Assembly: GCA_903866275.1 (NCBI GenBank) | Contig: CAIPMU010000014.1 | Location: 124,001 to 188,000, forward strand | Reading direction: 5' to 3' | Length of the DNA stretch: 64,000 nucleotides | DNA from: Vampirovibrio chlorellavorus | GTDB lineage: Bacteria > Cyanobacteriota > Vampirovibrionia > Vampirovibrionales > Vampirovibrionaceae | Shown: positions 1 through 64,000 of the stretch, piece by piece | Layout: each line of letters begins with the position of its first letter | How positions within the stretch are numbered: position 1 is the stretch's first letter | Notes under the pieces: model-generated | What the model saw: the letters and a program-made list of their open reading frames with translations, nothing else | Told to the model about the DNA's origin: nothing | Database searches by the model: none | Position numbers and translations under genes: made by a program

Positions 1-1
1 A

Positions 2-436
2 CTCATCCTGCTGACCACCGGTTTGACGCTGGGTTTGAATGTTTTCTGGACGGTGATCGCTCAACTTCTGCCGGGCTGGCATCCGGCGGATAAAATCCCT
101 TATACCGATTATCATTCTTTTCGATTGTTGGTGCTGGCCGGATTTGCGGTGCTGATGGCACCGTTTCTGGAAGAACTGATTTTTCGGGGACTGGTGCAAT
201 CCACCTTTTATAAAAAGTGTCAGCCCTTGCAGGCCGTGTTTTGGGCCACGCTGGTTTTTTTATCCCTGCATGGCAGCTACTTTGGAGATATTAAGGCGCT
301 GTCCCATGTGCTGGTGCTGGGTTTGTGTCTGGGCTTCTGGCGGGAGCGAACACAATCATTAGTGCCCGGTATGCTGGCGCATGGTTTTAATAACGGGTTG
401 GCCTTGTTCATGCTGTTGAAGTACGCTCCGAAATAA
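2..436 (+). CDS. CPBP-family intramembrane metalloprotease (5' end outside window)
   Basis: The frame is open to the left edge, so this is the C-terminal part of a longer protein. It shows hydrophobic segments and the motif EELIFRG, which matches the EExxxR signature of CPBP (CAAX protease and bacteriocin-processing, Abi) membrane proteases. A later H-G-x-Y segment and HGFNN near the C-terminus fit the second and third family motifs, which supply histidine and asparagine to the metal site. The usual role is intramembrane proteolysis in the inner membrane; the substrate cannot be told. It ends just before a hairpin and is convergent with the flagellar genes. Confidence 0.85.
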   Translation, partial: LILLTTGLTLGLNVFWTVIAQLLPGWHPADKIPYTDYHSFRLLVLAGFAVLMAPFLEELIFRGLVQSTFYKKCQPLQAVFWATLVFLSLHGSYFGDIKALSHVLVLGLCLGFWRERTQSLVPGMLAHGFNNGLALFMLLKYAPK

Positions 437-452
437 TGGACGAATTTTTTTA

Positions 453-491
453 TTGAAGAAAAAAGAAACCGCAGGTGGGTGAGACCTGCGG
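453..491 (-). terminator. Rho-independent terminator of the flagellar hook operon
   Basis: Positions 469-476 (CCGCAGGT) pair perfectly with 484-491 (ACCTGCGG) around a 7-nt loop. On the minus strand the stem is followed by a T-rich tract (complement of 453-468). It lies about 100 nt past the flgE stop. It could also slow plus-strand transcripts of the CPBP gene, but no T-tract follows in that direction. Confidence 0.8.
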
Positions 492-589
492 ATTTGGTTC
501 AAGGAAGAGTGGATCTCTTGCGCCTTGCGAGCCTTTGGGCTTAGCGGGCCTGGGGCTGTTGAGGCGCTGTGGGTTGGAGACAGGGGTTA

Positions 590-1783
590 TTACATGATCT
601 GGATAATGGTCTGCATGACTTCGCTTTGGGTGCGAACCACTTTACTGGCCGCTTCCAAACCGCGTTGGGTGACGATCATGTTGGTGAACTCACCGGCAAT
701 GTCCACGTTGGAGGATTCCAGTGAGCCGGAGTTGATACTGCCACGGGCGCCACTGTTGGCCGTTCCGAAGTCCGTGTTACCGCTGTTGGCTGCAGCCAGG
801 AAGTTGTTGTTGCCGTCGTACTGCAAACCTTCCGGGTTGGTGACGCTGGCAGACTGAATCTGGAGTTGCATGCCTTCCAGACCACCGGCGCCGACGGCTA
901 GACCTACACCCCCATCGAAGACGGCTGTGGCGCCGACTTCGTCTACAAGGCCACTGTCGGTGGCGGTTTGGTTATTGGCAGAGAACGTTCCACCTTCGTT
1001 GGGCTCGTGAATGAGTTCGGTGCGCCATAAGGTGGGATCCGATGGATTGGCGGCGACGGTGGCGGCATTGGTGCGTACCGAGATAATATCGCCGTTGCTG
1101 TATTTAGCCGCAATGGCACCATCGACCCCCACGGTGAAGCTTTGCAGGCTGACCGGGGTATTGGTCTGGCTGGTAGCGCCCGCGTTCATCGCGGCAAAGA
1201 TGGGGCCAGCGCCAGAGGTATCGGTACCAATGGGCGAGAAGTGGGTTTGTACGATGGCGCCATTGGCATCCAGATCTTTGGTGATCAGGAACTGCTCAGG
1301 TAACTTCACCCGGCCCAGTGTCAGGCTGCTGGTTCCGGAGACTTGAGAGGTGCCACGTACCCGGTTGCCAGAGCTGCTCACCAGGTTTCCGCTGGAATCC
1401 AGACTGAAGTTGCCAGCGCGGGTCAGGTAGTAGGCCCCTGAGTTGTTGCCGTTGAAGGGGTCGATGCGTTCTACCGCGAAGAAGCCGCCGCCGCTGATCA
1501 GCATGTCGGTGCTGCGGCCAGTGTATTGGGTGCCCCCTTGGCTAAAGTTGGAGGCGATTTCGGAAACCAGCGCGCCGTTACCGATTTGACGCGGGTTGGT
1601 ACCACCTAATGTTCCGTTGGGGGCCGTACCCCCGCTGATGGTGCTGGCAAATACCGTGGCAAAGTTGGCGGAGCTGGATTTAAAACCCAGGGTGTTGACG
1701 TTGGCGATGTTGTTGGAAATAACATTCAATCGTTGCTGGTTCGCTCGGATCCCGGACACTGCCGAGAAAATGCCTGAACTCAT
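590..1783 (-). CDS. flgE: Flagellar hook protein FlgE
   Basis: This protein forms the curved hook that joins the flagellar rod to the filament. The 397-residue product starts with the rod/hook signature (about residues 4-35, containing NNIANVNTLGFK) and ends with the matching C-terminal helix (SNVDIAGEFTNMIVTQRGLEA). The middle holds the FlgE/F/G-like segment with GGGFFAV and a serine-, threonine- and glycine-rich D1/D2-like region. The length fits a short FlgE. It is last in the order fliJ-fliK-flgD-flgE, which supports hook protein over the distal rod proteins FlgF and FlgG. A terminator follows the stop. Confidence 0.9.
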   Translation of the reverse strand: MSSGIFSAVSGIRANQQRLNVISNNIANVNTLGFKSSSANFATVFASTISGGTAPNGTLGGTNPRQIGNGALVSEIASNFSQGGTQYTGRSTDMLISGGGFFAVERIDPFNGNNSGAYYLTRAGNFSLDSSGNLVSSSGNRVRGTSQVSGTSSLTLGRVKLPEQFLITKDLDANGAIVQTHFSPIGTDTSGAGPIFAAMNAGATSQTNTPVSLQSFTVGVDGAIAAKYSNGDIISVRTNAATVAANPSDPTLWRTELIHEPNEGGTFSANNQTATDSGLVDEVGATAVFDGGVGLAVGAGGLEGMQLQIQSASVTNPEGLQYDGNNNFLAAANSGNTDFGTANSGARGSINSGSLESSNVDIAGEFTNMIVTQRGLEAASKVVRTQSEVMQTIIQIM

Positions 1784-1886
1784 AGGTATACCCTCACTGT
1801 TCTCTTCTTTGTCTGATGATGAACTTTGAATGCGGTTTGATGAATTTTCGTTGGCCTGGACGGGGTTAAATCAAGGGTTGATCTGC

Positions 1887-2411
1887 TTAGCTTGCTCCCC
1901 CTGTGGTGCTAGTGCCTGTTGTCGTGGTTGCTGGTGGCGTCGAGAGATTCTGGACTTTATCCAGGTCGTAATAGTTGCCGTTGATTTTGACCAGCGCCTT
2001 GCCGTGGGCTGTATCGAACTGCACACTGTCGATGGTGCCGGTGATCACTGCGGGCTTGTTGGTGGTTGGGTTGATGTTGGTTTGGCCGGAGACGCTGTTG
2101 GTGAAGTCCCAGGGGGCATCGATCACGCTGGCGGTTTTGCCCACCATGCTCCCGGCTTGCGAGAACTTGGATGCGTTGACCATATCTTTCATCTGATCCG
2201 CCTGTTCCAGTTGCAGTTGCTGGCTGAGCATCTGGCTACTGTCTTGCGGGTTGGTGGGATCCTGAAACTGCAGTTGGGCCAGAATGAGTTGCACAAAGCC
2301 GTTGCGATCCAGTTTGCCGGTACCCAGATTGGCCCGTCCGTGCTGGAAGTTAATCAGGTTGGTGTTGTTCTGTAGTTGAGTGAGTGTGGCTTGAGCGTTA
2401 ATACTGCTCAT
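1887..2411 (-). CDS. flgD: Flagellar hook capping/assembly protein FlgD
   Basis: FlgD caps the growing hook and guides FlgE polymerisation outside the cell. The conserved N-terminal FlgD motif is clear (about residues 35-70: FVQLILAQLQFQDPTNPQD, then SQQLQLEQ). The C-terminal half is short (174 residues in all, against about 220 in enterics) and ends in a threonine-, serine- and glycine-rich tail. The ATG is preceded by a strong AGGAGG about 5-7 nt upstream. It sits between fliK and flgE, with about 100 nt to flgE. Confidence 0.9.
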   Translation of the reverse strand: MSSINAQATLTQLQNNTNLINFQHGRANLGTGKLDRNGFVQLILAQLQFQDPTNPQDSSQMLSQQLQLEQADQMKDMVNASKFSQAGSMVGKTASVIDAPWDFTNSVSGQTNINPTTNKPAVITGTIDSVQFDTAHGKALVKINGNYYDLDKVQNLSTPPATTTTGTSTTGGAS

Positions 2412-2435
2412 GGGAATCCTCCTTGCCGTTGGGCG

Positions 2436-4376
2436 TTATGCGAGAATGCTGATGCGGCCGTTGTCGTGGCCGTTTGATGCGGAATTGCTTGTCGTGTTTT
2501 CCGATGCCCCGATTGCCCCGGTGTCAGTGCCGTCGGTGAGGTGACTGGCTGTCTGATTTTGGCTAAAGCCCGATTGGGACTGTCCGTTCATCTGACCGAA
2601 TAAATTGGCGCTGGTCGGATTCTGCTGGTTAAATTGTTGCTGGAATGATCCTTGGGCCGTGTTTTGCTGGTTTTGGGATTGCTCCTGTGAGAAGGTCTGT
2701 TCCTGTTTGCTGGCATCCTTGCTGCCGCCGCTTTCGGCGCTACCGGCCAGCACCACGCTGAGGCGATCCACGGAGACCCCCTGAGCGGCCAGCGTCGTTT
2801 TGAGCGAATCCAGCTGGCCTTTGAGCAGGTCGTGGCTTTCGGTGGTGCTGGCGATTAAACGGGCGCTGAGTTGCTGGTTGCTGTTGGTGGTCAGGTTGAT
2901 TTTGACTTCTCCCAGATTGTCCGGGTTGAGTCGGATGATCAGTTCCTTGTGTCCGTTTTTCACGCTGTAAGCGGTGCCTTCGGCAATTTGCAGCGTTGGG
3001 TTTTGTGCAGTGGCATTAAATGTGGGAATGCCATTGATGCTGCCGTCTCCGTTTGAGCCGGAAACACTGCCGGAACCTGTCCCGTTGAGTCCGCCAGCCG
3101 ACAGGAGGTCGGAGGCGTTGATTCCGCTGGCATCGCTTTGAGGTGCGGCGGTCAGGGCGCTATCCGGTAGTCCGTCCTGTTTGTGGTCTGGTGCTGATTC
3201 GATGTCGCCTTGCATGGCGTTCATGCTGGCCTGAATGCTGTTGAGCGACTGCTTGAACGTGTCGGTTTGTGGGAGGGTGGCGTTGGGCTTCCGTTCGGCT
3301 GGCGTGGTGTTGCCGACTGGCGCGTTCAGGACGGAGAGCGCTCCAATCGCTTCGGTCGCGATGGGCTCGGCGGTTGCGTTGGGTTCTGTCTTTGTTTTCT
3401 TTGCGGATGACTGGTCTGGTTGGGCGGCATTGGCCATGGCGCCGGAGAGCGTGAGCGCGCTGGCGCTCGTGGTCGGGTCGGCGGTGGCTGGGCTGGTTGT
3501 TTCAGGGGTGCTATTTGCCTCTGCCGTGGCTGCCAGTCCGGCAAGGAGGGTTTGTTGGGGACCCACTTTGCTGGTCTCCCCGGTGGGTGTTTGGCCATTC
3601 TGGCTGGTTGTGGCGGTGGTTGTTGCCGGAACGGTCGCCGTGTCCTTCAGCGCGGATACCTCAAAGAGGCTGCCTGTCGGGTTTAATGCGATACTGCTGG
3701 CCGTGGTTGGCAACACAATGCCGGAGGCTGCCGCACCTGCTGTGGGGTCAATGGGGGTGCTCGCGCCGGTGTCGGGTTGGGCCTCTCCGGGGGCTGTTGG
3801 GGTGGTTGCTAGCGGCGTGGAGAGTGGTTGTGCCAGCAACGGGGCGGTGGCTTGCAGCAGCGCCAGATTCAACGGTTGCGAATCCGTGGGCACTGCGCCA
3901 ATCGTTAAACTAATGTCTGGTGTTTCAGTTTTGGGTTTGTCTTCATCCGAGGGTTGTTCTGTGGATGCAGTATTGGCATCCGCAGCGGTTTTGGCCTGGG
4001 TTGGGTTGGCGGCGTCGTTTTCCGAAGTGGCGTTGGTCTTGTTTCCGGATTTTGCGTCTGATGCTTGTTCGGTGGTGTGGGTCTGTTTTGCTGCTGCGGG
4101 GTCTTTGGACTTTGTGATCGGGTTGTTCGAGTCGGCTTTGGGCTGATTGGTGGGTTCGGGGTCATCGGTTTTGTGGGGGGTGGCGCCTGTGCCTGAGCCC
4201 GAGGGATGGGCGGCCTTGGATGTGTGAGTATCCTGTGAGGATGCCTGCAATGCCTGATTCAACACGCCCGCAAACGGATTCTCATCCGAGCTGTCGGGCT
4301 TGACGGCGCTGGACCGAAAGGCCGAAATAAAGGAAGCGTTGGCGGATGCGCCGGTGACATCAAGTGGATTCTGCAT
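2436..4376 (-). CDS. fliK: Flagellar hook-length control protein FliK
   Basis: FliK is an exported molecular ruler that sets hook length and switches the export gate to filament substrates. The 646-residue product has a long low-complexity N-terminal two thirds (Ala, Thr, Pro, Asn and Gln rich). A compact Flg_hook-like domain lies around residues 470-560 (LIIRLNPDNLGEVKINL, then LLKGQLDSLKTTLAAQGV). A Gln/Asn-rich tail follows. This architecture is diagnostic even though the N-terminus is not conserved. The stop lies 24 nt before the flgD start. The biased composition opens long false reading frames on the other strand. Confidence 0.88.
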   Translation of the reverse strand: MQNPLDVTGASANASFISAFRSSAVKPDSSDENPFAGVLNQALQASSQDTHTSKAAHPSGSGTGATPHKTDDPEPTNQPKADSNNPITKSKDPAAAKQTHTTEQASDAKSGNKTNATSENDAANPTQAKTAADANTASTEQPSDEDKPKTETPDISLTIGAVPTDSQPLNLALLQATAPLLAQPLSTPLATTPTAPGEAQPDTGASTPIDPTAGAAASGIVLPTTASSIALNPTGSLFEVSALKDTATVPATTTATTSQNGQTPTGETSKVGPQQTLLAGLAATAEANSTPETTSPATADPTTSASALTLSGAMANAAQPDQSSAKKTKTEPNATAEPIATEAIGALSVLNAPVGNTTPAERKPNATLPQTDTFKQSLNSIQASMNAMQGDIESAPDHKQDGLPDSALTAAPQSDASGINASDLLSAGGLNGTGSGSVSGSNGDGSINGIPTFNATAQNPTLQIAEGTAYSVKNGHKELIIRLNPDNLGEVKINLTTNSNQQLSARLIASTTESHDLLKGQLDSLKTTLAAQGVSVDRLSVVLAGSAESGGSKDASKQEQTFSQEQSQNQQNTAQGSFQQQFNQQNPTSANLFGQMNGQSQSGFSQNQTASHLTDGTDTGAIGASENTTSNSASNGHDNGRISILA

Positions 4377-4487
4377 AAAGTCTCTTTGGTTCCCTGTGAT
4401 TTCTGTCTGTGGGGTGAACGCGGGGGTGAGGTGATGGGTGGTGTTCTGAACTGGAAATGGCTGGGGGCTTAGCGGGGAGAATCCGGT

Positions 4488-4946
4488 TTAGCCAATGTGT
4501 TGTTGTCGAATGGAGCGAGCGATGGCGATCTCTGCCAGGAATTCTTCTTCTGCTTTATCAATTTGCTTGCGGTACTGGGTGAAGTCTTTGTCTTTGAGCA
4601 GTTCCAGTGCTTTCTTTTTCACCATGGCCTGCTGGAGTTCGGTGCGGACCATCAGGAGTCTTTTTTCCTGGGCTTGCAAGTCCTGATAGGCCTGAAAGCG
4701 ATCCTGCTTTAACCGCCAGAGGTAATTGGGAAAGTTCTGGAGTTGTATCGGGTTGATTTCGCCTTGTAATTGGCTTTGCTGATCGCGCAGGGTCTGTTCA
4801 ATCAGCAAGTCCGCTTCCTGGATGCGGGTGAGGATTCTGGCTCGCTTCTGCTCCTCTTCAGCTACTTTTTGCTGAACGGTGTTTAACTGCTCGGCCCGGT
4901 AATTCAGGACGGTCTGCAGCTTAAAGTGGAATTGCTTCAGCGCGAT
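4488..4946 (-). CDS. fliJ: Flagellar export chaperone FliJ, apparent non-canonical start
   Basis: FliJ is a small coiled-coil protein of the flagellar type III export ATPase complex. The frame reads a typical FliJ N-terminus (ALKQFHFKLQTVLNYRAEQ) followed by a charged coiled coil of about 150 residues. No ATG, GTG or TTG occurs between the in-frame TAG at 4959-4961 and the TTG at 4806-4808, which would delete about 46 conserved residues. An AGGAG lies 9 nt before an ATC codon at 4944-4946, exactly where the FliJ methionine is expected, so I place the start there. The alternatives are a rare ATC start, a CTG two codons later, or a base error for ATG. fliK follows after about 110 nt. Confidence 0.78.
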   Translation of the reverse strand: MALKQFHFKLQTVLNYRAEQLNTVQQKVAEEEQKRARILTRIQEADLLIEQTLRDQQSQLQGEINPIQLQNFPNYLWRLKQDRFQAYQDLQAQEKRLLMVRTELQQAMVKKKALELLKDKDFTQYRKQIDKAEEEFLAEIAIARSIRQQHIG

Positions 4947-5271
4947 GAGCCTGATCTCCTACTGGGGTTTCTGTGTATCTCTCTTTTGCTTTAAACGATC
5001 TGCCCGGATGGCAGTGCGTTGATCCCTTCGATGACCTATTGGATTTGAGTGGTTCCATTTCAAAATAAGCGATGTCCCCCTGCCATTTCCTCGTTCATGT
5101 GGTTTATTTCGGCTAAACTCGGGCACATGGTGGACATTGGAAAAGCCCACGCAGGACGTATGATGGGTCGAGATTAAGGCATGTTGACAGACCCCATCAG
5201 GGATTTCGCCAAAAATGAGGCGAAGATCCACTTTAGGTCTGTGAATTTGTCCCTTTTAGGGCGCTATTTTT
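4947..5271. other. Intergenic leader upstream of fliJ
   Basis: This stretch holds no convincing gene. A minus-strand frame of 90 codons exists but shows no protein-like pattern. Two weak hairpins are visible: TTCGCC at 5205-5210 pairs with GGCGAA at 5219-5224, and TGATGGG at 5161-5167 pairs with CCCATCA at 5193-5199. I found no convincing sigma-28 or sigma-54 promoter for the flagellar genes. Confidence 0.4.
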
Positions 5272-5640
5272 TTAACGTTTTCGGAACCATTCCCGGGGGT
5301 GAAAACGCTGAATCCCCTGCGGCGTTAATGCGTTCAGCTGAGTTTGAGCTGGGCGCAGGACCGGGTACCCTTGCCGTAGGCGTTCCTGCCAGAGCAGGCT
5401 GTTGATGAAATCGCTCAAGCTGTCCGGGTTATCTAGCCCCTGAGCCAGGGCCAGAAACTCCTGATTCTCGGGGGAGAGTGTGACTTCAAAGGTCTGGGGG
5501 ATAGTTTGCACCGGAGGCCATTCCATGCCGGGTAATTGGGGCACAATCCCGGTTTTGGCCTTACCTTTCAAGAATCCTCGGGGGTCCATGTGGTCATTGG
5601 TGTCACGCGTGTTCGCAGATTCCCCTTTTGTTTGAAACAT
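5272..5640 (-). CDS. Hypothetical protein, possible ribbon-helix-helix domain
   Basis: I do not recognise this 122-residue protein with certainty. The start is chosen at 5640 because a purine-rich GGGAGGGGAAGGG ends directly before that ATG; a longer frame begins at 5730 but lacks such a site. The N-terminal third is polar and rich in Gly, Asp and Lys. The middle shows a strand FEVTLSP, a helix ENQEFLALAQGL and a second helix SLSDFINSLLWQERLRQ, the strand-helix-helix layout of CopG/Arc-type DNA-binding proteins. It lies upstream of fliJ on the same strand, so a regulatory link to the flagellar genes is possible but not shown. Confidence 0.5.
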   Translation of the reverse strand: MFQTKGESANTRDTNDHMDPRGFLKGKAKTGIVPQLPGMEWPPVQTIPQTFEVTLSPENQEFLALAQGLDNPDSLSDFINSLLWQERLRQGYPVLRPAQTQLNALTPQGIQRFHPREWFRKR

Positions 5641-6089
5641 CCCTTCCCCTCCCCTGTTTACTTTGCTGAATCGTTTCTGCGGGATTTTAGACCGGTGAAG
5701 CCACTGGCAGTCTTTAAAATGGTGGATCAAACCCGCACCTGAAATTGGATTACTCAGAAAACCCTCACGGCAACATTTTAACCCGGAATGCCTGGCATGG
5801 GGAAAATGATTGACAGTATGACTGGTCGGCTCAAGCCCAGGCGCAGCCCGATGATAGGCTAATGTGCTGTAGAGAACTGGCTAATTTAAACCGTGGGGAA
5901 CGGGTGTTAAGGTAAGGGCATACCCAGGTTTGGAACGAGGCTTGTATCAGGGCTTAGTCTCTGTGGGGCCGCCTTGGGAACTGAACCGGGGATGAATTGG
6001 GAATGATTAAACAATGAAGGCGTAAGCGGCTTTGTAAGAAGTGCTTGCCGTTTTATTGATGGTGTCAGAATGAATAAGGAGTGTTTGCA
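5641..6089. other. Divergent intergenic region
   Basis: This region separates the minus-strand hypothetical gene from the plus-strand small membrane-protein gene and must hold both promoters. A TTGACA is present at 5810-5815, but no good -10 element lies 16-18 nt downstream. I see no other gene, RNA or repeat. Confidence 0.4.
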
Positions 6090-6356
6090 ATGGCTAAATT
6101 AGCACAACCGATCCCGAATGGCGCTTTAAGTGAATCGTTTAAGGACTCCGAGATTAAAGTCGGGGCGGGGCATCTGTCCAATCAGATTATTTACGGGGCC
6201 TCCATTGCATCAATTGTGCTGTCGTTGGTGACGGTACGCCGTAATCCGACACTGGCCAGCTTTTTTGGATTGTGGGCACCCACCATTTTAGGGTTGGGCA
6301 TTTTAATGAAAGAAAATAAATTGCTGGAATCCACCAAGCGCCAACCCGTCTACTAA
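6090..6356 (+). CDS. Small two-TM membrane protein, unknown function
   Basis: This 88-residue protein is not one I recognise. The ATG at 6090 is chosen over the in-frame GTG at 6081 because AAGGAG (6076-6081) lies 8 nt upstream of it. A short polar N-terminus is followed by two hydrophobic segments of about 18-20 residues (IIYGASIASIVLSLVTV and FFGLWAPTILGLGIL) joined by a short basic turn (RRNP). The tail is charged. The pattern predicts a helical hairpin in the inner membrane. The next gene, a zinc-ribbon protein, starts 61 nt downstream and probably shares its transcript. Confidence 0.7.
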   Translation: MAKLAQPIPNGALSESFKDSEIKVGAGHLSNQIIYGASIASIVLSLVTVRRNPTLASFFGLWAPTILGLGILMKENKLLESTKRQPVY

Positions 6357-6417
6357 GACGCAGACCCTCATCAGTCAGGCCTAAACTCTTTGCCTGAAGA
6401 ACACTGGAGGTGTCGGG

Positions 6418-6597
6418 ATGAAAACTTACCGCTGCCCGCTATGTGGCGACACGGATTTTGAGTTTCAGGACATTCACGAGAACGTAGAGGCGACTCTACC
6501 CGAAACTGAACCACTGGCTTTGCCGGTAAAAGTGCAGGTGAAATGCTGCGCTTGTCACTGGGTCGGGACGGTGGAGCAATTGGCGGGCCATCACTAA
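6418..6597 (+). CDS. Small zinc-ribbon protein
   Basis: This 59-residue protein begins MKTYRCPLCG and contains KCCACHW near its C-terminus. Two CxxC pairs (Cys6/Cys9 and Cys43/Cys46) about 34 residues apart make a minimal zinc ribbon. GGAGG lies about 7 nt before the ATG. The middle is acidic and proline-containing (EATLPETEP). The function is unknown; such ribbons bind nucleic acid or act as small regulators. It follows the two-TM gene and ends just before an 11-bp perfect hairpin, so the two small genes form a compact unit. Confidence 0.75.
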   Translation: MKTYRCPLCGDTDFEFQDIHENVEATLPETEPLALPVKVQVKCCACHWVGTVEQLAGHH

Positions 6598-6615
6598 AAT
6601 GCGGTGTGGCCCGCC

Positions 6616-6648
6616 CCAGCGCTATGTCAACATAGCGCTGGCAGTTTT
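6616..6648 (+). terminator. Terminator hairpin after the small-gene pair
   Basis: CCAGCGCTATG (6616-6626) pairs perfectly with CATAGCGCTGG (6631-6641) around TCAA, followed by CAGTTTT on the plus strand. On the minus strand the stem sits after the methyltransferase stop, preceded by T-rich sequence, so it may serve both converging units. Confidence 0.75.
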
Positions 6649-6665
6649 AAAAAAAGACTGGATGA

Positions 6666-7991
6666 TTACGCTAAATTGCTGTTGGCAGAAGGCGTTTCGG
6701 GCAGGCTGTAAGGATGCACGTCTTGTGCAAAGTCCACCAGATTGCCCTGATACTCCAGCAGCAATTGACTACACGTAATGCCCCGCTGAGCGATTTCCAA
6801 CGCAATATCGCGGGCACGCCATTGGGTGGCGATGATGATCACATCCACCGGATGTTTCAGCAGGGCTTGCGGCGTATGAATCACTTGCCCGGTGCCCGGC
6901 ACATAGGTGCCTGCCTTGTCCGCATCGGAATCGACCACCAGCGGAAAGCGGGTCTTATCCACCTGATAGCGATTGATGAAGGTCGCGGCCTTGCCCGTGC
7001 CACCCCAGATGGCCACTGTTTTGCCACTGTCGGCGAGGGTATTGAGTTGGGCGATCACCTGTTGATCGATCTGCTTGGCCTGATGGTAAAAGGCCCTGGC
7101 GTTATCGGTGATGAGTCGTCCCGCTTCGCTGTGGCCCAGACGGGCGTAGGCATACACCACTTCATCCTCGTACCCGCGCGCGATTTTTTCCAGTTGGGCA
7201 TGGCTGCGGCCCAACAAGCGCCCCAACGAGGTGGTGGTGAAGTGCGAGTTGTGCTCGTAGAAAAAATCCACGGTGCGGCCCGTTTCAAACACGCGATCGA
7301 TGCAGGGTACTTCTATAAACAGCGCCGTGGGCAGCCCTTCCCATTCGGCGGCCACGCCCAGACTCTGTATAAAGGCTAACGGGTTTTCCAGATGTTCCAG
7401 CATATGTCGCACAATAATTAAATCCGGCCGATACTGGGCCAAGTGCACGGCGGGCTCAAACAGCTCCGGGTAAAATTCCACCAGCCCATCTTCGGTATCC
7501 AGCGCCCCATTGGGATCGTAAGCAATGTAGCGACCCTGAGGTTTTTGCCGGGCCAGCGCTTTCAGGAAGTGTCCGTTACCGGCGCCAATTTCTACCACCA
7601 CCGGGTTTTCCGGCAGCTTGGCTAAAATGAGTGCCTGGGTTTCCTGCATGTGGTCTTGCCACAAGGCCCCCTGGTTGTACATTAAATTGGGTTTGTCGCT
7701 ATAGGGCACATCCGCATACTGAAAGGAGCGGTTATACACATGCCCGCATTCCACGCAGCGTACAAAATCCAGTGGGAGTTTGGGCATGGCCAGCGCCTGC
7801 TCGGTGCTTTTGGGCCAGGCCAGAGTGGTCAGTGGCGCATGGCCCCCATCATAAAAATTGACCGCCACATGAAAGCCACAGGCCGGGCAGGTTGAGGTTT
7901 GCAGCCAATCGGCCAGCGTGTTGCTGGGGGCGGGTTGGCCCGGTTGATGATGCGTCGCTTTGTGTGCCGAAAAATTCAGAGGTTCAGCCAT
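6666..7991 (-). CDS. SAM-dependent sugar-type C-methyltransferase (Zn-binding N-term, Methyltransf_14-like C-term)
   Basis: The 441-residue product follows the three-part layout of deoxysugar C-methyltransferases. An N-terminal zinc module has CPAC near residue 36 and CVECGH near residue 79. A Rossmann SAM-binding domain follows (VVEIGAGNGHFL, about residues 126-137, with RHMLEHLENP later). The C-terminal domain resembles Methyltransf_14 (VAIWGGTGKAATFI). The family methylates carbon atoms of nucleotide-linked sugars; the substrate here is unknown. AAGGAG lies 9 nt before the ATG. The first 8 nt overlap the end of the GT41 gene, so the two are translationally coupled. Confidence 0.82.
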   Translation of the reverse strand: MAEPLNFSAHKATHHQPGQPAPSNTLADWLQTSTCPACGFHVAVNFYDGGHAPLTTLAWPKSTEQALAMPKLPLDFVRCVECGHVYNRSFQYADVPYSDKPNLMYNQGALWQDHMQETQALILAKLPENPVVVEIGAGNGHFLKALARQKPQGRYIAYDPNGALDTEDGLVEFYPELFEPAVHLAQYRPDLIIVRHMLEHLENPLAFIQSLGVAAEWEGLPTALFIEVPCIDRVFETGRTVDFFYEHNSHFTTTSLGRLLGRSHAQLEKIARGYEDEVVYAYARLGHSEAGRLITDNARAFYHQAKQIDQQVIAQLNTLADSGKTVAIWGGTGKAATFINRYQVDKTRFPLVVDSDADKAGTYVPGTGQVIHTPQALLKHPVDVIIIATQWRARDIALEIAQRGITCSQLLLEYQGNLVDFAQDVHPYSLPETPSANSNLA

Positions 7992-10314
7992 GCGAGGGGT
8001 CTCCTTGGTGATGGGCGAGGGCTTCGATGAAAAAGGCGGTTAGCTCCTCAACGACGTAGGGGTCTTCGTATAAAATGCCATTTTTTTCCAGAATCGAGGC
8101 TTGGGCCTGACGGCGGATTTCCGGGTGCTTGGCCCACTCACAGGCTCGTGCAACGTATTCTGCCGGGGATTGGGTGACGAATTGAGACAGCCCCATGCGC
8201 TGATAACAGGCCGCAGTGACGCGTCCGCGCATGAAGGCGCTGGGCAGGGTCACAATGGGAATGCCAAAGGCCAGCGCCTCATAAGTGGTATTGCCGCCGC
8301 CAAAATGCAACGGATCCAGCATCACCGTAGCGCAGGTTAGCAGCTGTAAAAATTTCTCCCGGCTGCAACCGGGCACAAACTGCACCCGATCCAGTACATC
8401 GGGCATGCTTTGGCTGAAGCGTTGCTTGAGCTGCTCGCAAACGGCCGCCTGACCGGGGTCCAGCAAGATCAGTTTGCCTAATGGATCTTGCCGTAAAATT
8501 TCCGCCAGAATGGGATCAAAGTCCGGGTGAAATTTATAGAGCGACTGCGGGCAGAGATAAATGTGATCCGTGTCGTCCCAGCCAAATTCCGCCCGTGGCG
8601 AAGACGGCCCTTGCAGTTGCGGCTTGAAGTAATACGTGGGCAAGCTATCCAGCAAGATCAGCTTTTCGCTATACTGCGTTTGCGCGTCATCCGGTTCCAG
8701 TGCCTTGCTGGAAATAAAATAATCGATGGTGGGAATGCCGGTAGTCACCGGATGCCCCCAGGTGACGCACTGCACCGGCGCTAGTCGGGTTTGGGCCAGC
8801 AGATAGCTGAATGGGTCCATGCCAATGTCGGGGTAAAACAGAATATCGAGTTGGGCGGCTTTTATTTGCGCCACGCTCTGCTGCAAGCTGGGGTAGGGCA
8901 ACAGATACACATGATCATCTGGGTGCATTTGCTGACTGGGGGTAAAGGCATGCTTGGTGGGCGTGGAATAAATATAGATCTCAAACTGTTCGCGGGAGAG
9001 CTGTTCCAAAATGCCCTGCATCAATTTGCCAATGGTGTGCTTGGGCGATAAATGCCCGGAGATAAACCCCAGGCGAATCTTCGTTTTTTGGGGTGGCGTG
9101 GTGGTGTTTTGGGCCGATGGGGAGAAGGGTTTCCCGGCCTCGGTGAGCGAGGGGAGCAATTTTTGGTACACCGCTGCCGTTTGGATTTGCAGGGCTTTAT
9201 CAGCGAGTCCCTGATAGGCCAGATAGAAATGCGCCCCGGAAAACGTGCCCACATGGTGCGCATCAATGGGATCGATGGGGCGTTGTAATAACACTTCTAG
9301 CCCGGCCTCGTAGCGCTGGCGCCAGGCGTGGAGTTCTTCGGTGCTCTGGTAAATCATGGGCAAGGCCAGCACCTGATTGAGTTGGGTGTTGGCATGGTGC
9401 GGGTGTTTCAGGGCCAGCGCGTCATAAATACGTTGGGCTTCCACAAAGTAGCCTTTGCCGCTCAAGGTTAGGGCCAGTTGCGCCAGATCGTCCCGCTGAT
9501 GGGCGTAATCTTGCAACAGGGTGTCCAGAATCTCCAGCGCTTCCGGCATGCGGCTTTGTTCGCTGAGCACGATGGCCAGCTGGGTCAGCGCGCCGGGATC
9601 GTGGGGGTGAATGGCCAGCGATTGCCGGTAAAAGGCCTCGGCATGTTCATACTGGTTCATTGTTTTGGCCACCAGCCCCAGCATGCTGTGCGCCCGGTAA
9701 AATCGGGGCTCTAGCGTAATGGCTTGCTGAAAGGCCGCAATGGCTTCGGGCAGATTGCCAAACTGTCGCAGGGCATTGCCCAGATTAAAATGTGCCTCCG
9801 TGTAGGTGGGCTTAAAGGCAATCGCTTTTTGATAGTGCTGAATGGCGATCTCGGTTTCTCCTAGCGCTAGATAGGCGTTGCCCATGTTGTTGTAGGCCTC
9901 AGGAATTGAGCGATCCAGTTGTAAGGCCTTCTGGTAGTGATGCAGGGCGGTGGTATAGGCCCGTTGTTGTTGGCAGGCATCGCCCAGTAGCAAGTGCACA
10001 TCCACATTGCGGCGATCCAGCTTGAGGGCGGTTTCCAGCACGACCAGCGCGGCTTCTGGATTCTGACTGGTGAGTAGGAGATTGGCCAGATGAAGCTGGA
10101 ATTCAATCTGCCGTGGTTTAATGGCTACCATTTGCCGGGCAAATTCAATGGCTTTGGGTAGCTCGCCGTTTTGTTCGCTGAGCACGCTACTAAGACGCAG
10201 GGCGTCGATGTTTTTGGGATCCTGAACCAGGATTTGTTGGTACAGCGCCCCCGCTTCGGCCAGTTGACCTTGTCGGTGCTTCTGTAGCGCGCTTTCCAGG
10301 GTCGGCGCCACCAT
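7984..10314 (-). CDS. TPR-GT41 protein glycosyltransferase (O-GlcNAc transferase/SPINDLY-like)
   Basis: The 776-residue protein has about nine TPRs over residues 1-320 (for example PEAYNNMGNAYLALGETEIA). A GT41-type catalytic half follows from about residue 400 (IRLGFISGHLSPKHTIGKL). The C-terminal donor-binding part contains DPLHFGGGNTTYEALAFG and PIVTLP, the best conserved GT41 segment. GT41 enzymes move a sugar from a UDP (or GDP) donor to Ser/Thr of cytoplasmic proteins, with the TPRs holding the acceptor. The gene is coupled by an 8-nt overlap to a sugar C-methyltransferase and lies about 2.3 kb beyond the flagellar cluster. Flagellin or pilin could be the acceptor, but this is inference. 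Confidence 0.85.
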   Translation of the reverse strand: MVAPTLESALQKHRQGQLAEAGALYQQILVQDPKNIDALRLSSVLSEQNGELPKAIEFARQMVAIKPRQIEFQLHLANLLLTSQNPEAALVVLETALKLDRRNVDVHLLLGDACQQQRAYTTALHHYQKALQLDRSIPEAYNNMGNAYLALGETEIAIQHYQKAIAFKPTYTEAHFNLGNALRQFGNLPEAIAAFQQAITLEPRFYRAHSMLGLVAKTMNQYEHAEAFYRQSLAIHPHDPGALTQLAIVLSEQSRMPEALEILDTLLQDYAHQRDDLAQLALTLSGKGYFVEAQRIYDALALKHPHHANTQLNQVLALPMIYQSTEELHAWRQRYEAGLEVLLQRPIDPIDAHHVGTFSGAHFYLAYQGLADKALQIQTAAVYQKLLPSLTEAGKPFSPSAQNTTTPPQKTKIRLGFISGHLSPKHTIGKLMQGILEQLSREQFEIYIYSTPTKHAFTPSQQMHPDDHVYLLPYPSLQQSVAQIKAAQLDILFYPDIGMDPFSYLLAQTRLAPVQCVTWGHPVTTGIPTIDYFISSKALEPDDAQTQYSEKLILLDSLPTYYFKPQLQGPSSPRAEFGWDDTDHIYLCPQSLYKFHPDFDPILAEILRQDPLGKLILLDPGQAAVCEQLKQRFSQSMPDVLDRVQFVPGCSREKFLQLLTCATVMLDPLHFGGGNTTYEALAFGIPIVTLPSAFMRGRVTAACYQRMGLSQFVTQSPAEYVARACEWAKHPEIRRQAQASILEKNGILYEDPYVVEELTAFFIEALAHHQGDPSHG

Positions 10315-10512
10315 GCGTATGGACCTCTCTCAAAATAGGGTTCCTTTCCATTGAATCATCCGCCTGCCCGACTCGCCTCCATTGGCTGGAGGAGGTGGCT
10401 GAGTCTGTGGGCTTTGCCCGTTGGCCACGCCAATTGAGCCATCACAGGCGGGTGGGTTTGTGGGACGCTCCTTACGAAAGACCGAGATCAGACGGGTGTC
10501 ACAGGGCTTCAG

Positions 10513-11142
10513 TTATTCCGTAATTTCCAGCCCTTCACCGCCCAGTACGGTGAGCGGTTTGCCCTCAATGGTCAGTTTCATCTTTTTGGGGCCCTCGACG
10601 GCTTGCACCGTGTCTTTCAGTTCTTCCACCCGTTGAATCATGCTGGTGGAACCGCCGCCTTCCGTGAATTCATGACTCAGATTAATCGTCACCGCATTCC
10701 AGGATACAGTAACGCCAAGCAAGCGTGTTCCTGCAGGGATTTCGCTGTAGAGGCCTGCCTCTTTTTCTTCGGCGGTGGGACCTGCCAGTAATTGTTGCAA
10801 AGCTGATTCCAGTGCGGTGTGGTTGGTGTGTGTGGGGATGGGGCGATCAATGCTTTCGGTGATGCTGGTATCACCCTGTAGTTTGCTGAAATGGACGGGC
10901 CCAATGGGTTGAGGCTCTGCCAATATCGGCGTTGCGGCGGCAGGGAGATCGGGAGCAGGGGAACTATGGATGAGCGCCATGGTGCCCAGAAAGAGTAACA
11001 GGGCAAGGGCCAGCAATACCGTGAGCTCAAGACTGTTTTTTTGTCTCGGGCTGAACCAGCCGGTTACCGCTTGGGCCGGGACTGCTTTGAAGGGATGCTC
11101 CCTGAACTGACGCCAGGGCAGGGTTGGTGGTGAAAAGGTCAT
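10513..11142 (-). CDS. GerMN-domain membrane-anchored protein
   Basis: The start at 11142 is chosen because AAGGAG lies 7 nt upstream of this ATG; the frame is open further upstream but reads like non-coding DNA. The 209-residue product has one TM segment at about residues 39-58 (LTVLLALALLLFLGTMALI). An extracytoplasmic GerMN-like domain follows (about residues 110-200): ALQQLLAGPTAEEKEAGLYSEIP, then VTINLSHEF and a C-terminal strand repeat. GerMN domains occur in spore germination and sporulation proteins, but also in envelope proteins of non-spore-formers. The precise role is unknown. It is upstream of the GT41 gene on the same strand, about 200 nt apart. Confidence 0.75.
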   Translation of the reverse strand: MTFSPPTLPWRQFREHPFKAVPAQAVTGWFSPRQKNSLELTVLLALALLLFLGTMALIHSSPAPDLPAAATPILAEPQPIGPVHFSKLQGDTSITESIDRPIPTHTNHTALESALQQLLAGPTAEEKEAGLYSEIPAGTRLLGVTVSWNAVTINLSHEFTEGGGSTSMIQRVEELKDTVQAVEGPKKMKLTIEGKPLTVLGGEGLEITE

Positions 11143-11306
11143 ACGGGATCTCCTTCTCGTCATCACGGCAGCGTATGCCGGGACTATCCCGTAAGCCATC
11201 ATAGCGGATTCTGATCGTCCTGACATCGCCCGGATGATTTCAGGGCAAAGACGATCGGGTGATTGGGGCAGCCTGAAGCGCGTCGGCCAACCGTTAAACG
11301 GCTGTC

Positions 11307-11759
11307 TTAAAGAATGGTGTTGTGCGGCAGCAAGGGGTGTTTGGCGGTAATTGTATCCAGATTGCGGTGAATCATGACCGGGCGCTTGCAACGCTCCATC
11401 ACGGCGCTGCTGACACTGCCCAGCAAGAGTTTGGTCAGGCCGGTGCGTCCATGAGAACCCAGAATGACCTGATCCACATTGGCCTCTTCCGCATAGGCGC
11501 AGATCTGTTCGGTAATATCACCCAGCCGGGCCACGATGGTGGTCACGGTGCAGCCTTGTTCTTCCAGGGCGCGTTTGGCCTGGTGCAGGGTTTCGGTGGC
11601 ATCGCTCAAGTCATATTCGGCCGTAAAGGCATCCGGCAGGGTGGCGACGACTTCCAGCAGGTGAAACCCAACATCGGGGCGCTCCTTAAATAGGCGGGCC
11701 ACCCACTGTAAGGTGTTTTGCGCACAGTCAGAGCCATCGATGGGTAATAAAATCTGCAT
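11307..11759 (-). CDS. Universal stress protein, UspA family
   Basis: The 150-residue product begins MQILLPIDGSDCAQNTL, the usual first strand and Asp of Usp folds. It carries GSHGRTGLTKLLLGSVSSAVM near the C-terminus, matching the ATP-binding G-2x-G-9x-G-S/T signature. It is probably a cytoplasmic, ATP-binding stress protein. The start is at 11759 because GAGGAG precedes that ATG by about 6 nt; a longer frame is open but unsupported. The ending HRNLDTITAKHPLLPHNTIL is a short extension beyond the fold. It appears to be monocistronic. Confidence 0.88.
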   Translation of the reverse strand: MQILLPIDGSDCAQNTLQWVARLFKERPDVGFHLLEVVATLPDAFTAEYDLSDATETLHQAKRALEEQGCTVTTIVARLGDITEQICAYAEEANVDQVILGSHGRTGLTKLLLGSVSSAVMERCKRPVMIHRNLDTITAKHPLLPHNTIL

Positions 11760-12039
11760 GGTGTTCTCCTCAATCCGAATTCCTGAACAATGGGCCTGCC
11801 TAGCGGAAGCATCCACTGAGTGACCGCCCGTGAGGGTGCACGGCGCGTTGATGTTCATTGTAGGTCGCCGGCTGAATGGATTCAATCCATGTGCCATTGG
11901 GCAAAGCGGGTAGATGCATGGCACGGAAATTTAAAAAATGGTGTAGTCGCCTCCGGACAAGGATTTTGCTGTTGTGAGGGCGCTGAATTTCCAATTCGCT
12001 GCTTGCCAAGCCTGTTGAGTACGTGTTAAAAAATTTTTT

Positions 12040-12396
12040 ATGTTTGAAGTCATGGTTGAAAAACATTTTGCCGCCGCTCATCATCTGCTCCACTATCGGG
12101 GTAAGTGCGAAAACCCGCATGGGCACAACTATGTGGTGCAAGTGTTCGCGCAGAAAGATACCCTGGATAAGTCGAATGTGGCCTTTGATTTCACCGTGCT
12201 GAAGGTGGAACTGAACAAGATCGTGGATGATCTGGATCATACTGATCTGAACACCTTCCCGGATTTTAACGGTGAAAGTCCCAGCGCCGAATACATTGCG
12301 CGCTACGTTTATCAGCGCATCAAAAAAATGGTCCCGGAAATCAACAAGGCCGTTGTGTTTGAAACCCCTACCCAAAGCGCCTGCTACTTCGAGTAA
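12040..12396 (+). CDS. queD: 6-carboxy-5,6,7,8-tetrahydropterin synthase QueD
   Basis: QueD turns 7,8-dihydroneopterin triphosphate into 6-carboxytetrahydropterin in queuosine synthesis. The 118-residue length is typical. The zinc site is visible: FAAAHHL supplies the first His and NPHGHNY the HxH pair; the catalytic Cys is in GKCENPHGH. HTDLN and the closing glutamate region (FETPTQSACYFE) also match. No clear ribosome binding site precedes the ATG at 12040, where the upstream sequence is an A/T run. An ATG four codons later is the alternative. I saw no other queuosine gene here. Confidence 0.9.
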   Translation: MFEVMVEKHFAAAHHLLHYRGKCENPHGHNYVVQVFAQKDTLDKSNVAFDFTVLKVELNKIVDDLDHTDLNTFPDFNGESPSAEYIARYVYQRIKKMVPEINKAVVFETPTQSACYFE

Positions 12397-12724
12397 GTCG
12401 CGTTCGTTTGAGGTTCTATGGTTCGCGTAGGGTTTTGTCGTGTGCCCTTTGAAGGGGTAAGCTTGCGGTCGATCTCGCCGTGCTTTCATTGGTCTGTGCC
12501 AGAACCCAACGCCCGACAAGCTAAACTGGCGAAGTGTTGTTGTGCTTCAGGGTGTGTAATTTTTTGGATGCAGAAAGTTTCAGGTCAAAACCTGTCGCAT
12601 GGCGGTTCAACTGGCATGCTAGAGCAACGAAAGAACGTACATCCCTGGGAGCCCATGAGGGAATGGGGCTTGAAAGCTTTAGCTGGGCTCGTTTTTTGGT
12701 GGATTGGTAAAAGAAGCGCCTCTG
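12397..12724. other. Intergenic region between queD and rsfS (convergent)
   Basis: No gene is supported. A 138-codon plus-strand frame starts at 12418, but it runs antisense through rsfS and looks random. The region holds a likely terminator at 12649-12697. Confidence 0.45.
12649..12697 (+). terminator. Putative terminator downstream of queD
   Basis: GAGCCC (12649-12654) can pair with GGGCTC (12685-12690), directly followed by G and six Ts on the plus strand. The loop is long and can form an inner stem. It lies about 250 nt past queD. Confidence 0.45.
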
Positions 12725-13123
12725 CTAGGAGACTTCTTGCAGTTGGGGATCCATCCAGGTTTCTGTGGCGACGACATTGGCGTGGCTCCAGAAGTTTTCC
12801 AGCTGGTAAAACTGACGTTCGGTGCGGTGCATGACATGAACGATCACATCGCCGTAGTCCAGCAGGCACCATTTGTAGGTGCTGTCCTGTTCGGTACCCA
12901 GACGGACTTGTCCGCGTTTTTTGAAGGCTTTATCAATGGTGTCGGCAATGGTTCTAATTTGGGACGGACTGTCCCCGGAGCAAATTACGAAGTAATCGGC
13001 AATGTAAGAGACCTTTCCCGTATCCAGCACCAGCGTGTCGGAGGCTTTCTTGGATTCAGCCAGGTTAGCGGCTAAAGCGGCCAAGTCAAATGCGCTGATT
13101 GGTTCTTGCTGAGATGGGGTCAA
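12725..13123 (-). CDS. rsfS: Ribosome silencing factor RsfS
   Basis: RsfS binds ribosomal protein uL14 and blocks joining of the 30S and 50S subunits when nutrients are low. The 132-residue product shows the family core: VSYIADYFVICSGDSPSQIRTIADTI, then WCLLDYGDVIVHVMHRTERQFYQLENFW. The start codon is TTG at 13123, supported by AGGAGG 7 nt upstream. It follows yqeK by 21 nt, and this pairing is common across bacteria. Confidence 0.93.
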   Translation of the reverse strand: MTPSQQEPISAFDLAALAANLAESKKASDTLVLDTGKVSYIADYFVICSGDSPSQIRTIADTIDKAFKKRGQVRLGTEQDSTYKWCLLDYGDVIVHVMHRTERQFYQLENFWSHANVVATETWMDPQLQEVS

Positions 13124-13144
13124 AAGCGTTCCTCCTATTATTAT

Positions 13145-13771
13145 CTACAGGTGTTTTTCGGCACGAAGTTGGGTGACAAAATCGTTGCGGGCCTCAATGG
13201 TCCGGGGGTGAATGAGCTGGTGTCGTTCAATCAAATATTGAATGGTCGAATCCAGTATAAAGAGCATGGTGAGATCCAGGCTATGCGGGTTCCGGAAGTC
13301 TAGTGGGGCGGTCATGCGCTGGATATAGAGCGGGTTGCGCGTATTGCCTTCAATCTTGTCGGCGATATAGACGATTTTTTCAACCCGGCTCATCCCGGCG
13401 CGCCCGGTGGTGTGGAATCGAATGGCATTTAAAATCTCGGGATCTTCCAGCTGAAAGGTTTCTCGCACCAGCTCTGCGCCCACAAAGGGGTGCAGGGTTT
13501 GCAGCGAAGCCCGATCGGTGTCGTCAATGGGGATCTGGTGACGTTCACAGAAATCCAGCAAGTCCGGGGGGCGCATTAGCTTGGCTGCATCGTGGAGCAA
13601 GCCTGCAACGGCGGCGCGTTCACGCTCTGCCAGAGGGAGATTGAACTTCTCCGCCAGTTCCACTGCTTTTTCCTGAGCCCCTACCGAGTGTTCAAAGCGT
13701 TCATGAGACAACTGCTGACTGAGCCAACGTTTGGCATGGTCCAAATCTAAAATTGAAGTGGTCTGAATCAA
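13145..13771 (-). CDS. yqeK: HD-domain Ap4A hydrolase, YqeK family
   Basis: YqeK enzymes split diadenosine tetraphosphate symmetrically into two ADP. The HD metal site is visible: ERFEHSVGAQEKA gives the first His, AGLLHDAAK the HD pair, LHPFVGA the next His, and RFHTTGRAGMSRVEKIVYIADKIEG the later His and Asp. The 208-residue length fits. The start is TTG at 13771 with AGGA 5 nt upstream. It is in one operon with rsfS, the usual partner. Confidence 0.9.
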   Translation of the reverse strand: MIQTTSILDLDHAKRWLSQQLSHERFEHSVGAQEKAVELAEKFNLPLAERERAAVAGLLHDAAKLMRPPDLLDFCERHQIPIDDTDRASLQTLHPFVGAELVRETFQLEDPEILNAIRFHTTGRAGMSRVEKIVYIADKIEGNTRNPLYIQRMTAPLDFRNPHSLDLTMLFILDSTIQYLIERHQLIHPRTIEARNDFVTQLRAEKHL

Positions 13772-13887
13772 AACAGTCCTTTGCGCTTTTTTGCACTTTA
13801 ACTTTTGTATTATAACCGCTATGCTGCATGAATGCCATCCTCCGGGTGGGTAAATTGCCCAAGTTCGGATGTTTTGCGTAGTCGCGC

Positions 13888-14718
13888 TTAACGCGCGGAA
13901 AGGGGCAAAATGGACTCCCCGGTGTAAGTCAGCACTTCATTAATGCGTTCTACCTTACGGCAAACGCCGGTTTTGGTCTCAATGGTGAAGCGAACCGCGT
14001 TCACTTGCAGAATATCATCCGGCCCTACGCTGAGGCGGGTCGGTATATGGGACTTCAGGCGTTGTAGCGAGCCAGCGGCCTCCATGCCGATGATGCTGTT
14101 GTAAGAGCCGTTGAAGCCGGTGTCGGTAATGTAACCCATGCGGTTGTTTAAAATCTTGGAGTCGGCGGTCTGGACGTGGGTATGGGTGCCAGTCATGGCG
14201 CTGACGCCCAGCGATGAGGCGTGCCAGGCCATCGCCATCTTTTCTGCGGTGGCTTCCGCGTGGAAGTCCAGGAAAATCATGGGTGTGACCGCCAACATGT
14301 CGTAGACCAGTTCATCGAGTTGCTCCCAGGGCGAGTTGTAGTTGCCCATAAAGACTTGGCCAATCATGTTGATCACGCCAATCTCGCAGTTGGGGAGCTG
14401 AAAAATCTTGGCCCCGCAGCCGGGGGAGTTGGACGGGAAGTTGTAAGGGCGCAGCAGGTTCACTTCATCAATGAAGGTGAAGACTTCTTTTTGGTCCCAA
14501 ATGTGGTTCCCGCTGGTGAAAATATGGACGCCCGCCTCGTGCATCTCATCGTAATGCTTGCGGAGCATGCCAAACCCGTGGGAGATGTTCTCCCCGTTCG
14601 CAATGACCACATCGGGGCGTTCCGGCAAGCTTTCTAGGTAAGCTTTGACCGCCATGCGTCCGGGCTTACCGACGAGGTCGCCGAAAAAGAGCAAATCGAT
14701 ATAAGGTTTAGCGGTCAT
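13888..14718 (-). CDS. ymdB: YmdB-family metallophosphoesterase (2',3'-cyclic nucleotide phosphodiesterase-like)
   Basis: The 276-residue protein begins with FFGDLVGKPGR, the first metal motif of the YmdB/TIGR00282 group. It continues with NGENISHGFGM, GNHIWDQKE, DFHAEATAEKMAMAWHASSLGVSAMTGTHTHVQTAD and TDTGFNGSYNSIIGME, all close to the family. B. subtilis YmdB hydrolyses 2',3'-cAMP and affects the biofilm/motility switch. That is of interest beside flagellar and exopolysaccharide genes, but a link here is only inference. It lies downstream of recA on the same strand. Confidence 0.9.
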   Translation of the reverse strand: MTAKPYIDLLFFGDLVGKPGRMAVKAYLESLPERPDVVIANGENISHGFGMLRKHYDEMHEAGVHIFTSGNHIWDQKEVFTFIDEVNLLRPYNFPSNSPGCGAKIFQLPNCEIGVINMIGQVFMGNYNSPWEQLDELVYDMLAVTPMIFLDFHAEATAEKMAMAWHASSLGVSAMTGTHTHVQTADSKILNNRMGYITDTGFNGSYNSIIGMEAAGSLQRLKSHIPTRLSVGPDDILQVNAVRFTIETKTGVCRKVERINEVLTYTGESILPLSAR

Positions 14719-14909
14719 AAAGGCTTTCTAGAGGATTGAGGGAGAGATGAGATTATGTGAGTTGGCTCATTTTAACCCAATAACTTAGGGGTCACAAGTC
14801 AGGACAGAACTGGGCAAAGTCAATCTCGGGCGGGAATTTTGGGTTTGCGTGCGAGACTTTAACAGGTCGATTGAATAATAAACCCAAAGGTCATTGTCAT
14901 TGGTATTGA

Positions 14910-14940
14910 GAAGCGCCTGCTGTATCACAGCAAGCGCTTC
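14910..14940 (-). terminator. Hairpin downstream of recA
   Basis: GAAGCGC (14910-14916) pairs with GCGCTTC (14934-14940), extended inside by TGCTG/CAGCA after one mismatch. No T-tract follows on the minus strand, so it may be a weak or factor-assisted terminator, or mainly protect the 3' end. Confidence 0.5.
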
Positions 14941-14984
14941 GGGATGGTTCTGGTTTGAAGAGAGAAGAGAGAGAACCGGCGTGA

Positions 14985-16100
14985 CTAGCTTTCTTCCCCG
15001 TTGGTCGCGGCAGAAGCGGCCATGTGGGCGGCATGATTGGCGGCTGCCGCGCTGCGTTGGGCGGCAATTTTAGCCCGCACTTCCCCGTCAATCTTTTTCA
15101 GGGTTTCCGGGTTGTCTTTCAGGAAGTCACGCGCTTTTTCGCGGCCTTGGCCAATTTTCTCGTCCTTGTAGCTGTACCAGGTGCCCGCTTTTTTCACGAT
15201 CTCCATATCCGTGGCCACATCCAGCACGCAGCCTTCTGAGGAAATACCTTCGCCGAACAGGATGTCGAATTCACAGATTTTGAATGGGGGAGCCACTTTG
15301 TTTTTGACTACGCGGACTTTCACCCGGTTGCCGTACTCTTCGCCGTCTTTTTTCAGGGTTTCAATCCGGCGAATGTCCAGACGCACGCTGGCGTAGAACT
15401 TCAGTGCGTTCCCGCCGGTGGTGGTTTCCGGGTTGCCGTACATCACGCCAATCTTCTGGCGTAACTGGTTGATGAACACGACCGTGGTGCGAGTTTTGCC
15501 CACGATGGCGGTCAGTTTGCGCAAGGCTTGAGACATCAGGCGGGCTTGCAGACCGACGTGGGAATCCCCCATTTCGCCTTCAATTTCCGCTTTGGGCACC
15601 AGCGCCGCCACGGAGTCGATGACCACGATGTCCACCGCCCCGGAGCGCACCAGTTGCTCGGTAATTTCCAGCGCTTGTTCGCCGGTGTCCGGTTGGCTGA
15701 TTAGCAATTCATCAATTTTCACACCAATTTTACCGGCGTATTCGGGATCCATGGCGTGTTCCGCATCAATGAAGGCGGCGATGCCTCCGTTGCGTTGGGC
15801 TTCCGCAATGATGCTCAGGGTGAGGGTTGTTTTACCGCTGGATTCCGGGCCGTAAATTTCAACCACCCGGCCACGGGGCAATCCGCCCACGCCCAGACAG
15901 AGATCCAGGGCCAGCGCACCGGTAGGGATGGCGTCCAGACTTACGATCTGGCGATCGCCCAATTTCATGATGGCGCCTTTGCCAAAGTCTTTTTCAATCT
16001 TGTCCAGCGTATAGCTGAGGACTTTACGACGCTCTTCCAATGTGGCGTCTTCCAGATTGTTACTGGTTTTTGCGGGTTCTTTATCTTTAACTGCCATCAT
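14985..16100 (-). CDS. recA: Recombinase RecA
   Basis: RecA forms filaments on single-stranded DNA, drives strand exchange and triggers LexA self-cleavage. The 371-residue product has Walker [10 protein letters not shown], the [14 protein letters not shown] Walker B region, the L2 region with [31 protein letters not shown] split over two motifs, and a C-terminal domain ending in an alanine-rich acidic tail. Two ATGs are adjacent; AGGA lies 3 nt before the first and 6 nt before the second (16097). The upstream region holds several palindromes that could be SOS operators. Confidence 0.97.
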
Positions 16101-16543
16101 GTGTCCTTTTTGGGCTTTTGGGGTGCATACATTGGGGCATTAATGCCGGATTTAAAGTCTCAGTGTCCCTTTTCTCGAAGCTCTCCTGCGTTCCCTTATG
16201 GTACGGGATGCCTGTCGGTATGAAAAGTAAACTTTCTGTGCCTGTCGCCTTCTGCTGAGCTCGGGCGGTGCAGGTGTTGTAGGGCTTGAATGTTATAGGT
16301 TTCAGAATGAATTTATTCTCGAAACTACATTCTATGGAAATTATATTCGATGTCTGCGGATTTGGGAAGTTTTTTTTCAGGCCAAATCCTGGATGCCATG
16401 TTTTGATGACTTTGCCTCGTATGTAGAGCGTAGGCAGGCGTCAGAGTGTTTTACGGAAGGCCTTCCGGAATAGTGCAAAGCCCCGCTGTTTTATCCAGGC
16501 GGGGCTTTGCAGGTTTAAACGCTGATTTTTTTGGTGTTGTTGA
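16101..16543. promoter_or_regulatory. recA upstream region with several palindromes
   Basis: No gene is supported in these 443 nt. Palindromes include GGCATTAATGCC (16136-16147, in the recA leader), AAAGT-AA-ACTTT (16224-16235) and AGAATGAATTTATTCT (16304-16319, one mismatch; followed by ATTCT at 16329-16333). CGGAAGGCCTTCCG (16454-16467) is also perfect. Any of the first three could be a LexA or other operator for recA, but none matches the GAAC-N4-GTTC or cyanobacterial consensus exactly. The assignment is speculative. Confidence 0.35.
16475..16510 (-). terminator. Strong hairpin after the AIM24-family gene
   Basis: GCAAAGCCCCGC (16475-16486) pairs perfectly over 12 bp with GCGGGGCTTTGC (16499-16510). 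It begins about 34 nt past the stop of the minus-strand gene. No T-tract follows on that strand. Confidence 0.65.
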
Positions 16544-17323
16544 TTAGCCGCCGCTGATCAGGTTCCCCAGCAAATCGCCGCCGATGCCTGCGATGCCTTT
16601 GGATTCTTCACCACTACGGCCGCCCCCCAGACTGCTAGCGGCAATAATGCGGTTGGCCATGCGGCTAAAGGGCAGAATTTGCAGCCAGACTCGTCCGGGC
16701 CCTTTTAAATGGGCATAGAATAGCCCTTCGCCGCTGAAGAGCATGTTTTTGATGCCTTTGGCCATTTGAATATCGTAGGTGACGCTTTCACTGAAGGCCA
16801 CCAGGCAGCCTGTATCGACGCGCAGGCTTTGTCCTGCCGCCAGATCAAACGGTAAAAGCCCGCCACCGGAGTGAATAAAGACCGTTCCTGCTCCGCTCAG
16901 TTTTTGCAGGATAAAGCCTTCGCCGCCAAAAAAGCCTGCGCCCAGTTTTTTGGTAAACGCGATACTGATGTCCACCTGCGTATCAGAGCAGAGGTAGGAG
17001 TCTCTCTGGCAAAGCAGGGTTCCTGTTTCGGCCAGCTTGACTGGTAGAATTTTCCCCGGGTAGGCCCCGGCAAAGGCCACTTGCCCGGCCTGATGCTGGG
17101 CAGTAAAGGAGGTAATAAAGAAGCTGTCGCCGGAGACGGCCCGTTTCAGGCCGGTCATCAGTGCTCCCATGACGCCGTCCTCCTTGCCAGTGCCCACGGA
17201 GGTGCTCATTTCAATGCTATCGCTCATGTAGAGCATTGCCCCTGCCTCGGCCCGAACGACTTCGCCGGGAGACAGGTTTAAAACCACGGCCTGAATATCA
17301 TCGCCGATAATCTGGTGTTGCAT
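16544..17323 (-). CDS. AIM24/TIGR00266-family protein
   Basis: The 259-residue protein matches the bacterial AIM24 family: repeated short beta segments, GEVVRAEAGAMLYMSDSIEM near the N-terminus, GLKRAVSGDSFFITSFTA, and FSGEGLFYAHLKGPGRVWLQILPFSRMANRI near the C-terminus. It ends in a glycine-rich tail. The biochemical role of bacterial members is unknown; the fold is a trimeric beta-structure related to the yeast mitochondrial protein Aim24. GAGGA lies 6 nt before the ATG. Hairpins flank the gene on both sides, so it is probably monocistronic. Confidence 0.87.
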   Translation of the reverse strand: MQHQIIGDDIQAVVLNLSPGEVVRAEAGAMLYMSDSIEMSTSVGTGKEDGVMGALMTGLKRAVSGDSFFITSFTAQHQAGQVAFAGAYPGKILPVKLAETGTLLCQRDSYLCSDTQVDISIAFTKKLGAGFFGGEGFILQKLSGAGTVFIHSGGGLLPFDLAAGQSLRVDTGCLVAFSESVTYDIQMAKGIKNMLFSGEGLFYAHLKGPGRVWLQILPFSRMANRIIAASSLGGGRSGEESKGIAGIGGDLLGNLISGG

Positions 17324-17436
17324 GAACAGTCCTCACTCATCGCCTTACAAAACAAACGGGAACGATTCCAGTCTGATCGGCTCTGCGTTGACGGGAATCT
17401 TCTCTTTTATTGTAAACCCTATGGCTTCAGAAAGAA

Positions 17437-17465
17437 CGAGCTCGACTTGTGATCAGTCGAGCTCG
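17437..17465 (-). terminator. Terminator of the GH57 gene
   Basis: CGAGCTCGACT (17437-17447) pairs perfectly with AGTCGAGCTCG (17455-17465) around a 7-nt loop, followed on the minus strand by TTCTTTCT. It lies about 40 nt past the GH57 stop. Confidence 0.8.
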
Positions 17466-17505
17466 CCCATTTCAAAGATTCAAACGCTTTCGTGAGCAGG
17501 TGACC

Positions 17506-19218
17506 TTAAACGGTCTCTAAAACCAGTTGCTCCTGTTCGGTGGGTGGCATGTTGGCCACTTCAAACCATTCATAATCAATGTTGGCAAACGGATTGTCCG
17601 CCTCTTCCAGTGTATCGAGCACCGGAGCGTTGACTTTGCCACTCTCGGCCATGTCGGCGAGCTGGTTAAAGTTGGCCACATGTTGCTCAAAACGTTCCAC
17701 GGCGTAATCCTTGGCCTGGAACGTGGTGACCAGGAAGGGCCAGTCGCTGCTTTGCAGCAAAAGCAGTTCGCGCAAGGCTTGGTTCAGGATGCGGCGCTTG
17801 GTCGCATCCGTCTCGTGCGGGAATTGACGGCAGAGTTGACGCATGCGCACTTCGGCCTTGTGGATAATCGGCCACATCCAGTTGGTGTGCTGGTTATGCC
17901 ACACCCAATAGTGGCCGCCCTGGCCCCAAGTGCTTTCCGGGAGTTCAATGGCCTGTTGCGGCGGGTGTTTTTCCAGATATTCGCTGGCGGTTTCCACATC
18001 CACGCCTTGGGCCTGGTGCAGCAAACGAATCACATGCTTGAGCCAGCTGACGCCTTCAAACCACCAGTGGCCGTAAAGCTCGGTATCAAAGGACACCATC
18101 ACCAGATTCTGATCCCCGGCCTTGGGCTGGTTCTCTTTCAGCACGTCGTACACCAGCGAGACAAAGTGCTCGGCGTGATGTTTGGTTTGATTAAAGGCCA
18201 AGACCGGATCGTACAGCATTTTGTCACCCAGATCGGCGTCTTTGCTGGTTAGTCGCCAGTATTTCATGCCCGAATTGGAATCCTTGCGGTGGAACTCCCG
18301 GTACAAGCCATCACCGGGATAGCCGTGCGCCGCCGACCATACCTGAAAGCTGGCCCGGTTGTTGCGGCCCATCACGGCCACCGGGTAATTCTTCAGCCAG
18401 TAGCCTTCGTGGGTGGTAAGCCCGGTGGCAGGACGATTGGGCAGGGGGATGTACTGAATATCGCGGTACACGCCAAAGTCGCGGCGGATGTCGCTGGTGT
18501 TGCTGCCTTCAATGGCGTGGTACTCGGTGAAGAAGTACTTGATGTCGTTTTCAAACAGAAACGCTTCGATGCCGGGGCGCAGTTTGCGCTCGCCCGTTTC
18601 CGGGTCCGCCAGATTTTCAGCGGGACGATAAGCGCATTCCGGCAGCCAGATGCCTTTGGGGGCGCGGCCAAAATGCTTCTTATAAGATTCCACGCCGGTA
18701 CGAATCTGGGCCTGAATGCTTTCATCGGTGCCCAGCAGGGGCAAAAAGCCGTGGGTCGCGCCGGAGGTGGTGACTTCCACGCAGCCTGCATCTTGCAATT
18801 CCTTGAAGGCCTGCACCAGGTTCTTCTGGTACTTGTCAGTGAAATCGTTGAGGATATTGGTGTAGTACTGTAGATAGTAATCGGCTAAAAAGGCCTTGTG
18901 TTCCGAATGCGGGATCTCTGGGTCCGGGTACATCAGCAGGTCTTGCTCAATGACTTCGATGCGGCCCTTGATGAACTTGATAAAGCCGTTTTGCAGGTGC
19001 TCATCGGCCAATTGTTCGGCCAAAATGGGGGTAATGCCTACGGTGACATGGGCGCGCACGCCTTCCGCCTTCAGTTCGTTCAGCGCGTTGAGCAAGGGCA
19101 GGTAGGTTTCCGCCATGCAATCGTAGAGGTTCTCTTCACCGAAGGGCCACATGCCCGCCTTGCGGTAATATGGCAGGTGACTGTGTAGCATTAGAACAAA
19201 TGAGCCGTGGCGTGTCAT
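17506..19218 (-). CDS. GH57 1,4-alpha-glucan branching enzyme
   Basis: The enzyme cuts alpha-1,4-glucan and rejoins it through alpha-1,6 links, making glycogen branches. It begins with GSFVLMLHSHLPYYRK, the first GH57 motif. The probable nucleophile is Glu194 in GIWLPECAYRP and the acid/base is Asp378 in SFDTELYGHWWFEG. The branching-enzyme C-terminal helical domain (about residues 415-530, with WGQGGHYWVWHNQHTNWMWP split over it) separates it from other GH57 enzymes. I use ATG 19218, which begins MTRHGSF; a TTG seven codons upstream is also possible, and neither has a clear ribosome binding site. No other glycogen gene is adjacent. Confidence 0.88.
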   Translation of the reverse strand: MTRHGSFVLMLHSHLPYYRKAGMWPFGEENLYDCMAETYLPLLNALNELKAEGVRAHVTVGITPILAEQLADEHLQNGFIKFIKGRIEVIEQDLLMYPDPEIPHSEHKAFLADYYLQYYTNILNDFTDKYQKNLVQAFKELQDAGCVEVTTSGATHGFLPLLGTDESIQAQIRTGVESYKKHFGRAPKGIWLPECAYRPAENLADPETGERKLRPGIEAFLFENDIKYFFTEYHAIEGSNTSDIRRDFGVYRDIQYIPLPNRPATGLTTHEGYWLKNYPVAVMGRNNRASFQVWSAAHGYPGDGLYREFHRKDSNSGMKYWRLTSKDADLGDKMLYDPVLAFNQTKHHAEHFVSLVYDVLKENQPKAGDQNLVMVSFDTELYGHWWFEGVSWLKHVIRLLHQAQGVDVETASEYLEKHPPQQAIELPESTWGQGGHYWVWHNQHTNWMWPIIHKAEVRMRQLCRQFPHETDATKRRILNQALRELLLLQSSDWPFLVTTFQAKDYAVERFEQHVANFNQLADMAESGKVNAPVLDTLEEADNPFANIDYEWFEVANMPPTEQEQLVLETV

Positions 19219-19309
19219 AAGGCAAACAATCCAAATCAACGATCACCGCGATTCTAACCGATAAGACGCGGTTTGGAAAGCTACTCGGTTGGGGAAGAAG
19301 ATCGTAAAC

Positions 19310-21529
19310 CTAGTGGGTGTGGCTGTAGAGGCGGGTATAGTTCCAGTATCCGCCGAAGACTTTTTTGATGTAGTCCCGACTTTGCTCGTAGGGAATGCGT
19401 TCCACAAAGAGATCCGGGTCGCTGGCGAGGATGGTGGAGCTGGAAACCCATCGCTTCATGGCGTTGGGGCCACCGTTATACGCACCGACTGCGGGCATGG
19501 CGTTCCCGTTGAAGAGCTGGTGCAGGTAGCCCAGATACCGTGAGCCCAGACGAATGTTCACTTCCGGCAGAAACAGGTCGCTGGTCTGGAAGTGCCCCAG
19601 GTTTTCCCAGTCGGCCACGTCTTTGGCGGTGCTGGGGAGGAGCTGCATCAGGCCTCGGGCGTTGGAACCACTGATGGCGAATTCGTTGAAGTAGCTTTCT
19701 TCCCGCATTAAGGCCTGAATCAGGTACGGATCGACCCGGTTCTTCTGGCCGCCCTCGCGTACCGGGGTGGCAAAATAGATGGGGTAGAGCAGTTTGAGTT
19801 CATCCGGGCTGCCTATGGGTTTAAGCACATGGCTGCTTAAAAACTGGTCTTTGGTTTGCTTTTCCAGCGAATCCCGGATAATGCGCATTCCTTTGGCCCG
19901 GTCTCCCGACACTTGTTCGGCCCAGCTGGCCACGGCCGGGGGGAGTGCCCCGTGCAAGGCATCACCGACCAGCAGCTTGGCGTCTTCTGCGGCGCCAATG
20001 GCTTGCAGTTCTCTGGCCTGATTGCGAATGAGCTGGCCCAGTTCGCCCGGGGCAAATTGCTCGGCGGCGGGCATAATGTTGAGATCCCCGAGTTCTGTTT
20101 TGCTGGGGGGGTAATCGGTGCGCTGGCTGAGTGTGGCCCAACCGGTATCCCCTTTGCCACTGTTGATGGCACTCAGGCGGCCCTTGGCCCGGAAAGCATA
20201 ATAGCTGCCGGGATACTGCGCCATGAGTCGTGAGTAGGTACGGGTGGCTTCTAGAGGTTTGGCTGTTTCCAGCGTTTTGGCGATCCAGAATAACGCCTTG
20301 GGTGCAGAGCGGGCATAGGGATATTGATTGAGGTATTGCTGCGCCTCGGCCATGTATTCGCTGGTGTTGCCGCTGTTGAGAACCGGCCAGAGCAGTCGCC
20401 ATGCGCTTTCCGGTGCGTAGTCACCCTGAGGGTAGCTTTGCACCAGTTGTTGATAGTAGCTGCTGGCGTTGGCGCTATCGGCTTCGGCCAGCTTCCAGAG
20501 GATGTAATCGCCGCCCAGTGTGAGATGCTGTTGTGCGAGCGTTTTCAGCGTGTCAATCTGTTGGCTGCTGGTGGGCGTATGGGTCAGAATGACGTCCACA
20601 GCGGCGCGGGTGCTGTCCGTGTCTTTGGCCTCCGAGAGTCCCTGGATGAGGGTCTGAATCCCTGCCGCGGTTTCTCCCGCGCTGATTTGGCTTTTGCCCA
20701 AAGCCAGCCAGGTCAGTGAGCGTGAGCCTTGGCTTAGGTGTTTCAGGGCTTTCTGAATGTCCTTGGATGCCGCCGCTTCCGCCAGGCCCAGCAGACCATG
20801 TTCTTCCGGGGTGGGGTGGGGCAGCAGTTTCTCCAGCAGTTCGGCTGCGTCGCCGCTGAACTTGCAGTCGGGGCAGTCATGGAGATAGGCCTTGAGGGGG
20901 GAGATGGCCTCGCTTTCGGTTTGGGGGGCTTTGGACAGCAGGGCGCCTTCGTAGTAAAGGCTGCCCAGCGCATAGCTGCTTTCGGGATCGAGTCGGCGCA
21001 CCCGGTTAAAGGTGCTTTGTGCCTTTAGCCATTCGCTCCCGCGAAACTGGGATTGACCCAGTCGGTACAGTGCCACTGTTTTTAGCGGGCTGTCGGTGTT
21101 TTCGGCCAGCAGGGTATTCAGCTTTTTTTGCACGGCCCACTCGTTGCCTTGTGCCGCATAGCATTCGGCCTCATGGAGCCAAAGTAGTGTGGATAGTCCG
21201 GGGTAGATGGGTTCCAGCTGCTTGAACTCATCGAGGGCTTGCTGGACGTTGCCGTCGATGAGGTCGCCCAGTGCCTTGCGATAGAGGGCGCGGGCTTTTT
21301 CTCTGGAAAATTCCAGATTGCCCGCAAAAATACGATGGCTGGCACCCCAGGGATGAAGCAGGGATTTCAGCGGTAGCGGCGCCCAGTTGGCCTGAGCCAC
21401 TAGCCATAGCCCCAGAAGTCCGAACCCTGCGCCCAGCCAGATGGGCCAGCGGAGCTTAAGGACTCTTTTTTTGCGCTTCAGCAGGGTTGTCTCTGAAGCG
21501 AGCTGAAAGGGGTTATTTGTCATTTGCAT
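19310..21529 (-). CDS. Soluble-lytic-transglycosylase-like protein with TPR superhelix (Slt family, membrane-anchored)
   Basis: The enzyme cleaves peptidoglycan glycan chains to anhydromuropeptides. A basic N-terminus is followed by one TM segment (about residues 31-47: IWLGAGFGLLGLWLVAQ). A long helical-repeat region of about 500 residues, like the Slt70 U-shaped superhelix, comes next. The C-terminal SLT domain contains LIQALMREESYFNEFAISGSNARGLMQL, where the first Glu of REES is the catalytic residue, and AYNGGPNAMKRW. The 739-residue length is close to Slt70 plus an anchor. The N-terminal TM in place of a cleaved signal suggests inner-membrane tethering. Start ATG 21529 has a second ATG two codons later. 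Confidence 0.88.
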   Translation of the reverse strand: MQMTNNPFQLASETTLLKRKKRVLKLRWPIWLGAGFGLLGLWLVAQANWAPLPLKSLLHPWGASHRIFAGNLEFSREKARALYRKALGDLIDGNVQQALDEFKQLEPIYPGLSTLLWLHEAECYAAQGNEWAVQKKLNTLLAENTDSPLKTVALYRLGQSQFRGSEWLKAQSTFNRVRRLDPESSYALGSLYYEGALLSKAPQTESEAISPLKAYLHDCPDCKFSGDAAELLEKLLPHPTPEEHGLLGLAEAAASKDIQKALKHLSQGSRSLTWLALGKSQISAGETAAGIQTLIQGLSEAKDTDSTRAAVDVILTHTPTSSQQIDTLKTLAQQHLTLGGDYILWKLAEADSANASSYYQQLVQSYPQGDYAPESAWRLLWPVLNSGNTSEYMAEAQQYLNQYPYARSAPKALFWIAKTLETAKPLEATRTYSRLMAQYPGSYYAFRAKGRLSAINSGKGDTGWATLSQRTDYPPSKTELGDLNIMPAAEQFAPGELGQLIRNQARELQAIGAAEDAKLLVGDALHGALPPAVASWAEQVSGDRAKGMRIIRDSLEKQTKDQFLSSHVLKPIGSPDELKLLYPIYFATPVREGGQKNRVDPYLIQALMREESYFNEFAISGSNARGLMQLLPSTAKDVADWENLGHFQTSDLFLPEVNIRLGSRYLGYLHQLFNGNAMPAVGAYNGGPNAMKRWVSSSTILASDPDLFVERIPYEQSRDYIKKVFGGYWNYTRLYSHTH

Positions 21530-21715
21530 AGATGAATGGGCATGGGTAGCGGTTAGACCCTATTTGCTGCTAACGTCTCTTATCCTGACTCAGTCTGAAA
21601 AATGGGCGGTTTATGCGGTTGATCTCACTGTTTTGCGGCATTTTTTTGCTACTGGGTCGCTGAACTGTTTGCCTGATTCTTTTCTTGGATGCCGGATGTT
21701 TATGGGTTGTTCTGA

Positions 21716-21744
21716 TTGTATCCGGGGGTGAGATTCTATATTAT
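21716..21744 (+). promoter_or_regulatory. Candidate promoter of the SRPBCC gene
   Basis: TTGTAT (21716-21721) is followed after 17 nt by TATTAT (21739-21744). GGAGG (21772-21776) and a TTG start (21787) follow. This is a reasonable sigma-70-type arrangement. Confidence 0.5.
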
Positions 21745-21786
21745 TACTGAAATGCCTTTTCGGGAAACAGTGGAGGATTTCCAGTT

Positions 21787-22428
21787 TTGCCAGTGATCGC
21801 TTTTTCTCCGCTCAGCGTGCGGATTCTTCAGTCTTTTTTTCAAAAGCGGGTAAGCTGGGTCTGCGTGCTGGGTATGGCAGGTTTGCTTTTGCCCCTGTCG
21901 TCCTGGAGTCGCGCGCTTTCTGATGCTGAGAGTCTGGCGGGTGGGCAAGTGGTGATCCATCAAAATCAGCCCGCTACGCCAGAGGACGTCCCGTCGGTGG
22001 AGGCCAGGATTCTCATTGCCCGTCCGCCGGCCAAAGTGTGGACAGTGGTGAGCGATCCGGAAAAGTTGATGGGCAATGAGTCCAAGGTGCGTAAGGTGAA
22101 GGTGGTGTCCCGTTCGCCCGGCAAGCAGAACGTGGCATTCAGCGTGGTGATGGCGCCATTTTTACCGGCCTTTAATTATGTGTTGCTTCAGGAGCTGGCT
22201 CCACCCAGCCTGTTACGCTTTCATCGCATCAGCGGCAGTTTCCGGGATATTCAGGGTTCCTGGCACTTGTTACCTGCCGATAATGGGAATAAAACTGTGC
22301 TCTCCTATACGCTCAAGCTGGATCCGGGGCCCTTGGTGCCGCGCGCACTCTTGCTGCCTGCGGTCAAATCGGATTTGCCCAATATGATGCGTAGCGTCAA
22401 AGCATCGATCGATCAGAATACGCTATAA
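21787..22428 (+). CDS. SRPBCC (START-like) family exported protein
   Basis: The 213-residue protein has an N-terminal hydrophobic stretch (about residues 24-41: VCVLGMAGLLLPLSSWS) that fits a signal peptide or anchor. A polyketide-cyclase/coenzyme-Q-binding type fold follows: VEARILIARPPAKVWTVVSDPEKL, then strands and WHLLPADNGNKTVLSYTLKLDPGPLVPRALL. These folds bind hydrophobic ligands such as lipids or quinones. The start is TTG with GGAGG 10 nt upstream; a GTG two codons later is possible. A possible Tic20-like gene follows after 182 nt. The ligand is unknown. Confidence 0.72.
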   Translation: MPVIAFSPLSVRILQSFFQKRVSWVCVLGMAGLLLPLSSWSRALSDAESLAGGQVVIHQNQPATPEDVPSVEARILIARPPAKVWTVVSDPEKLMGNESKVRKVKVVSRSPGKQNVAFSVVMAPFLPAFNYVLLQELAPPSLLRFHRISGSFRDIQGSWHLLPADNGNKTVLSYTLKLDPGPLVPRALLLPAVKSDLPNMMRSVKASIDQNTL

Positions 22429-22610
22429 GCCTTTTTAAAATTCGCCCTTTAAAACGGGATTGAATGTGTGCGATCGAACGTTGTGAGATTTCAACGGATC
22501 GCTCTGGTGTTTCCGGTTTAGAATAAGAATAACGGTTGGTGGCAACGGCAACCCAGTCAACGCATTTTGAAGCTTGAAGCGTGATATGAGTTTTAAGGCA
22601 GGCAAATCGG

Positions 22611-23234
22611 ATGAGTCGTTTTAAAAATGTGGTTCCTTTTCCCTCGGAAAAGAAAAATGATTTTAATCTGAAGCTGTTTGCCATGCTGTTCTATGTGTTC
22701 GTGGCCTACCTCCTGACTCAGGGCAAACCGTTGGGTGAGGACGGCCTGTTTATCCTGATGATTCTGGGGGTGTTGTTTAATTTCATGGTGCGTCAGCGTA
22801 TTTATCGCACCAGCTATTTTCGGGATAACAGAGTGATTCTGGGCATTTTGCTCGTGCTGTTTGCGGTGCTGTATCCCCTGTTTGTCATCCTGGGTCTGGG
22901 CATGGCGGGCCTGTTTTGGTTGCTGGTGGGGCGCACAGGCCGAGAGGCGCCGTACTTTCTGAAATTTCATATGCTGACGGCGCTGATTTTTAGCTTTTTT
23001 CTGTTGATGCCCACTCTGATTCTCCGGGCCGTGCTGGTGATGGTGGCACAGGCATTGGTGCTGGCCCAACTGGTTGGGGCCGGACAAGTTCTGAATAAGA
23101 TGGCGGTGCTACAAGTGCCATTGCTTTTAACGGGCGTGATCTGGGGTGCGACGTTGTGGTTGTCCATCAGTGTGTTGATGGGACGCACGCCGTATTTGCC
23201 GGTTGTGACCGATAACGTGCGCAGTCTGGCTTAA
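22611..23234 (+). CDS. Polytopic membrane protein, possible Tic20-like family
   Basis: The 207-residue protein has about five hydrophobic segments: LKLFAMLFYVFVAYLL, GLFILMILGVLFNFMV, a pair around VILGILLVLFAVLYPL and GMAGLFWLLVG, then two to three after residue 120. The segment APYFLKFHMLTALIFSFFLLMP resembles the Tic20 signature in which (V/A)P-hydrophobic-(R/K)F(N/H)xxQAL opens the next helix. Tic20 is the membrane channel of the chloroplast import machinery and has cyanobacterial homologues of unknown role. The similarity is judged by eye and could be chance for a hydrophobic protein. It precedes the bcs-like genes by about 245 nt. Confidence 0.5.
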   Translation: MSRFKNVVPFPSEKKNDFNLKLFAMLFYVFVAYLLTQGKPLGEDGLFILMILGVLFNFMVRQRIYRTSYFRDNRVILGILLVLFAVLYPLFVILGLGMAGLFWLLVGRTGREAPYFLKFHMLTALIFSFFLLMPTLILRAVLVMVAQALVLAQLVGAGQVLNKMAVLQVPLLLTGVIWGATLWLSISVLMGRTPYLPVVTDNVRSLA

Positions 23235-23302
23235 TTCTGAATCGGCTCGTTTTGTAAACCGTTTCTTCCGCTCGGTTGAGTAGTGGGTTTTTGACGGGTA
23301 AT

Positions 23303-23405
23303 TTCCTCTATCCGGAGGGTGATCATCCTCCAGGGGAAGAGGATGATAGCAGAGGAAGAACAGGATGGTTGTATGAACAGCCGGATGGATTTCTCCGGTC
23401 CTGTT
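23303..23405 (+). promoter_or_regulatory. Structured 5' leader of the bcsA-like gene
   Basis: The 245-nt space before bcsA is rich in nested inverted repeats. GGAGGGTGATCATCCTCC (23314-23331) is a near-perfect palindrome. It lies between TCCTCT (23304-23309) and AGAGGA (23338-23343), which can pair. TTCCTCT (23303-23309) could instead pair with AGAGGAA at 23351-23357. Further on, AACAGGA (23359-23365) pairs with TCCTGTT (23399-23405) around an inner CCGGA/TCCGG hairpin (23381-23398). The competing pairings suggest an RNA switch or attenuator; I do not recognise a known riboswitch class. Confidence 0.45.
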
Positions 23406-23479
23406 TGAGCGAACAGATGACAGTCATCAGAGACCGTTCAGGGAAGATGTACTTGAGCAGACACAAAAGGTAAACGGTT

Positions 23480-26320
23480 TTGAAAAAGGTTTTGTTGGTA
23501 GTTGTGGTGGTGTTGGCCCTGGTGGCCACGCTGCTCCTGTTTGGGCAAATTTCCACCCAGGATCCATCGACGGCGGCCTTTGGCTCTGAATCTTCCATTG
23601 CGGATTATGCCTCGACTTATTCGGGCGTGTTGTCTCGTCCGCTGTTTCCCAATACGTCGCTCTTTTTGCCGCTGTTGGCGCAAGTGGCGTTTTCCGGCAT
23701 TTTGGTGCTGGCCATTGTCATCACCTCGCTGTTCTTTCCGGGTGCGCGTCGGTTTGTGATGTGGCTGACCATTTTGACCAGTATCCGCCATCTCTTGTGG
23801 CGGGGTTATGAAACGCTCGATTTCAGTTCGCCACTGGCCATTGGGATTTCCGTTTTAATCTATGGGGCTGAGGTGTTGGCCTTTTTCGCCATGACCATTG
23901 GCTATTTTCAGGTGTGGGGACAATCAGAACATCAGGCGGTCACGCTGGCCAATTTTGCCCCCGAGCAACTGCCCACCGTGGATGTGATGGTCTGTACCTA
24001 CGGCGAGCCGGTGAGTGTGTTGTATCGCTCGCTGGTGGGTTGTATGAGCATGGACTATCCCAAGAAAACGGTGTTCCTCTGCGATGACGGCAATCGTCCG
24101 GAGATGAAAGAGTTGGCGGAGCGGTTGGGGGTGACCTATATCACCCGTCCCAATAACACCCATGCCAAAGCGGGCAACCTGAACAATGCCATGCAATATA
24201 GCAGTAGCGATCTGGTGCTGGTCTTCGATGCGGATCACGTGCCTTGCAAGAGCTTTTTACAGGAAACCGTGGGCTTCTTTGTGGATGATCGGCTGGGCTT
24301 TGTGCAAACGCCCCAGCACTTCTTTACCGATGATCCCTTTCAGCGGAATTTGCTGGCCGCGCAACAGATTAACAACGAGCAGGATTTATTCTTCCACGTC
24401 ATTCAACCCGGTAACGATTACTGGGGCGCTGCCTTCTTTGCGGGCAGCGGGGCGATTTTTCGCCGGGCGGCGCTGGCCAGCGTGGGCGGCTTTGCCGTGG
24501 AAACCATCACGGAAGACGTACACACCGGCATGCGCATTCATGGCAAGGGCTGGAAATCCCTCTATTACAACCGCGATCTGGCCGCCGGGATGGCTCAGGA
24601 CAGCTTTGCCGATGTGATCAAGCAACGCCTGCGTTGGGCGCGTGGCATGACCCAAATTTATTGCCTGGAAAACCCCCTGTTTGCCCGTGGATTGAATCTG
24701 GCACAGCGGCTTTGTTACTTTACTGGCATCTGGTATTTTTTCCACGGCTTGCCGCGATTGATCTTTATGATCGCGCCGTTGTTTTTCCTGTTGTTTGGCT
24801 ACAAAACCGTGAATTCCGGTTTTGTGGAAGTGTTGATCTATTATGTGCCCAGCTTTTTGGTCACCACCTTGGGCTACACCATCATTTCCCGAGGTGTGCG
24901 GCATAGTTTTTGGTCGGAAGTGTATGAGGCCTGCTTCTGTGTATACCTCAGCCTGACGACGTTCCTCACGTTTCTCTCGCCGCATCGGGCCAAGTTCCGG
25001 GTCACGCCCAAAGGTGGTCTGACTGAAAAACTGAACTTCAACTGGCGCATTGTGTTCCCGCAGGTCATGATTGCTGCCCTGACCATTGTGGGCATCGGCA
25101 TGGCCATTGTGCGGGCCATTTACACCCCGGAATACGCCGGGGGGATTTACACCAATCTGGCCTGGTCCTTGTACAATTTAATCCTGCTGTTGGGCGCGAT
25201 TTATGTGGCCCAGGAGCGTCCCCAGTTCCGGCTGGCCCCACGTATTTTCCGTCGAATTCGCGCTGAATTAAAATTAATGGATGGCTCCATTGCGGTGGGT
25301 TACACCACCAACATCAGCGAGAGTGGCGTGGCGCTGGTCTTTGATGAGCCGGTACCCATTACGGGCACGGTGCTCCTCAAACTGATGGATTGGGATATTA
25401 ACGAAACCAGTATTTTTTCCGCGCAGGCCAAGCGCAGCACCATTTATGAAGGCAACCGGCATTATGTGGGCTGCCAGATCGTGAACCGCACGGAAGAGCA
25501 GCATCAGAAACTGGTGCGCCACATGTTTGGGTCCGCTGAAACCTGGACGAAAGATTATGTCTTCACGCCCACCAGCAAATCGTTCTGGAGCCTGATGATG
25601 ACGCCCTTCCGTCTGACCGGGAACCATGAAGAAACCCTGAAGCGGGTCGCGCCCCGGTTTAGCGCCACGTTATCCTGCGTGCTGAATCTGGACGGTCAGT
25701 TTGTGGTGGGTTTCTCCAATGAAGTGAGCGAGTCGGGCATGTCTGTCTTTCTGAAACGCGGTTCGGCGCTGGCGTTGGGGCAATCGATCAAGTTGCGCTT
25801 GCAGTGGCCCTCCGGCGATATTAGCGAGCTGTCGGCGGAAATTAAGCGCGTGGAAGATGTGGGCGGTGGACAGATTAAAATCGGTTTGGCCTTTGTGCAA
25901 CTGACCAATGAACAGCGTGCAGAATTAATTCGCCAGATTTATCGCCCCAAGGAGCGCCTGATTCGCACCGCACCCACGGTCAGCAAGTTTGTTAGTTGCG
26001 CCATTGTCCCGGTGGATGGTAGTCCGCCTGTCTCGGGCATGAGCCGTGAAGTGAGTGAGCAGGGTGTGCTGGTCAGTTTAAAAGACCGCAGCAATTTGCA
26101 GATTCGCCAAAAAGTCTGGGTGCAATTCACCTGGGAAAACGGTCAGTTGGGCAAGTACCCCGGCGAAGTGATGGATCTGTCAATCTATTACGATAGCCCT
26201 GTCGCGTTGATTTACTTTAGCGGACTGGATTTAAAAACGCTGGATGAACTGAGTGAGCGCTTGCATCAGCCGGAGGAGAGCAAGGCCTTTGGTGCGCTGG
26301 TCGGCGATGAGCGCGCTTAA
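23480..26320 (+). CDS. bcsA: BcsA-like processive glycan synthase with three PilZ-like domains
   Basis: This inner-membrane family-2 glycosyltransferase polymerises and exports a beta-glucan-like chain. TM segments lie at about residues 4-22, 60-86 and 118-143. The GT core has DDG (about 202-204), DAD (250-252), FFAGSGAIFRR (319-329), TED (344-346) and QRLRW (382-386), the full BcsA set. Further TMs lie at about 408-578. Three PilZ-like modules follow (about 584-690, 718-815, 827-925) where BcsA normally has one. Module 1 has RLAPR and NISESG; module 2 keeps RVAPR but has EVSESG; module 3 has RTAPT and EVSEQG. Only module 1 looks fit to bind c-di-GMP. The TTG start has AAAGG 7 nt upstream. 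Confidence 0.85.
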   Translation: MKKVLLVVVVVLALVATLLLFGQISTQDPSTAAFGSESSIADYASTYSGVLSRPLFPNTSLFLPLLAQVAFSGILVLAIVITSLFFPGARRFVMWLTILTSIRHLLWRGYETLDFSSPLAIGISVLIYGAEVLAFFAMTIGYFQVWGQSEHQAVTLANFAPEQLPTVDVMVCTYGEPVSVLYRSLVGCMSMDYPKKTVFLCDDGNRPEMKELAERLGVTYITRPNNTHAKAGNLNNAMQYSSSDLVLVFDADHVPCKSFLQETVGFFVDDRLGFVQTPQHFFTDDPFQRNLLAAQQINNEQDLFFHVIQPGNDYWGAAFFAGSGAIFRRAALASVGGFAVETITEDVHTGMRIHGKGWKSLYYNRDLAAGMAQDSFADVIKQRLRWARGMTQIYCLENPLFARGLNLAQRLCYFTGIWYFFHGLPRLIFMIAPLFFLLFGYKTVNSGFVEVLIYYVPSFLVTTLGYTIISRGVRHSFWSEVYEACFCVYLSLTTFLTFLSPHRAKFRVTPKGGLTEKLNFNWRIVFPQVMIAALTIVGIGMAIVRAIYTPEYAGGIYTNLAWSLYNLILLLGAIYVAQERPQFRLAPRIFRRIRAELKLMDGSIAVGYTTNISESGVALVFDEPVPITGTVLLKLMDWDINETSIFSAQAKRSTIYEGNRHYVGCQIVNRTEEQHQKLVRHMFGSAETWTKDYVFTPTSKSFWSLMMTPFRLTGNHEETLKRVAPRFSATLSCVLNLDGQFVVGFSNEVSESGMSVFLKRGSALALGQSIKLRLQWPSGDISELSAEIKRVEDVGGGQIKIGLAFVQLTNEQRAELIRQIYRPKERLIRTAPTVSKFVSCAIVPVDGSPPVSGMSREVSEQGVLVSLKDRSNLQIRQKVWVQFTWENGQLGKYPGEVMDLSIYYDSPVALIYFSGLDLKTLDELSERLHQPEESKAFGALVGDERA

Positions 26321-26400
26321 ATTGCAAGGCAGGCATGGTTTTGACTGCAACGACTTTGATCGAGAGATGCTGGTTTGAATAACGGAATAAAGTGAGTGTT

Positions 26401-29400
26401 ATGAAAAGAGAATGGCTAGGAATAACGTTGGCAATTGGGCTCGGCCTGAGTTCATCGGCTTGGGCAATTCAACCGGCTCCCGGCAATAAAAACAATTTTT
26501 CGCCGGTGAAATTGCAACGTGTGCGGTTCAGTCATCTGGAGAATCTGCAACTATTAGCACTGGCGAGCCCGGGGCCAAGGGCCAGCCATCAGGCGCAATC
26601 GCCCGTGCAGACCAAAAAATCCGCAATCCCTCCTTCAAAAGTGCAAGGAGCGCCTGTGTCGTTGCTGAATGTAGGCATTGCCCACTATCAGCGCGGATTT
26701 ATCGCCAAGGCGATTCCTGCCTTTGAGCAGGCGGTGAAGCAGAATCCCCAAAGTGAGCTGGCGAATCTCTGGTTGGCGCGGGCATCGCAAAAGCAGGGCA
26801 CCCCTGCGGATATGCAGCGGGCCAAGCAGGCGTATCAGAATGTGTTGGCGAGTAATCCCAAAAATCTGGAAGCCTTAACGGCCTTGGGTGAACTCTGGAG
26901 TTGGGATCCTGCCACACGTGGTGAGGCCATTGGGTTGCTGAAGCGTGCTTATGCTCTGGTGCCCCTTGATGGACGGGTCTGCAAGACACTGGCTGAAGCG
27001 CTGCTTTGGCAGGGTAATGCCGCCGAAGCCTTGCGTTATGCCGCACCCATTGCCGATTTGTACCGTAGCGATCACAAATGGATGGGCGAATATGCCCAGA
27101 TGCTGGCCGCAGCGGGTCATACCGATGAAGCCGTGAGACTGTATAGCACCGTGCTAAAAGACGATGCGGGGCGCAGTGTCTACTTGCGGATGGATCAGGC
27201 GCGCGCCTTGTACAAAAGTGGTCATCGGGCCGACGCTTCCGCGTTGTTCGATCAGATTGCCCAATTCGTGGCGGGTAAGCCCGTGGCCAGTCAGCCGGAT
27301 TTCATGCAGTCTATGGGCTCGCTGGCCTTTGATCTGGATCGTTATAATGACGCCCTGCATTGGGATCAATCCTTGCCGAGCGTGTATCAGCGTCACAAGG
27401 ATATTCAGTTGCGGGAAGCCCGTGCGCTGACCAAATCCGGGCGGGTGCCGGAAGCGATTGAGCATTTTAATCATCTCTATGAGAGTGGCTTACTCACTCT
27501 GGATGAAAAGCTGGAGTTTGCCGAGTATCTGCGGGTGCTGCATTTGCCCCCCGAAGGTTTGCCCTCGCCCAATCTGCTGGAGGCGCTCTATCAGGATGCC
27601 GTGCGCGATGGCGGCGGAAGTCCGGAGATTCAACTGCGTCTGGCGCGGTATTACGCGGACTCTCCTGAGCGTTTTGAGGACGCCATTACGGCGTATCAGC
27701 AGGCGTTGACGGGCGGCATGCTGTCTCATTCTGACGCTGTGAAAAAAGAGTTTCTGGACTTTCTGAAATCGGATAAATCCCAGGCGGTGCGTGTGGAGGC
27801 CTTGTTTAAAAGCATGTTGAGCGCCGCGCCGGATGATATTCAGACCAAGGCGGCGTTTGCCGAATTTTTATCCTGGCAGAAAGAGCGCCGCGTGGAAGCC
27901 ATGCGTCTCTATGCAGAACTGGATAAGGCCGATCCGGGGAATGCGGAAATTTGGCAGGCCCGAATTGATGAAGTGCTGAAGTGGCATACTCCCACCACGG
28001 CGCTGATCCCGATGTATCAGGAAATTGTGAATCTATTCCCGCAGGATAAGGCCCTGTGGATGACCGTGGCACGCGCCTATCGGAGTGATCCGGAGTACTA
28101 CACCGAGGCTGCTGGAACTTACAGCATGCTGGTGCAAAAATTTCCGGATGATGGCACCATTAAAAAAGAATGGCTGGGCCTGTTGCTGTCGAATGTGTCG
28201 CATCGCTCGCAGAACATCAGTCTGTTGAAAAAAATGGTAGAGACCAATCCCACTGATCCGGATATTTTGGCGACTTATGGCAAATTGCTCTCGTACGAAC
28301 ATCAGTACGCTCTGGCCATGGAAGCCTTTGAACATGCCTTGCGCTTGAACGAGACTCATCGGGAAGCCCTGGTGGGCAAAGGGTACGTCATTCTCTGGAG
28401 TGGCCGTAAACTGGAGGCCAAGTCGTATTTTCAGGTGTTGCGCACCCGGTTCCCGGATGATGTGGATATTGCGATCGGGCTGGCTCAGGCTGAAAAGTCC
28501 AACGGCCGCTATGATCAGGCCATGCACATCATTCAGGAAATCAAACCCCTGATGGATCAGACCCAGCAGAAAGTGCCGGAATCCAGCTGGCTTAGCCCGG
28601 AGGTCTTTCCTGCATTTGAGCAAACTCTTCAGCTGGTGGCCCAGTGGGATGACGGGTCAACGGCCTATAAACGCAATGCGGTGAGTGATTTCTCGATTCT
28701 GCCCTATGCCGAAGAAACCCCGGTGGCGGTTTCACCCCAAACACCCACATCGCGATCTTCGGCCAGCGTGGCTCGCGCTTCCGCTGATCAACAGCGCCGT
28801 GATCAGGGAGCTGTTGATCAGGCATTTGCTGAACAACGGGCTATGGTGCAACAGATTCATGATCAACATCGTCTTGATCAACATAAAATTGATCAGGCCA
28901 TTGCTGAGCAACAAGGATCTGATCAGCGGAAATTTGACCAACATAGATCTGATCAACAAACGGGTGGTCAACATCAGTTTGATCAACATGGGCTTGATCA
29001 ACAGGTTGCTGCTCAACGGGGATCTGATCAACAAATGTCTGATCCCTCGGCGCCAGATTTTGCCAGTGGCAAGCTGGCCGGACTGGAGCCTGTGGTTAGT
29101 AGAGATGATACTACACCACCCACGGCCATGATGGCGACTCTGGAACAGGCCACCGCATCTGCGGCAAGGGGCAACTCCAGTCATTATGCTACGCTGCAAT
29201 CGCAGATGGATACGCTCTCGACTGCCGGCGAAACAACAACTGCCTCCTCCTCCGGGGGGCAAGCTGCTCGTGTTTCGGTGGGTGAAAGTGGCATGAATAA
29301 AGCCTATGGTGTTTACAGCGCTCTGGACTACGACACCAATCCCCTGTTGTCCGGTTTGGGCCGCTTCCGTAACGATGATCTGATGGATTTGGAAAAGGGG

Positions 29401-30534
29401 ATGACCAACGATTTACGCCCCATGATCCGGGGTGGGTTTTTATACAGTCAACAAAACGGGAACGCCACCACGACGCGTCTGTCGAGTCAGGGTTTCCCGA
29501 ACCAGTTGAGCTTTTCGCTCACGCCGCAAATTCGGCTGCGGGGCGGGATTCGTCCGACCCGGTATTACTTGCCTCAAGGCAAGAACCCCAGCTCGAATCT
29601 GGGGATTGAATACAGTGTGGGCGGCACGGTCAAGTATTGGGATCGCCTGACCCTGGATGGCGATATGGGCATCACCAATTTCCGGCAAACCGATAACGTG
29701 AACCTGACCTATCAGGGGCAGGCCCAGTATGCCTTCAGTGATGCTGTGCGTATGAAAATGGGTATGAGCCGTCTGCCGCAGTTTAACTCTCTGCTAACCG
29801 TAGCGGGCCAGAAACCCAATCTCGGTTTTTATCAGGGGCAAGTGCTGGGTCAGGCCCGTGAAAATAGTTTTTACGGCGAGTTGAACACCAACCCCTTCAA
29901 TCAAAACTGGGATTGGAACCTGGGTTACGCCTGGGCCTGGATCAACGGTGCCCACATCCCCCATAACGATAAAAATCAGATGTTTACTTCGCTGGGTCAT
30001 AGCTGGAATTTGGGTGCCAATCACAAGCTGCGACTGGGTTATGAATTCCTGTATTTTGGCTACGGTAAAAATGCCACCAGCGGCTTTTTTGATACCACCA
30101 CGCTGGGGTTGAATGTCCCGGTGGCCAAGCTGGATCCTGTGACGGCAGCCAGTTCCAAGTTTGTCTATGGCGGTTATTACAGTCCCACGTTCTTTATGAT
30201 GAACGCAGGACGTATGGACGTACAAGGCAGCTGGTTTAACAAGTTGCTGGAATACAAAGTGGGTGGCAGTCTCGGCGCGCAAACTACGGCGATGGGCCAT
30301 AATATTCATACCGGCAACGGAAGCCGCATTACCAGCGCCGTGGATGGTAACCTGATTTTTAACATGAACGACTGGCTGGCCGCTTATGGCGACGTGGACT
30401 TTCTGAACGCGGGTGGACAGTTCAACCGCTGGCGCTTTGGCGGTGGTCTGATTATTCGTCCCCATATTGACGCCCTGTCGCCTGTCTTTGGTCGCCAGAA
30501 AATGGCCAAAGCGGCCAAGGCCTCGGCCAATTGA
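26401..30534 (+). CDS. bcsC: BcsC-like TPR/outer-membrane beta-barrel export protein
   Basis: The protein carries an exopolysaccharide chain across the periplasm and outer membrane. A signal peptide is clear (MKREWLGITLAIGLGLSSSAWA). TPR-like helices run from about residue 85 to 770. A 17-unit pentapeptide repeat follows (about 796-880), then a linker, and a C-terminal beta-barrel domain of about 400 residues containing GVYSALDYDTNPLLSG and GGYYSPTFF, close to the BcsC C-terminal signature. ATG 26401 is chosen to fit the signal peptide; an in-frame GTG at 26392 is possible. It follows bcsA by 80 nt. No bcsB lies between them, unlike the enteric operon. Confidence 0.83.
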   Translation: MKREWLGITLAIGLGLSSSAWAIQPAPGNKNNFSPVKLQRVRFSHLENLQLLALASPGPRASHQAQSPVQTKKSAIPPSKVQGAPVSLLNVGIAHYQRGFIAKAIPAFEQAVKQNPQSELANLWLARASQKQGTPADMQRAKQAYQNVLASNPKNLEALTALGELWSWDPATRGEAIGLLKRAYALVPLDGRVCKTLAEALLWQGNAAEALRYAAPIADLYRSDHKWMGEYAQMLAAAGHTDEAVRLYSTVLKDDAGRSVYLRMDQARALYKSGHRADASALFDQIAQFVAGKPVASQPDFMQSMGSLAFDLDRYNDALHWDQSLPSVYQRHKDIQLREARALTKSGRVPEAIEHFNHLYESGLLTLDEKLEFAEYLRVLHLPPEGLPSPNLLEALYQDAVRDGGGSPEIQLRLARYYADSPERFEDAITAYQQALTGGMLSHSDAVKKEFLDFLKSDKSQAVRVEALFKSMLSAAPDDIQTKAAFAEFLSWQKERRVEAMRLYAELDKADPGNAEIWQARIDEVLKWHTPTTALIPMYQEIVNLFPQDKALWMTVARAYRSDPEYYTEAAGTYSMLVQKFPDDGTIKKEWLGLLLSNVSHRSQNISLLKKMVETNPTDPDILATYGKLLSYEHQYALAMEAFEHALRLNETHREALVGKGYVILWSGRKLEAKSYFQVLRTRFPDDVDIAIGLAQAEKSNGRYDQAMHIIQEIKPLMDQTQQKVPESSWLSPEVFPAFEQTLQLVAQWDDGSTAYKRNAVSDFSILPYAEETPVAVSPQTPTSRSSASVARASADQQRRDQGAVDQAFAEQRAMVQQIHDQHRLDQHKIDQAIAEQQGSDQRKFDQHRSDQQTGGQHQFDQHGLDQQVAAQRGSDQQMSDPSAPDFASGKLAGLEPVVSRDDTTPPTAMMATLEQATASAARGNSSHYATLQSQMDTLSTAGETTTASSSGGQAARVSVGESGMNKAYGVYSALDYDTNPLLSGLGRFRNDDLMDLEKGMTNDLRPMIRGGFLYSQQNGNATTTRLSSQGFPNQLSFSLTPQIRLRGGIRPTRYYLPQGKNPSSNLGIEYSVGGTVKYWDRLTLDGDMGITNFRQTDNVNLTYQGQAQYAFSDAVRMKMGMSRLPQFNSLLTVAGQKPNLGFYQGQVLGQARENSFYGELNTNPFNQNWDWNLGYAWAWINGAHIPHNDKNQMFTSLGHSWNLGANHKLRLGYEFLYFGYGKNATSGFFDTTTLGLNVPVAKLDPVTAASSKFVYGGYYSPTFFMMNAGRMDVQGSWFNKLLEYKVGGSLGAQTTAMGHNIHTGNGSRITSAVDGNLIFNMNDWLAAYGDVDFLNAGGQFNRWRFGGGLIIRPHIDALSPVFGRQKMAKAAKASAN
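28786..29040 (+). repeat. 17 tandem 15-nt units encoding a pentapeptide repeat
   Basis: Seventeen units of exactly 15 nt run without any insertion or deletion. Eleven begin with GATCA; the second codon is Gln (CAA or CAG) in all 17. The first residue is Asp in 12 units, Glu in two, and Val, Gly or Ala once each. The consensus peptide is D-Q-(H/Q/R)-x-(L/F/S/I/A). Third to fifth residues vary, and synonymous changes are frequent, so the array is old or diversified. It sits between the TPR region and the barrel of the BcsC-like protein. Confidence 0.95.
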
Positions 30535-30612
30535 GATGGAGCGACATCGTATTGCCCCCCAAAGTATCCCTTTTGAGAATGACCCATACCACGGAATGAG
30601 TTTGATGATCGT

Positions 30613-30936
30613 ATGAGTTTGACGCCGTTTGAAATTATGCGTTGGGAAGATAAGGCTTTGCCGAGTCTCGACTTTCTGGTGCGTATGCTGGAGCGTGAAG
30701 GCTTGCAAGCTGTGCAAAGTGAGTTACCTCCTAAAACCCATTCACCAGAGATTAAATTCATACAACCCGTGGTTCGGGTGGTGGTGTCGGGGAAGGTGCA
30801 GTATTCCTTTCCCGGTTACGGGGTGATTGAGCTGGAGCCGGGTGACATTCTGGAGATTTCGCCGGGTGTCTTGCATGACGTGATCGTGGAAAGCCATCAA
30901 CCGGCACTCGTTCTGGAAGCGACCCGTCCGGCTTAG
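30613..30936 (+). CDS. Cupin-domain protein
   Basis: The 107-residue protein is a single small cupin: VRVVVSGKVQYSFPGYGVIELEPGDILEISPGVLHDVIVES. PGVLHDV supplies the single clear metal-type His of motif 2, while motif 1 lacks the usual HxH pair (only THSPE precedes). It may bind a small ligand, perhaps a sugar, rather than act as an enzyme. It lies 78 nt after the bcsC-like gene on the same strand and could be its last operon member. The function is unknown. Confidence 0.75.
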   Translation: MSLTPFEIMRWEDKALPSLDFLVRMLEREGLQAVQSELPPKTHSPEIKFIQPVVRVVVSGKVQYSFPGYGVIELEPGDILEISPGVLHDVIVESHQPALVLEATRPA

Positions 30937-30974
30937 CGGAAAAGGGGCCGTAAGGACAGTTTTTAGGGTGTCTC

Positions 30975-31415
30975 TTATTGCTCCAGAATAAACGTGACCG
31001 GGCCGTCGTTAATCAGTGCGACGTCCATGTGCGCGCCAAACAGGCCGGTTTCTATCGTGAGCGTAGAGGCTTCTCGCAGTTTTTCGACAAAGCGATTGTA
31101 AAGGCGCTTGGCTTCGTCTGGGGCTTTGGCGTTGTCAAAGCCAGGCCGGTTGCCCTTGCGGCACTCTCCCGCCAGCGTAAATTGCGAGACAATGAGCAGG
31201 CCGCCGTTGATGTCCTGCACGGAGCGGTTCATCTTGCCCTGCTCATCATAGAACACACGCAGTTTGAGCAACTTGCCCACAAAATAATCCAGCTGGCTCT
31301 CGGTGTCCTCTTTTTCCACGCCAAACAGCACCAGCAGCCCCGGCCCGATTTGGCCTACAATTTGGCCTTCCACCGTCACGCTGGCTTGGGATACACGTTG
31401 TAAAACGATCTTCAT
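30975..31415 (-). CDS. dtd: D-aminoacyl-tRNA deacylase
   Basis: This enzyme removes D-amino acids wrongly attached to tRNA. The 146-residue product begins MKIVLQRVSQASVTVEG and contains SQFTLAGECRKGNRPGFDNAKAP split across the conserved SQFTL motif. Near the C-terminus is the Gly-Pro motif NDGPVTFILE; both motifs form the cross-subunit active site. Enteric enzymes have SQFTLxAxxxKGxRP, matching here. It follows dut by 28 nt on the same strand. Confidence 0.95.
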   Translation of the reverse strand: MKIVLQRVSQASVTVEGQIVGQIGPGLLVLFGVEKEDTESQLDYFVGKLLKLRVFYDEQGKMNRSVQDINGGLLIVSQFTLAGECRKGNRPGFDNAKAPDEAKRLYNRFVEKLREASTLTIETGLFGAHMDVALINDGPVTFILEQ

Positions 31416-31443
31416 GGCATTGGCTCTAACGGACTAAAACCCG

Positions 31444-31911
31444 TTATAACCCCGTTGAGCCAAAACCACCGGTGCGGCCGTGGATGGGGGTGACCTGATC
31501 CTGTTCGGCCCAAGTGCTTTGGGTGACGGGGGCAATGATTAGCTGGGCCACACGGTCGCCGGGCTGGATGGTGAAAGCATCGGTGGAGAGGTTGACCAGT
31601 GCCACTTTAACTTCATCCCGATAATCGCTGTCGATGGTGCCTACCCCATTAATCAGGGTAATGCCATGCTTGATGGAGAGGCCACTGCGGGCGCGAACCT
31701 GGCACTCGTAGCCTTCGGGCAGCATCATGACAAGCCCTGTGGGGATTAAAGCCCGTTCCATGGGCTGTAAGGTGAGGGGTTCGCTAATCGCGGCCCGAAC
31801 ATCCATTCCTGCCGAGCCGGGGGTGGCGTATGCCGGCAATGTTTCGGGGGCATGCGGCAACCGGTGTACCGGAACAGAAACGGCAGGGGTCAGGGTAGGG
31901 GCGGTGGGCAT
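31444..31911 (-). CDS. dut: dUTP diphosphatase
   Basis: The enzyme hydrolyses dUTP to dUMP, keeping uracil out of DNA. The trimeric dUTPase motifs appear in order: ATPGSAGMDVRA (motif 1), ARSGLSIKHG (motif 2), NGVGTIDSDYRDEVKVAL (motif 3, catalytic Asp), PGDRVAQLII (motif 4) and GRTGGFGSTG (motif 5, C-terminal arm). The length of 155 is normal with a proline-rich N-terminal extension of about 20 residues. It forms an operon with dtd. Confidence 0.96.
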   Translation of the reverse strand: MPTAPTLTPAVSVPVHRLPHAPETLPAYATPGSAGMDVRAAISEPLTLQPMERALIPTGLVMMLPEGYECQVRARSGLSIKHGITLINGVGTIDSDYRDEVKVALVNLSTDAFTIQPGDRVAQLIIAPVTQSTWAEQDQVTPIHGRTGGFGSTGL

Positions 31912-32030
31912 TGGGTTCTCATCCTCGGTTCAGGCGTAGGGTCATCAAGTGCAGGATTGTCAAGTATGCGGGTTGAATAGGGCTCACATTTAGCGCAGCC
32001 TGGAATGCGGCTTGTTTGTCGGTCGTTTTA

Positions 32031-32071
32031 TCCCGCCGAACATTAACCCTGAAAGGGTCTGTTCGGCGGGA
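32031..32071 (-). terminator. Hairpin downstream of tpiA
   Basis: TCCCGCCGAACA (32031-32042) pairs perfectly over 12 bp with TGTTCGGCGGGA (32060-32071); ACCCT/AGGGT can extend the structure inside. It begins about 16 nt past the tpiA stop. No T-tract follows. Confidence 0.65.
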
Positions 32072-32087
32072 TGTTGAGACAGGGGGC

Positions 32088-32867
32088 TCAGGCCTTGACC
32101 AGACAGGCCTGTTCAATAATGGCAAAGAAGGTATCCGGATCCAGGCTGGCGCCGCCCACCAGACCGCCATCAATGTCGGATTGGCTCATCAGGGCACTGG
32201 TGCTTTCTGGCTTGACGCTGCCGCCATAGAGAATGCGGGTTTGCTCGGCCGGACCATACTCGGCAATCAGGGTGCGGATCAGTTTGCAGACGCGGTTGGC
32301 CTCTTCGGCCTCGCAGACCTTGCCGGTACCGATGGCCCACACGGGCTCATAGGCAAACACCACTTTGCTCAGCTCTGACGGAGCGATCAGATCCACCACG
32401 GCGCGCACCTGTTGTTCAATCACGCGATCGGTCAGGCCCGCTTCACGCTCTTGCAGTTCCTCGCCAATACAAACCACGGGGGTCATGCCGTATTTTAAGG
32501 CAGCGACCGTTTTGGCGGCCACGGTGTCATCAATTTCATTGAAGTACTGGCGGCGCTCGCTATGGCCAATCAGTACCCAGCGCACGTTAATGTCCAGCAG
32601 CATCAAGGGCGAGATTTCGCCGGTGAAAGCGCCATTGTCGCGGTGGTCCATGGTTTGAGCGGCCACGGCAAACGGGGCGTTCAGTTTCTTAATGGCGTCG
32701 TTCACGGTGGTTAAGGCCGTGAATGGAGCGCAAAGCAAGATTTCGGGCAGTGTGGCATGCCCTTGAACCCGCTTGTTTAATGCTTCGGTAAAGGCGACGG
32801 CTTCAGGGGTGGTTTTAAACATTTTCCAGTTGCCCGCAATAATGGGACGACGTTGGCTGTTGGCCAT
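32088..32867 (-). CDS. tpiA: Triosephosphate isomerase
   Basis: TpiA interconverts dihydroxyacetone phosphate and glyceraldehyde 3-phosphate. It starts with RRPIIAGNWKM, carrying the catalytic Lys. The catalytic His is in VLIGHSERR and the Glu in FAYEPVWAIGTGK. The loop ILYGGSVKPES binds phosphate. The 259-residue length is typical. GGAGAG precedes the ATG by 7 nt. It lies downstream of gap with a terminator-like hairpin between, so the two glycolytic genes may be separate units. Confidence 0.97.
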   Translation of the reverse strand: MANSQRRPIIAGNWKMFKTTPEAVAFTEALNKRVQGHATLPEILLCAPFTALTTVNDAIKKLNAPFAVAAQTMDHRDNGAFTGEISPLMLLDINVRWVLIGHSERRQYFNEIDDTVAAKTVAALKYGMTPVVCIGEELQEREAGLTDRVIEQQVRAVVDLIAPSELSKVVFAYEPVWAIGTGKVCEAEEANRVCKLIRTLIAEYGPAEQTRILYGGSVKPESTSALMSQSDIDGGLVGGASLDPDTFFAIIEQACLVKA

Positions 32868-32958
32868 GGCTGCTCTCTCCTCAAATCAATGGTAGGGGGT
32901 TAATCATGATGGATGGGGGAAGGAGGTTGGGGTGTTGCGCCAATCTCGTGGAAGGAAT

Positions 32959-32982
32959 GAGGGGAGCCGTTAAGCTCCCCTC
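32959..32982 (-). terminator. Terminator hairpin between gap and tpiA
   Basis: GAGGGGAGC (32959-32967) pairs perfectly with GCTCCCCTC (32974-32982) around 6 nt, followed on the minus strand by ATTCCTTCC. It lies 14 nt past the gap stop. Confidence 0.7.
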
Positions 32983-32996
32983 GATAGGTTTAGAAT

Positions 32997-34343
<1,347 letters not shown>

Positions 34344-35807
34344 TCAGGGGCGCATGCTGTTCGAGGCGGCACGCTGTCGACGCGTTGATGCGGGTGCCAC
34401 ACTAGTGCGATTTTTCTTTTGGGCTGGGAATTTAACCAATCCGGTGTTGTGAACTGCCTGGGTGACGTTGTTGGGGCTCTCTTTCAGGTAATCCAGCGCA
34501 CTGACTCTTGAAATATCCTGAAAGGCAGTCCGATGTGCCAATCTGGTTTTCAGACGGTTTTCAGGTGCAGTCACAAATACCTGCTCTGCCAGCGTCGCTT
34601 CGACAGACGCACCAAGCGGGATTTCAGAGAGAGGGTCGGACGTTGTCTGGATGGCTTGTTCTTCGCCTTTGACCAGTTTAGCCAGGCTGATATTGAGTGG
34701 CGCTGGGGTCAACTGAAGGATCATCTGGGAGAAGAGCACTTTCAGGAGGACCAGCCCGCCCACCAGCGTGAAGACGCCAATACCGCCCAGGAAAATGGCT
34801 AATGGAATCAACAGCCACGGGGGTAAGCTCTGGATGCTGGCTTTGACTTCCTGGGCGATCCCTTGACTGGTGATGACTGTAGCGGCAGCCGGGGGAGATT
34901 TTGTTTCAGCGGTTGGTGCGCTGGTTGGGGTGGCTGTCTTTTGAAGCAATGCATCATCGGCGGCCAGTTTTTTGAAATCCTGAGTGACACTGGCATTGGG
35001 CGTTGCCTCGGGTAGGGCATGTAAAGCCCATAGTGGATCTTTGCTCAGGCCGGGTAAGGGCAGGGAGGCGATCGGGGTTAGGTTGAGTTTTGGAAAGCTG
35101 TCCGGGGCGGCTGATTTCGCGGTGGGTAATTCGCTGGCCAGCGGCATGGATTTTACGGCTTCAGGGGGCGTCATGTTAACCGTGTAGGGGTTCCATATCA
35201 GATTGCCGGTATTGCTGAGTCCTGAGACCGAGGGCATGGCGGCCAAGGGGCGACTGGCTGTCTCGGAATGCCGCTCGTTGTTTGGTTTGTTGGGGTTGAT
35301 TCCCTCACTGATATTAACTTTAGGCAGGCTAGCTACGGCTTGTTCAAAGGCATTCCCACTATTGATGGTCAGGGCGGGTCTGATGCGATTGCTTGTGCCG
35401 CCAGCGGCTGCTCCTGATGGGCTGCGTTTTTGCTGAATGGAAACGGCGTAATCGTTCACCGATAAATTGGGGAGTACAATCCGCACTTTGCCGTCTTCTG
35501 CCGGGACTGCCCGGCCAATGAATCGGTTCTGATTGTCCACAATCACGGGCAACCCGTTTTTGAGCTGGGAGGGTGAAATCTGGGTATTGGGCAGGACAAT
35601 GGCAAACTGCTTGCCATGATGCTCTGTGGCGTAGGGTACCCGTTGATCGGTAAACAGGGTGATGGTGACCGTCTTGCTGGCCTCCTGGGTCTGGATGGCA
35701 AAGCCGTTGAGTTCTGCCCCGAGCGCAGGTTCCGCTTGGAGCAACGGAAGACTCAGGCCACAGAGCCCTACCACACTCAACACCGTCAAAAACACAGAAC
35801 GTCTCAT
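34344..35807 (-). CDS. Envelope protein with AMIN-like N-terminal domain and one TM
   Basis: The 487-residue protein has a signal peptide (MRRSVFLTVLSVVGLCGLSLPLLQAEPALG). A beta-rich domain follows (about residues 30-125: FAIQTQEASKTVTITLFTDQRVPY and FAIVLPNTQISPSQL), resembling AMIN domains that bind peptidoglycan or help secretin targeting. A long Pro/Ala/Ser-rich linker comes next, then a TM segment (about residues 331-360, LLIPLAIFLGGIGVFTLVGGLVL) and a basic C-terminal tail (RRQRAA). The tail is probably cytoplasmic. The layout suggests a protein linking the cell wall to the inner membrane. The exact family is uncertain. Confidence 0.65.
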   Translation of the reverse strand: MRRSVFLTVLSVVGLCGLSLPLLQAEPALGAELNGFAIQTQEASKTVTITLFTDQRVPYATEHHGKQFAIVLPNTQISPSQLKNGLPVIVDNQNRFIGRAVPAEDGKVRIVLPNLSVNDYAVSIQQKRSPSGAAAGGTSNRIRPALTINSGNAFEQAVASLPKVNISEGINPNKPNNERHSETASRPLAAMPSVSGLSNTGNLIWNPYTVNMTPPEAVKSMPLASELPTAKSAAPDSFPKLNLTPIASLPLPGLSKDPLWALHALPEATPNASVTQDFKKLAADDALLQKTATPTSAPTAETKSPPAAATVITSQGIAQEVKASIQSLPPWLLIPLAIFLGGIGVFTLVGGLVLLKVLFSQMILQLTPAPLNISLAKLVKGEEQAIQTTSDPLSEIPLGASVEATLAEQVFVTAPENRLKTRLAHRTAFQDISRVSALDYLKESPNNVTQAVHNTGLVKFPAQKKNRTSVAPASTRRQRAASNSMRP

Positions 35808-35935
35808 GTTAAGTATTGTAACTGATCAGCAGCAAGGCTGGAATTGACCATGCGGTCTATGCCAACGGATGCGTCCTGACAGTATTCGTCGAACCGAGTT
35901 TGGCGGGTGGCGTTTGTGACTGAGGCGCGTTTTCT

Positions 35936-36574
35936 CTACAGCAAGCCCTGTTCGTAGGCATAGGTGAGGAGTTGCGTGCGTTTGTGGATGCCTGTTTTTT
36001 TCATCACGTTGGCAATGTGGCTGTCCACGGTCTTGACCGACAAGCAGAGGGCTTTGGCGATGTTCTGATTGCTGAGTCCCTGGGAGAGCTGAATCAGAAT
36101 TTCCTGCTCGCGGGCGGTGAGCAGGTTATCCTTGACGGCGTTGCTTTGTGCCGAGAGTTTTTGCTGAATATCCCGGGAGTAGACGGTTTGCTCTGGCTGC
36201 GCCATCACTTGGAGTATGGCGGTTTGCAAATCACTCTCGGTAATGGTTTTGCTTAAAAAACCATGCGCTTTAAGTTGTTGGGCTTTAAGCAGATATTGTA
36301 GTTCGCTGTGGGCAGAAAACAGCACAATTTTGAGATCCGGAAATTCGGGTTGCACCTCTGCGAGCAGTTCCAGTCCGTTTTTACCGGGTAGGTTAATGTC
36401 CAGTAAGAGCAGATCGGGCTGTTTGAGTTTCAGCATCCCAATCAGCTCTGCACCGGTGTCCCCTTCACCAACTACGGTGAATAGGGGATTGCGGTTCAGC
36501 ATATCACGCGTGCCCTGGCGAACCACGGCGTGATCATCGACTAAAAACAGTTTGATGGGCGGTTTATCGGGCAT
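35936..36574 (-). CDS. NarL/FixJ-type response regulator
   Basis: The 212-residue protein has a receiver domain: LFLVDDHAVVRQG (acidic pocket), LLLLDINLPGKNGL (phospho-acceptor Asp) and a conserved Lys in FLSKTI. A LuxR-type helix-turn-helix follows (LTAREQEILIQLSQGLSNQNIAKALCLSVKTVDSHIANVMKKTG split over the motif). It is expected to be phosphorylated by the histidine kinase whose gene overlaps its start by 11 nt. A DNA target is not visible. The pilin gene just upstream on the same strand is one candidate target. Confidence 0.93.
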   Translation of the reverse strand: MPDKPPIKLFLVDDHAVVRQGTRDMLNRNPLFTVVGEGDTGAELIGMLKLKQPDLLLLDINLPGKNGLELLAEVQPEFPDLKIVLFSAHSELQYLLKAQQLKAHGFLSKTITESDLQTAILQVMAQPEQTVYSRDIQQKLSAQSNAVKDNLLTAREQEILIQLSQGLSNQNIAKALCLSVKTVDSHIANVMKKTGIHKRTQLLTYAYEQGLL

Positions 36575-37700
36575 GGTTCACCGGCTTATGTATCGGGATG
36601 GTCCAGCGAAACTGGGCACCGTGGCCCGGCTGACTTTGAATGTGGAGTTGTCCGTCCATTTGTTGAATACGCTCCTGAATCCCGGTGAGCCCCATGCTCG
36701 TTTTGGCCACCGTTTTTGGCTCAAATCCTTGTCCGTTGTCGCTGATATACCCGCTGAGAATGGGGCTTTCCTGCGGGTTATAGGACAAAGTCAGCGTCAC
36801 CCGGCTGGCTTTGGCATGACGCTTCAGGTTGGCGCAAAGCTCCTGAATGACCCGAAATATTGGGAGTTCGTAGGCTTTGGGCAGCAGTTGTAGCCCTGCT
36901 TCATCCAGATTGATATTGACCTGAGCAACTCCGGCTTGTCTGAGGTCATCCGCCAGAAAATGAATGGCGGCAGCCAGACCTAAATCATCCAGAATTTGAG
37001 GTTTCAGGTTGTGGCAGACTCGGCGCAGGTTATCAATTACCTGCTCTGTTTTGGCTGCACTGTAATTTCGTTTTAGGTCGATGAGATCCTGAACAACTCC
37101 GTCGTGCAACTCTTGCGCGAGACGACGACGCTCTTCTTCCTGAATCTGCACGTTGAGATCTCGGGAGCGGGTCAGTTTTTGCATCAATTTATCTATATCC
37201 AGGGCTGTCAGTGCCGCCAGGATGAGGCCCAGGGCGATCATGCTAAACGTCACCAGACGGGTAACGTTTTCGGCGTTGTGCTCCAGGTCCTGTAATTGTG
37301 TGATGACCGCAAGACTAAATTTGGGAGGGGTGGTGTTAATCAAGGTTTCCAGTTTGGTTTTATCCGGTTTTGCACTGGATAATGTCTGATAGAGCAAGGC
37401 GGCTTCGGGAGAATCAGGTTTTAGACCTGCATTATCCGGCAGTTGTTGGAGCATTTCAGCTTCGCGCTGTAACTCGGTCCAATCGCTGGGCTCTGTCTCC
37501 GGGTGTTCTTGTAGTTCGGTTTGCAGTTTGCGAAGGCCCCAGTGGATATTATTGGTGATCACCATCTCACTGAGTTGATTGGTGATGTGGGACACGCCAT
37601 TTTCCCAGGTGAGCACCTGCTGATAGGCGGTTAAGCCTAGCAAGCTTGTTAAAAAAAGCATAGCCAGCATGGGTGCCAGGATCTGGTTACGCGAACTCAC
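36564..37700 (-). CDS. Sensor histidine kinase, HisKA_3 (NarX/DegS-like) type
   Basis: The 378-residue protein has TM segments at about residues 10-28 and 151-168 flanking an extracytoplasmic sensor region of about 120 residues, mostly helical. The phospho-acceptor helix is EEERRRLAQELHDGVVQDLIDL, with HD as the site. The HATPase domain shows ELCANLKRHAKA (N box, with N), ISDNGQGFEP (G1) and GMGLTGIQERI-like SMGLTGIQER (G2). The GTG start has GAGGA 4 nt upstream. It is coupled to the response regulator by an overlap. The signal is unknown. Confidence 0.92.
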   Translation of the reverse strand: MSSRNQILAPMLAMLFLTSLLGLTAYQQVLTWENGVSHITNQLSEMVITNNIHWGLRKLQTELQEHPETEPSDWTELQREAEMLQQLPDNAGLKPDSPEAALLYQTLSSAKPDKTKLETLINTTPPKFSLAVITQLQDLEHNAENVTRLVTFSMIALGLILAALTALDIDKLMQKLTRSRDLNVQIQEEERRRLAQELHDGVVQDLIDLKRNYSAAKTEQVIDNLRRVCHNLKPQILDDLGLAAAIHFLADDLRQAGVAQVNINLDEAGLQLLPKAYELPIFRVIQELCANLKRHAKASRVTLTLSYNPQESPILSGYISDNGQGFEPKTVAKTSMGLTGIQERIQQMDGQLHIQSQPGHGAQFRWTIPIHKPVNHAR

Positions 37701-37728
37701 ATCTTCCTCTTTAGACTATTTTAAATAA

Positions 37729-37759
37729 GGGAAGACCGAATCAAGGATTCGGTCTTCCC
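37729..37759 (-). terminator. Terminator of the pilin gene
   Basis: GGGAAGACCGAATC (37729-37742) pairs perfectly over 14 bp with GATTCGGTCTTCCC (37746-37759) around a 3-nt loop, followed on the minus strand by TTATTTAAAATAG. It lies 14 nt past the pilin stop. Confidence 0.85.
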
Positions 37760-37773
37760 GGGAGTCGATGAAT

Positions 37774-38190
37774 TTAGAAGTTTAGGGTGGTTACACTGGG
37801 CCCTGAGGCTGTGCCGGTTACAGAACCATCTGTGTTATAGGTGTAAGTTGCCGTGGTGTATTTATTAAAGCTAGAACCGCAGGTTAAGGTGGTAGTGACT
37901 ACATTACAGCCTGTGTTTTTGGGGCCAAATCTAAGCACTGAAATGGTGAATGCACCTGATGCAACTGCATTTCTGGTTGCATAGCTGCTAAAGTCGGTTG
38001 GCGTTGTGCCTTGTGCGGCGGTGTAAATGGCCGCAGCACTGGTTAGGGTGCCCTTCATATCCTTGATCATAGAAGCTTCGGCGTTGGCAGTGGTATCGGC
38101 GAAGCGGGGAATGGCAACGGCGGCCAAAATACCGATAATGGCGATAACGACCGCGAGTTCGATCAGGGTGAAACCTTTTTGTGCTTTCAT
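37774..38190 (-). CDS. Type IV pilin-like protein
   Basis: The 138-residue protein has a class III signal: MKAQKG followed by FTLIELAVVIAIIGILAAVAIPRF, with cleavage expected after Gly6 and Glu5 of the mature protein present. The short globular part contains two cysteines (GCNVVTTTLTC) that could form a disulphide loop, and many Thr/Ser residues that could carry sugar. AGGAG lies 7 nt before the ATG. A strong terminator follows, giving a single abundant transcript. It could be the major pilin or a pseudopilin; no assembly gene is nearby. Confidence 0.9.
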   Translation of the reverse strand: MKAQKGFTLIELAVVIAIIGILAAVAIPRFADTTANAEASMIKDMKGTLTSAAAIYTAAQGTTPTDFSSYATRNAVASGAFTISVLRFGPKNTGCNVVTTTLTCGSSFNKYTTATYTYNTDGSVTGTASGPSVTTLNF

Positions 38191-38369
38191 TGACTGTCTC
38201 CTATTGACTAAACCTTACTTAACGGCTTGCTACACTTCATTGTTCATTGGGTGTTATTCAATACTCATATCGTGTTCTGCGAATGAATCACTCTTCCTTC
38301 TCAAAACGGAAGTATTGGGGTCTGATATTTATAGATTCGATTCAGTTCTGGTTTTCTGCATCGGTAAAA

Positions 38370-40109
38370 TTACCGATCTTTGAATGGGTAGGGTTTGGTT
38401 TTCGGGTGAAACCGGTACACGGAAATCCAGCCATCCGGGGTTTCCATGACTTGCGTAAAGCCTAGAGGATGTTGTTTCAGGAGTTCAAAATTAACCGGGA
38501 TGCTTTGGGTGGAGAACATCCAGTTGTTGTATTTGTTTTTGGCTATGGAGTAGCTGCTAAAGATGACATAACGAACGTTTTTCTGTTGGAGGATGTGATA
38601 GAGTGTCTCGGTCTGGTATTGGAGATGTTGTTGGATGCAAAGCCGGTTCAGCGTGGGGCAATGCTGATCCAGTAATACCTTAGGGTAAAAGGGTATAAAA
38701 TCCGGGAAGGTTCGGGATGTAAACAGGGCATATAAGTAGTTTTCGTCTCGATTGCTGCTATAGATTAGGGAATCGGGAGGGGTGTTTTTGCTCAGGAATT
38801 GGCTTGTCAGCTCAATATCACGCCAAAGATCGTGATAGGGGTTGACCAGTAAGGTATTGGGTACTGGTTTTTGGAGATAAGGCCATAGATGAATGGTATT
38901 GGTACTGATGATTAGCGTGGGCAAGAGGATTAAGGTTAGGGTTTTAAAGGCTTTTTGCCGTTGAATTTGCTGCAGAGACAGGCAGCAAGACGCTAAAAAG
39001 AATGGTAATATGACGATAATAAAGCGCGGATAAAACTTGAAGAAGCTCCAGCATGGCAGTACCAGACAATACAGGCTAATATACAGCCCACTGGGTGAGA
39101 ATTGCCGGGCTTTGAGCAGGGGGTAGGCTCTGGAGCCAATCAAAAACAGGCTGCCAAAACTTAGGCCCATAATGATGCTTTCAGAGACGATGGTGGCTTT
39201 CTGGCGAAAGAACCATTCCAGCATGGGGAAGAGTTGCACGGAAAAATTCCCGATGAGCTCCTGCAAGCCTTTGCTGTAGAGTTCCGGAAAACTGTACTCG
39301 TAGCGTAAGTCCATCTTGAAGGATTGAAAGTAGGTCTCCTGAAAGGTGCGAACCAGAAAATCGCCAACGGCATAGGTGGTATCTGGCCGACTGCCGGACC
39401 AAAGCACCCAGGGGAGCATGCACAGGCCGCAACCTGTCGCAAAGAGGATGGCGGCTTTTCGTTCTTTCCGGATCCAGAGCCAGATGGCGAGGGCTGCCAC
39501 AAGCACCAGCCCAAAGGAGCGGGTGTAATAGGCCGCGACGCTCAGCAGCATCAGTCCGCCAATTTGCCGGGGGCGGAGTGGTTCGGGGTTTGCGTGATAG
39601 TGATGGGCCAGCACGAGGGCCCCCACGCTCAGCAGCATAAACAGGGGTTCGGACATCAATTCAATGGAGACATCAATAAACCGGAAGTTGAGGCCGAAGC
39701 AGGCCACCAAGGCCAGACTCAGCCAGGCGGGAAACTTCAGGTTGCGCCGAAAGTGATAGGCCAACAGGTTTAATGTGCCCAGAGAGAGCAGAATATTGAA
39801 CGCCTTCAGCCAGACTATGTTGGCCGGAAAGTGTGGATTGATCAGCCAAAGGGCCGCCAGACACAGTGGGTACAACGGGGGATATTTGTAAAAGTAAGGC
39901 TGCCCCTCAATCCCCATGAGCCGGTAGCCGTGCCCGCTGGCCAGCGCCTTGGCGCTCATCAGGTACATCCCGTCATCGTAGAGAATACCGGCTACATCCG
40001 GGCGCATCAGGTAAAAATACAAGCCTCCCAGCGCGATGAGCAGGATGAGCCCCAGCCAATGCCACCGGCTTGGCTGAAAGCGAGCCTTGATCGCTGGATT
40101 CTCACGCAC
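38370..40109 (-). CDS. GT39-like polytopic glycosyltransferase
   Basis: The 579-residue membrane protein has a TM near residue 17-35 followed by GILYDDGMYLMSAKALASGHGYR, the catalytic DD-type loop of GT39/ArnT-like enzymes, and KYPPLYPLCLAALW. About ten hydrophobic segments follow. A soluble C-terminal region of about 170 residues lies outside. Such enzymes use lipid-phosphate sugars and transfer outside the inner membrane. The GTG start is used. It lies upstream of the pilin gene on the same strand, which hints that pilin or another surface protein might be the acceptor; this is inference. Confidence 0.78.
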   Translation of the reverse strand: MRENPAIKARFQPSRWHWLGLILLIALGGLYFYLMRPDVAGILYDDGMYLMSAKALASGHGYRLMGIEGQPYFYKYPPLYPLCLAALWLINPHFPANIVWLKAFNILLSLGTLNLLAYHFRRNLKFPAWLSLALVACFGLNFRFIDVSIELMSEPLFMLLSVGALVLAHHYHANPEPLRPRQIGGLMLLSVAAYYTRSFGLVLVAALAIWLWIRKERKAAILFATGCGLCMLPWVLWSGSRPDTTYAVGDFLVRTFQETYFQSFKMDLRYEYSFPELYSKGLQELIGNFSVQLFPMLEWFFRQKATIVSESIIMGLSFGSLFLIGSRAYPLLKARQFSPSGLYISLYCLVLPCWSFFKFYPRFIIVILPFFLASCCLSLQQIQRQKAFKTLTLILLPTLIISTNTIHLWPYLQKPVPNTLLVNPYHDLWRDIELTSQFLSKNTPPDSLIYSSNRDENYLYALFTSRTFPDFIPFYPKVLLDQHCPTLNRLCIQQHLQYQTETLYHILQQKNVRYVIFSSYSIAKNKYNNWMFSTQSIPVNFELLKQHPLGFTQVMETPDGWISVYRFHPKTKPYPFKDR

Positions 40110-40331
40110 TGTTCACACTCACTCACTCAATCAGATCGGGTCACGGGTTAGGGCTGCCGATCAGTGATTCTCATCTTCATTTTAGCAGGCGATTGGACTT
40201 TAGGGCGGACTGTAAGCCGCGTATCAGTGGCGGCATTTTTAATGGGTCCCTGTGGCATAATGAACGTTCAGGGCTTCGATGGAGGTGCTTCGGGTTTATT
40301 TGTTTTGTCTGGATGCGTGGAGGCTAGCGTG

Positions 40332-41669
40332 ATGTCCTCTGAAGGGCCAGTTGTGTTAATTGCCCCCGCAGCGTTTAAAGGAACGTTGTCCGCGTTGGAT
40401 GTGGCGACTGCGATGCGGGACTTTTTGCGGGCCCAGCCGGAGTTGGCGAAAGCCAGCCTGCGGATCTGTCCCATTGCCGATGGTGGGGATGATACCCTGA
40501 GCGTGTTACAGGCTGTCGATCCCCGGTATCAGCGACAGCAATGCCGGGTAATGGGTCCCTTGCCCGGTATGACCGTGCTGGCTGATTATTTGGTGCATGC
40601 CGAGCAGAAACTGGTGTTGATTGAGGCCGCACAGGCGCACGGGCTCAAACTCTATCCGCCGGGCAAGGAATACCAGCCCCTACAGGCAACCTCTTACGGG
40701 GTGGGCGAGTTGATTCGGCATGCGATGGAAACCCATCATCCAGACGCTGTGGTGGTCAGTCTGGGAGGTAGTGCTTCGACCGATGGCGGGATGGGCGCCT
40801 TGCAGGCCTTGGGATTTCAGTTCTGGAACGCGCAGGGACAATGCCTCCCGACACCCTTGGGGGGTGGCGATTTATCCACCGTGGCCCGGATCGATTGGCC
40901 GACGCCCGATAGTCAGTATTCGGCCTGCAATGACGAGGCGAATACAGGCTTCTCCTGGCGGGCCTTGCAGATTGTCACTGATGTGGTGAATCCGTTGTTG
41001 GGGCTTGAGGGCTCAGCGGCGGTGTATGCTCCCCAGAAAGGGGCCAGCCCCGAACAATGTGAGCAGTTGGAGGCTGGCTTGCGCCAGCTGGTCAGCGTTA
41101 TGCAACAGTCCTGCGTATGGGTTTCCGCATCGTTTTCAGAGTGGAGCCCAGTCTCAAAGGCTGTCAGGCCTGCCCCTTCTCTCAGTGAGAGTAATCTGGC
41201 GGAGTTGCCGGGTGTGGGTGCCGCCGGAGGCCTGGCCTATGGCTTGCGTTGCTTGCCGCGTGCCGAAATCGTTTCCGGTAGCGCGTGGGTGGCCTCACAA
41301 CTCCAGTTGTCGCAGGCTGTGGCCGAGAGTGATCTAATCCTGACCGGGGAAGGCTGTCTGGATGCCACCAGCCTGAGCGGGAAGGCCACCGGGCATCTGC
41401 TTCGATTGGCGCAAGAGCGCGGTAAGCCCGTGTTCTGCTTTTGTGGACAAGTGCGTGAGAACTGGCGCGAGGGGGCATCGGCGATCGTTCATTCTCTGGA
41501 GGCGACTCGCCTTTCTCCGTTCGTGTATCCTCTGGTCTCCCCCGAGGCACCGCATGCGGAGCAAGCGCTTCAGGTTCAGGTCGCGATGGCAGATCCTAAA
41601 GCGGCTCTGTGGCGAGCGATGGCTGCGGCTTGGCCAAGGCTGAAAAGCCTGTTGTCAGCACTTGAGTGA
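40332..41669 (+). CDS. Glycerate kinase (GarK/GlxK family)
   Basis: The enzyme phosphorylates D-glycerate to 2- (or 3-) phosphoglycerate. The 445-residue product shows the family motifs: VLIAPAAFKGTLSALDVA at the N-terminus, CPIADGGDDTL, VVVSLGGSASTDGGMGAL, and LILTGEGCLDATSLSGKATG. The start at 40332 is chosen because GGAGG lies 8 nt upstream; the frame is open about 56 codons further but that part does not resemble the family. It has a long insert around SASFSEWSPVSKAVRPAPSL. The 3' end overlaps the convergent nagZ by 74 nt. Confidence 0.9.
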   Translation: MSSEGPVVLIAPAAFKGTLSALDVATAMRDFLRAQPELAKASLRICPIADGGDDTLSVLQAVDPRYQRQQCRVMGPLPGMTVLADYLVHAEQKLVLIEAAQAHGLKLYPPGKEYQPLQATSYGVGELIRHAMETHHPDAVVVSLGGSASTDGGMGALQALGFQFWNAQGQCLPTPLGGGDLSTVARIDWPTPDSQYSACNDEANTGFSWRALQIVTDVVNPLLGLEGSAAVYAPQKGASPEQCEQLEAGLRQLVSVMQQSCVWVSASFSEWSPVSKAVRPAPSLSESNLAELPGVGAAGGLAYGLRCLPRAEIVSGSAWVASQLQLSQAVAESDLILTGEGCLDATSLSGKATGHLLRLAQERGKPVFCFCGQVRENWREGASAIVHSLEATRLSPFVYPLVSPEAPHAEQALQVQVAMADPKAALWRAMAAAWPRLKSLLSALE

Positions 41670-43236
41670 GGGCCCGCAATGTGGCGGGTCGATAGCTGCA
41701 CAGGCTCAGGTGAAGCGCGGCGTCGGGCATGACCTCCGTATCGTAGGCGGTGCCTGCCGAGGCCACAATAATCGGGATATTGGGAAAAGTCGCTTGCAGT
41801 TGGGCGTAAAGTGCCGCCTGATCCGGTTGAAGCATCGGGTTGAAGCTGATGAAGACTATGGCCTGAGGTGGCTGATTCCGGAGTGCCTCTATTGGCAGGC
41901 TTTCCAGTAGTTCGGGTGCAGAAAAATGCTCGCGGGGTGGGTAGCTTTGGTGCACCAGATGCTGAAATCCCGCGGTTTGTAGTACGTTATCCAGTTCGGG
42001 TGAGGTGGGGACATCAAAGGCATAGTTACCCATGCGGGCCCGCCCCGGGTGAATCAGCAAGACAGGGGAATCGGTTGCCAAAGGCAAGCACTGGGGATTT
42101 CCGCGAACGATGCCAATGCCCTGATCGGCCCACTGATCGGCCTCGGCATTGAGGGCGGCGGGCGTCCATTCTGCTTCTGGCAGAGGCGGTGGGCTTTTCC
42201 GGAGATATTCGGCTTTCAGGTTCTCAATGCGTTCTAGCGAAGCCTCCAGGAGGATCATGGGAAGCTCGCCACTGCGGAATGCTGCTACTACGGCTTCATA
42301 GACCGCCCATTCGGCTTCAGTGCTTTGCTTGTAAAGTAAAATATCGACGCCCGCTTTTAACGAGGCGATGGCGGCTTCCACGGGGCTGCGGTGCTTGGTA
42401 ATCGCCCCCATGCAAAGGTCATCCGTAATAATCACGCCCTCAAAGCCGCATTGCTGGCGCAAGAGGCCCTGAATAATCGCCGGTGAGGCGGAAGAGGGTA
42501 GGCTCCGTTCTGCTTCGGTGGTTTGCAGGACTGGATAATAGCCGTGAGCCACCAGCATGGCAGGTAATCCCGCTTGAATGGCCTGCTGGAAGGGCTGTAG
42601 TTCTTCCGGGCTAAAATTTAAAGTGGGCAAATCCAGATGGGAATCCACGGTACCGTTGCCGTGGCCGGGGAAATGTTTGCCTACGGCAATCAGGCCCACT
42701 TGCTCAAAGCATTGCAAGGCGATCCGGCCCAAATTCCAGACGGTGTCCGGGTCATCGCCAAAGCTGCGCACCCCGATAATGGGGTTTTGCCGCTGATAGT
42801 TCACATCCAGCGTGGGGAAAAAAACGAGGTTAAAGCCTAGCCCCGTCAAGCGATCGGCCATGGCGCTGTAATGCGAGGCGGCCAGATCGTCCGGCTCCGG
42901 GGCTAGCGCAATGGCACGCGGGGTCAAGCCCGTGGGGAACACTGTGTGGGGCAGACGCTCGACTTGTCCGCCTTCCTGATCGATTCCTAGTAGCGGGCGG
43001 GGAAGATCCGTTGGTATCTTGGCCTGAAGGCCCTGTATTAAGTCCCAAACGGCTTGCGGGGTTTGGGGCTGCAGGGCATCAAAGTTATCCCGAAAGAAAA
43101 TCAGCCCACCCAGACCGCGTTCCAGAAAACGCTCGGTGATGGTGTTGGGCCTTGCGCCTTCATAACCTACCATAAAGAGCTGGGCGACTTGAGTTTCTAG
43201 CGGCAGGGCCAGATAGTCGATGCCAAACGCTGTCAA
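41596..43236 (-). CDS. nagZ: Beta-N-acetylhexosaminidase NagZ-like (GH3), with C-terminal extension
   Basis: NagZ removes N-acetylglucosamine from anhydromuropeptides in peptidoglycan recycling. VGKHFPGHGNGTVDSHLDLP carries the GH3 His/Asp loop unique to NagZ-type enzymes, and VIITDDLCMGAI carries the Asp nucleophile. At 546 residues it is longer than E. coli NagZ (341); residues beyond about 350 look like the second GH3 domain of Gram-positive NagZ forms. The start is TTG. It ends antisense inside the glycerate kinase gene and follows mnmE's position by 21 nt. Confidence 0.88.
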   Translation of the reverse strand: MTAFGIDYLALPLETQVAQLFMVGYEGARPNTITERFLERGLGGLIFFRDNFDALQPQTPQAVWDLIQGLQAKIPTDLPRPLLGIDQEGGQVERLPHTVFPTGLTPRAIALAPEPDDLAASHYSAMADRLTGLGFNLVFFPTLDVNYQRQNPIIGVRSFGDDPDTVWNLGRIALQCFEQVGLIAVGKHFPGHGNGTVDSHLDLPTLNFSPEELQPFQQAIQAGLPAMLVAHGYYPVLQTTEAERSLPSSASPAIIQGLLRQQCGFEGVIITDDLCMGAITKHRSPVEAAIASLKAGVDILLYKQSTEAEWAVYEAVVAAFRSGELPMILLEASLERIENLKAEYLRKSPPPLPEAEWTPAALNAEADQWADQGIGIVRGNPQCLPLATDSPVLLIHPGRARMGNYAFDVPTSPELDNVLQTAGFQHLVHQSYPPREHFSAPELLESLPIEALRNQPPQAIVFISFNPMLQPDQAALYAQLQATFPNIPIIVASAGTAYDTEVMPDAALHLSLCSYRPATLRALTQVLTTGFSALAKPQPSLATEPL

Positions 43237-43257
43237 GGCAGCAGTTCCACGGGTGGT

Positions 43258-44610
43258 TTACTTGCCCACGCAGAAGCGTTGGAACACGTTGCTCAACACT
43301 TCTTCGGTGGTATCGCGGCCCATCAGTTCATCCAGCTTGCGGAGGGCGTCCGTCAGGGGCAAAGTCACCAAGTCTAGCGGCAACGTGGATTGAATGGCCT
43401 CTTGCGCGTGTAACAGGTTCTCATAGACTTGCTCGCAGCAGGTGATTTGACGCTGGTTCAGCGAAATGGCCATATGGTCATCTTCCTGAGACATGCTCCG
43501 GATTTTCTGCTGTAAAGCCTGATAAATTTCACTCAAGCCTTCCCGCGTTTTGACTGAAGCATAAATCCAGTTGGAATAGACTTTGTGTCCCGCCGGGAGG
43601 AGATCTTTCTTGTTGCCCACCACAATGGTGGTCTGCGGATCCAGCTTGGATAAAATCTGGTTATCGTAGCGCAAGAAGCCAATGGGGGCGTCAATCAGGT
43701 ACAGCACAATCTGGGCTTCGCTGGCGGCTTGCCAACTGCGCTGAATGCCCATCATCTCAATACTGTGGCGCGTTTCCCGAATCCCGGCCGTATCAATCAG
43801 GGTGATGGGAATCCCGTCCACGTCCAGCGTTTCGGTGATCACATCGCGCGTGGTGCCCGCTTCATCGGTCACAATGGAGCGTTCCCGCGAAAGTAGCGCG
43901 TTAAACAAGGATGATTTGCCGGAGTTGGGCATGCCCAGAATGGCGACTTTCAAGCCTTCCCGAATCATGCGGTTACGCTGGGCGCTTTCTTTCAGGCGGG
44001 AAATCCCGGTGAGGCATTCATCCAGCTTTTGGGCAATCAGGGCGCGTTCGGGTTCATCCACTTCCTCGGGAAAATCAATGCTGGCCACAATTTGCGCCTG
44101 CAAATCCAGCAGATCCTTGCTGATGGTGTCGATATAAGTCCCGAGTGAGCGGTTGTGCAGGTTCGCCGAGGCTTGGGCCAACAGGCGCTCGCTGCGGGTG
44201 GAGATGAGATCCATCACCGATTCAGCCTGGGTGAGATCCATTTTGCCGTTGAGATAAGCCCGCTGGGTGAACTCGCCGGGCTGGGCCAGACGTGCGCCGT
44301 GCTTCACGCATAGTCTTAAAATTTTGTGGCTGATGGCTTCCCCGCCGTGGCAGTGAATTTCGACTACATCATCGCCGGTGTAGCTGTTGGGGCCTTTAAA
44401 AATCAGCAGCAGCACTTCATCAATGATGGTGCCATCTTCGTTGATCCAGCCGTGGTAGAACCGGCCCGGTTTGAATTGGGCCTTTTTGCGCGAAAAAATG
44501 GCGCTGGCAATGCTCCAGGCATCCTGGCCGCTGAGGCGGATGACCGCGACACTGGCCTGCCCGCGGGCGGTGGCAATGGCGGCAATTGTGGTATCCATGC
44601 TAAGCATCAT
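43258..44610 (-). CDS. mnmE: tRNA modification GTPase MnmE
   Basis: MnmE with MnmG installs the (carboxymethyl)aminomethyl group at U34 of tRNA. The N-terminal folate-binding domain opens with TIAAIATARGQASVAVIRLSG. The inserted G domain has GMPNSGKSS (G1), DEAGTTRD (G2), DTAGIRET (G3) and NKKD (G4). The C-terminal CVGK motif with the catalytic Cys is intact. The 450-residue length is normal. ATG 44610 has two further in-frame ATGs, the best alternative being at 44598; no clear ribosome site marks any of them. Confidence 0.96.
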   Translation of the reverse strand: MMLSMDTTIAAIATARGQASVAVIRLSGQDAWSIASAIFSRKKAQFKPGRFYHGWINEDGTIIDEVLLLIFKGPNSYTGDDVVEIHCHGGEAISHKILRLCVKHGARLAQPGEFTQRAYLNGKMDLTQAESVMDLISTRSERLLAQASANLHNRSLGTYIDTISKDLLDLQAQIVASIDFPEEVDEPERALIAQKLDECLTGISRLKESAQRNRMIREGLKVAILGMPNSGKSSLFNALLSRERSIVTDEAGTTRDVITETLDVDGIPITLIDTAGIRETRHSIEMMGIQRSWQAASEAQIVLYLIDAPIGFLRYDNQILSKLDPQTTIVVGNKKDLLPAGHKVYSNWIYASVKTREGLSEIYQALQQKIRSMSQEDDHMAISLNQRQITCCEQVYENLLHAQEAIQSTLPLDLVTLPLTDALRKLDELMGRDTTEEVLSNVFQRFCVGK

Positions 44611-44705
44611 GTTCAGGTCGCTTTCGTTTCAGCTCGATTGGGCTTGATTTGGCACTAATCAGTTCCTTCTAGTGTATCGCAGGAAGGGCGTTTAGGGCAA
44701 TGACG

Positions 44706-47318
44706 CTAGAATAAACTCAGCTGCGGGGCTTCCGTTTCCTCACTCCGGTCACGGGGACGGGTGTCTACGGTGGCCAGCTCTTTTTTCTGCATTTGGTTCA
44801 AAATGCCTTCAGCCTTCTGTATCACCTCGGCGGGAATGCCGGCCATGCGCGCCACCTGAATGCCATAGCTTTTTTGCGCTGCGCCCGGTTCCACCGTGTG
44901 CAGAAATTCAATTTCCCCGTTCACTTCAGTGATGCACACCCGGTAGTTGGCGATTTTTAAATTCGTTTGCTCCAGCGTATTCAGCTCGTGGTAATGCGTG
45001 GCAAACAACGTGCGGCAGCCGATTCGGTTGGCCAGATATTCAGACACCGCCCAGGCGATTGATACGCCATCGTAAGTGCTGGTGCCCCGGCCCACTTCAT
45101 CGAGGAGCACCAGACTGCGGGGCGTGGCCCCGTTCAGGATTTGCGCCGTCTCGTTCATTTCCACCATAAACGTGGATTGCCCGCTGGAGAGATCATCCAC
45201 CGCGCCTACGCGGGTATAAATGCCGTCCACCAGGCCAATGCGGGCATAGCTGGCGGGCACGAACGAGCCCATTTGCGCCATCAGCACAATGAGCGCCACC
45301 TGGCGCATATAGGTTGATTTCCCGGCCATGTTGGGGCCCGAGATAATCATCATTTGCGGAATTTTATATTCCTTGGGGTTGGCCGATAGCGTGACTTGAT
45401 TGGGCACAAACCGGCCCAGCGGCAGGATTTTCTCCACCACGGGATGGCGGCTCTGCTGCAAATTAATCTCATGCGATTCATCCACTTGCGGGCGCACATA
45501 GTTTTGCTCCACGGCCACGGTGGCCAGCGATTGCAGCACATCCAGCACCGACACCCGTTGCGCGCAATCGGTGAGTACCGACGCATAGGTCAGTAGCTTC
45601 TGGCGGAGTTCAATGTAGAGGTTGTATTCCAGCTCATACTGGCGGCTTTGGGCGTCTAATACTTGGGCTTCGTGGGTTTTCAGCACCTCGGTGGTGTAGC
45701 GTTCCGCGTTGGTGAGGGTCTGTTTGCGGTGGTAATCGGCAGGCACGCTGGCTGCATTGGCTCGGGTGATTTCAATGAAATAGCCAAAGGCGCTGTTAAA
45801 AGAAACTTTTAAAGTGCGAATGCCTGTTTTCTCCCGCTGTTCGGCCTCATAGCGGATCAGCCAGTCTTCGTGGTTTTTGACCAGATCCCGCATTTGATCC
45901 AGCTCGGCATGGAAGCCCATCTGGATAATCCCGCCTTCTTTTAAATTGAGTGCGGGTGTGTCGGCGATGGCTTGCTCAATCAGGGCCATCATTTTGAAGA
46001 GTTCCGGCGGGAATGCTTGCAGCCGCGACAGATAAAACGTATCCAGCGGTTTGAGCAAATTCGATAAATCCGGCAGGCGGGTAATGGACTGCTTGAGTGC
46101 AATTAAATCGCGGGGCTGGGCGGTTAAATTGGCAATTTTCGTGCTGAGCCGCTCAATGTCGTAAATATCCGGCAAAATATAGCGCACCGATTCCCGAATG
46201 TCCGGGTGTTTGACTAATTCTTCCACCGCATCGTGCCGGGCCTGAATCTCGTTCAGGTTGGTCAGGGGCTGATTTATCCACTGGCGCAGCAGCCGGTTGC
46301 CCATGCTGGTGCAGGTGCGGTTGAGTACCCACAACAAGCTGCCCTCGTACTGGTTGTTTTTCACCGTGGAAAGCAATTCTAAATTGCGGCGCACCGTGGT
46401 GTTCATGGTCACGGTCTGGCTGAGCGAATAGGTGCGAATGCCGTTGAACACCGGCGGGTTTTCCAAAAAGTTCCGGCTGATGTAATGCCCAATGACCCCG
46501 GCGGCTTGCAACGCCAGTGGCAAATTGTGCAGCCCAAAGCCTTCCAGATTACTGACGTTCATCAGCGTCATCAGCACCGTTTTGGCATCATTCAACTGAA
46601 AGGCGCTTTCTTCCAACGGGGTGCAGCGATAATTTTCGGTAATCTCCGGCGGGACATCTGGCAAAAAGGCATCCAGTTCTTGCCGGGAGGCGGCGCGATG
46701 CTTTTTGCCTTTCACCAGAATTTCCACGGGCCGAATGCGATCCAGCTCGGACAGCAGCTCGTGGAAGGTCAGCTCGGTTGCCATAAACGTACCGGTGGAA
46801 ATGTCGCAATAGGCCAGCCCGCAATGTTCTAAATCTTTTAGGGTGAGGGCGGCCAGAAAGTTGTTTTCTTCAGGGCGCAACAAGGATTGTTCCGTAATGG
46901 TGCCGCTGGATAACACGCGCACCACTTGCCGTTTGACCAATCCCTTGGCTTGCGCCGGATCTTCCATCTGTTCGCAGATGGCGACCTTGAAGTTTTGAGA
47001 CAGCAGCTTGCTCAGGTAAGCCTCAGCGGCTTTCACGGGAATACCCGCCATGGGGATACGTCCGCATTGGCCCGCGTCGCGCCCGGTGAGCGTGATTTCC
47101 AGCACCCGCGCGCTGATGAGGGCGTCTTCAAAAAAGGTCTCGTAGAAATCGCCCATGCGGTAAAACAGAATGATGCCGGGGTAATCTTTTTTGACGCCCA
47201 AAAACTGCGCCACCATCGGCGAGGCCTTCTCCGGGTCCACCGTGTAGGAGTGCATCGTATTATACGGGCTGGGGGTGGCGGATGCGCCTGCGGGGGGTAC
47301 TGTCTCTCTCATGGGCAT
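44706..47318 (-). CDS. mutS: DNA mismatch repair protein MutS
   Basis: MutS finds base mismatches and starts repair. The mismatch-binding motif is present in FYRMGDFYETFFEDA (Phe-x-Glu type), followed by core helices. The ATPase has SGPNMAGKSTYMRQ (Walker A), LDEVGRGTSTYDGVSIAWA (Walker B/signature) and ATHYHEL. The start is uncertain: ATG at 47318, 47312 or 47255 are all in frame, and a TTG lies further up. I chose 47318, which gives 870 residues. It is followed by mnmE after about 95 nt; mutL is not in the window. Confidence 0.95.
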   Translation of the reverse strand: MPMRETVPPAGASATPSPYNTMHSYTVDPEKASPMVAQFLGVKKDYPGIILFYRMGDFYETFFEDALISARVLEITLTGRDAGQCGRIPMAGIPVKAAEAYLSKLLSQNFKVAICEQMEDPAQAKGLVKRQVVRVLSSGTITEQSLLRPEENNFLAALTLKDLEHCGLAYCDISTGTFMATELTFHELLSELDRIRPVEILVKGKKHRAASRQELDAFLPDVPPEITENYRCTPLEESAFQLNDAKTVLMTLMNVSNLEGFGLHNLPLALQAAGVIGHYISRNFLENPPVFNGIRTYSLSQTVTMNTTVRRNLELLSTVKNNQYEGSLLWVLNRTCTSMGNRLLRQWINQPLTNLNEIQARHDAVEELVKHPDIRESVRYILPDIYDIERLSTKIANLTAQPRDLIALKQSITRLPDLSNLLKPLDTFYLSRLQAFPPELFKMMALIEQAIADTPALNLKEGGIIQMGFHAELDQMRDLVKNHEDWLIRYEAEQREKTGIRTLKVSFNSAFGYFIEITRANAASVPADYHRKQTLTNAERYTTEVLKTHEAQVLDAQSRQYELEYNLYIELRQKLLTYASVLTDCAQRVSVLDVLQSLATVAVEQNYVRPQVDESHEINLQQSRHPVVEKILPLGRFVPNQVTLSANPKEYKIPQMMIISGPNMAGKSTYMRQVALIVLMAQMGSFVPASYARIGLVDGIYTRVGAVDDLSSGQSTFMVEMNETAQILNGATPRSLVLLDEVGRGTSTYDGVSIAWAVSEYLANRIGCRTLFATHYHELNTLEQTNLKIANYRVCITEVNGEIEFLHTVEPGAAQKSYGIQVARMAGIPAEVIQKAEGILNQMQKKELATVDTRPRDRSEETEAPQLSLF

Positions 47319-47403
47319 GATTGTAGCAAGGTTTCGGGTTAAATTCTGTAAATTCCCCAATGTTCGGCCAGTTCCGTTATATTCCTGGTGCGGGGAAGAA
47401 CGA

Positions 47404-47434
47404 CAACCGCCGAATAGAGACTATTCGGCGGTTG
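47404..47434 (-). terminator. Terminator of the skp-like gene
   Basis: CAACCGCCGAATAG (47404-47417) pairs perfectly over 14 bp with CTATTCGGCGGTTG (47421-47434) around a 3-nt loop; TCGTTCTTCC follows on the minus strand. It lies about 22 nt past the skp-like stop and separates it from mutS. Confidence 0.8.
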
Positions 47435-47456
47435 TATTTGAGAAATATAGAGAATG

Positions 47457-47951
47457 TTATTTGTCGGTGCTGGCCGGGCCGGTGGTTCCGGCGTTCAGCT
47501 TGGACAATACGTCGTTGGTGATGTCGGTGCCACCCACAAACACGGTTTGCTTGGCCAGAATGATGGAGAGGCTTTTGCTTTTGGCCACGGCTTCAATGGT
47601 GTTGTTCATTTCGTTTTCCAGCGCCTTGGCCTGGGATTCTTGCAGGTTGCCGTACTCGTTGGCTTTGCTTTCCAGTTTTTCTTCCAGGCTTTTTTGCAGT
47701 TGCTCAACGGCCACGGGGTTGTTGGGCTGCTTGGTTTTGGCTTCGCGGATTTGCTTGATGAAATCGGCGTTCATTTTTTCCAGATCGGCCCGTTTGCTTT
47801 TCATGTCATCCTGAAAAATCTGGGCTTTGTTGTAAGAGCGAACCAGTTTGTCGTAGTCCACGGTGCCAATGGTATCGGCTGCAGACGCAGCGCGCATGGT
47901 GCCACCGGTCAGCAATAAAGCTGCAAACGCGAGAGTCAATAGGCGTTTCAT
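47457..47951 (-). CDS. Skp/OmpH-family periplasmic chaperone
   Basis: The 164-residue protein has a signal peptide (MKRLLTLAFAALLLTGGTMRAASA). A strand GTVDYDKLVRSYNKAQIF follows, then a long charged coiled coil (about residues 45-125) and the closing strand LSIILAKQTVFVGGTDITNDVLSKLN. This is the jellyfish-like Skp layout. Skp holds unfolded outer-membrane proteins in the periplasm. ATG 47951 is chosen for the signal peptide, with AAGGAG about 11 nt upstream. It lies directly downstream of bamA, the classic bamA-skp order. Confidence 0.9.
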   Translation of the reverse strand: MKRLLTLAFAALLLTGGTMRAASAADTIGTVDYDKLVRSYNKAQIFQDDMKSKRADLEKMNADFIKQIREAKTKQPNNPVAVEQLQKSLEEKLESKANEYGNLQESQAKALENEMNNTIEAVAKSKSLSIILAKQTVFVGGTDITNDVLSKLNAGTTGPASTDK

Positions 47952-48122
47952 GAATAGAGTCACTCCTTTGATCAACAAACCTGAATTCCTGTGATTATTC
48001 CAGAAATCAGCATAGAGAACAAGATGTCAAAGGCAGAGCCTTGTTCCCGCTGGGCTGAGCGCGCGGATTTCAGACTGGCGGGTTGGCGTCCAATGTGGCT
48101 TCAAACTTTAAACGCTTGGCCT

Positions 48123-50078
48123 TTAAAACTTCTCGCCGACGCCGAAGTTCCAGTGGCGAATGTAATCGCTGCGGCCCATCAGCGGGATGGCGTAATCAAT
48201 CCGGATGGGGCCAACGCCGGGCATATTCACCCGTAAGCCCAAACCGGTTGAAATGCCGCGCGTGGTGCGGTTAAACATGGAGTTGATATTGGAGCTGCCC
48301 AGCACGGTCCCGGCATCCACAAAGGAGGCTGCAGTCAAGCTGTTGAGGATGGGGATATTTTTCATTTTTCCCACGGCGGGAATTTTGGTTCTTAACTCGG
48401 CGCTGCTGACCAAAAAGCCATTGCCGATCCCCAAGCCGCCTTCCTGGAAACCCCGAACCGAATAAGAACCGCCCAGTCGGTACATGTTGAAAGTCGGAAT
48501 ATCGCCCATCAGGTTGTGGCCCCCTTGGGCGTTTAATGCCAGAGTAATACCATCGCGAATTTTGATGTAGCGGCGCAAGTTGGCGTTCACGGTGCCATAG
48601 GTGGTGCTCCCGGAAAGGCCATAAGAGCCACCCACCGAAACCGTATTCAGCCAGCCGGAGGTGGGGCTGAAGCGGTTGTCTCGAGTGTCAAAGGCCAGCG
48701 TAGGCGAAAGCGTCAGAAAGGTGCCACCTTTGAGCTGGGCGCTGCGATCCGCGGATGAGATATTGAACTTGGATAAATCCGAGCTGCTGGCGTAGTCCTG
48801 CATGTGGACGTTTTCGCCTCTCAGGCTCAAGCCCAGGGAGGTATGATTAATGCTTTTCAAGGGCCTGCCCCAGCTGATTTCACTACCCACACGACGCTCT
48901 ACGCCCAGAGGCACGTTGAAACTGCTGTAGTTGCGACCGTAGCCGTTCACGCTCAAAGAATTAGAGGTATTCATAAAGCTGGGATCGCTCCAGCCTACAT
49001 CGAATTGGTAAGTCCGCGCGTTGGCCTGGGTGGCGGTGTTGCGGTTGATAATCCCGCTCCCCACCGCAAACACAGAGCTGACGTTCTGTCCGCGTCCCAA
49101 AAAGTTGGGATCGTTATAGCCCAGCGAGCCAAACAGCCCGGTGCTGGTATCAATCCCGCCGCCGAGAGAGATGGCGCCGGTGCGTTTCTCATCGACTTCA
49201 ACGGTTAAGTTGTATTTATCCGGGTTGTCCGGTGAGGCTGTAATGACCCGGCGCACGTCCTTGAATGCTTGCGTACCGAACAGGCGTTTCATGTCCTCGC
49301 TCAGCTTTTTCTCGTTGTAGACTTCCCCGGCCTTGCTGGCCATCATGCGCTTAAGCACATAGTCCTTGGTTTTGCGGTTGCCCACGAACTGGACTTTATC
49401 GATCACGCCTTCGTTGATCTTCAGGTTGATCACGCCATCGGGATCGTCCTCGATGTTGGACACGCGGGCCAGCACATAGCCTTTGTCGGCGTAGAGCTTT
49501 TCCACTTTTTCAATGGCCTCGTTCAGCTGGCCAATGTTCTGGGGCATGCCGGTCTGGCTGGCGAAAATGGATTGCAGCTCATTATCTTCAATGATGGAGT
49601 TCCCGTCGATGTGTACGCCGGTCACCGGTGCGTTTTCCTGCACCACAATCCGCAATACAATCCCGTCACTGGTAGCCACCGGCACGGCCTTGATCTTTTC
49701 CGTGAAGTAGCCCATGTCGTAAATGCGGCGCAGGTCTTCTTTCAGCATGCTTTTGCTGTACAGGCTGCCGGGGCGGATGACCATGGTGTCTTTGATCTTG
49801 TCGCCGTTGATCAGCTTGTTGCCTTCAATGGAAACTTTATTGATGGTGAGTCCCTGATCGTAGCCTTGTCCCCGAGCTGCTCGAACCCCATCCGGGGCAA
49901 ATTCATTGACCGGCGTAGGAGAAGCCTCTTCACTGGCTGGAACATCGCCTGCCGGGGCCAGTTTATCGGCGGCATGGGCAAGACTGCCGTTAGTGATCAT
50001 CGCAACGGAAAGGGCCAACAGGGTGGCGGAAGCAGTAGGGTAGCGATCAAAACGAACGTTCAAACAGGTTAACCTCAT
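48123..50078 (-). CDS. bamA: Outer-membrane assembly factor BamA/Omp85, three POTRA domains
   Basis: BamA folds beta-barrel proteins into the outer membrane. The signal peptide lies within the first 36 residues (ending NGSLAHA). Three POTRA domains are visible: INKVSIEGNKLINGDKI, VTGVHIDGNSIIEDNEL and IDKVQFVGNRKTKDYVL open them. E. coli has five; cyanobacterial Omp85 has three. The barrel ends GVGPIRIDYAIPLM and a final Phe. ISLGGGIDTSTGLFGSLGYND and VRGFQEGGLGIGNGF (VRGF/Y motif of loop 6) are present. ATG 50078 is chosen for the signal peptide; TTG 50117 is possible. Confidence 0.93.
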   Translation of the reverse strand: MRLTCLNVRFDRYPTASATLLALSVAMITNGSLAHAADKLAPAGDVPASEEASPTPVNEFAPDGVRAARGQGYDQGLTINKVSIEGNKLINGDKIKDTMVIRPGSLYSKSMLKEDLRRIYDMGYFTEKIKAVPVATSDGIVLRIVVQENAPVTGVHIDGNSIIEDNELQSIFASQTGMPQNIGQLNEAIEKVEKLYADKGYVLARVSNIEDDPDGVINLKINEGVIDKVQFVGNRKTKDYVLKRMMASKAGEVYNEKKLSEDMKRLFGTQAFKDVRRVITASPDNPDKYNLTVEVDEKRTGAISLGGGIDTSTGLFGSLGYNDPNFLGRGQNVSSVFAVGSGIINRNTATQANARTYQFDVGWSDPSFMNTSNSLSVNGYGRNYSSFNVPLGVERRVGSEISWGRPLKSINHTSLGLSLRGENVHMQDYASSSDLSKFNISSADRSAQLKGGTFLTLSPTLAFDTRDNRFSPTSGWLNTVSVGGSYGLSGSTTYGTVNANLRRYIKIRDGITLALNAQGGHNLMGDIPTFNMYRLGGSYSVRGFQEGGLGIGNGFLVSSAELRTKIPAVGKMKNIPILNSLTAASFVDAGTVLGSSNINSMFNRTTRGISTGLGLRVNMPGVGPIRIDYAIPLMGRSDYIRHWNFGVGEKF

Positions 50079-50358
50079 CGGTTCAGGGGCTGGTGTGGGT
50101 GTGTTTTTGGCTATCAATCGTGTGGCTGTAGTTTAAAGCACCTGCTAAGATTGTCCCACAGGGGCTTTACGCCGTAAAGTGTTTGTTCTGGCTGTTGTGG
50201 AGCTATTAGCCTTGATACGGCTTAGGTTGAGGACGTCTCATGACGCATTTTGTGCCATTTCTTACTCAACGCAACTGAAGCGATGAAATTGACCCTCTAT
50301 GCACCATCCAGATTCCAGACCCTCATCATAACAGATTCTGCCTCGACTGCTTTTTGTA

Positions 50359-51351
50359 CTAAGCGTCGTTTTCTTCCTGCTCCTGAAGGCTTGGCGTTTT
50401 ATAGTGCCCTTTCAGCAGCACAATCCCGCCAATCAGCGAAGTGCAGGTGGAAATAATCACCCAGTAAAAGGCAAAGGCCATGGCGGTTTGGGGGGCAATG
50501 CCTGCTTTGGTGAGCAGCAGCAGATAAGTGCCTTCCCGCACGCCAAAACCGTTAAAGGCAATGGGTAAAACGCTGGCCAGAGAGACAATCCCGTAAACCA
50601 CCGTGATATAGAGGACATCTACATGCACGTGCAGGGCCTCGGCAATCAGCAGGTGCATGCCCACCATCAGGCAGTGCACCACTAGCGACAGCGAGACAGA
50701 TTTAAACAACAGCCCCAGATTGGACCAGTAGAGTTTCGCCTGTCCCAATATCGCCAGCTTGGGAATGCGCTCCATCAGGCGTTCCAGCGGGGCGCACCAT
50801 AAGCTGATGTAACCCAGCAGCAGAAACCCGGAGAGTGAAAGCAGAATCAGTCTGAGATCAAAATAAAGGGGCCCCCAGGATAAAAACTTGAGCGGAATGC
50901 GCAAGTCCATATGCAGCAGGGGCGGGCTTAAACTGACCATGCTGGTGAGCAAGAGCAAGGCCACCAGCCCCACCCCGCGTTCGGCCAGCAGCGTGAGCAA
51001 GGCTTCCCGCTTTTTGCGTTGGCCACTTTTGGCCAGATAGACCATGCGCAGCATGTCGCCCCCAATGGCGCCGGGTAGAAATAGGTTAAAAAACATACCG
51101 ATCAGATAATAATCGTAAAACTCCCGGAAGGAGAGCCGAAAGCCCAACGGGGCGCTGAGAAACTTCCAGCGGTAGGCGCTGATCAGCTGCGCTCCCAGAT
51201 ATAGCAGGATGCCCACGGGCACATACCACAAATTGGCCTGGGACAGCTTTTTGAGGGTATCTTCAAAGCCGGTGTAGTGCAGCAAGAATCCCAGTAGCAC
51301 CACGCTGACCGTGATTTTGATGATCTGCTTCAGGGACAGTTTGCCGGGCAT
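50359..51351 (-). CDS. Lysylphosphatidylglycerol synthase TM-region/flippase-like protein (UPF0104)
   Basis: The 330-residue membrane protein has about eight hydrophobic segments and matches the family containing AglD/MprF TM domains: SAYRWKFLSAPLGF, FFNLFLPGAIGGDMLRMVYLA, LLAERGVGL, and LPIAFNGFGVREGTYLLLL. These are the typical sequence landmarks. Members are linked to lipid flipping or lipid-linked glycosylation. It starts 1 nt after the stop of the GT2 gene, so the two are coupled. A short charged tail (LQEQEENDA) follows the last TM. Confidence 0.85.
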   Translation of the reverse strand: MPGKLSLKQIIKITVSVVLLGFLLHYTGFEDTLKKLSQANLWYVPVGILLYLGAQLISAYRWKFLSAPLGFRLSFREFYDYYLIGMFFNLFLPGAIGGDMLRMVYLAKSGQRKKREALLTLLAERGVGLVALLLLTSMVSLSPPLLHMDLRIPLKFLSWGPLYFDLRLILLSLSGFLLLGYISLWCAPLERLMERIPKLAILGQAKLYWSNLGLLFKSVSLSLVVHCLMVGMHLLIAEALHVHVDVLYITVVYGIVSLASVLPIAFNGFGVREGTYLLLLTKAGIAPQTAMAFAFYWVIISTCTSLIGGIVLLKGHYKTPSLQEQEENDA

Positions 51352-51352
51352 C

Positions 51353-52438
51353 TTAATGAACGGGCGTCAGGTCCACGCCGTTGGGCGTATGCTGAATGAT
51401 TTCACGGACTTTGAAGACCTGCTTGTTCTGAGATTCAAAATACGTCCTGGATTGAATTTCGGCAATTAAACCCGTGCTAATCAGCTGAATGCCGGTGATA
51501 AAGCTCAGCACACCTAGCGTCAGCAGGGGACGGGTGCCAATATCATGGTGAAGCAACAGCTTGTCCAGCATCAGGTAGGCCAGTACGGCGCTGCCGGTGA
51601 ACAGAAAGGTCAAACCCAGACGGCCGAACAATTGCAACGGACGGGTCAGGAAGCGTTTCAGGAAGAGGACGGTGAGCAGGTCTAGCACTACTTTGAAGGT
51701 GCGGGACAGGCCGTATTTGCTGGTACCCGCGATGCGCGGACGGTGATTGACCGGTACTTCCTTAATCACCGCGCCATCAATGCTGGCCAGTGCAGGGATA
51801 AAGCGGTGCATTTCTCCGTAAAGGGGGACTTCCTTGGCCACTTCCGAGCGGTAGACTTTCAGGGAGCAGCCGTAGTCGTGAATTCTCACCCCGGTGGTGG
51901 CCCCGATGATGCGGTTGGCGATCATGGATGGCAGTTTGCGGGTCAGGGCTTTATCCTGACGGTGCTTGCGCCAGCCACAAACGATGTCCAGATTCTCGGC
52001 TTCCAGCATGTCAATAATTTCGGGGACTTGGGCCGGATCATTCTGGAGATCGCCGTCCAAAGTGACGAAATATTTGCCGTGCGCATGGTGAAATCCGGCA
52101 GCGGTAGCGGCAGTCTGCCCGTAGTTGCGCTTCAGGCAAACCACCTGAAGCTGTGGAAACTCTGTGGTCAGGTGCTTGAGGGCGGCCACGGTGCCATCCC
52201 GCGAACCATCATCCACGATCACGATTTCAAAGCTGCGGTTCAACCGGTAGCCGGTCTGGGCCACCTCCCGAATCAGGGCATCCACGTTTTCCACTTCGTT
52301 GTAAACGGGGATGATAAAAGACACTTCCACACGGGGCAGTGGGGCTGGCTGAGGACCCATCAAGGCTTCCAGGGCTGATAAAACCTGAGGGTTGAGTTGC
52401 GGCGATGGTGTCTGGGGTTCAGAGGCGAATGGTTTCAT
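51353..52438 (-). CDS. DPM1/GtrB-like GT2 polyprenyl-phosphate glycosyltransferase
   Basis: The 361-residue protein loads a sugar from a nucleotide donor onto polyprenyl phosphate at the inner leaflet. The GT-A core has VSFIIPVYNEVENVDALI, IVIVDDGSRDGT, LKRNYGQTAATAAGF and VTLDGDLQNDPAQVPE, with DGDLQ as the metal motif. HRPRIAGTSKYGLSR marks the DPM/GtrB group. Two TM helices close the protein (about 275-295 and 305-330). It lies between an ArnT-like transferase and a flippase-like protein, the logical order of a lipid-linked sugar pathway. Confidence 0.9.
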   Translation of the reverse strand: MKPFASEPQTPSPQLNPQVLSALEALMGPQPAPLPRVEVSFIIPVYNEVENVDALIREVAQTGYRLNRSFEIVIVDDGSRDGTVAALKHLTTEFPQLQVVCLKRNYGQTAATAAGFHHAHGKYFVTLDGDLQNDPAQVPEIIDMLEAENLDIVCGWRKHRQDKALTRKLPSMIANRIIGATTGVRIHDYGCSLKVYRSEVAKEVPLYGEMHRFIPALASIDGAVIKEVPVNHRPRIAGTSKYGLSRTFKVVLDLLTVLFLKRFLTRPLQLFGRLGLTFLFTGSAVLAYLMLDKLLLHHDIGTRPLLTLGVLSFITGIQLISTGLIAEIQSRTYFESQNKQVFKVREIIQHTPNGVDLTPVH

Positions 52439-52461
52439 GATGAGGTATTCCTGTGGATAGG

Positions 52462-54162
52462 TCAGGGCGCTTGGCTTACAGAAAGTAAACTATAAACACG
52501 GTCTTTTTCAACGATGTGAAGCTGGAGGCTGGGAGGCAACAAGTCGCGAAGCTGTGGGATGAAAGTGCTTTTGGTAATGATGAAGCTTTGTGGGTGGTTG
52601 CTCAGGGTTTGTTTCAGCGTCTGGATCAGGTCGGGGGCCTGTTCTTCCACGTAGCGGGGGACTTTACGCTGACCATAAAAGGTCAGGCTGGGCCGCTGGA
52701 TTTCGTAAAGCATGACCGGTTGATTTCCGATTTGCTGTAGGTAATCCATCATAACACCTTGGGCTGCTTTGCTCACATTGGGAACAATCCCTTGGATGGC
52801 GACAATGACCAGCAGGCTCATGCTCAGCACCTGAGCCAGAATGGCTGTGTAGAGTTTTTTCTGACGAATCAGCCAGGCAGTGGCGGTAAAGCCTGCCAGC
52901 AGAATGATCACAGCGGCCACATTGTAGCCATTGGCCTGCACCCCGGCGGCTTCGCGGGGGAGTAAGTGGCCCATTTGCGTGGTGAAAACCAAGCCGCCAA
53001 TGGCGGTCAGGCCCACCAAAGTCCAGGCGGGAATGGTAAACCATTTGCCGTTAGCGGGCGGCTTCGCAGAATTTACCGGTTGGGTAATGGGGGTGAATCC
53101 GCTGGCGGTGAGCAGGGCCAGCGCTGGAAACAGGGGCAGAATGTAGGTCAGTAGCTTGGTGCTGCCAAAACTGAAGAACACAAACACAAAGGCAATCCAA
53201 ACCGCCGAGAACAGGGGCACCAGATAGCGGAAGTTTTTGGTTTCAATCTGCTGGCGGTGGGTCTTGCTCAATCCGACGAACTGATGCAGGGCCGCTGGCA
53301 GGTAGGCTGTCCAGGGGAAGAATCCGCCCAGCAACACCAGTGCATAAAAGTAGAAGGGCTGTTTGTGCCCGGAAACCACATCCGAGTAACGGGTGACGTT
53401 GTGCAGCACGAGGGCGTTCAGGAAAATGTCCCCGTTTTGCCGGTAGGCCAGCACATACCAGGGGAGCGCCACCGCCACGCAAATCAGCAGGGCCAAGGGC
53501 AGCCAGCGATTAATCAGGCAGCGTCTGAAATCGCCAATTAACAGGGTGTAAAGTGTGAAAATAGTCCCGGGCACGACAAGCCCCACGGGGCCTTTGGTCA
53601 GAACAGCCAGGCCAGCCATCAATCCGGCGGCCAGCCACCAGCGCAGATGCTGATGCGCGGCCATAAACAGGCAGAGTGTGGTGGCAGTCATCAGGCAGGT
53701 CAAGGTCATATCCGTAATAGACATGCGCCCAATGCCAATGAACATCACACAAGTTGATAAAATCAGGGCGGCCAGTAGCCCAAAGTGTCGGGAAATCCAG
53801 TGCTTCCCGAAGGCATAAACCATCAGCACACTGCTGGTGGCCGTGACCGCGCTAAAAAAGCGGGCCGAAAATTCGGACAGGCCAAACCATTGGTAGGCTG
53901 TTGCAATCAGCCAGTAAAAGAAAACGGGTTTGTCAAAGCGCAGCTCATAGTTGAAATAAGGCGTGATCCAGTTGCCCTTTTCAAGCATTTCACGGGCGGC
54001 TTCAGCGTAGCGGGGCTCGTCCAGATCGAACAGCGGGTAGCTGCCCAACTTGTAGAAAAACACGATGCTGGCCAGCAGCAACAAGCCCAGCAGTTCCCGG
54101 TGGCGGGACAAGAAGCTGGAGGACGATGCGGGTGGTGGGGTGACTTTAATCGGAGCGGCCAT
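52462..54162 (-). CDS. ArnT-like GT39/GT83 glycosyltransferase
   Basis: The 566-residue membrane protein uses a lipid-phosphate sugar outside the inner membrane. A TM at about residue 24-40 is followed by YPLFDLDEPRYAEAAREMLEKGNWITPYFNYELRFDKPVFFYWL, broken here into DLDEPRYAEAAREML and RFDKPVFFYW, the ArnT signature. About twelve TM segments and a C-terminal periplasmic domain follow. E. coli ArnT adds aminoarabinose to lipid A. The acceptor here is unknown. ATG 54162 is chosen; TATACT lies 6 nt before it, so the transcript may be leaderless. It heads a three-gene operon. Confidence 0.88.
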   Translation of the reverse strand: MAAPIKVTPPPASSSSFLSRHRELLGLLLLASIVFFYKLGSYPLFDLDEPRYAEAAREMLEKGNWITPYFNYELRFDKPVFFYWLIATAYQWFGLSEFSARFFSAVTATSSVLMVYAFGKHWISRHFGLLAALILSTCVMFIGIGRMSITDMTLTCLMTATTLCLFMAAHQHLRWWLAAGLMAGLAVLTKGPVGLVVPGTIFTLYTLLIGDFRRCLINRWLPLALLICVAVALPWYVLAYRQNGDIFLNALVLHNVTRYSDVVSGHKQPFYFYALVLLGGFFPWTAYLPAALHQFVGLSKTHRQQIETKNFRYLVPLFSAVWIAFVFVFFSFGSTKLLTYILPLFPALALLTASGFTPITQPVNSAKPPANGKWFTIPAWTLVGLTAIGGLVFTTQMGHLLPREAAGVQANGYNVAAVIILLAGFTATAWLIRQKKLYTAILAQVLSMSLLVIVAIQGIVPNVSKAAQGVMMDYLQQIGNQPVMLYEIQRPSLTFYGQRKVPRYVEEQAPDLIQTLKQTLSNHPQSFIITKSTFIPQLRDLLPPSLQLHIVEKDRVYSLLSVSQAP

Positions 54163-54236
54163 GGTGTTAGTATAGTACAAGCGAAATTTACCCAGAAGTT
54201 TTTAGTCAAAAACCTTCAGTTGGAAAGTTTGTTTTT

Positions 54237-55175
54237 ATGCCGCTTAATCCGTCTATTACGCTTCCGTTTACCAAGATGCATGGTCTGGGTAACGATTTTG
54301 TCATGCTCTCCGGGCCGGATTTGGCCGGGCTTGACTTGCACCCGGATCGGAATCCCAAAGCACTGGAACAACTTGCGGCTTTTCTTTGTGATCGTCATTT
54401 TGGGATTGGCGCCGATGGTTTGATTTTGCCGGTGCCCCCCAGTGACCCGTCTCGCTTTGATATTCGCTTTGTGTACCTCAACAGCGACGGCACCTGGGCT
54501 GAGATGTGCGGCAACGGTATTCGTTGTTTTGCCCTGTTTGTCCGGGATTTAGGCTTGGTTCAGCAAGACACATTTACCGTGGAAACGTTGGCGGGGCCGA
54601 TTTGCCCGACCATTAACCCGGATCGCACCGTCACGGTCGATATGGGCGCGCCTATTCTCCTCCCGGAGAAAATCCCCTTTCAGGCTAACGGTGCGATGCC
54701 GCCGGTGCAGCGATTTGTGCTGCATGCCCTGAATCAACCGGTGCCCGTGACCCCGGTCAGCATGGGCAATCCGCATTGCCTGATCTTTCAGGACGAGCTG
54801 CAACACCCCCTGGATCCCGCCCTCTTTGGCCCGGCACTGGAAACGCATCCGGCGTTTCCGGCCAAAACCAACGTCGAATTCGTGGAAACACTCAACCGTC
54901 AGCATTTGAAAGTGACCGTTTGGGAGCGAGGCTGCGGTTTTACGCTGGCCTGCGGCACCGGGGCTTGTGCCACGGCGGTGGGCGCCATCATGCTGGGCAA
55001 GGCGGATCATGATGTGCAGGTCGAACTGCCCGGTGGTTCGCTACGCATTCAATGGGACGGTCATCCGGAGTCGTCCGTGCTGATGAGCGGGCCGGCCCAG
55101 ACCGTGTTCCAGGGTGAGATTTCCGTTCCTCTTGAGGTAGTTTCTATGGAGCGTCGGAGTCAGGCAGTGTTTTAG
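54237..55175 (+). CDS. dapF: Diaminopimelate epimerase
   Basis: DapF converts LL- to meso-diaminopimelate for lysine and peptidoglycan. FTKMHGLGNDFVML opens the protein. The first catalytic Cys is in WAEMCGNGIRCFA and the second in FTLACGTGACATAVG. The 312-residue length is slightly above the 274 of E. coli, mostly through a C-terminal tail. GGAAAG lies 9 nt before the ATG. It is divergent from the ArnT-like operon, with 74 nt between the starts. Confidence 0.96.
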   Translation: MPLNPSITLPFTKMHGLGNDFVMLSGPDLAGLDLHPDRNPKALEQLAAFLCDRHFGIGADGLILPVPPSDPSRFDIRFVYLNSDGTWAEMCGNGIRCFALFVRDLGLVQQDTFTVETLAGPICPTINPDRTVTVDMGAPILLPEKIPFQANGAMPPVQRFVLHALNQPVPVTPVSMGNPHCLIFQDELQHPLDPALFGPALETHPAFPAKTNVEFVETLNRQHLKVTVWERGCGFTLACGTGACATAVGAIMLGKADHDVQVELPGGSLRIQWDGHPESSVLMSGPAQTVFQGEISVPLEVVSMERRSQAVF

Positions 55176-55274
55176 CTGTCTGTTGGATGCGGTTTAACCT
55201 GTTTATTTTGAAAGCTTTTGGTTATTCTGCTCCTGATTGGTATTTTTTCTTCTGAAGTTTTGAGCGAGTTAAGT

Positions 55275-57401
55275 ATGACAGTCCACCCTTTCCGCTTCAA
55301 CTGGAGTCGTCCCTGGCAGCAGCGTTTGCTCCCCGTGGCATGCGCCTTGGCGCTTTCGGTGGGGGCCTTGGGGCTGCCCGATGCCCAGGCAACTGATTTA
55401 CCGCCCGGCGTGCTGCACTATTTGCGTCAGAAAGATCCCAACGTGAAGCTGCGTTTTGACGCCGTGGTGATGTTTAGCAATGGTGAAATTTATGTCCCGG
55501 TGATTCCGCAGGATCCTTCCTTAAACCCGGATTCCCAGCAGGTAGTTGCTGTCTTCCCGGAAAAAGCGGCCTACCCGGATTTGATTCAGTTTGATAACAA
55601 CTTCTTTCTGATGCGCCTGATTCAGACCGCTTCTGGTCGATTGACCTTTCCCAAGCTGGCCCAGTATCCCCTGCAATTGAAAGAAGGTCTCTTGCCGCAG
55701 GATTTGGTCTTGCCGGATAACCTGTTTATCCCGGTAGAGCTCAAGGTGATTCTGGGAGCCCTGCCTTATAATCCCGGTAATGCGGTGCCTCCTGCGTCGC
55801 AAGTGTTGCCTCAGGGTGGCAAGCCTTCAGGGCAAACGTCGCCTGTTGCGCCCAATGTGCCCTTGTTGCCGCTGGGAGATACCCATGGAAATCCGTCCGT
55901 TGAGGCACCGTCTGTGCCGGTGGCGCCTCAGGCTTTAAAGTCACTGGTGCGACTCACGTATGTCTTTGATCTGGCGGAACAGAAGCTCATTGGCATCGAT
56001 ACCCTGAGCGGGCGCAAGCTGGCCGATGTGGCCCTGGATTGTGTTCCTTCCTCGCTCAAGCTCTCGGAAGATGGCAAGTTGCTCTTTGCCCCATGTCTCT
56101 CCAGCAATGAGCTGGTGGTGGTGGATACCGGATCGAATCTGGTGAAAACCCGAGTACCAGTGGGTCAGCGCCCGGATGCGGTGCTGTATCTGGAAAACGC
56201 CCAACAGGTGCTGGTCAGCAACCGGTTTTCGCCGTTTTTGTCACTGGTGAACCGGGATGAGCTGGTGAGCGGCCAAAAAATTGATCTCACGGGCAATGGG
56301 GGCGCCATGGCTGTGGTGCCGGGTGGTGCGTCGCCGCAAGTGGTGGTTGCCGATGCCTTCAAGGATAAAATTTATCTGGTGGACATGAACAGCCGGGCGG
56401 TTATGAAGACCCTCAAGGCGCTGGAGGACATCAGTGCGGTGCAGGTGTTCCGGCAGACCAATGGCGCGCTGCGTGTGTGGGCGACCAGTCGTTCCAAAGG
56501 CCAGCTGGTGCTGATTGATGTGGACACTGATCGGATTGTTAAAACCATCGAGGTCGGTGCCAAGCCGGTGGCGATAGGGACTTACCGCGATAAGTTGTTC
56601 GTGGTGAGTGCCGGGGCCGGCCAGGTGAGTGTGGTGGATCGTCCCACGCAAGCGGTGGTGGCTACTATTCCACTGGGTGAAGATGCCTTTCCCTCTGGCA
56701 TTGTGACGGTTCAGGATGAAAAAAGGGCCTATGTGGTTAGCGCTGCGGCCAACACGCTGGCGGTGATTAATCTGGAAACTAACCAGCTGGAAAATACGTT
56801 CTCCGTGGATTACCGGGCGAATATGATTGCCACGGTGCCGGACAAACTTGACCCTCAGCAGCGGGATGCGGTGAACCCTGCGGAAGTGTTACCCGTGGAA
56901 ATGACCAAACGCGGCAAGGGCAAATCGAATCAAGTGGGGCCTTCGTTACCGTCCTCCGCTAAAGAGAAGCCGCACAGGGGCCTGTTTGGAAAAGAGGCTG
57001 TCCAGCCCGGACCCATGCAGTCTGGTGCTGCAAAGTCCGGTGCCGCCTCCACAGTCAAAACGTCGGTAAAATCAACCGCCAGTCGCCCGGCGAAAGCCAC
57101 CACGGACAGTCCGGCCAAAGCCAAGGCGAAATTGCAGAAACAATCGGCCATTGCGGATCCGGGAGTGGGACCTGACGGGACCATGATGGGTGCGGAGGGC
57201 TTGCCCAGTGCCGTAGTGATCCCGGAGCAGCAAGGAAATGCTGGTGCTTCGCCCTTATCCGGGGATAAGCCCGGTCAGTTGCGCCTGCGTTTTGGACATG
57301 GCGACAAAAAAGCGGTCAATCAGCCTGCGCCGACAAACGCGGTTGGTCCTGCCATTGCACCGGTGAATGCGTTCATGCTGGGGCCGGATACGCAAAAATA
57401 G
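55275..57401 (+). CDS. Exported YVTN-type beta-propeller protein with disordered tail
   Basis: The 708-residue protein has a signal peptide (within residues 1-40, QRLLPVACALALSVGALGLPDAQA). A domain of about 120 residues without a clear family follows (NVKLRFDAVVMFSNGEIYVPVIP). Next is a Pro-rich linker, then a six- to seven-bladed propeller (about 225-530) with blades such as GRKLADVALDCVPSSLKLSEDGKLLFA and ELVVVDTGSNLVKTRVPVGQRPDAV. The last 180 residues are basic, Ala/Ser/Pro rich and probably disordered. ATG 55275 is chosen to fit the signal. Propellers of this kind bind proteins or ligands; the partner is unknown. Confidence 0.72.
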   Translation: MTVHPFRFNWSRPWQQRLLPVACALALSVGALGLPDAQATDLPPGVLHYLRQKDPNVKLRFDAVVMFSNGEIYVPVIPQDPSLNPDSQQVVAVFPEKAAYPDLIQFDNNFFLMRLIQTASGRLTFPKLAQYPLQLKEGLLPQDLVLPDNLFIPVELKVILGALPYNPGNAVPPASQVLPQGGKPSGQTSPVAPNVPLLPLGDTHGNPSVEAPSVPVAPQALKSLVRLTYVFDLAEQKLIGIDTLSGRKLADVALDCVPSSLKLSEDGKLLFAPCLSSNELVVVDTGSNLVKTRVPVGQRPDAVLYLENAQQVLVSNRFSPFLSLVNRDELVSGQKIDLTGNGGAMAVVPGGASPQVVVADAFKDKIYLVDMNSRAVMKTLKALEDISAVQVFRQTNGALRVWATSRSKGQLVLIDVDTDRIVKTIEVGAKPVAIGTYRDKLFVVSAGAGQVSVVDRPTQAVVATIPLGEDAFPSGIVTVQDEKRAYVVSAAANTLAVINLETNQLENTFSVDYRANMIATVPDKLDPQQRDAVNPAEVLPVEMTKRGKGKSNQVGPSLPSSAKEKPHRGLFGKEAVQPGPMQSGAAKSGAASTVKTSVKSTASRPAKATTDSPAKAKAKLQKQSAIADPGVGPDGTMMGAEGLPSAVVIPEQQGNAGASPLSGDKPGQLRLRFGHGDKKAVNQPAPTNAVGPAIAPVNAFMLGPDTQK

Positions 57402-57468
57402 GACACCATCCTGCCAGTGATCGGTTAAGGCTTTGGTATTTATGCAGGTGTGTAGTCAAGGCGGTGTT

Positions 57469-58401
57469 TCAGCCGACCACCGGGGATTCCAGTAGCGTGA
57501 GTGTACCCTGTTCTGCGTCGAAGCGGGCCATACAGCCGATGGGAAGGGTTGCGGTTTGTGCCCCATGCCCTACGGAGAAGCCATAGCCCACGGGTACGCC
57601 CACAAAGGCGGTCAATTCTTTCAGGAAGTCGGACAGGTTGAGTTCCGGCTCCGGTTCAATCTCGGAGAAATCGCAGAGGATCAGGCCGGTGATGCGATCG
57701 AAGAGGCCCGCCAGCTTGAGTTGCTGGAACTGGCGATCCAGCGAGTAGTATTTTTCTTTCCAGTCCTCAATAAACAGGATGTGTCCCCGGGTGTCCGGCT
57801 GATAGGGCGTGCCGCACAAGGCCGCCAGCAGGGAGAGGTTTCCGCCAATCAGGCGGCCTTCTGCGATGCCGGGCATAAAGGGCCGGTAGGTGTCCAGATT
57901 GGGAATGGTGTAGGGTGTGGCAACTGGCTGTTGAATCAGCTTGAAGAGTTCGGCCTGACTAAAGGGCTCGTGATGGACGAGGTTGGAGGTGAGCATGGGG
58001 CCGTAAAAGCCAACCAGCCCTGTGCGCTGATACAGGGGCAACAGCAGTGCCGTGACATCGCTGAAGCCAATGAGCACCTTGGGATTTTGGCGCACCCGTT
58101 CAAAATCCAGATGGGGCAACAGGCGCATACAGCCATACCCCCCTCGGGCGCAGAGGATACCGTCCACTTCGGGGTCGTCAAAGGTCGCATGGAAGTCCGC
58201 CAGTCGGTCAATATCGCTACCGGCCAGGTACATGCGCTTGTTTTGGGCGTGCGGCATGAGCTTGACCTTGTAGCCCGCAGTTTCCAGCAGGGCCACGCCA
58301 TCAGTAAAAGCCTGCTCATTTGGGGTGGCACCTGCCGGGGAGATAATGGCTAGTGTGCTGCCGGGCGGTAAGGCCTTGGGCTGAAGGGGTTGTGCGTTCA
58401 T
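57469..58401 (-). CDS. LD-carboxypeptidase (S66 family, LdcA/MccF-like)
   Basis: LdcA-type serine peptidases remove the terminal D-Ala from tetrapeptides in peptidoglycan recycling; MccF members cleave microcin C. Family landmarks: LAIISPAGATPNEQAF, GILCARGGYGCMRLLPHLDF, VLIGFSDVTALLLPLYQ (nucleophile Ser expected in GFSD) and YGFSVGHGAQTATLPIGC near the end, which supplies the catalytic His. The 310-residue length is typical. Near lnt and nagZ-type genes, the recycling role is more likely. A terminator-like hairpin lies just upstream, belonging to the preceding gene. Confidence 0.9.
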   Translation of the reverse strand: MNAQPLQPKALPPGSTLAIISPAGATPNEQAFTDGVALLETAGYKVKLMPHAQNKRMYLAGSDIDRLADFHATFDDPEVDGILCARGGYGCMRLLPHLDFERVRQNPKVLIGFSDVTALLLPLYQRTGLVGFYGPMLTSNLVHHEPFSQAELFKLIQQPVATPYTIPNLDTYRPFMPGIAEGRLIGGNLSLLAALCGTPYQPDTRGHILFIEDWKEKYYSLDRQFQQLKLAGLFDRITGLILCDFSEIEPEPELNLSDFLKELTAFVGVPVGYGFSVGHGAQTATLPIGCMARFDAEQGTLTLLESPVVG

Positions 58402-58415
58402 ACCCTCATCATAGC

Positions 58416-58446
58416 AAAAAGGCCGACCCCCGGGGCCGACCTTTTT
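58416..58446 (-). terminator. Terminator between the repeat-protein gene and the LD-carboxypeptidase gene
   Basis: AAAAAGGCCGACCCC (58416-58430) pairs, with two mismatches, with GGGGCCGACCTTTTT (58432-58446). A- and T-runs flank the stem, so it can act in both directions; on the minus strand it ends in TTTTTGC. It lies 17 nt past the stop of the upstream gene. Confidence 0.75.
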
Positions 58447-58462
58447 GGTTTGTTTTTGAGGT

Positions 58463-59389
58463 CTATGAGCTTAATCGATCGAGAACTGCGCCTGCTACTG
58501 TCCCTGTGGGTTTTTTGCTGGCTGGCTGGCTGGCTTTCCAAAAACCAAACAGGTTTCTAAAAGTTCTGGGAGGATTTGGTGCTGGCTCAGGTCCTGGTGC
58601 TGGCTCAGGTCCTGGTGCTGGCTTAGGTCCTGGTGCTGGCTTAGGTCCTGGTGCTGGTGCTGGGGCAGGTGTTTCAGTCTTTGTCTTGATTTCCTCGGCG
58701 GGCTTTAAGTGGGTTTCAATTTTGTCCGAGAACGCTTTGTGAGCTGCTTCGAAGTCTTTTTTGGCCTGTTCGACTTTATCCGGGCTGATCTTTTTTGCAG
58801 TCAGGTGCGATTTAAAGGCATTGACGAAGTTTTCAGAGGCCGTTTTTTGCTCAGAATCCATGTTGTTTTCTAAGTGCTTTTTCATGGTTTCCAAGTCAGG
58901 GTTGACCAGCTTCCCGGCGACTTCAAGTTTGTCCTCGGCGAGTTCACTTTCGCTGGTTAACTGCTTGATTAAGGCAGGGTGATTTTCCTTTAAGTTGTTA
59001 AAGCTTTTCAGAACTTCTGCTTTGGCTTCTGTCGTCAAATTGCTCAGGGCCCCCTCAGCAGCTTTGGGCCAGTTGTGATAAATTACATAGACACTGGCCA
59101 AGGCCCCTGCGCCGACAGCCAGACCGGTCCAGCTGAACAGCTTGCTGGTGAAACCACCATTATCCAGAAGAACGTTTTTATCGGAGAAGCCAGCGGCGCC
59201 ATCCGGGCCGGGTGCTTGAGGCATCGCGCCGGCTTGTGGGGCAAAGGCATCTTGTGGCGCTATGCCTGCGCCTGGCATTTGAGCGGGGAGTCCGGCGGGC
59301 TGACCAAAAGGGGATGCAGGCGGAAGCAAAGGCACTTGTGGAAACTGCGCCTGGGGAGATTGCTGCGGGAAGGGGGAACCGATGGCCAT
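58463..59389 (-). CDS. Membrane-anchored protein with Gly-Pro-Glu/Lys-Pro-Ala-Pro repeats, unknown function
   Basis: I do not recognise this 308-residue protein. ATG 59389 is chosen because AAGGAG lies 10 nt upstream. The N-terminal 75 residues are Pro/Gln/Ala rich. One TM segment follows (about 98-118, SWTGLAVGAGALASVYVIYH). A helical, highly charged region (about 125-260) looks like a coiled coil or helical bundle. Next comes GPKPAP/GPEPAP in four repeats, then RTFRNLFGFWKASQPASKKP. The repeat section resembles rigid linkers that span the cell wall or periplasm. No neighbour indicates a function. Confidence 0.7.
   Translation of the reverse strand: MAIGSPFPQQSPQAQFPQVPLLPPASPFGQPAGLPAQMPGAGIAPQDAFAPQAGAMPQAPGPDGAAGFSDKNVLLDNGGFTSKLFSWTGLAVGAGALASVYVIYHNWPKAAEGALSNLTTEAKAEVLKSFNNLKENHPALIKQLTSESELAEDKLEVAGKLVNPDLETMKKHLENNMDSEQKTASENFVNAFKSHLTAKKISPDKVEQAKKDFEAAHKAFSDKIETHLKPAEEIKTKTETPAPAPAPGPKPAPGPKPAPGPEPAPGPEPAPNPPRTFRNLFGFWKASQPASKKPTGTVAGAVLDRLSS
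58577..58648 (-). repeat. Four 18-nt tandem units coding GP(E/K)PAP
   Basis: Four exact-length units start at 58577, 58595, 58613 and 58631, followed by a partial unit to about 58664. Units 1-2 and 3-4 are identical pairs differing by one base (GAG against AAG codon, so Glu against Lys). The near identity suggests recent duplication or slippage. Confidence 0.9.
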
Positions 59390-59467
59390 AGTGAAAGGAC
59401 TCCTTGTTTGGTGATGGTTGTGCTTGTTAAAACCCACTCAACTTTGGTCTGTGCCGTTGAGGGGTTG

Positions 59468-59479
59468 ATATTGCAATAT
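59468..59479. promoter_or_regulatory. Palindrome in the promoter region of the repeat-protein gene
   Basis: ATATTGCAATAT is a perfect 12-bp palindrome. On the minus strand, TTGCTT lies 17 nt before an AAATAT that overlaps it, so the palindrome would cover the -10 and start site. It could be a repressor site; this is weak evidence. The rest of 59390-59672 shows no gene. Confidence 0.3.
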
Positions 59480-59626
59480 TTCTTTACGATAAACTATGAA
59501 GCAAAAAGAATAGACAAATGTAAAAACGCTCGCCGTGAGGAGGCAAGGTGTTTATTATTTTTTAAACCGGAAGTTCATGCAAGTGCGGGCTTGCGTAGCG
59601 AGTCAATCCCCTGAGATTCGGTGACT

Positions 59627-59644
59627 AAACCGGCAGGCCGGTTT
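59627..59644 (-). terminator. Weak hairpin after the TPR gene
   Basis: AAACCGG (59627-59633) pairs with CCGGTTT (59638-59644) around CAGG. It lies 29 nt past the stop of the minus-strand TPR gene. No T-tract follows. Confidence 0.4.
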
Positions 59645-59672
59645 GAAAGATTTAAAAAATTTAAAAGAAGTT

Positions 59673-60857
59673 TTACCCCAGGCTGCTCAGGATCAGTTGC
59701 GCGTATTCTCCCGCTTCCCCGCCGGGATCCAGATTCACCGTTTTTTGCAAGTGGGTCTTGGCATTCTGCAAGTCCCCCAGATTCAGGTAGCAGGTGGCCA
59801 CATCGCTATGGCACCATGGATCGGCATCTTCCGTGCGGAGTTGCTTGCGGTACTGCTGCAGCGCTTTGTCCCACGCCCCCATTTTGGAATAAATCCGGGC
59901 CAGATTGAAAAAGGTTCGGAAGTCGTCCGGCGCTAATGCCTGCGCTTTCAGGAAGTACGCTTCGGCTTCTGCGAAATGATCCTGATCCTCGTAAGTGTTT
60001 GCAATATTAAAGTACGGATTCAGGAAGGTGGGATCATAGCTCACCGCATGTTTCCACCACTGCAGGGCCAGGTCGGGTCGGCCCAGCAGGGCGCAGGCAA
60101 TACCCGCTTCGGTGGCGTAGATTGATTTGTTTCGGGGGGCTGCCGTTGAGCACTTGAGCGTTTCTCGGTAATACAGCACGCTTTTTTCAAACAGCGATTC
60201 ATTTTTGTAAATTCTGGCCAGATGGAAATAAGCGCTTTCCAGTCGGATGTCTTCATGGGTGGCTGTTTCGTAGAGCTCAATTTTTTCGGCGGGCAAAAAG
60301 CTTTGATGGGCCTGCAACATGAGCTGCATACTATGCATGGAGGTGCTGAAGGGGGCCAGTTTGTCTGCGGCCAGTGCAGGGTTTTCCCCAAACAGGGCCT
60401 GGGCCAGTTGGCTCACCGTTTGATTAATGACTAAATTGAGTTCGTCTGCCGTGTAGGGCAGGCCACTGGGGTGTTCTGCCTGTTGGGTGGTCAGTGGTAA
60501 AAACAGTTTTTGACCAATCAGGTACTGGTTGGTTCTGGCCTCATAGAGCCTGTAGTTAATTTCAAAGGCGCTCTGCGGTGGGGGTGCCGGTAGAATGGAG
60601 CCGGTGAAAGCATACTGGGTTCGTTGGCTCTTGCACACCTGGGCCAGGCGCTTGAAGGTGTCCGGTTCATCCAGTTCGTTCGTGAGGGTGATTTTATCAT
60701 CCAGCGTGGAGAGATCCCGATAGTGTGTGGCGGTAAAGCGAGCTAACTGGCTCATTACGCCGTAGGCAAAGAGCATCTCGCATTGCAGCAGCAGCACCGA
60801 ATTGGCAGGTCGTTTTAAAAACCCGACGGTGGTCAATTTGGGTGCTTGGGCCGACAT
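59673..60857 (-). CDS. TPR protein with uncharacterised N-terminal domain
   Basis: The 394-residue protein has no signal peptide. The first 190 residues form an alpha/beta domain (LTTVGFLKRPANSVLL, then YAFTGSILPAPPPQSAFEINYRLYEARTNQYLIGQKLFLPL). The pattern of a strand followed by 'is-it-present' YxFTGSI and a sugar- or protein-like second strand recalls the N-terminal domain of TolB/adenylate-cyclase-associated TPR proteins, but I am not sure. About five TPRs follow (about 215-390, e.g. LNPYFNIANTYEDQDHFAEAEAYFLKAQ). ATG 60857 is used; TTG 60878 is possible. It lies downstream of lnt on the same strand, 194 nt apart. The function is unknown. Confidence 0.7.
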   Translation of the reverse strand: MSAQAPKLTTVGFLKRPANSVLLLQCEMLFAYGVMSQLARFTATHYRDLSTLDDKITLTNELDEPDTFKRLAQVCKSQRTQYAFTGSILPAPPPQSAFEINYRLYEARTNQYLIGQKLFLPLTTQQAEHPSGLPYTADELNLVINQTVSQLAQALFGENPALAADKLAPFSTSMHSMQLMLQAHQSFLPAEKIELYETATHEDIRLESAYFHLARIYKNESLFEKSVLYYRETLKCSTAAPRNKSIYATEAGIACALLGRPDLALQWWKHAVSYDPTFLNPYFNIANTYEDQDHFAEAEAYFLKAQALAPDDFRTFFNLARIYSKMGAWDKALQQYRKQLRTEDADPWCHSDVATCYLNLGDLQNAKTHLQKTVNLDPGGEAGEYAQLILSSLG

Positions 60858-61051
60858 ACTGTTAACTCTCTCGTTCAATCTTTCTAAAACCGCTGCGTGC
60901 CGTGGTTTTAGCTGGATGCCTGTTGTTCTCTCAGGGATTGAAGCAGTTTATGGCGATGCTTGGGGTTCGCCCGCACCTGTTGTGCACTTTTCGTTTGCCT
61001 TTTGTGACTAGGCGCTGTTGAGCCAATTAGCCCGGCATTGCCGCCGGTGGC

Positions 61052-62575
61052 TTATCCTCCATTGTAAAAGATGATTTGTGAATGTGGCTGATTTTCGCGA
61101 TTAGGATGGGTCTGTTGGAGGATTTTTCCCTGATTGGAGAGTATGGCGGAAATACCGGTATTGCTGGCAATGACCAGTGGTAAGTGGGTTTCGGCGGCAC
61201 GGAGTTGTCCGATGGCCAAAAATTGGGCTTCCAGTAAGGGGTTTTGATGAAACCAGCCCAGATTACTACTGTTGATTAATAAATCTGCGCCTTGATGCTG
61301 ATACTGCCCTGCAAATCCCCCAACGGCGGGGGCGTCATCAATGAGCTCAAAGCAGATGAGCGGCCCGAGTTTGACGGGGCCTGCGTTCAGCAGAGCACTG
61401 GCTTGCCCTGCATCATACGGGGTGCTGTAATCCACATTCAGGCGCTGTAGTGTCTGGGTGAGCGCCTCTCCAAGCTGGTAGGGGGTAAACTCCCCGAAGG
61501 GGACCAGTCGTCGTTTGTGATAAAACTGCACGTGAGGCCTGAAGGGGCTTGAGGCTTCCGGGGAAATGAGCGCCAGTGAATTATAATGGTGTTGTTGGGG
61601 GTCTATGCTGCTGACACCTACTGCGATATAGAGATGCAGTTGTTCGGAAAACTGCATCAGTCTGGCAAGATGGCGGTTTTTGCCCGGATCATTGACCCTT
61701 GCCCAGCCGGGAGCAACGCCTTCCTCGGGATACACCAGCAGGGTTCCTTGGGGCCATGGGCATTTTTTGAGCGGATTAATGTAGCTGTTGATAATGGCCT
61801 GGTCGTTGAGAGCGGCGGAGCGAATGGTTTCAATGGGCAGGTTCCCTTGTATCACGGCCACGGGAATCGGCCAGGGTGCCGACTGTAGCTGAGGTTCCGG
61901 TAACACAGTCATCATGCTCACGAGCAGGGGAAGTAATAGGGGCCCGAGGTAAGGCTTGAGTTTCGATAAAGTGTTTTCGCCACGCGATTGTAAGGTTCGC
62001 TTGTGGTTGGCGAGCCAGCAGGCCCAGCCGGTATTGTGAGCAACCAGCAGCAGGGTTAAAACACTGGCACCCCCTGCTCCGGCCAGAAGCCGCATTGGCC
62101 AGAGCGTGCTTTGGGTAAAGGCCAGTTGGGCCCAGGGCAGCGCGAGCGGGGTCAGGTTGAGTAAGCCAAAACAGAGCAGCCAGATAAAAGGCAGGAGGCT
62201 GATACGCAGCCACTTTGTCTGGATAGTGCCATTGAGAAACATGCTCAACCCTACGACGACTGCTGTTTCAAGTGTGAGCAAGAGCCATCCTGCCAGTGTG
62301 ACCAGCCGACTCTCGATGTTGCCAAAGCCCAGCCAACTCAAGGGGTGTAGATCAAAAAACCACAGGTAATACAGGCCGCCAAATCCAGCCCCCATGCAGC
62401 AACCCAGTCGGAACCGTTCCGCGTTGCTCTGGGCTTGCCAAATGACCATCAGTGCCGGGATCATCGCCACCCATGCGAATATCCAGAGTCCGTAGCCCGG
62501 CGCGCTCAACCCCAAAAGCAGGCCACATCCGACCGCCCGGAGTTTGGGTGATAAGAAACGGTTCCATGAGTGCAC
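61052..62575 (-). CDS. lnt: Apolipoprotein N-acyltransferase
   Basis: Lnt adds the third acyl chain to outer-membrane lipoproteins, a mark of diderm lipoprotein maturation. The 507-residue protein has six to seven N-terminal TM segments and a nitrilase-like periplasmic domain. The catalytic triad can be placed as Glu284 (VYPEEG), Lys354 (YHKRRLVPFGE) and Cys408 (LICFEL). GTG start at 62575 has CAGGAG 7 nt upstream. It is divergent from ruvC with about 90 nt between starts. The last TM, usual after the nitrilase domain, is not seen and the protein ends at IIFYNGG, so the C-terminus is short. Confidence 0.92.
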   Translation of the reverse strand: MHSWNRFLSPKLRAVGCGLLLGLSAPGYGLWIFAWVAMIPALMVIWQAQSNAERFRLGCCMGAGFGGLYYLWFFDLHPLSWLGFGNIESRLVTLAGWLLLTLETAVVVGLSMFLNGTIQTKWLRISLLPFIWLLCFGLLNLTPLALPWAQLAFTQSTLWPMRLLAGAGGASVLTLLLVAHNTGWACWLANHKRTLQSRGENTLSKLKPYLGPLLLPLLVSMMTVLPEPQLQSAPWPIPVAVIQGNLPIETIRSAALNDQAIINSYINPLKKCPWPQGTLLVYPEEGVAPGWARVNDPGKNRHLARLMQFSEQLHLYIAVGVSSIDPQQHHYNSLALISPEASSPFRPHVQFYHKRRLVPFGEFTPYQLGEALTQTLQRLNVDYSTPYDAGQASALLNAGPVKLGPLICFELIDDAPAVGGFAGQYQHQGADLLINSSNLGWFHQNPLLEAQFLAIGQLRAAETHLPLVIASNTGISAILSNQGKILQQTHPNRENQPHSQIIFYNGG

Positions 62576-62662
62576 GGGAAAACTCCTGGGCTTGGGGTTG
62601 CGGACTCAGTGAGAGGGCGGGGCTTGTGGACTTCTTGCCTCTGACTTGCAGCGGAAGGCTGC

Positions 62663-62668
62663 TATAAT
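62663..62668 (+). promoter_or_regulatory. Candidate -10 box overlapping the ruvC start
   Basis: TATAAT at 62663-62668 has CTGACT 16 nt upstream (62641-62646). Transcription would begin near 62675, at the ATG of 62676, giving a leaderless mRNA. The same bases overlap the alternative ATG at 62667. Confidence 0.4.
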
Positions 62669-63209
62669 GCCAGTTATGAGAATTTTAGGCATTGATCCGG
62701 GTTTGGGCAAAGTGGGCTTTGGTCTGCTGGAAATCGTAACCTCTCCTGAAGGGGTGACGGGGCAGTATGGCCCGTCTGAGTGGGGCATTATCGCCACTTC
62801 CAAAGATAAGTCGGACGGAGAGCGGCTTCAAGAGATTCACGATGACCTGACGGAGCTTTTAACCCAGCTGCGTCCCGATGTGGTGTCGGTGGAGCGTTTA
62901 TTTTATTTTCGGAATACCACCACACTGGTACCCGTGGCGCAAGCTCGTGGGGTGATTTTGATGCTGATTCATCGTTTTGGCTTGCCCATGTATGAGTATA
63001 CCCCCATGCAGGTGAAGCAGGCCATTACTGGCTATGGGAAGTCGGAAAAAGCGGAAGTGCAAAACGCCCTGATTGATATGTTGAGTTTGAGTAAAAAACC
63101 CACGCCGGATGATGCTGCCGATGGGCTGGCCCTGGCGGTGTGTCATTTTAATCATGTGGGGAGGCTTCAGCTCATGCAGGGTCAGGTCACGGGCTCCATT
63201 TCATTTTGA
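62667..63209 (+). CDS. ruvC: Crossover junction endodeoxyribonuclease RuvC
   Basis: RuvC cuts Holliday junctions. ILGIDPGLGKVGFGL carries the first catalytic Asp, SVERLF the Glu, and KPTPDDAADGLALAVCH the last Asp pair and His. The 180-residue length is normal. Two starts compete: ATG 62667, with GGAAGG 8 nt upstream, giving MPVMRILG; and ATG 62676, which matches the family N-terminus and would be leaderless if the TATAAT at 62663 is used. I chose 62667. ruvA and ruvB are not in the window. Confidence 0.94.
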   Translation: MPVMRILGIDPGLGKVGFGLLEIVTSPEGVTGQYGPSEWGIIATSKDKSDGERLQEIHDDLTELLTQLRPDVVSVERLFYFRNTTTLVPVAQARGVILMLIHRFGLPMYEYTPMQVKQAITGYGKSEKAEVQNALIDMLSLSKKPTPDDAADGLALAVCHFNHVGRLQLMQGQVTGSISF

Positions 63210-63308
63210 GTGAGGTCTTTGCTGCAACTGAAGTGCCATTGGTTGTCTAAGCTTGACCTTTTGGTTACAGTGTTCGCAAGTGCATCATGAAGAGATGAGG
63301 ATTTTGGT

Positions 63309-64000
63309 ATGCAAAAAGCAGTTCGTTTAGCGGTATTTGGGTTTGGCGGCTTGGGCCGTGGTATGGCTCGTTTGGCACCACAGCGCCCTGATTTTAAACT
63401 GGTGGCTGTCGCCGATAGTCAAGGTTTTGCCTACAATGCCAATGGATTGGCACTGACGGAAGAATTTCAGCTGCAACAGCCCTTGACCAACGATTCCGAT
63501 TCCATCATCAGTCTGCTGAAGTTGCATGGACACGAAATTGATGCGGTATTTATGGCCCTCCCGAATCTTCCGGTTGAGTTTTTCGCGGAAACCGTCAAGC
63601 GTATTGCTGAAGAAACCGGATTTCAGGGCGTTTTTGTCGATGCCCTCAAGCGTACCGAGGCGGTGGAGCGTCTCTTTGCCCTCAGCGATGAACTGCGGAC
63701 GCACAATATTCTTTATATTACTGGCGCAGGAGCAACACCCGGCTTCTTAACCACCATTGCCGCCGTTGCTGCTCATTCCTTCGTGGAAGTGCTGGATGTG
63801 AACATTCACTTTGGCGTGGGCATTGCCAACTGGGAAGCCTATAAATCCACCGTGCGTGAGGATTTCATCCACCTGGAAGGCTTTGATGCCAAGCGCGTCT
63901 CCTGCATGAGTGATGAAGAGATTGGCCAGGAGCTGGACGTGCGCAACGGCCTGCTGAAACTGGTGGACATGGAACACGCTGACGATGTCATTCTGGAATT
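63309..64000 (+). CDS. Saccharopine-dehydrogenase-like NAD(P)-binding oxidoreductase (3' end outside window)
   Basis: The frame is open to the right edge, so the C-terminus is missing. It begins MQKAVRLAVFGFGGLGRGMARLA, a Rossmann dinucleotide fold with GxGxxG. LVAVADSQGF fits the second strand that reads the cofactor ribose. ALPNLPVEFFAETVKRIAEE and ILYITGAGATPGFLTTIAAV follow, close to the saccharopine-dehydrogenase/homospermidine-synthase-like group (GATPG is typical). The substrate is unknown; cyanobacterial relatives are often annotated as saccharopine dehydrogenase-like. GAGG lies 8 nt before the ATG. Confidence 0.72.
   Translation, partial: MQKAVRLAVFGFGGLGRGMARLAPQRPDFKLVAVADSQGFAYNANGLALTEEFQLQQPLTNDSDSIISLLKLHGHEIDAVFMALPNLPVEFFAETVKRIAEETGFQGVFVDALKRTEAVERLFALSDELRTHNILYITGAGATPGFLTTIAAVAAHSFVEVLDVNIHFGVGIANWEAYKSTVREDFIHLEGFDAKRVSCMSDEEIGQELDVRNGLLKLVDMEHADDVILE

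Follow-up and report, generated by a model that had tools for sequence, protein, structure and literature searches.

The window, a stretch of 64,000 nucleotides from Vampirovibrio chlorellavorus (G000 in our genome numbering), holds an overlapping gene pair that probably forms a two-gene cytoplasmic module (we put the probability at roughly 0.6). The module would glycosylate an appendage protein with a C-methylated sugar, and the likeliest acceptor is flagellin, with type IV pilin second. This reading is based on the domains and folds of the two proteins, their conserved catalytic positions, the linkage of the two genes, two opposite fusions and, across five phyla, the proximity of filament genes. 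It also rests on two precedents, FlmG (PMC7591256) and the GT41 proteins of enterobacteria that carry a methyltransferase domain (PMC4875605).

Organisation of the gene pair

The features of the window are as follows.

7984-10314, minus strand: gene of the TPR-GT41 protein, ATG at 10314, stop at 7984, 776 aa
6666-7991, minus strand: gene of the methyltransferase (MT), ATG at 7991, stop at 6666, 441 aa
7984-7991, minus strand: overlap of the GT41 and MT reading frames, 8 nt
590-4808, minus strand: hook block flgE, flgD, fliK and fliJ (Pfam/NCBIfam), about 1.9 kb beyond the MT stop, context only
37774-38190: pilin-like gene

The first-pass annotation had described an 8-nt overlap between the two genes. 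Both open reading frames were confirmed, with nucleotides 7984-7991 common to both, and translational coupling is likely. The enzyme types proposed there, a TPR protein with a GT41 domain and a deoxysugar-type methylase with a Methyltransf_14 domain, were borne out by Pfam and by fold matches.

The GT41 protein

The first gene encodes a predicted protein glycosyltransferase of the GT41 (OGT/SPINDLY-like) type. According to Pfam and AlphaFold, it consists of a TPR superhelix at about residues 1-303 and a GT-B domain at about residues 410-770. TPR models matched the protein (TPR_1, 1.5e-40), as did PF13844 Glyco_transf_41 with 8.4e-22 and 77.5 bits against a cut-off of 25. The AlphaFold model (pLDDT 88.3) has paired helices from residue 2 to 303, and its best fold matches were SPINDLY and human OGT; sequence matches in the PDB were also found. 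H426 and K594 aligned with the corresponding residues of XcOGT, and by this match we take them to be the active-site histidine and the donor-binding lysine. Each was conserved in 9/9 rows of alignment A2, and in alignment A5 K594 was present in 11/11 and H426 in 8/11 rows. The row of L113, where the ORF was in the wrong frame, was left out of the fold alignment. SPINDLY and human OGT thus resemble the window protein in the TPR superhelix, the GT-B domain and, via the XcOGT alignment, the active-site His and Lys, whereas the identity over the fold is 17-20%.

Filament genes and the acceptor

The MT belongs to a tight family with 48-75% identity across many phyla. We analysed 34 close loci of this family, not counting two Paenibacillus loci (L121 and L122) with 25-27% identity; at L121, flgL, fliC, fliD and fliS lie nearby. 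The tree also has 34 rows: it omits the short pieces L111, L118 and L120 and includes the window and both Paenibacillus loci.

Filament genes were found within 10 kb of the MT in 12 of the 34 close loci, spread over five phyla. The available sequence of the other 22 contained no filament gene, and many of the contigs are short. A PF00669 match within 10 kb was present in 6/29 genomes, compared with about 0.19 expected under random placement (P ~2e-8), and when near-duplicates were dropped in 5/24 genomes (P ~4e-7). The 29-genome set leaves out the Vampirovibrionales loci L088, L089, L090, L094, L111, L118 and L119 and takes in two Paenibacillus genomes, one of which (G144) accounts for one of the six cases.

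In Gimesia, fliC is followed by a GT41::MT fusion, a sulfotransferase-like gene, PhyH, TylF, fliD and fliS, placing the fusion between fliC and fliD. In G006, a relative from the same family, broken contigs put a GT41-GT41-MT series beside two flagellin genes. Both GT41 genes on C108, the GT41 gene on C69 and the MT gene on C142 are each about 1 kb or less from a flagellin gene or from a gene directly between. The two G006 contig ends (C108 and C142) showed no overlap; the one feature in agreement is a start codon that follows the stop of GT41b. The search for the pair beside fliC in relatives, which the first-pass annotation had suggested as a check, was positive in 12 of the 34 close loci, on both broken G006 contigs and in Gimesia. 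A sigma-28-like promoter signal was not found for the pair; it was weak and unreliable at the flagellin genes too and is therefore uninformative.

The same chemistry might act mainly on an acceptor other than flagellin, such as type IV pilin, an S-layer protein or another surface protein, with the flagellin linkage as one specialisation. In family f14, the MT adjoins type IV pilus assembly genes in 5/5 genomes found (by Pfam for L142 and L146). All five of these genomes have a PF00669 match, which in G170 is a single weak one. Eight family-bearing genomes, 7/29 and G282, had no flagellin match, and G282 nevertheless has an overlapping MT-GT41 pair. GT41 and MT also occur together in Desulfobacterota genomes without flagellin matches, and the window itself contains the pilin-like gene. 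However, the type IV pilus link is confined to one lineage and has no adjacent GT41, whereas the flagellar links recur in five phyla, and we regard a mainly non-flagellin acceptor as somewhat unlikely. The proposal of flagellin or another acceptor in the first-pass annotation is partly supported, by the linkage to filament genes, but an exclusive role for flagellin is contradicted, since family members occur in genomes without detectable flagellin and beside type IV pilus genes.

The hook genes close to the pair had been taken earlier as support for its function. A flgE-based search found the fliJ-fliK-flgD-flgE block in 5/5 members of the genus. G000 is the only one of them with the pair upstream of fliJ; the other four have the block without the pair in that place. 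Because the neighbourhood is not conserved, we rejected the hook genes as functional evidence. In the window, the pair is not among fliC and fliD genes, a placement seen in relatives, and only hook genes are near. Flagellin was detected in 18/18 Vampirovibrionales genomes, the MT in only 7, and in six of these seven the surroundings of the pair contain no filament gene, G006 being the exception. NeuB, of the nonulosonic acid pathway, is present in G000 and six other MT-bearing genomes of the order, and is absent in 4/15 MT-bearing genomes. Our literature searches on Vampirovibrio flagellin, on flagellin with a C-methyltransferase and on planctomycete flagellin glycosylation found nothing relevant among the papers listed.

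The methyltransferase

The second gene encodes a predicted SAM enzyme of the sugar C3-methyltransferase type. Its 441 residues form a three-part layout (Pfam, AlphaFold) of a Cys4 N-terminal part, a SAM domain and a C-terminal Rossmann-like Methyltransf_14 domain. Matches over the cut-off were obtained with PF13489 (2e-14) and with PF08484, the Methyltransf_14 C-methyltransferase C-terminal domain (1.2e-13). The cysteines C35, C38, C79 and C82 are invariant in 15/15 aligned relatives, which fits with a zinc-binding part; no Pfam model matched this part. Sequence matches in the PDB were limited to MtmC, KijD1 and TcaB9, which we take to be antibiotic-sugar enzymes. With the AlphaFold model (pLDDT 87.0), the best 18 Foldseek rows were all sugar C3-methyltransferases, and the fold match was full-length (VIA Z ~20). 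The window MT has the three-part layout, the zinc-type cysteines and the His/Glu/His active-site positions in common with MtmC, KijD1 and TcaB9, whereas the identity is about 20% and the domain orientation differs (whole-chain rmsd ~27).

It could be argued that methylation by the MT falls on the acceptor protein or on a different group of the glycan (O- or N-methylation) and not on a sugar carbon. The position of Tyr222 in TcaB9 is Phe in the window MT, and among the aligned rows it is Phe in 10/15 and Tyr in 5/15; in addition, family members are fused to a protein-modifying enzyme. Against this, H200, E246 and H247, at the positions of H181, E224 and H225 of TcaB9, are invariant in 15/15, and the full-length match is solely to sugar C3-methyltransferases. 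We therefore consider O- or N-methylation unlikely. A literature search on TcaB9 mutants gave nothing usable.

Linkage and fusion of the two genes

A GT41 gene was present in 23 of the 34 close loci, and in 8/34 GT41 and MT were encoded in one open reading frame. A fusion in the reverse order, MT-TPR-GT41 with 1315 aa, was found in G580 (Pseudomonadota), and in G742 and G282 the MT and GT41 genes overlap by 4 nt. Because the adjacency of GT41 and MT recurs in other genomes, it is far beyond chance.

That the MT makes a branched sugar for polysaccharides or small molecules, with GT41 as an incidental neighbour, is very unlikely: its fold is that of antibiotic-sugar C3-methyltransferases, more distant homologues (~150-175 bits) sit in CDP-sugar (CDP-glucose 4,6-dehydratase) clusters and the Xenococcus MT adjoins an epimerase gene, but adjacency and fusion to GT41 recur in both domain orders, and inspection of the ORFs found no sugar-nucleotide genes adjoining the pair in the window, G005, G007, G014 C47 or G002. 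A link to small-molecule sugar clusters, named in the first-pass annotation as speaking against its proposal, was thus not seen for the close family, although it holds for the more distant homologues.

In G007, the pair is on a 20-kb contig where 7/10 scanned proteins matched PHROGs. In viral_contigs, 17 pattern matches were obtained for the MT, none of them a relative, and there was no pattern match for GT41. Only two GenBank phage records matched, with 21-24% identity, and 88 plasmid records matched with at most 27.5% identity among the matches listed. A phage-borne origin in general was rejected, since no relative was found in viral_contigs and the two phage records are distant.

Comparison with known glycosylation systems

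FlmG of Caulobacter crescentus is a cytoplasmic flagellin glycosyltransferase with a TPR part that binds flagellins, and it uses pseudaminic acid (PMC7591256). It resembles the window GT41 in having an N-terminal TPR part and a C-terminal GT-B part. In the accessible part of that paper the word methyltransferase does not occur, whereas the window GT41 is paired, and its relatives are also fused, with a C-methyltransferase. The use of pseudaminic acid also contrasts with the four MT-bearing genomes that have no NeuB. In enterobacterial flagellin glycosylation islands, as far as the available text describes them, GT41/SPINDLY-domain proteins lie in the fliC region and nearly all have a methyltransferase domain (PMC4875605). 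This domain is labelled there only as AdoMet_MTases cd02440; in contrast, the window GT41 and MT are separate genes and not beside fliC. Other flagellin glycosyltransferases with TPRs, from Clostridium, have no GT41 in the part of the source at hand (PMC13317340).

Proposed mechanism and implications

In the module that we propose, the TPR superhelix would bind the appendage subunit before its export, and the GT-B domain would move a nucleotide-activated sugar onto Ser/Thr. The MT would C-methylate the sugar to be transferred, most likely as a nucleotide-linked 4-keto sugar before transfer; the repeated GT41/MT fusions also allow a methylation after transfer. In a flagellated host of the Vampirovibrionales type, the acceptor would most likely be flagellin and otherwise type IV pilin. 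The acceptor, the donor sugar, the order of the steps and the O-linkage are what we infer for this module.

More tentatively, the two genes may represent, in unfused form, a single conserved enzyme unit whose parts have been joined on at least two occasions, with opposite domain orders. Acting in the cytoplasm, this unit would equip flagellin or pilin with a C-methylated (branched) sugar. This would bring antibiotic-type branched-sugar chemistry to the surface appendages of at least seven phyla, with the MT staying constant and the TPR-GT41 protein varying with the acceptor. The unit would also be a mobile cassette: in G006 it would have entered the space that separates two tandem flagellin genes, and in G007 a contig carrying T7-like phage genes.

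If this is right, an FFYEH-type MT beside or fused to GT41 would be a sequence marker of a widespread cytoplasmic glycosylation route for flagellin or pilin in little-studied phyla, and a methyl-branched sugar on bacterial appendages is suggested. The finding would link the antibiotic-sugar C3-methyltransferases to FlmG and to the GT41 proteins of enterobacteria in which a methyltransferase domain is present.

Identification of the GT41 and methyltransferase genes

The two open reading frames and the 8-nt overlap described in the first-pass annotation were found exactly as given; both frames lie on the minus strand. Pfam assigned them as follows.

7984-10314, minus strand: TPR-GT41 protein, 776 aa (upstream)
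6666-7991, minus strand: SAM methyltransferase (MT) with a Methyltransf_14 C-terminal domain, 441 aa (downstream)

AlphaFold models were obtained with a mean pLDDT of 88.3 for the GT41 (11 sequences as input) and 87.0 for the MT (15 sequences). SPINDLY and human OGT were the top fold matches of the GT41 model. For the MT, the best 18 Foldseek rows contained only the sugar C3-methyltransferases MtmC, KijD1 and TcaB9, and the E-value fell sharply thereafter. Against these enzymes the VIA Z was about 20 with a whole-chain rmsd of about 27, presumably because the domains of the MT are oriented differently. In the GT41, H426 and K594 line up with XcOGT. The positions of His181, Glu224 and His225 of TcaB9 correspond to H200, E246 and H247 of the MT, which are invariant in 15 of 15 rows, as are four N-terminal cysteines in the alignment; the Tyr222 position holds Phe in 10 rows and Tyr in 5. 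H426 and K594 of the GT41 and H200, E246 and H247 of the MT stand at catalytic positions.

Occurrence in the Vampirovibrionales

The source genome G000 comprises 3.0 Mb in 20 contigs. Vampirovibrionales MAGs are among the named organisms with relatives of the pair, which would place G000 in this order. Flagellin was present in all 18 genomes of the order, and a close MT in 7 of them (G000, G002, G005, G006, G007, G014 and G016). A GT41 adjoins the MT in G000, G005, G007 and G014 and shares one reading frame with it in G002. The G006 locus and one G016 copy are interrupted by contig ends, and upstream of the second G016 copy a GT41 is absent. The genes around the pair differ in each genome. The hook block flgE-flgD-fliK-fliJ is common to all five genus members, but only in G000 does the pair lie upstream of it, so the nearby hook genes, earlier read as a functional hint, lose that value. 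The flagellin genes of G000 are located on contigs other than that of the window.

Further genes were observed in these genomes. A second GT41 paralogue of G000 (L066, contig C18, 15059-17119) has no adjacent MT and is close to a TadE-like gene. At 37774-40109 of the window, a pilin-like gene with an N-terminal methylation motif stands beside a 579-aa membrane-protein-like frame, which gave no Pfam match and is possibly a GT-C pilin glycosyltransferase. In G007, the pair (L059, 16226-19545, GC 0.39-0.40) lies at the end of the 20,013-bp contig C6. The other genes of this contig (GC about 0.46-0.53) match phage RNA polymerase, DNA polymerase, head-tail adaptor and amidase families, and by eye it terminates in an apparent IS1-type InsA start.

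Spread and fusion of the two genes

An MT profile run over the species-genome collection picked up 36 loci, of which 34 are close (48-75% identity) and two, from Paenibacillus, are distant. A GT41 model matched at 23 of the 34, and at eight (L092, L093, L096, L097, L098, L100, L111 and L120) GT41 and MT form one reading frame. Among 398 sampled Pseudomonadota genomes two further close members were found: G742, where the genes overlap by 4 nt, and G580, with a fusion in the reverse order MT-TPR-GT41 in a single 1315-aa frame. Since the fusion orders are opposite, the sequences point to two origins of the fusion.

Linkage to flagellar filament genes

With flagellar seeds, tblastn detected filament genes at 12 of the 34 loci (L089, L092, L093, L098-L104, L110 and L114), and Pfam confirmed flagellin, FliW, FliD, FliS or FlgK at L092, L099, L104, L110 and L114. 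Eight of the twelve belong to Planctomycetota, the others to a Vampirovibrio, Nitrospinota, Acidobacteriota and Myxococcota, and they occupy several branches of the tree. The flagellin model PF00669 matched within 10 kb of the locus in 6 of 29 genomes versus about 0.19 expected for random placement with genomes treated as independent, and in 5 of 24 when near-duplicates were dropped. The Gimesia order is fliC-[GT41::MT]-sulfotransferase-like-PhyH-TylF-fliD-fliS. In the Nitrospinota MAG the MT, with no GT41 match, stands last in a run of flagellar genes. The genes that separate GT41::MT from fliD in Gimesia (L092, 11421-13847), of weak sulfotransferase-like, PhyH and TylF type, suggest extra tailoring of the filament glycan.

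In G006, contig C108 stops 38 nt past a GT41 stop codon, with an ATG within those bases; its GT41-GT41 begins about 0.5 kb from a flagellin gene. Contig C142 ends inside the MT, about 0.5 kb from another flagellin gene. The simplest reading would be that a GT41-GT41-MT cassette separates these two flagellin genes of G006. On contig C69, a third GT41 is found about 0.9 kb away from a pair of flagellin genes. In G000, G002 and G007, two flagellins stand in tandem among similar neighbours, and the GT41-MT pair is absent from the space between them.

Evidence against a flagellin-only role

PF00669 gave no match in 7 of the 29 genomes, including Desulfonema magnum, three Desulfobacterales and Xenococcus. 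The close family occurs in 9 of 386 sampled Cyanobacteriota-phylum genomes. In five of these nine, which belong to family f14 (L142-L146), the MT, without an adjacent GT41, adjoins type IV pilus (T4P) assembly genes, identified by Pfam at L142 (prepilin peptidase, PilM, PilN, PilO, secretin) and L146 (prepilin peptidase) and otherwise by eye. All five match PF00669 elsewhere in the genome, G170 only weakly. G282 has an overlapping MT-GT41 pair and no PF00669 match. The genomes without PF00669, the f14 neighbourhood and G282 count against a role confined to flagellin.

The donor sugar

Distant MT homologues sit in CDP-glucose 4,6-dehydratase clusters (mostly by eye; by NCBIfam for L159). At L077 (G014, contig C133, 8312-15223) a further GT41 overlaps a glucose-1-phosphate cytidylyltransferase by 4 nt, followed by CDP-glucose 4,6-dehydratase, an MT homologue and an epimerase. 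Judged from its genes, L077 is a candidate complete glycosylation operon and may serve as a model for how a C-methylated 4-keto sugar is supplied to a GT41. The nonulosonic acid marker NeuB occurs in each of the seven MT-bearing Vampirovibrionales, but 4 of 15 family-bearing genomes lack it; nonulosonic acid is therefore unlikely to be a general donor.

Relation to published systems

The Caulobacter crescentus FlmG is described as a cytoplasmic flagellin glycosyltransferase whose N-terminal TPR part binds flagellins, joined to a GT-B part (PMC7591256). For the flagellin glycosylation islands of enterobacteria, a published survey lists eleven GT41 types with a methyltransferase domain in nearly all (PMC4875605), so that GT41 with a methyltransferase at flagellin loci is already published. 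Those domains may be of the same subfamily as the window MT. The portions of the literature that we searched make no mention of a C3-methyltransferase identity, separate and apparently twice-fused forms, spread across phyla or a T4P link.

Follow-up and report, generated by a model that had tools for sequence, protein, structure and literature searches.

BcsA is the textbook c-di-GMP-gated enzyme and has a single PilZ domain. In Vampirovibrio, a predatory relative of cyanobacteria, we found a BcsA-like gene whose product ends in three PilZ-like modules (M1, M2, and M3), only the first of which is canonical. Are the two additional modules genuine PilZ domains, are they maintained by selection, and what could they contribute to a synthase already equipped with one? 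The gene lies in a 64,000-nucleotide stretch of DNA (the window) from a 3.0-Mb host genome (G000), whose relatives include Vampirovibrio chlorellavorus NCIMB 11383 (LAPX01000004.1).

The synthase and its three PilZ modules

The open reading frame starts with TTG, just behind an AAAGG (Table 1). The complete GT2 catalytic set of BcsA (D, D, D, QxxRW) is present in the 946-aa protein, as is the BcsA-type PilZ domain following the last TM helix with RxxxR and (D/N)xSxxG, namely M1. Structures of E. coli BcsA align with residues 56-706 (E 2e-135). Residues 64-691 match TIGR03030 (CelA) with 647.5 bits, under the curated cut-off of 699.1, and NF008558 scores 561.6 bits against a cut-off of 992, so the CelA equivalog cut-off is not reached. 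From its sequence, the protein is probably a BcsA-like beta-glucan synthase whose product would be cellulose. We take Asp374 to correspond to the acidic residue that, in BcsA, partners the PilZ-linker Arg. Among the 14 triple-tail orthologues, only the divergent L026 has another residue (Q) there, and only L026 has lost the gating loop.

Table 1 Features of the bcsA-like gene and of the downstream gene (window coordinates; residue numbers in brackets)
Feature	Position	Strand	Description or evidence
bcsA-like gene	23480..26320	+	946 aa, GT2 processive glucan synthase, triple PilZ tail, TTG start
Catalytic motifs DDG (202-204), DAD (250-252), TED (344-346), QRLRW (382-386)	24083..24637	+	Sequence, BcsA alignment
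Asp374, acidic residue 8 before QxxRW	24599..24601	+	D in 13/14 triple-tail orthologues
Gating loop KFRVTPK (FxVTxK, 505-511)	24992..25012	+	FxVTPK in 13/14 triple-tail orthologues
PilZ module M1 (580-690), canonical	25217..25549	+	Pfam PilZ 37.0 bits alone
M1 motif RLAPR (584-588)	25229-25243	+	Sequence
M1 motif NISESG (611-616)	25310-25327	+	Sequence
Linker (691-715)	25550..25624	+	Aligns with post-PilZ segment of single-PilZ BcsA
PilZ module M2 (716-822)	25625..25945	+	Pfam PilZ 50.4 bits alone
M2 motif RVAPR (722-726)	25643-25657	+	Sequence
M2 motif EVSESG (748-753)	25721-25738	+	Sequence
PilZ module M3 (823-932), degenerate	25946..26275	+	AlphaFold2 and Foldseek PilZ fold
M3 motif RTAPT (829-833)	25964-25978	+	Sequence
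M3 motif EVSEQG (857-862)	26048-26065	+	Sequence
BcsC-like gene, downstream of bcsA	26392..30534	+	1380 aa, TPR families; TPR array, Q/D-rich repeat linker, presumed barrel-type C-terminal region

All three modules are C-terminal to the last TM helix, and the Pfam PilZ profile matches three stretches of the whole protein (91.5 bits). Searched alone, M1 and M2 each exceed the Pfam cut-off of 22.5 bits, whereas M3 stays below it with 18.7 bits; among M3 members, 11 of 13 are matched by the same profile at E<=1 (best 7e-9). Profile comparisons connect M3 with M2 (99% probability, E 5.5e-18), M2 with M1 (98%, E 1.4e-13), and M3 with M1 (97%, E 6.7e-11), and the M2 profile matches the PilZ domain of MotI/YpfA (E 1.4e-8), with MotI nearest to M2 among solved structures. 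The tail was modeled with AlphaFold2 from 12 orthologues; the model (mean pLDDT 71.8) contains three barrels of six strands with C-terminal helices and finds PilZ proteins as its best PDB matches; its pTM of 0.44 supports the domain folds but not the arrangement of the barrels. M3 modeled alone reached a pLDDT of 80.8 and a pTM of 0.72, and Foldseek aligned it with PDB PilZ domains (probability 1.00), the best being 4i86, the PilZ domain of a cellulose synthase. Judged from its model, M3 is a PilZ six-stranded barrel despite its sub-cut-off Pfam score.

The first-pass annotation, made from the sequence alone, had described a BcsA-like synthase with a canonical PilZ domain and two further PilZ-like modules (25229-26260, that is, codons 584-927). 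Its open reading frame and motif positions proved exact to the base, profiles and models agree with the domain assignment to an extent well above chance, and a fold other than PilZ for M2 or M3, which it had named as grounds for abandoning the idea, was not what the predictions returned.

Conservation, selection, and spread of the tail

All triple-tail orthologues have R584, R588, and (N/D)xSExG in M1. Every orthologue in which M2 is complete has R722 and R726 as well as the Ser and Gly of this module; at the D/N position of M2, most have Glu, L010 and L011 have Asp, and L012 and L013 have Gln. M3 retains R829, but none of the 14 complete copies aligned has the second Arg, in place of which stands T, S, G, V, A, or another residue; its second motif is ExSExG across orthologues, with Asp for the first Glu in L026. 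The degeneration of M3 noticed at first in a single sequence is therefore conserved. The R-x-A-P opening then thought to be common to the modules fared less well: both Arg of M2 are conserved, but the rest of the likeness is partly coincidental, as the motif is RRTPR or RRTLR in the M2 of most orthologues. In a census of 39 genomes of the phylum, D or N came first in 62 of the 64 PilZ domains having both motifs, and the remaining two (one Glu, one Ala) both appear to be poor motif placements. With Glu in at most 1 of 64 domains, its presence in M2 and M3 is a real departure that belongs to this clade.

These patterns bear on the proposal that M2 and M3 had both lost ligand binding. For M3 the proposal is sound, as the loss of the second Arg together with Glu at the D/N position makes c-di-GMP binding unlikely; M3 would most likely be a structural or docking barrel. 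For M2 it is unproven, given the invariant Arg pair, Ser, and Gly, the Asp in two orthologues, and the precedent of Myxococcus PixB, whose two PilZ domains have RxxxR without the Ser of the second motif and still bind c-di-GMP in vitro (PMC8316039). Like the synthase described here, PixB is a multi-PilZ enzyme (two PilZ domains and an acetyltransferase) with RxxxR kept and the second motif altered; it differs in the enzyme and in that the motif Ser is absent from both of its PilZ domains. It is quite possible, if short of an even chance, that M1 and M2 both bind c-di-GMP and that the response of this multi-site sensor is steeper or shifted, M3 alone being ligand-free. The conserved residues of M2, the behavior of PixB, and the proximity of M2 to MotI all speak for such a sensor, whereas the replacement of D/N by Glu or Gln in most M2 orthologues, rare elsewhere in the phylum, speaks against it.

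In another reading, taken from the first-pass annotation, M2 and M3 would be nucleotide-free modules devoted purely to protein-protein contacts or oligomerization. The second Arg is indeed lost throughout M3 and the D/N residue in most M2, and the degenerate xPilZ domains of other systems act as scaffolds (PMC10333796). However, an RxxxR that is invariant in M2 over two families would be unexpected, though the Arg may serve structure, and we regard a purely scaffolding pair as about as probable as the multi-site sensor. A response of M2 or M3 to another nucleotide or ligand, as the conserved but altered sites could suggest (R with ExSExG in M3, RxxxR with ExSExG in M2), seems unlikely to us: there is no candidate ligand, and the Ser, Glu, and Gly may have a structural function.

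Is the tail maintained? Among genus members, Nei-Gojobori dN/dS was 0.06-0.08 for the catalytic part, about 0.02-0.13 for M1, 0.08-0.15 for M2 where dS was finite, and 0.19-0.22 for M3, values that are rough because dS exceeded 1 in most comparisons and was near saturation. M2 and M3 are under constraint, more weakly than M1. Neutral decay of M2-M3 was ruled out by these ratios, subject to the near-saturated dS.

Of the 18 order-level genomes searched, 14 have the full triple tail, comprising all 10 of the family of the host (f1) and all four of family f3, with none in the four genomes of f2; the copy of G002 runs into a contig end inside M3. The alignments of the other BcsA-like proteins of the class stop around residue 722 or earlier, which leaves each of them at most one PilZ region. 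The other outcome that would have undone the initial description, a single PilZ domain in all relatives and an extension due to an error of assembly, does not fit this distribution, and assembly error was ruled out as the source of the tail by its recurrence in 14 independently assembled genomes. That the tail is a passenger or an artefact, for which only the weak Pfam score of M3 could be cited, is extremely improbable in view of the shared tail in these assemblies and of dN/dS far under 1. A scan of a genome collection used two short clade-specific patterns, which other phyla's triple-PilZ synthases could escape; on plasmids, none were found.

The initial description also treated M2 and M3 as duplicates. 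The profiles support a relationship among the PilZ modules, and M2 and M3 are more similar to each other than either is to M1. Descent from M1 is unproven, as the tree of the modules (~100 aa each) places each in its own group without resolving the order of duplication. The M2-M3 tandem pair was already there before families f1 and f3 split.

Other members of the synthase family were seen in these genomes. L026, on contig C2 of G009, is a second, divergent triple-tail paralogue in which the gating loop is replaced (AKQIQNRL) and DRVRW stands for QRxRW; it is probably a degenerate synthase, to judge from these substitutions. In three shorter BcsA-like paralogues from f1 and f3 genomes (L028, L029, and L030), the gating loop is retained and the RxxxR Arg pair is missing (KREDVTF, KREDIRF), a motif change with which they may not respond to c-di-GMP.

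Gene neighborhood and other bcs genes

The BcsC-like protein encoded downstream of bcsA gave a weak BcsC match (5e-5), and its C-terminal region matched no PDB entry, and no solved barrel, by sequence. Its orthologues adjoin bcsA in L033, L034, L036, L039, and L040; no such gene was detected beside bcsA at the other neighboring loci examined, some of which are short contigs. Residues 798-883 of this protein (window 28783-29040) form a Q/D-rich short-period repeat of xDQ-type units. Upstream of bcsA (window 21787-23234) are genes for an SRPBCC-like protein and for a small membrane protein that belongs to no known family, both conserved beside bcsA in the genus.

No bcsB was found in the bcsA cluster. 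Two tandem BcsB paralogues are encoded far from it on contig C11 of the host genome (L053:6749-8956 and 9033-11279), near genes similar to those for tyrosyl- and tryptophanyl-tRNA synthetases. Within the order, BcsB was confined to f1 (8 of 8 genomes searched) and was not found in any of the four f3 genomes. The f3 genomes retain the triple-PilZ synthase although no BcsB is detected in them, which makes the tail independent of BcsB. Besides the synthase, a single PilZ protein was detected in the host genome (229 aa; L054:3696-4385, contig C20); it has RKHVR and DVSGGG and is encoded beside sigma-factor and anti-sigma-like genes.

A proposed role for the tail and its relation to known systems

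In BcsA, binding of c-di-GMP to the RxxxR linker and a PilZ strand makes the PilZ domain rotate and frees the gating loop (PMC11470070). All of the M1-side residues required for this type of gating are present in the Vampirovibrio protein. From the conservation of M1, of the gating loop, and of Asp374, we infer canonical gating, in which a c-di-GMP dimer on the RxxxR linker and NxSxxG strand of M1 would release the loop. With 12 GGDEF matches in the host genome, c-di-GMP is likely made. M2, whose Arg pair is retained under selection, may provide a weaker or altered second nucleotide site, and M2-M3 together could be an accessory regulatory module acting in cis beside M1 or a platform for partners. 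On balance, we consider it somewhat probable that the protein is a glucan synthase gated by c-di-GMP through M1, with M2-M3 as an appended regulatory or docking pair.

The PilZ domain is where BcsR and BcsQ touch the E. coli synthase, and E. coli has in BcsE a second sensor of c-di-GMP (PMC11470070). The role of M2-M3 may be comparable to that of these proteins, namely c-di-GMP sensing and buttressing of the PilZ domain. BcsE was not detected in the nine genomes of the order searched, and no partner protein was identified. One could go further and imagine a built-in second regulator, made of an altered site and a ligand-free barrel, that does within a single chain the work of the separate E. 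coli proteins BcsE, BcsR, and BcsQ and sets the c-di-GMP threshold for polymer secretion, possibly in connection with prey attachment; we hold this fuller scheme to be doubtful.

The components of the protein are all known, and what appears to be new is the triple-PilZ arrangement on a synthase. It shares with BcsA of E. coli and Rhodobacter sphaeroides (TIGR03030) the GT2 motifs, QxxRW, the FxVTxK loop, the TM region, and the post-TM PilZ domain, but differs in the two extra C-terminal PilZ modules, the sub-cut-off CelA score, and the cluster without bcsB. The receptors YcgR, MotI, PlzA, and MrkH also have tandem barrels, with a degenerate partner (xPilZ) in the YcgR/PlzA type. However, they are soluble two-barrel proteins with the canonical PilZ domain at the C-terminal position, whereas here the canonical domain comes first and the modules are fused to a synthase. 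Among open-licence papers, none was found that reports two or three PilZ domains in a cellulose synthase, and cyanobacterial synthases are described in a review with one PilZ domain (PMC12430437).

Conservation of the extra PilZ copies in the order suggests that polymer production is controlled at a second level. The triple-PilZ BcsA offers a natural series of intact, half-degenerate, and degenerate modules on one enzyme, in which the tuning of gating could be tested. A regulated glucan synthase is also indicated for Vampirovibrio, which has an attachment pad on Chlorella. The 2015 genome paper proposed a type IV secretion system for the pad, and its main text mentions neither cellulose, PilZ, nor c-di-GMP (PMC4451040).

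Among the close known systems, those of the same phylum are the XcsA-type PilZ synthases of oxygenic cyanobacteria, which also have a canonical M1 and, after the post-PilZ segment, an extension of ~120 aa. This extension gives no Pfam PilZ match, has weak similarity to the M2 profile (56%), and is not followed by an M3. Oxygenic cyanobacterial matches at profile positions 114-250 were considered as a second PilZ domain and rejected, since the loci show them to be the canonical first PilZ of these synthases. The extension past PilZ and linker was seen in the synthases L057-L066 and, on its sequence, may be an undescribed, diverged PilZ-like domain.
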